Positions 1 through 11,988 of a DNA stretch of 11,988 bases are shown here, piece after piece. This stretch comes from Thermoanaerobacterium sp. GTDB taxonomy: Bacteria; Bacillota; Thermoanaerobacteria; Thermoanaerobacterales; Thermoanaerobacteraceae. The translations under genes were made by a program, and so were the position numbers. The notes under the pieces are model-generated. The model had not been told where the DNA came from and ran no database searches. It was given only the letters and a program-made list of their open reading frames with translations. The DNA lies in assembly GCA_029960905.1 (NCBI GenBank), contig JASBVU010000020.1:1-11988 (forward strand), read 5' to 3'. The first letter of the stretch is position 1, and each line of letters opens with the position of its first letter.

Positions 1-2
1 TT

Positions 3-188
3 ACAACGACACCAAATCTCAATGGAAGGTCGTTTGGTACGAATGTAATGGAGGCTGTGCTCGTATCGCTATCAGGCAAAAGCCCGTCTGAGATGAAGCC
101 GGACGATTACAATACGCTTCTCGATAGGATTGGCTTTGAGCCGAGAGTAGAGTATTTAAACGGCGAAAAAGCCTCAATAGGAAAGTAA
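3..188 (+). CDS. C-terminal fragment of an unidentified conserved protein
   Basis: The window opens inside a reading frame that runs in phase from base 3 to a TAA at 186-188, giving 61 visible residues. The visible part contains the stretch NGRSFGTNVMEAVLVSLSGK and ends EYLNGEKASIGK. Codon use matches the neighbouring genes and the next gene starts 25 bases later with its own ribosome binding site, so the two are probably co-transcribed. I do not recognise the family with certainty. I have a faint recollection of proteins annotated 'quinate 5-dehydrogenase' next to AAR-like genes in thermophilic Firmicutes, but that name should not be transferred on this evidence. No catalytic motif or membrane segment is visible in the fragment. 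Confidence 0.6.
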   Translation, partial: TTTPNLNGRSFGTNVMEAVLVSLSGKSPSEMKPDDYNTLLDRIGFEPRVEYLNGEKASIGK

Positions 189-213
189 ATATTCTGTTGA
201 AAGGATGATTAAC

Positions 214-1308
214 ATGCACAAGTTCGCTTTTATCATACATCCAATTGAATATGAAGATGTCAGCAGAAAGTTTAAAATCATGAATAAATTGCCTCGCAGC
301 GTTGTAGAGGGTTTTACAAAAATGCTGCCACCTCTTAAAGTATCGGAGATAACAGGTGTAAAAAGCAAGTACGCTGAGACAGAAGGCTATTTTGTAGCAG
401 TGCCGCTTATTTCCAATCAGATGATGAGCCTTCCTGAAGATTACGTCATGAAAAAAATTATTAAGGCTGGCAAGATAGCAGAAAATTTAGGAGCTGAAAT
501 TGTAGGATTAGGCGCTTTGACGTCTGTAGTTGGGGATGCAGGAATCACAGTCGCGAAAAATCTCAATATTGCTGTAACTACAGGCAACAGCTACACAATC
601 GCTACTGCCATAGAGGGAACAAAAAAAGCCGCTGAACTTATGGGAAAAGATATAAGGGATTCAGAGGTTGTAGTAATAGGTGCCACAGGTTCCATAGGGA
701 AAGTGTGCGCTGAGATACTTTCCAGAGAAGCCAAGTACATGACATTGGTGGCGAGAAATAAGCAAAAGTTGGAGGACTTTAGCAAATATCTTTTAGAAAA
801 GACAGGCATGGCTGCAAGAGTCACATCTGACGTAAAAGACGCATTGAAAACTGCAGACATAGTTGTGACAGTTACAAGTGCTGTAGATACCATCATAAAG
901 CCTGAATACTTAAAACCAGGTGCTGTCGTATGTGATGTGGCAAGACCCAGGGATGTATCGAAGGAAGTTGCCGATGCAAGGGATGACGTATTGGTTATAG
1001 AAGGTGGTGTTGTGGAAGTGCCAGGGGATGTGGATTTTCACTTCAATTTTGGTTTCCCACCAAAGACAAGTTATGCGTGTATGGCGGAGACAATGATACT
1101 TGCAATGGAAGGCCGAATAGAAAACTTTTCTTTAGGAAGAGATTTGACTGTAGAACAAGTTGATACGATAGCTAAGTTAGCAAAAAAGCATGGCTTTAAG
1201 CTTGGAGGATTTAGGAGCTTTGAAAGGGCTGTATCAGAAGAAACTATAGAAAATGTGAGAAAGAATGCGGCAAGGAGATTAAAAAAAAATAGATTTAGTG
1301 CTGTATAG
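214..1308 (+). CDS. Acyl-ACP reductase (AAR)-like / shikimate dehydrogenase-fold NAD(P)-dependent oxidoreductase
   Basis: This 364-residue protein has a central Rossmann domain with the dinucleotide-binding loop VIGATGSIGKVCAEIL near residues 153-168, which is why such genes are often labelled quinate/shikimate dehydrogenase. The whole length resembles cyanobacterial long-chain acyl-ACP reductase as I recall it: GLGALTSVV in the N-terminal half, TTGNSYT just before the Rossmann fold, VEGGVVE-like IEGGVVEVPGDV, and SYACMAETMILAMEG. The Cys in the last motif (residue 289, codon 1078-1080) lines up with the cysteine that forms the acyl-thioester intermediate in AAR. AAR proteins are about 340 residues, so the length fits, with a basic C-terminal extension. 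In-frame ATGs occur at 205 and 214; GAAAGG at 199-204 abuts the first but lies 9 bases from the second, so 214 is preferred. The substrate is not known; a fatty acyl thioester is an inference from the family. Confidence 0.75.
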   Translation: MHKFAFIIHPIEYEDVSRKFKIMNKLPRSVVEGFTKMLPPLKVSEITGVKSKYAETEGYFVAVPLISNQMMSLPEDYVMKKIIKAGKIAENLGAEIVGLGALTSVVGDAGITVAKNLNIAVTTGNSYTIATAIEGTKKAAELMGKDIRDSEVVVIGATGSIGKVCAEILSREAKYMTLVARNKQKLEDFSKYLLEKTGMAARVTSDVKDALKTADIVVTVTSAVDTIIKPEYLKPGAVVCDVARPRDVSKEVADARDDVLVIEGGVVEVPGDVDFHFNFGFPPKTSYACMAETMILAMEGRIENFSLGRDLTVEQVDTIAKLAKKHGFKLGGFRSFERAVSEETIENVRKNAARRLKKNRFSAV

Positions 1309-1311
1309 TAC

Positions 1312-1340
1312 TTGACTTTATTTGTAAACTGTTTTATAAT
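1312..1340 (+). promoter_or_regulatory. Housekeeping (sigma-A) promoter for greA-lysS
   Basis: TTGACT at 1312-1317 and a perfect TATAAT at 1335-1340 are separated by 17 bases. Transcription would begin near 1347, giving a leader of about 117 bases ahead of greA. The -35 begins only four bases after the stop codon of the AAR-like gene, so greA-lysS is a separate transcription unit from the genes to the left. Confidence 0.8.
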
Positions 1341-1359
1341 ATTCCACATGAAAATATAG

Positions 1360-1390
1360 ACACAAGCACTGCTTAAAGCAGTGCTTGTGT
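1360..1390 (+). promoter_or_regulatory. 31-base near-perfect inverted repeat in the greA leader (hairpin)
   Basis: Two 15-base arms (ACACAAGCACTGCTT and its exact complement AAGCAGTGCTTGTGT) flank a single A. As RNA this gives a stem of at least 13 bp with a loop of about 5. It begins about 14 bases after the predicted greA start site. There is no clear T-run after it on the plus strand (ATTAATATTAT follows), so it is a poor intrinsic terminator. It may stop read-through from the AAR-like gene, protect the 5' end of the greA mRNA, or be an operator. Confidence 0.6.
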
Positions 1391-1463
1391 ATTAATATTA
1401 TCATAATTGATTTGGCTTAAACATAGAATAAAATACAATATTGTTATAAAGGAGATTGGCAAT

Positions 1464-1937
1464 ATGGGTAAGCAAGTGATTTTAACTTATGATGGCTTAA
1501 AAAAATTAGAAGAGGAGTTAGACTATCTTAAGTCTGTAAAACGACCTGAAGTGGCGGAAAAGATAAAACAGGCTCGTGCATTTGGTGATTTAAGTGAAAA
1601 TTCTGAATACGATGAGGCGAAAAATGAGCAGGCGTTTATTGAGGGAAGGATAGCTACAATAGAAGCTATGCTTAGAAATGCTCAAGTCATCGATGAAGAG
1701 GATATCGCCATCGACAAAGTAAGCGTAGGCTGCACTGTAAAAGTCTACGATGAGGATTTTAAAGAAGAGGCAGAGTACACAATAGTAGGTTCTACTGAAA
1801 CAGATCCTATGAACAACAAAATATCTGATGAATCACCTATAGGGAAGGCACTTTTAGGTAAAAAAGTAGGTGATACAGTCAGTGTAGAAGTGCCGGCAGG
1901 CATAATAAAACTCAAAGTTTTGGAAATACATAAATAA
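1464..1937 (+). CDS. greA: Transcription elongation factor GreA
   Basis: A 157-residue protein of the length usual for GreA. It enters the secondary channel of stalled RNA polymerase and stimulates cleavage of backtracked RNA. The N-terminal coiled coil (roughly residues 1-76) carries the acidic tip [13 protein letters not shown], with Asp42 and Glu45 as the residues that position the catalytic Mg2+. The C-terminal FKBP-like domain follows, ending with [19 protein letters not shown], a GreA signature. An in-frame start further upstream lacks a ribosome binding site; GGAG at 1451-1454 is nine bases before the ATG at 1464, and that start gives the normal N-terminus. lysS follows after 15 bases, the gene pair often seen in Firmicutes. 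Confidence 0.97.
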
Positions 1938-1952
1938 ATCTGGAGGAGTATT

Positions 1953-3459
1953 ATGGCGAATACAAATGAAGTAAATAACAACGAAAACTTAAATGAGCTT
2001 CTAAAAGTTAGAAGGAGCAAGTTGGACGAGCTTAGGAGCTTAGGCGTTGAGCCTTATGGAATTGACAAGTTTGAGAGAACTAATATGACATCTGACATCA
2101 AAAATGATTATGACAAATTTGAAGGCAAGACAGTCACTATCGCTGGCCGCATAATGTCTAAAAGAGGGCACGGAAAGGCTTCCTTTGCTGATATACAAGA
2201 CAGAGATGGAAGAATACAGCTTTACTTTAAGATGGATGTTTTGGGGGAAAAGAATTACGAAATATTTAAAATACTTGACATCGGCGATATCATAGGTGTG
2301 ACAGGTGAAGTGTTTAAATCAAAGACAGGTGAAGTCACTATAAGGGTTCAGGATTTTAAGCTTCTGTCAAAGTCATTGCAGGTACTTCCAGATAAATGGC
2401 ATGGGCTTAAAGATCCAGATTTACGGTACAGGCAAAGGTATGTAGACCTTATAATAAATCCAAGCGTAAATGAAACTTTCATTAAAAGGACTGCAATCAT
2501 AAAAGCTATTAGGGAATTTTTAGATAATAGAGGATTTATAGAGGTAGAAACACCAATACCATACCATAGCAGGCAGTGCGGCAGCAAGGCCGTTTATAAC
2601 ACCACAATGCCCTTGACATCGACATATTTAAGGATTGCATTGAACCACCAAAGAGGCTTATCGTTGGTGGACTTGGAAAGTGTACGAGATGGGAAGAGTG
2701 TTTAGAAATGAAGGAATGGATATAAGGCACAATCCAGAATTTACACACGGAATTGTACGAAGCATATACCGACATCATGGTATGATGGATATAACTGAAA
2801 ATCTATTTGCGTATGTAGCCGAAAAGGTAAATGGCAGCAAAAAGATAATTTACCAAGGGACTGAGATAGATCTGACGCCACCCTGGAGAAGGCTTACTAT
2901 GATTGATGCCATAAAAGAATTTCTGGATATCGATTTTGACAAAGTATCGTCAGATGAAGAGGCAATAGAAATTGCTAAAAGGCATCATCTTGAAGTCAAA
3001 GAAGGCATGAAGAAAGGTGATGTAATAGCTCTTGTATTTGACGAGCTTTGCGAAAGCCATCTTATTCAGCCTACATTCATAATTGATTACCCTGTTGAAA
3101 TATCTCCATTGGCCAAGAGAAAACACGACAATCCTGCCCTTACATCAAGGTTTGAGGCTTTTATATACGGCAGAGAAATTGCAAATGCATTTTCAGAGTT
3201 AAACGACCCAATTGACCAAAAGGAGAGGTTTATAGAACAGCTTAAGCAAAGAGAAGCTGGAAATGATGAAGCACACATGATGGACGATGACTTCATAAAT
3301 GCCTTAGAAGTTGGTATGCCTCCTACAGGGGGATTAGGCATTGGGATTGACAGGCTTATCATGTTTATGACCGATGCGTATTCTATAAGGGATGTCATAT
3401 TATTCCCTACCATGAAGCCAAAAGCTGATCAAGATGAAACAAAAGACGATGATGAATGA
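1953..3459 (+). pseudogene. lysS: Lysyl-tRNA synthetase (class II), disrupted by multiple frameshifts
   Basis: LysRS charges tRNA-Lys in the cytoplasm. The start at 1953 has GGAGG at 1942-1946. Residues 1-202 (to FIEVETPI, base 2558) read normally and include the N-terminal OB-fold tRNA-binding domain ([20 protein letters not shown]). From 2683 onward another frame gives the class II core: motif 2 ([13 protein letters not shown]), [16 protein letters not shown], and motif 3 ([14 protein letters not shown]), ending at 3459. Between them the expected protein survives only in pieces in all three frames: [14 protein letters not shown] from 2560, HNALDIDI from 2603, LRIAL from 2628, [10 protein letters not shown] from 2651. 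A second break leaves ELYEAYTD at 2750-2773 out of phase. About 14 bases seem to be missing in total; restoring them would give about 506 residues, the usual length. Programmed frameshifting cannot explain so many breaks. It is either a sequencing/assembly fault or a real pseudogene. Confidence 0.85.
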
Positions 3460-3473
3460 AATATGTTTAAAAC

Positions 3474-3507
3474 AAAAACGGTTCTTGAGAGCCGTTTTTA
3501 TATTTTT
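3474..3507 (+). terminator. Rho-independent terminator after lysS
   Basis: Arms AAAAACGGTTC (3474-3484) and GAGCCGTTTTT (3489-3499) pair with one G-U and enclose a TTGA loop. The run of T continues as TTTTTATATTTTT to 3507. It lies 15 bases after the lysS stop. Confidence 0.9.
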
Positions 3508-3545
3508 ATCATCGTTTATCTTCTTAATCCAAATTGCCATTATAC

Positions 3546-3574
3546 TTGTACATAAAACTAAAAAATGTTATATT
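3546..3574 (+). promoter_or_regulatory. Predicted sigma-A promoter for the folE-folP-folK-queD-sfsA operon
   Basis: TTGTAC (3546-3551) and TATATT (3569-3574) are 17 bases apart, placing the start site near 3581, about 28 bases before the folE start. It sits between the lysS terminator and folE. Confidence 0.6.
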
Positions 3575-3608
3575 GATATAAAAATAAGTTCTATTGAGGA
3601 GCATGGCG

Positions 3609-4175
3609 ATGATAGATAAAGAGAAGATAAAAAAAGCAGTGTATGACATTCTTGAAGCGATAGGTGAAGATCCTAAAAGAGAAGGACTTTTAGAGACACC
3701 AGATAGGGTTGCCAGAATGTACGAAGAGATTTTTTCAGGACTTCATGAAGATGTGATGGATGTCGTAAAGACATTTAAAGAGGACGAACATCAAGAAATA
3801 GTTATAGTAAAAGATATTCCAATGTACTCTATGTGTGAACATCATTTGCTGCCGTTTATGGGCGTTGCGCATGTGGCGTATCTTCCAAGAAAAGGCACAA
3901 TATTGGGTCTTTCTAAGCTTGCCAGAATCGTCGATATATTAGCAAAAAAGCCTCAGCTACAGGAGAGGCTTACCAGTGAGATTGCTGATACAATTGTAAA
4001 AGCCGCAAATCCTTTAGGGGTTGCAGTCGTTGTTGAGGCAGAGCACCTTTGCATGACAATGCGTGGCATAAAAAAACCTGGAGCGAAGACTGTAACGTCT
4101 GCATTAAGGGGACTATTTAAGACAGATCAGAGGTCCAGAGAAGAAGTCATGTTGCTTATAAATGGAAAGCGATAA
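3609..4175 (+). CDS. folE: GTP cyclohydrolase I
   Basis: This 188-residue enzyme converts GTP to 7,8-dihydroneopterin triphosphate, the first step of pterin, folate and queuosine synthesis. Zinc-site residues are visible in MCEHHLLPF (Cys76, His79) and HLCMTMRG (Cys148), so this is the zinc-type FolE (FolE1). N-terminal [15 protein letters not shown] and the C-terminal TSALRGLF are typical. In-frame ATGs occur at 3603 and 3609; GAGGAG (3596-3601) is one base from the first and seven from the second, so 3609 is preferred. It heads an operon in which folP begins 23 bases downstream. Confidence 0.97.
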
Positions 4176-4198
4176 TCATAGTTGGAAAGGATGATGTT

Positions 4199-5011
4199 AT
4201 GTCTTACATTTTAAAATTAAGGGATAAAGAGTTGGAAATCGGCAAAAAGACGTACATAATGGGGATATTGAATATGACGCCTGATTCTTTCTCCGATGGC
4301 GGAAAATACAATACATTGGAGAAGGGCATGGAGAGAGCTTTAAAGATGATTGAAGACGGTGCAGATATAATAGACGTAGGCGGAGAATCATCAAGACCTG
4401 GATATACACCTGTGACTGCAGAAGAAGAGCTTTTGAGGATAGATGATATAGTCAAGAAATTGTGTGAAGTAGACACGATAATTTCAATTGATACTACGAA
4501 ATCAAAAGTGGCTTACGAGTGCCTTAAAAATGGGGCCCACATCATAAACGACATCTGGGGTTTACAAAAAGATCCTGATATGGCAAAAGTCGTTGCTGAT
4601 TATGAAGCTGGTGTCGTAATAATGCACAATAAGGAAGTGGCAGAGTACGATGACCTTTTAAAGGATGTAATAAGTTTTTTTGAGAAAAGCATTGATATTG
4701 CTTTAAAAGCAGGTATAAAAAGGGAAAGCATAATGATCGATCCAGGCATAGGTTTTGGGAAGACTTTAGAGCACAATCTGACATTGATGAAACGGCTCGA
4801 TGAGCTAAAGGTATTGGGATTTCCGATATTGCTTGGAACATCAAGAAAGTCAATGATAGGACGTGTCTTAAACCTTGACGTAAATGAAAGAATGGAGGGT
4901 ACTGCTGCGACAGTTGCGGTAGGAATAGTAAAAGGTGCTGACATCGTCAGAGTGCATGACGTAAAAGAGATGTGGCGTGTAGCTAAAATGACGGATGCGA
5001 TGGTAAGATGA
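4199..5011 (+). CDS. folP: Dihydropteroate synthase
   Basis: A 270-residue TIM-barrel enzyme that joins 6-hydroxymethyl-7,8-dihydropterin pyrophosphate to p-aminobenzoate, the sulfonamide target. Family motifs appear in order: GILNMTPDSFSDGG near residues 22-35, DVGGESSRPG near 60, SIDTTKSKVA near 98, INDIWG, DPGIGFGKT near 180, LLGTSRKS near 218 and VRVHDVKE near the C-terminus. The ATG at 4199 follows GGAAAGG (4184-4190) by eight bases. The last codons overlap folK by four bases (ATGA), indicating translational coupling. Confidence 0.97.
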   Translation: MSYILKLRDKELEIGKKTYIMGILNMTPDSFSDGGKYNTLEKGMERALKMIEDGADIIDVGGESSRPGYTPVTAEEELLRIDDIVKKLCEVDTIISIDTTKSKVAYECLKNGAHIINDIWGLQKDPDMAKVVADYEAGVVIMHNKEVAEYDDLLKDVISFFEKSIDIALKAGIKRESIMIDPGIGFGKTLEHNLTLMKRLDELKVLGFPILLGTSRKSMIGRVLNLDVNERMEGTAATVAVGIVKGADIVRVHDVKEMWRVAKMTDAMVR

Positions 5012-5511
5012 CAGATGTTTTTTTATCTATTGGTTCTAACATTGGTGATAGGGAGAAATATTTAAAAAGTGCACTTATTAAGCTTGCAGAAAATTCTGTC
5101 ACTATAGAAAAGGTATCGCCTATATATGAGACAGAGCCTGTAGGTTATAAGAATCAAGATAAATTTTTAAATGCTGTAGCAAAGATAAAAACAGAGCTTA
5201 ACCCATATGAGCTTCTTAAAATTATAAATACGGTAGAAAAAGAGCTTGGAAGAGAAAGGGTTATAAGATGGGGACCTCGCACAATTGACATAGATATTCT
5301 TTTATATGGAAATGTGGCTATAAACGATTATGATTTAAAAATACCCCATGAGCGCATGTGGGAAAGAGCTTTTGTGTTAATTCCACTTAATGATATAGCA
5401 CCTGACATAACGAAAGATGGGAAGAAATTGTCACGTATAATAGAAATGCTGACGGACAGAGAAGGTGTGAAGCTATACAAGAGAGATTGGTATAAGGTGG
5501 TGGATGTATGA
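5008..5511 (+). CDS. folK: 2-amino-4-hydroxy-6-hydroxymethyldihydropteridine pyrophosphokinase (HPPK)
   Basis: A 167-residue enzyme that transfers pyrophosphate from ATP to 6-hydroxymethyl-dihydropterin, giving the FolP substrate. Motifs are SIGSNIGDRE at the N-terminus, SPIYETEPVG near residue 40, FLNAVAKI, and the signature RWGPRTIDIDILLYG near residues 86-100, whose Asp pair binds Mg2+. The protein starts directly at the HPPK domain, so it is not a FolB-FolK fusion. This matters because no separate folB lies in the operon. It overlaps folP and queD by four bases each. Confidence 0.96.
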   Translation: MTDVFLSIGSNIGDREKYLKSALIKLAENSVTIEKVSPIYETEPVGYKNQDKFLNAVAKIKTELNPYELLKIINTVEKELGRERVIRWGPRTIDIDILLYGNVAINDYDLKIPHERMWERAFVLIPLNDIAPDITKDGKKLSRIIEMLTDREGVKLYKRDWYKVVDV

Positions 5512-5879
5512 GAGTGACAAAAGTATTTACATTTGACAGTGCCCATAATTTGACGAAGTACAATGGCAAGTGTGAAAATCTCCACGGACATACGTACAAG
5601 TTGGAGGTAACTGTGGAAGGTAGCATTGACGATGAGGGGATAGTCATAGATTTTGCTGAGTTAAAAGCTATCGTTGATAGCGAAGTTGTAAAAAAGTTGG
5701 ATCATGCGTACTTAAATGACGTGTTGGGTTTTAACACGACGTGTGAAAATATAGCAATATGGATGTGGGAAAAGTTAGAGCCTCGTTTAAGAAACGAAAG
5801 ATTTCATCTCTACAGCATAAGGCTGTGGGAAACTCCGACGAGTTTCGCTGAAGTAAGCATAGAAGATTTTGTTAAATAA
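5508..5879 (+). CDS. queD: 6-pyruvoyl-tetrahydropterin synthase/QueD family protein, probable dual QueD/FolB-replacing (PTPS-I/III) type
   Basis: A 123-residue COG0720 enzyme that acts on dihydroneopterin triphosphate from FolE. Zinc ligands are His13 (FDSAHNL), His26 and His28 (LHGH). The motif before them is Cys22-Glu23-Asn-Leu-His-Gly-His. QueD (6-carboxy-tetrahydropterin synthase) has CxxxHGH. The PTPS-III form, which makes 6-hydroxymethyl-dihydropterin and replaces FolB, has ExxHGH. This protein satisfies both, the CExxHGH pattern described for enzymes with both activities. LDHAYLND near residue 64 and LWETPTSFAEV near residue 105 complete the family pattern. It starts four bases inside folK and sits where folB would be expected. 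No queC, queE or queF lies nearby, which favours a folate role. The dual activity is inferred. Confidence 0.88.
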   Translation: MRVTKVFTFDSAHNLTKYNGKCENLHGHTYKLEVTVEGSIDDEGIVIDFAELKAIVDSEVVKKLDHAYLNDVLGFNTTCENIAIWMWEKLEPRLRNERFHLYSIRLWETPTSFAEVSIEDFVK

Positions 5880-5899
5880 TTGTGGAAGGTCGGCGTCAG

Positions 5900-6589
5900 A
5901 TGTTTATAGAAAACCCGATTGTAAAAGGGAGATTTTTAGAGAGGATAAACAGATTTTTAGCTCGTGTAGAGATAGATGGTGAAATCATAACTGTTCATGT
6001 GCCTAATACGGGCAGGTGCAAGGAATTGTTTGTGCCTGGTGCAACTGTTGTTCTTGAAAAGAGAGAAGGAATGAAAAGAAAAACTCTTTACGAATTAGAA
6101 TTCGTCTATAAGGGTACAAGGCTTATATCCATCGATTCGCAAATTCCCAACAAAGTAGTCATGGATAATATTTTGCGGGGCAAATTGGATAAGTTTACAG
6201 GTTATGATGTAATCGAAAAAGAAAAAACGTATAAAAACAGCAAATTTGATTTGAAGCTTTCTAAAAAGGATGAAGTTTTTTTCATAGAAGTTAAGGGCGT
6301 CACCCTTGAGGAAAATGGCGTTGTAATGTTTCCGGATGCACCAACTGAAAGAGGAACAAAACACATGGTAGAACTTAAGAAAGCTAAAGAAGATGGCATG
6401 AGGGCTGCTGTCGTTTTTCTCGTTCAGATGGATGATGTGCTTTATTTTACACCAAATGTAAAGACAGATATTAAATTTGCGTATGCTTTAAAAGATGCTA
6501 TTGATGCAGGCGTTGAAGTGTACGCATATTGTTGCGACGTGAAAGAAAACTTTATCGACATAAAAGATGAAGTCGAAATTAAAATTTAG
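5900..6589 (+). CDS. sfsA: SfsA family protein (sugar fermentation stimulation protein homologue)
   Basis: A 229-residue protein. The N-terminal OB-like region contains VHVPNTGRCKELFVPG near residue 35. The C-terminal part looks like a PD-(D/E)xK nuclease fold: Asp in SKFDLKL followed by the E-x-K of FFIEVKGVTLEENG, then MFPDAPTERGTKHMVEL, the SfsA signature. E. coli SfsA was described as a DNA-binding regulator of maltose genes; a nuclease activity is suggested by the fold, and the true role is unsettled. A GTG at 5882 is in frame, but only the ATG at 5900 has a usable Shine-Dalgarno (GGAAGG, 5884-5889), and it gives the normal length. It follows queD by 20 bases and closes the operon. Confidence 0.93.
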   Translation: MFIENPIVKGRFLERINRFLARVEIDGEIITVHVPNTGRCKELFVPGATVVLEKREGMKRKTLYELEFVYKGTRLISIDSQIPNKVVMDNILRGKLDKFTGYDVIEKEKTYKNSKFDLKLSKKDEVFFIEVKGVTLEENGVVMFPDAPTERGTKHMVELKKAKEDGMRAAVVFLVQMDDVLYFTPNVKTDIKFAYALKDAIDAGVEVYAYCCDVKENFIDIKDEVEIKI

Positions 6590-6601
6590 TTATGGAAACG
6601 T

Positions 6602-6631
6602 GGGCGGGGTTACTCGTCTTTTGTTTTTTTT
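6602..6631 (+). terminator. Rho-independent terminator after sfsA
   Basis: GGGCGGG (6602-6608) pairs with CTCGTCT (6613-6619) using three G-U pairs around a GTTA loop, followed by TTTTG and a run of eight or more T. It ends the folE-sfsA operon and overlaps the -35 region of the next gene. Confidence 0.65.
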
Positions 6632-6648
6632 GTTAAAAGTCATATAAT
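6621..6648 (+). promoter_or_regulatory. Predicted sigma-A promoter for the DUF896 gene
   Basis: A perfect TATAAT (6643-6648) lies 16 bases after TTGTTT (6621-6626). The -35 falls in the T-run of the sfsA terminator. The start site would be near 6655, about 25 bases before the ATG. Confidence 0.6.
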
Positions 6649-6679
6649 ATAATTATTAATTAGTGATTGAGGTGAATAT

Positions 6680-6895
6680 ATGATTACAAAAGAGATGATA
6701 GACAGGATAAATTATCTGTACCATAAATCGAAAAATGAAGGTCTAACAGATGAAGAGAAGTTAGAACAGTCAAAATTAAGGATGGAGTATGTAAAAGAGA
6801 TAAGAGAGAGGGTAAAACAACAGCTTGACAACATAAAATTTGTAGATGATGATGCTTGTCACGATGATTGCTGCCATCATCACCACAACCATTAA
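6680..6895 (+). CDS. UPF0291/DUF896 (YnzC-like) protein with Cys/His-rich C-terminal tail
   Basis: A 71-residue protein. Residues 1-54 match the small cytoplasmic DUF896 family of Firmicutes: MITKEMIDRINYLYHKSK, GLTDEEKLEQSKLR, YVKEIRERVKQQLDNI, two helices forming a hairpin. The biochemical function is unknown; B. subtilis relatives include YnzC and the SOS-associated YneB/YnzC region. After the usual end comes DDDACHDDCCHHHHNH (residues 56-71), with three Cys and six His, resembling metal-binding tails. The coding run ends in a stop followed by a native hairpin, so it is not a cloning tag. GAGGTG at 6669-6674 supports the start. It is a single-gene transcript between two terminators. Confidence 0.92.
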   Translation: MITKEMIDRINYLYHKSKNEGLTDEEKLEQSKLRMEYVKEIRERVKQQLDNIKFVDDDACHDDCCHHHHNH

Positions 6896-6897
6896 AA

Positions 6898-6919
6898 GAG
6901 GGAGAGGTTTGTCTCCCTC
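6898..6919. terminator. Shared hairpin between convergent genes (bidirectional terminator candidate)
   Basis: GAGGGAGA (6898-6905) and TCTCCCTC (6912-6919) form a perfect 8-bp stem with a GGTTTG loop. On the minus strand the stem is followed by four T (complement of AAAA at 6894-6897), a short tract. On the plus strand the following ATGTGACTTT is weak. It lies just after the DUF896 stop and overlaps the last two bases of the minus-strand gene's stop codon. Confidence 0.65.
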
Positions 6920-7103
6920 ATGTGACTTTGTCGTGCATAGGTCTTTTTATATCTTTGCTTATGCCGTGATTGTGGGATCTGTATTGGGCTTTTTGCGATT
7001 TTGCTTCTCGCTTAAAATGCCTTGTCTCCCACTTGTAGATGTCAGCAGCGAATTCCACTCGGTTTCCTTTGATGTTTGTCCAGTGGCTCTTTCTGATTGA
7101 CAT
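6918..7103 (-). CDS. Small basic protein of unknown function (61 aa)
   Basis: A minus-strand frame reads from ATG (7103-7101) to TGA (6920-6918). On that strand a strong GGAGG Shine-Dalgarno (7112-7116) lies eight bases before the ATG, a spacing that is hard to get by chance and is the main support. The frame stays open further upstream, but that start lacks such a site. The protein begins MSIRKSHWTNIKGNRVEF and continues AADIYKWETRHFKREAKSQ. It is rich in Lys, Arg and His, with no Cys, signal peptide or membrane segment. I do not recognise the family. It converges on the DUF896 gene and shares its 3' hairpin. The alternative plus-strand frame across the same bases has no ribosome binding site. 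Confidence 0.65.
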   Translation of the reverse strand: MSIRKSHWTNIKGNRVEFAADIYKWETRHFKREAKSQKAQYRSHNHGISKDIKRPMHDKVT

Positions 7104-7106
7104 CAA

Positions 7107-7140
7107 AAACACCTCCAATGATTTTTGGTGTTTAATTATA
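7107..7140 (-). promoter_or_regulatory. -10 element and hairpin covering the Shine-Dalgarno of the small minus-strand gene
   Basis: On the minus strand a TATAAT (complement of 7135-7140) has no good -35 at 17 bases; AATTTG at 16 or TTGTTT at 13 are the nearest. Just downstream AAACACC (complement of 7127-7133) can pair with GGTGTTT (complement of 7107-7113), a 7-bp stem with a 13-base loop that includes part of GGAGGTG. This could limit ribosome access. Confidence 0.35.
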
Positions 7141-7170
7141 TTTTTCATTAATAAAACAAATTTATACTTA

Positions 7171-7179
7171 TGGTATTAT
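7171..7179 (+). promoter_or_regulatory. Possible extended -10 promoter for the aminotransferase gene
   Basis: TGGTATTAT fits the extended -10 pattern TGnTATnnT. No good -35 is visible 17 bases upstream. The start would be near 7186, leaving only about 20 bases before the ATG at 7206. Confidence 0.35.
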
Positions 7180-7205
7180 TTTAACTTAAAGAAAGGATGT
7201 TTTTT

Positions 7206-8600
7206 ATGAAAGATGATCAAAAATACATAACGTGTGATGATGCGCTTAAATTAAACAGGAGCCAAGTGCGGGAAAATTACAAAGAGTACGTGAATTCTAA
7301 TTTTGTCTCTATGCTGTCGATGCTGCAGTTTGATAAGCTTTTTATAAAAGCAAAAGGCGTATCTGTATGGGACAGCGACGGAAATGAGTATTTGGATTTC
7401 CTCGGCGGCTATGGTGCATTAAATTTAGGCCACAATCCAGATGAAATTTATGAAGCGATAGAAAAAGTTAAAGATTTTCCGAACATACTTCAAGCTGCTG
7501 TAAATGATTTTCCGGGAGCATTGGCGTACGATTTAGCGATTGTTACCCCTGGCGATTTAAAAAAGAGCTTTTTCTGCAACAGCGGTGCTGAAGCGGTGGA
7601 AGGTGCCTTGAAACTTGCTAAAATTGCTTCAGGCAAGCATAAAATAGTCTACTGTAAAAATTCCTTTCATGGCAAATCTGCAGGAGCTCTTTCTGTTACT
7701 GGACGTGAGAAGTATCAAAAGTACTTTATGCCCTTACTTCCTGATACGGTACAGGTGGAATATGGTGACGCTAATGCATTAGAAGATGCATTAAAGGGAA
7801 AAGATGTAGCTGCATTTATTGTAGAGCCTATACAAGGCGAAGGTGGTGTCATAGTTCCTCATGATGGATACTTAAGAGAAGTGAGAGAACTTACTGAGAA
7901 ATACGATGCATACCTGATATTTGATGAAGTACAGACTGGATTTGGAAGAACTGGAAAAATGTTTGCCTGTGAGCACGAAGACGTGGTGCCTGACATAATG
8001 TGCTTGGCAAAATCGCTGGGAGGCGGTGTGATGCCTATAGGTGCGTATATTGCAAAGGATGAAGTATGGAAGAAAGGCTACGGCACTACTGATAGATGCC
8101 TTTTACATACATCAACTTTTGGCGGCAATACATTAGCATGTGCCGCTGGTATTACAGCCATAAAACTTATTTTAGATAAGAACCTTCCTGATGCTGCAAG
8201 AGAAAAAGGCGAATACTTCTTAAAAAGGCTAAGAGAATTAAAAGAAAAGCATAAATTGATAAAAGATGTAAGAGGCAAAGGACTTATGATAGGCGTTGAA
8301 TTTAACCAGCCAGAAGGCGGGCTTTTAGACAAATTGTCTGGAGGAGCCGTATCAAAATTGTCCAATGAATACTTAGGCTCATTGGTGGCTGGAGAACTTC
8401 AAAATAAACATCGCATCATAACGGCATATACCCTTAATAATCCAAATGTAATAAGATTTGAACCACCTCTAATTGTTACTAAAGAGCAGATTGATAGAGT
8501 TGTAGATGCTTTGGATGAGATAATGACGAGAAGCGGCAGTCTGTTAGGGATGACCATATCCAGTGCAAAGACCGTTTTGGGTTCATTTTTCAACAGATAG
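7206..8600 (+). CDS. Class III (PLP-dependent) aminotransferase, putrescine/ornithine aminotransferase-like
   Basis: A 464-residue fold-type I aminotransferase. Landmarks: DGNEYLDFLGGYGALNLGH near residue 60, phosphate-binding NSGAEAVEGALKLAK (Ser126), SFHGKSAGALSVTG near 155, IVEPIQGEGGVIVP near 208, FDEVQTGFGRTGK with Asp240 (pyridine-nitrogen contact), CLAKSLGGGVMPIGA with Lys269 (Schiff-base lysine), and HTSTFGGNTLACAAG near 300. Length and sequence feel are closest to the PatA/YgjG putrescine aminotransferase group, but acetylornithine, ornithine or GABA-type activity cannot be excluded without the substrate pocket. An ATG at 7197 abuts GAAAGG (7191-7196); the ATG at 7206 lies nine bases after it and is preferred. 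The next gene follows at once, so the two probably share a transcript. Confidence 0.93.
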   Translation: MKDDQKYITCDDALKLNRSQVRENYKEYVNSNFVSMLSMLQFDKLFIKAKGVSVWDSDGNEYLDFLGGYGALNLGHNPDEIYEAIEKVKDFPNILQAAVNDFPGALAYDLAIVTPGDLKKSFFCNSGAEAVEGALKLAKIASGKHKIVYCKNSFHGKSAGALSVTGREKYQKYFMPLLPDTVQVEYGDANALEDALKGKDVAAFIVEPIQGEGGVIVPHDGYLREVRELTEKYDAYLIFDEVQTGFGRTGKMFACEHEDVVPDIMCLAKSLGGGVMPIGAYIAKDEVWKKGYGTTDRCLLHTSTFGGNTLACAAGITAIKLILDKNLPDAAREKGEYFLKRLRELKEKHKLIKDVRGKGLMIGVEFNQPEGGLLDKLSGGAVSKLSNEYLGSLVAGELQNKHRIITAYTLNNPNVIRFEPPLIVTKEQIDRVVDALDEIMTRSGSLLGMTISSAKTVLGSFFNR

Positions 8601-8609
8601 GTGATTTTT

Positions 8610-9092
8610 ATGGATATTAAGAAATTGTTTGATAGCGGTATAAGCTTTAATGAATTTATCAAAAGTGATGAAAACAAAAACTCAGAAATTTTCAAAAACA
8701 GGTTTGAAACTGTGAATATAGATGAAAATATTAAGAATATTAAAAGTAGGATTTCAAGTGTTTTGTCTTTTGCCGAAAGCTGGTGCCCAGACTGTCAAGT
8801 AAGCGTGCCAATAATGGCAAAAATATGTGCTCTTTTAGGAATCGACTTTCGGATATTGAAAAGAGAAGGACACGAAGAAGACATGATGGCATTTTGCGGA
8901 GATGGAAAGGCAAAGATACCGACATTCGTATTTTTTGATAATGATTTTAATGTAGCCGGTATTTGGATAGAAAGGCCTAAAATCATAAAGGAACTTGTGG
9001 CAAAAGGCGACAATAGCTTTAGAATAGGTTATGTAAATGGAGAATACGATAAAGAAATTGTAGATGAGCTTTTAGAAAAAATATCCCGTTGA
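8610..9092 (+). CDS. Thioredoxin family protein (Thioredoxin_9-like)
   Basis: A 160-residue cytoplasmic thioredoxin-fold protein with no signal peptide. A polar N-terminal helix region of about 48 residues precedes the fold. The redox motif is SFAESWCPDCQ with Cys59 and Cys62, and the cis-proline loop is KIPTFVFFDNDFNVAGIW, a pattern I associate with the Thioredoxin_9 group. That group is thought to be a thiol-disulfide reductase, but partners are unknown. An in-frame GTG at 8601 exists directly after the aminotransferase stop, but GGTGA at 8600-8604 works as the Shine-Dalgarno for the ATG at 8610, only nine bases past that stop. The tight spacing argues for co-expression with the aminotransferase. 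Its final bases form the left arm of the terminator. Confidence 0.9.
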   Translation: MDIKKLFDSGISFNEFIKSDENKNSEIFKNRFETVNIDENIKNIKSRISSVLSFAESWCPDCQVSVPIMAKICALLGIDFRILKREGHEEDMMAFCGDGKAKIPTFVFFDNDFNVAGIWIERPKIIKELVAKGDNSFRIGYVNGEYDKEIVDELLEKISR

Positions 9093-9107
9093 TGACGGGA
9101 TATTTTT
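9077..9107 (+). terminator. Rho-independent terminator overlapping the end of the thioredoxin-like gene
   Basis: AAAAATATCCCGT (9077-9089) and ACGGGATATTTTT (9095-9107) form a perfect 13-bp stem with a five-base loop. The left arm is coding and the stop codon (9090-9092) lies in the loop. The 100 or so bases after it, up to the nrdJ promoter, show no gene. Confidence 0.9.
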
Positions 9108-9213
9108 ATGGCATATTAAATTAAATTTGCGGATGACGATATAAAGATTTAGAAATTTTAAGATATGAAGAAAAATCACGGCAAATGGACAGAAAAATTC
9201 GATGAGAATGGAT

Positions 9214-9242
9214 TTGTCTGAACACACAATAAGATGTATAAT
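9214..9242 (+). promoter_or_regulatory. Sigma-A promoter for nrdJ
   Basis: TTGTCT (9214-9219) and a perfect TATAAT (9237-9242) are separated by 17 bases. The start site would be near 9249, giving a leader of about 50 bases. Confidence 0.75.
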
Positions 9243-9271
9243 TAACTTTATCAGCATACAAAATATTGTAG
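9224..9271. promoter_or_regulatory. Two candidate NrdR boxes at the nrdJ promoter
   Basis: Compared with my recalled NrdR box ACACwATATATwGTGT, the 16-mers at 9224-9239 (ACACAATAAGATGTAT) and 9256-9271 (ATACAAAATATTGTAG) each match 12 of 16 positions. Their centres are 32 bases apart, about three helical turns, the spacing typical of NrdR sites. The first overlaps the -10 and the second lies just after the start site, both suitable for repression of ribonucleotide reductase when dATP is plentiful. Confidence 0.5.
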
Positions 9272-9298
9272 TTAAATACATATGAGGAGAGGTTTTAA

Positions 9299-11988
9299 AT
9301 GAATTTAACTGAAAACTCTAAGAAGGTTCTTGAGAGAAGGTATCTGGCAAAAGATGAGAATGGACGTGTCGTTGAGACTGTTGAGGAGCTTTTTGAGAGA
9401 GTTGCAAAGGCAATTTCGGATGTGGACAAAGAGTATGATATAAATGCAGACACGGAAGAGGTCAAAAAAAAGTTTTACGACATGATGACGAATTTGGACT
9501 TTCTGCCTAATTCGCCGACGCTTATGAATGCGGGAAGGCCATTAGGACAGCTTTCGGCGTGCTTTGTGCTTCCTGTGGGGGATTCCATGGAAGAAATATT
9601 TGACGCAGTGAAGTATGCGGCCATAATTCACAAAAGTGGCGGTGGTACGGGGTTTAGCTTTTCAAGGCTTAGGCCGAAAGGAGCTACAGTAAGATCGACA
9701 GGTGGTGTAGCGTCTGGGCCTGTAAGCTTTATGAAAGTGTTTAATTCTGCTACTGAAGCGGTAAAACAGGGCGGCACACGCCGTGGAGCAAATATGGGTA
9801 TACTTAGGATAGATCATCCAGATATTCTTGAATTCATTCAGTGCAAGCAAGACAACAATGAAATTACCAATTTTAACATAAGCGTTGGAATAACAGAAGA
9901 TTTTATGGAAGCAGTTGAAAAAGGAAGCGATTATAACTTAGTAGATCCACACACAAATAAAGTTGTGAAAAGTCTAAATGCCAGGGAAGTATTTAAGCTT
10001 ATCGTTGAAATGGCTTGGAAAAACGGAGAACCTGGAATCGTATTTTTAGATCGCATAAACGAAAAAAATCCAACGCCTCTTGTGGGTGAGATAGAATCAA
10101 CTAACCCATGTGTCACAGGTGATACGTGGGTATCTACAGAGTATGGTTTGATGAGAATTGATGAGATATATAATAAATATCAAAATGGGGGATTGAATAT
10201 TGTAACAGATAATAGAGTCCCTATGACACAATATCAAGTAGTAAATGGAGGATATATCACAGAAGCTGTCCCTGATTTGAATAGTGAAGGTACATCTTTA
10301 AACATGATAAGTAAAGTATACAATAATGGAGAAAAAGATGTAATCAAATTAACACTGAAATCAGGCTATGAGATAAAAGCAACTCCTGATCATAGATTTT
10401 TAACATCAAAAGGATGGAAAGAATTTAGTAGGATTAAAATTGGTGATGAAATTTTAATACAATCAGGAGATGGATTTTTTTCGAATGTTTATGAACTTCC
10501 TTTTAAAGTAGATAATATTTATACTGGAAATAATGGAAGGACTTATACATTAAATTTACCTAATAAATGGTCTAAAGAGCTTGGACAGACATTGGGCTGG
10601 CTTATAGGCGATGGTTGGCTAAGAGATGGTGATAAAGATACAAGAGTAGGATTTACTTTTGGAAATGATGATGTAGAAGTAATGAATCACCTAAAACCAT
10701 TTATTAATAATATATATGGCAAAGATGTAAAAGAAGTTAAAAGAGAAAACGGTGTTTATCATCTTTCATACCATAGTAAATACCTTGTAGAGTTTTTTAA
10801 AAAATTGGGTGTAAAAAATGTGAAAGCAGAAAATAAGCAAGTGCCTCAAAGCATATATAAAGCTCCATATGAAGCCGTTGTAGGTTTCCTACAAGCACTG
10901 TTTACAGCCGATGGAAGTGTTAGGGATAATCCTAAGTCTAATAGTTCATGGGTAGTATTGACATCAAAAAGTAAAAGGCTACTGCAAGATGTGCAAATAT
11001 TGCTTATAAATTTGGGTATGAAAAGTGTCATATTCGATCGTTCGAGAAAACCAAGAAAAGCAACGTTTAAGTATACTTCTGTTAATGGAGAAGAAAAATT
11101 TTATAGCACTGATGGTATTTTGTATGAGTTAGGTATTTTTGGCAAATCACGTGATAAATTTGCCAAAGAGATTGGGTTTATGTCTGAAAAGAAACAAAAA
11201 GCACTTAGCAATATTAAGTATAAATCATTCTATAAAACGAAATTTTATGATGAAGTTGCAGTAATTGAAAAAATTGGTAAAGAAGTAGTGTATGATTTAA
11301 CTGAACCTGTTACACATTCTATGATTTGTAATGGAATAGTAGTTCATCAATGTGGTGAACAGCCACTTTTGCCATATGAATCCTGCAACTTAGGCTCTAT
11401 AAACCTTAAAAATATGCTTAAGGAAGAAAATGGCAAGTACGAAGTAGATTATGATAAATTAAGAGATATTGTTCATAATGCTGTGCATTTTCTTGACAAT
11501 GTGATTGATGCAAATAAGTATCCATTGCCACAGATAGATGAAATGACGAAAGGTACAAGAAAAATAGGATTAGGAGTTATGGGATTTGCTGACATGCTTC
11601 TTATGTTGAATATACCTTACAATTCAGAAGAAGCTGTAGAATTTGCTGATAAATTAATGAAATTTATCGACGAAGAATCTAAGGCTGCATCAATGGAACT
11701 TGCAAAGGCAAGAGGTGTTTTTAAATACTACGATAAAAGCATATACAAAGATAAGAACATCAGATTGAGAAATGCAACAACTACAACTATAGCACCTACT
11801 GGAACAATATCTATTATTGCAGGAACGTCCAGTGGAATTGAACCTTTATTTGCAATAGCTATGACAAGAAATGTAATGGATAATACACAGCTTGTAGAAG
11901 TCAATCCCATATTTAAGGAAGTAGCTGTGAAAAGAGGATTTTACTCAGAGGAACTGATGAAGAAGATAGCAGAGCAAGGCACATTAAA
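9299..11988 (+). CDS. nrdJ: Adenosylcobalamin-dependent (class II) ribonucleoside-diphosphate reductase, 3' end outside window, intein-interrupted
   Basis: NrdJ reduces ribonucleotides to deoxyribonucleotides with a B12-derived radical and needs no oxygen. The frame is open from the ATG at 9299 (GAGGAGAGG at 9284-9292) to the window edge: 896 codons, of which 482 are host protein (270 before and 212 after the intein). No ATP-cone is seen at the N-terminus. Motifs: [19 protein letters not shown] with Cys88 (first redox cysteine), [39 protein letters not shown], then after the intein [19 protein letters not shown]. By analogy with Thermotoga NrdJ, the first Cys (11351) is the thiyl-radical residue, the Glu two positions later is catalytic, and the second Cys (11384) is the redox partner of Cys88. 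[13 protein letters not shown] near 11800 is the substrate-binding loop. The C-terminal part, including the redox tail, is not in the window. Confidence 0.95.
10109..11350 (+). mobile_element. Intein with LAGLIDADG homing endonuclease inside NrdJ (414 aa)
   Basis: The host sequence [11 protein letters not shown] is split by 414 extra residues. Splicing blocks are present. Block A: Cys1 with [20 protein letters not shown]. Block [17 protein letters not shown] with Thr92 and His95, ending IGDEILI. Block [19 protein letters not shown]. Block G: VVHQ then Cys+1 of the host. The middle carries two LAGLIDADG motifs, [10 protein letters not shown] (Asp168) and [11 protein letters not shown] (Asp268), about 100 residues apart, so a two-motif endonuclease that keeps both acidic residues. 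The reading frame is intact, so splicing and homing both look possible. The last intein residue is Gln414 instead of the usual Asn. The insertion site lies at the radical cysteine, so NrdJ can only work after splicing. The intein looks more AT-rich than the surrounding exteins by eye. Confidence 0.95.

Follow-up and report, generated by a model that had tools for sequence, protein, structure and literature searches.

A CExxHGH enzyme of the COG0720 family as a predicted FolB replacement in the folate operon of Thermoanaerobacterium

Which pathway is served by a COG0720 enzyme that is encoded in a folate operon without a gene for dihydroneopterin aldolase (FolB), and whose motif fits both folate and queuosine synthesis? 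The question is raised by the window, the whole stretch of 11,988 nucleotides of Thermoanaerobacterium sp. that was analysed, which is contig C364 in a source assembly of 2.64 Mb (G000; 606 contigs, 89% complete). A first-pass annotation of the window had proposed a single enzyme for folate and possibly also for queuosine.

The folate operon and its surroundings

Four genes lie on the forward strand as first described, all with strong family matches: folE (GTP cyclohydrolase I, the dihydroneopterin triphosphate supplier; 3609..4175; TIGR00063, 243.5 bits, over the cut-off), folP (dihydropteroate synthase; 4199..5011; TIGR01496, 322.3 bits), folK (HMDHP pyrophosphokinase; 5008..5511; TIGR01498, 155.6 bits) and the gene of the COG0720/PTPS-family enzyme (5508..5879; PF01242, 140.9 bits). 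The close overlap described for them holds for folP–folK and folK–COG0720, which share four bases each (ATGA), but not for folE and folP, which are separated by a gap of 23 bases. FolK consists of a single HPPK domain and, as had been noted, is not fused to FolB. The COG0720 gene stands immediately 3′ of folK in 20/20 genomes of the family (nine of the window's own genus, G009, and ten of a second genus, g3). The likely transcript ends with sfsA (5900..6589, forward strand; TIGR00230), for which GTG 5882 is an alternative start. Terminator-like hairpins with T runs, both identified by consensus match only, follow lysS on the same strand (3474..3499, 11 pairs; the upstream limit of the operon) and sfsA (6602..6619). 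A promoter-like site (3547..3574, forward strand; 9/12 consensus match), whose second hexamer is preceded by TG, is weak, because such sites are no commoner in this region than in shuffled sequences. No Rfam family reached its gathering score in the window.

Several other features of the window were observed around the operon. lysS (1953..3459) is split into two overlapping frames, 1953..2705 and 2680..3459, whereas in each of the genus mates G001 and G006 a single open lysS frame, 511 residues long, matches the two pieces; the split is either an assembly error or a frameshift. The operon is flanked by genes at 205..1308 and 7197..8600, whose best NCBIfam match is to PigE, a fused prodigiosin enzyme; one gene corresponds to its reductase-like half and the other to its class III aminotransferase half, both matches being far below the cut-off. 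A Thioredoxin_9 family protein is encoded immediately after the aminotransferase gene (8601..9092), and the large chain of a ribonucleotide reductase, with an intein (Intein_splicing and LAGLIDADG_3) inside the barrel domain, runs off the contig end (9299..11986).

The COG0720 protein has 123 residues, with PF01242 as its only domain and no FolB domain (PF02152). The codons at 5571..5591 (forward strand) read Cys22-Glu23-Asn-Leu-His-Gly-His28, confirming the CENLHGH motif reported for residues 22–28, which fits the patterns of PTPS-III (ExxHGH), of QueD (CxxxHGH) and of the PTPS-I/III hybrids (CExxHGH), the last giving the motif class of the protein. The PTPS-II motif CxxxxxHGH is absent from it, residue 20 (six before His26) being Gly. 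Within the reach of four alignments, His13, Cys22, His26, His28, Asp65, His66 and Glu108 align with the same residues in solved relatives; we take His13, His26 and His28 to be the zinc ligands, and Asp65-His66 and Glu108 to be other active-site residues. In work by Pribat et al. from 2009 and Phillips et al. from 2012, the glutamate reportedly either takes the place of the cysteine or stands next to it, enzymes of both types are said to have rescued an E. coli folB mutant, and enzymes with a dual function were reportedly validated.

Excerpts of PMC5041015 give ExxHGH as the signature of PTPS-III, CxxxHGH as that of QueD and CxxxxxHGH as that of PTPS-II (biopterin), state that the first two are not mutually exclusive and that CExxHGH can exist, and describe in some organisms a CExxHGH hybrid able to work in both the folate and the queuosine pathways. 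According to excerpts of PMC3223725, PTPS-III replaces FolB and has been validated in this role in one eukaryote and eight prokaryotes; Plasmodium falciparum and various bacteria are named in excerpts of PMC3223725 and PMC5041015. Passages of PMC4674097 report that many bacteria, Firmicutes among them, lack folB, and the protein A5I019 is called both QueD and PTPS-III in passages of PMC12506659.

Absence of FolB and distribution of the motif

The absence of folB, first claimed for the operon, was followed in a relatives sample of 41 genomes, 37 of them in-class (G000 included) and four from the outgroup. A PF02152 profile search found FolB in 0/37 in-class genomes, G000 among them, and in all four outgroup genomes of the phylum, so that a normal FolB elsewhere in the genome was rejected. 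This absence rests mainly on the eight genus mates, all with a completeness of 99% or more, since G000 is only 89% complete and in 606 contigs, and it is profile-based, such that a highly divergent FolB, or an aldolase unrelated to it, could escape it. The archaeal-type aldolase PF04038, considered as a substitute for FolB, was found in 0/41 genomes. PF01242 occurs in exactly one copy in 38 of the 41 genomes and in none of G020, G022 and G037; a second COG0720 gene was sought in G000 and its eight genus mates, and each proved to have a single copy.

All 35 in-class genomes with a COG0720 protein carry CExxHGH in it, while the COG0720 proteins of the three outgroup genomes that have one as well as FolB read CARIHGH, CSNLHGH and CARLHGH. 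A second sample, drawn from the phylum, comprised 299 genomes, of which 225 have FolB and 74 do not (20 of the 74 listed by name, the others obtained by subtraction), 14 of the 74 being in-class. Outside the class, 13 of the 60 FolB-less genomes encode a COG0720 protein, 11 with CExxHGH and two without the glutamate (G041, G115). As a control, 60 of the 225 FolB-bearing genomes were picked by hand, of which 40 gave a PF01242 match and 38 a canonical HGH protein; G051 and G102, with only long open frames that lack HGH, are not among the 38, and weak PF01242 matches were excluded (one each in G117, G134, G143 and G188, two in G216). In these 38 canonical proteins, glutamate follows the cysteine in none.

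Taking both samples together, the genomes with a canonical COG0720 protein show CExxHGH in 46/48 cases without FolB and in 0/41 cases with FolB, which are not independent counts because the genomes are related. The 46 CExxHGH genomes are spread over seven families (f1, f3, f4, f10, f36, f79 and f106). With glutamate after the cysteine in 35/35 in-class proteins and in 0/43 COG0720 proteins of other kinds (41 from FolB genomes, two from genomes that lack FolB and have queE and queC), the motif reflects more than chance. The two exceptions, G041 (L194) and G115 (L193), have no FolB, and their COG0720 genes stand beside queE, folE and queC; the loss of FolB alone thus does not imply its replacement by such an enzyme.

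The gene neighbourhoods vary. folP lies within about 1.5 kb of 9 of the 11 out-of-class CExxHGH genes; for the remaining two, the contig ends nearby in G200, and no folP is found within 12 kb in G256. A queE–queC cluster begins with the CExxHGH gene in G021 and G023. For two in-class genomes with longer flanks, 15 kb in G025 and 17 kb in G032, neither a fol nor a que gene was found beside the CExxHGH gene. In G042 (L203), the N-terminal part of this gene, with FDSAH, is out of frame with the motif, either through an assembly error or because the gene is broken.

Among the best 120 of 1065 homologues, the cysteine is present in 120/120 and the glutamate also in 43/120. A tree of 150 COG0720 proteins (88 with CExxHGH and 62 others, the listed homologues without the glutamate being thinned to every fourth) implies six changes of the glutamate label, of which well supported branches force only one, the alignment having few columns. 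Another 80 named loci, from a search with six peptides (including KCENLHGH), are motif-biased and were used for no count.

Queuosine genes and the assignment to folate

The queuosine role was pursued through queE and queC. With a G023 protein as query (E 1e-10), no queE was found in the nine genomes of the window's genus (G000–G008), nor is there a real QueC in these nine genomes, five of which are single-contig. Both were likewise not found in the ten genomes of g3 (G010–G019). A real QueC (PF06508, E 1.2e-53 or better) is present in G009, G021, G023, G024–G031, G033–G036 and G038–G040, with E-values of about 1e-53 to 1e-80. The same query found QueE in the 15 in-class genomes that have a real QueC and in no others, i.e., the two distributions agree, with the reach of the QueE search limited by the fact that it missed outgroup genomes whose flanks show QueE-like genes.

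Weak PF06508 matches over the Pfam cut-off occur in 41/41 genomes and were weighed as candidates for QueC in the QueC-poor genomes. The best of them have E-values of 1e-7 to 3e-6 in the window's genus, and of 4e-5 to 1e-7 across the window's genus, g3 and G032. Seven in total were identified via NCBIfam. The three that G000 has are ThiI, LarE and NAD synthase; ThiI is also the top one in G001 and in G015, and LarE and ThiI account for two of the four in G032. Given these names, none of the seven is QueC, and they were rejected as candidates.

Genes for salvage are present. TGT is found in 41/41 genomes (in G000 as a partial match at the edge of a contig, scoring under the cut-off). QueT has two copies in 8/8 genus mates, and 10/10 genomes of g3 carry two or three, so that the window's genus and g3 together have TGT in 19/19 and QueT in 18/19 genomes. 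QueT was not found in G000 (assembly 89% complete), nor in G009, G021 and G023, the latter three having QueC. Each of G024–G036 has one copy, and as 12 of these 13 also have QueC, QueT alone is no proof of dependence on salvage. Passages of PMC5372724 treat TGT without queD, queE and queC as salvage, and give QueT as a predicted, unverified transporter of preQ1. The window's genus most likely salvages a queuosine precursor, presumably through QueT and TGT, and its COG0720 enzyme most likely serves folate. No paper that pairs Thermoanaerobacterium with queuosine was found in a limited literature search.

The proposal of one enzyme for two pathways has to be weighed against these results. A PTPS-I/III enzyme that feeds both folate and queuosine would agree with the motif, which fits both signatures, and with the 15 in-class genomes that have QueE and QueC, no FolB and a single CExxHGH enzyme; as the sole such enzyme there, it can probably carry out both reactions, and a dual role in those 15 genomes is plausible. 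For the window's organism, however, this is improbable, as QueE and a real QueC are absent from 9/9 genomes of the genus and the salvage genes TGT and QueT are present. The protein resembles the hybrids described in excerpts of PMC5041015 in its double motif, its protein family and the lack of FolB (with FolB tested in the window's organism only), but differs in that QueE and QueC are missing from the window's genus, and only the folate role is usable as far as known.

A plain QueD (PTPS-I), with the folate precursor supplied by another route or folate taken up, is what the databases suggest: the protein scores 111.6 against the TIGR03367 (QueD) cut-off of 89.25, and its closest named homologue, a Thermoanaerobacterium protein with 88% identity, bears the NCBI name QueD. 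It shares Cys22, the zinc histidines and the Asp-His pair with solved proteins (4ntm and 3qn0) of the QueD/PTPS-I type, which is also known from E. coli, whereas the solved proteins have Gly after the cysteine and the protein of the window has Glu. The lack of QueE and QueC, the location of the gene in the folE–folP–folK operon and the equivalent of Glu23 in 0/43 COG0720 proteins of other kinds make this reading very unlikely.

The reading that we prefer, at a probability of roughly 0.87, is that the gene at 5508..5879 encodes a PTPS-III replacement for FolB, predicted from sequence comparison to serve folate and not queuosine in the window's genus. The folate part of the original proposal is retained with it, on the operon, the absence of FolB and of PF04038, and the glutamate, whereas the queuosine part is not, given that QueE and a real QueC are missing. 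We infer that the enzyme would convert the dihydroneopterin triphosphate of FolE into 6-hydroxymethyl-dihydropterin by side-chain cleavage, with Glu23 presumably steering the reaction to this product, and would thereby stand in for FolB and the preceding dephosphorylation; FolK and FolP, encoded in the same operon, would then use the product. With QueE and QueC missing, the enzyme would not feed queuosine in this genus, where we know of no use for any carboxytetrahydropterin made. The likeness to PTPS-III as described in excerpts of PMC3223725 and PMC5041015 lies in the Glu before xxHGH, the folate gene neighbours and the missing FolB, the difference being that the window's protein keeps Cys beside Glu.

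The retained cysteine

The 46 CExxHGH genomes divide into 15 with QueC and 31 without it. In the 31 QueC-less genomes, the CExxHGH proteins (median pairwise identity 61%, minimum 43%) all keep Cys22, Glu23, His26, His28, Asp65, His66 and Glu108, and 30/31 keep His13, the lone exception being L135, in which the FDSAH part is in another frame. With 29 of 123 positions invariant in this set, the retention of Cys22 is not striking alone; the comparison shows that Cys22 is constrained like the other active-site residues, a constraint from which its cause does not follow. The cysteine can be lost within the family, as the solved relative 2dj6 (PH0634) has Trp-Glu at the place of Cys-Glu.

A further explanation is that the folate precursor is made and that the cysteine additionally serves to make carboxytetrahydropterin or another pterin for an unidentified use. 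The presence of Cys22 in 31/31 of these proteins would agree with it, but 29 of 123 positions are just as invariant and no user of such a product is known, which leaves it, too, very improbable. Since all 31 QueC-less genomes of the 46 keep the cysteine, CExxHGH does not predict queuosine synthesis. It is tentatively suggested, and somewhat doubtful, that CExxHGH is no mark of queuosine, that such enzymes serve folate only in several families of the phylum, and that the invariant cysteine acts, or is structurally needed, in the folate reaction rather than being a relic.

The CExxHGH enzyme of the window, as a predicted FolB replacement, is most likely an ordinary member of an already described family. 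The retention of the cysteine in all 31 of the 46 CExxHGH genomes that lack QueC may be new, as a small point and within a limited literature search, and the 15 genomes with QueC against the 31 without it offer a natural comparison for the part of the cysteine in the folate reaction. The NCBI name QueD of the Thermoanaerobacterium protein probably misleads, because the queuosine enzymes that follow are missing from the genus; under that name, the step of the folate pathway that the enzyme most likely performs would seem to be missing.
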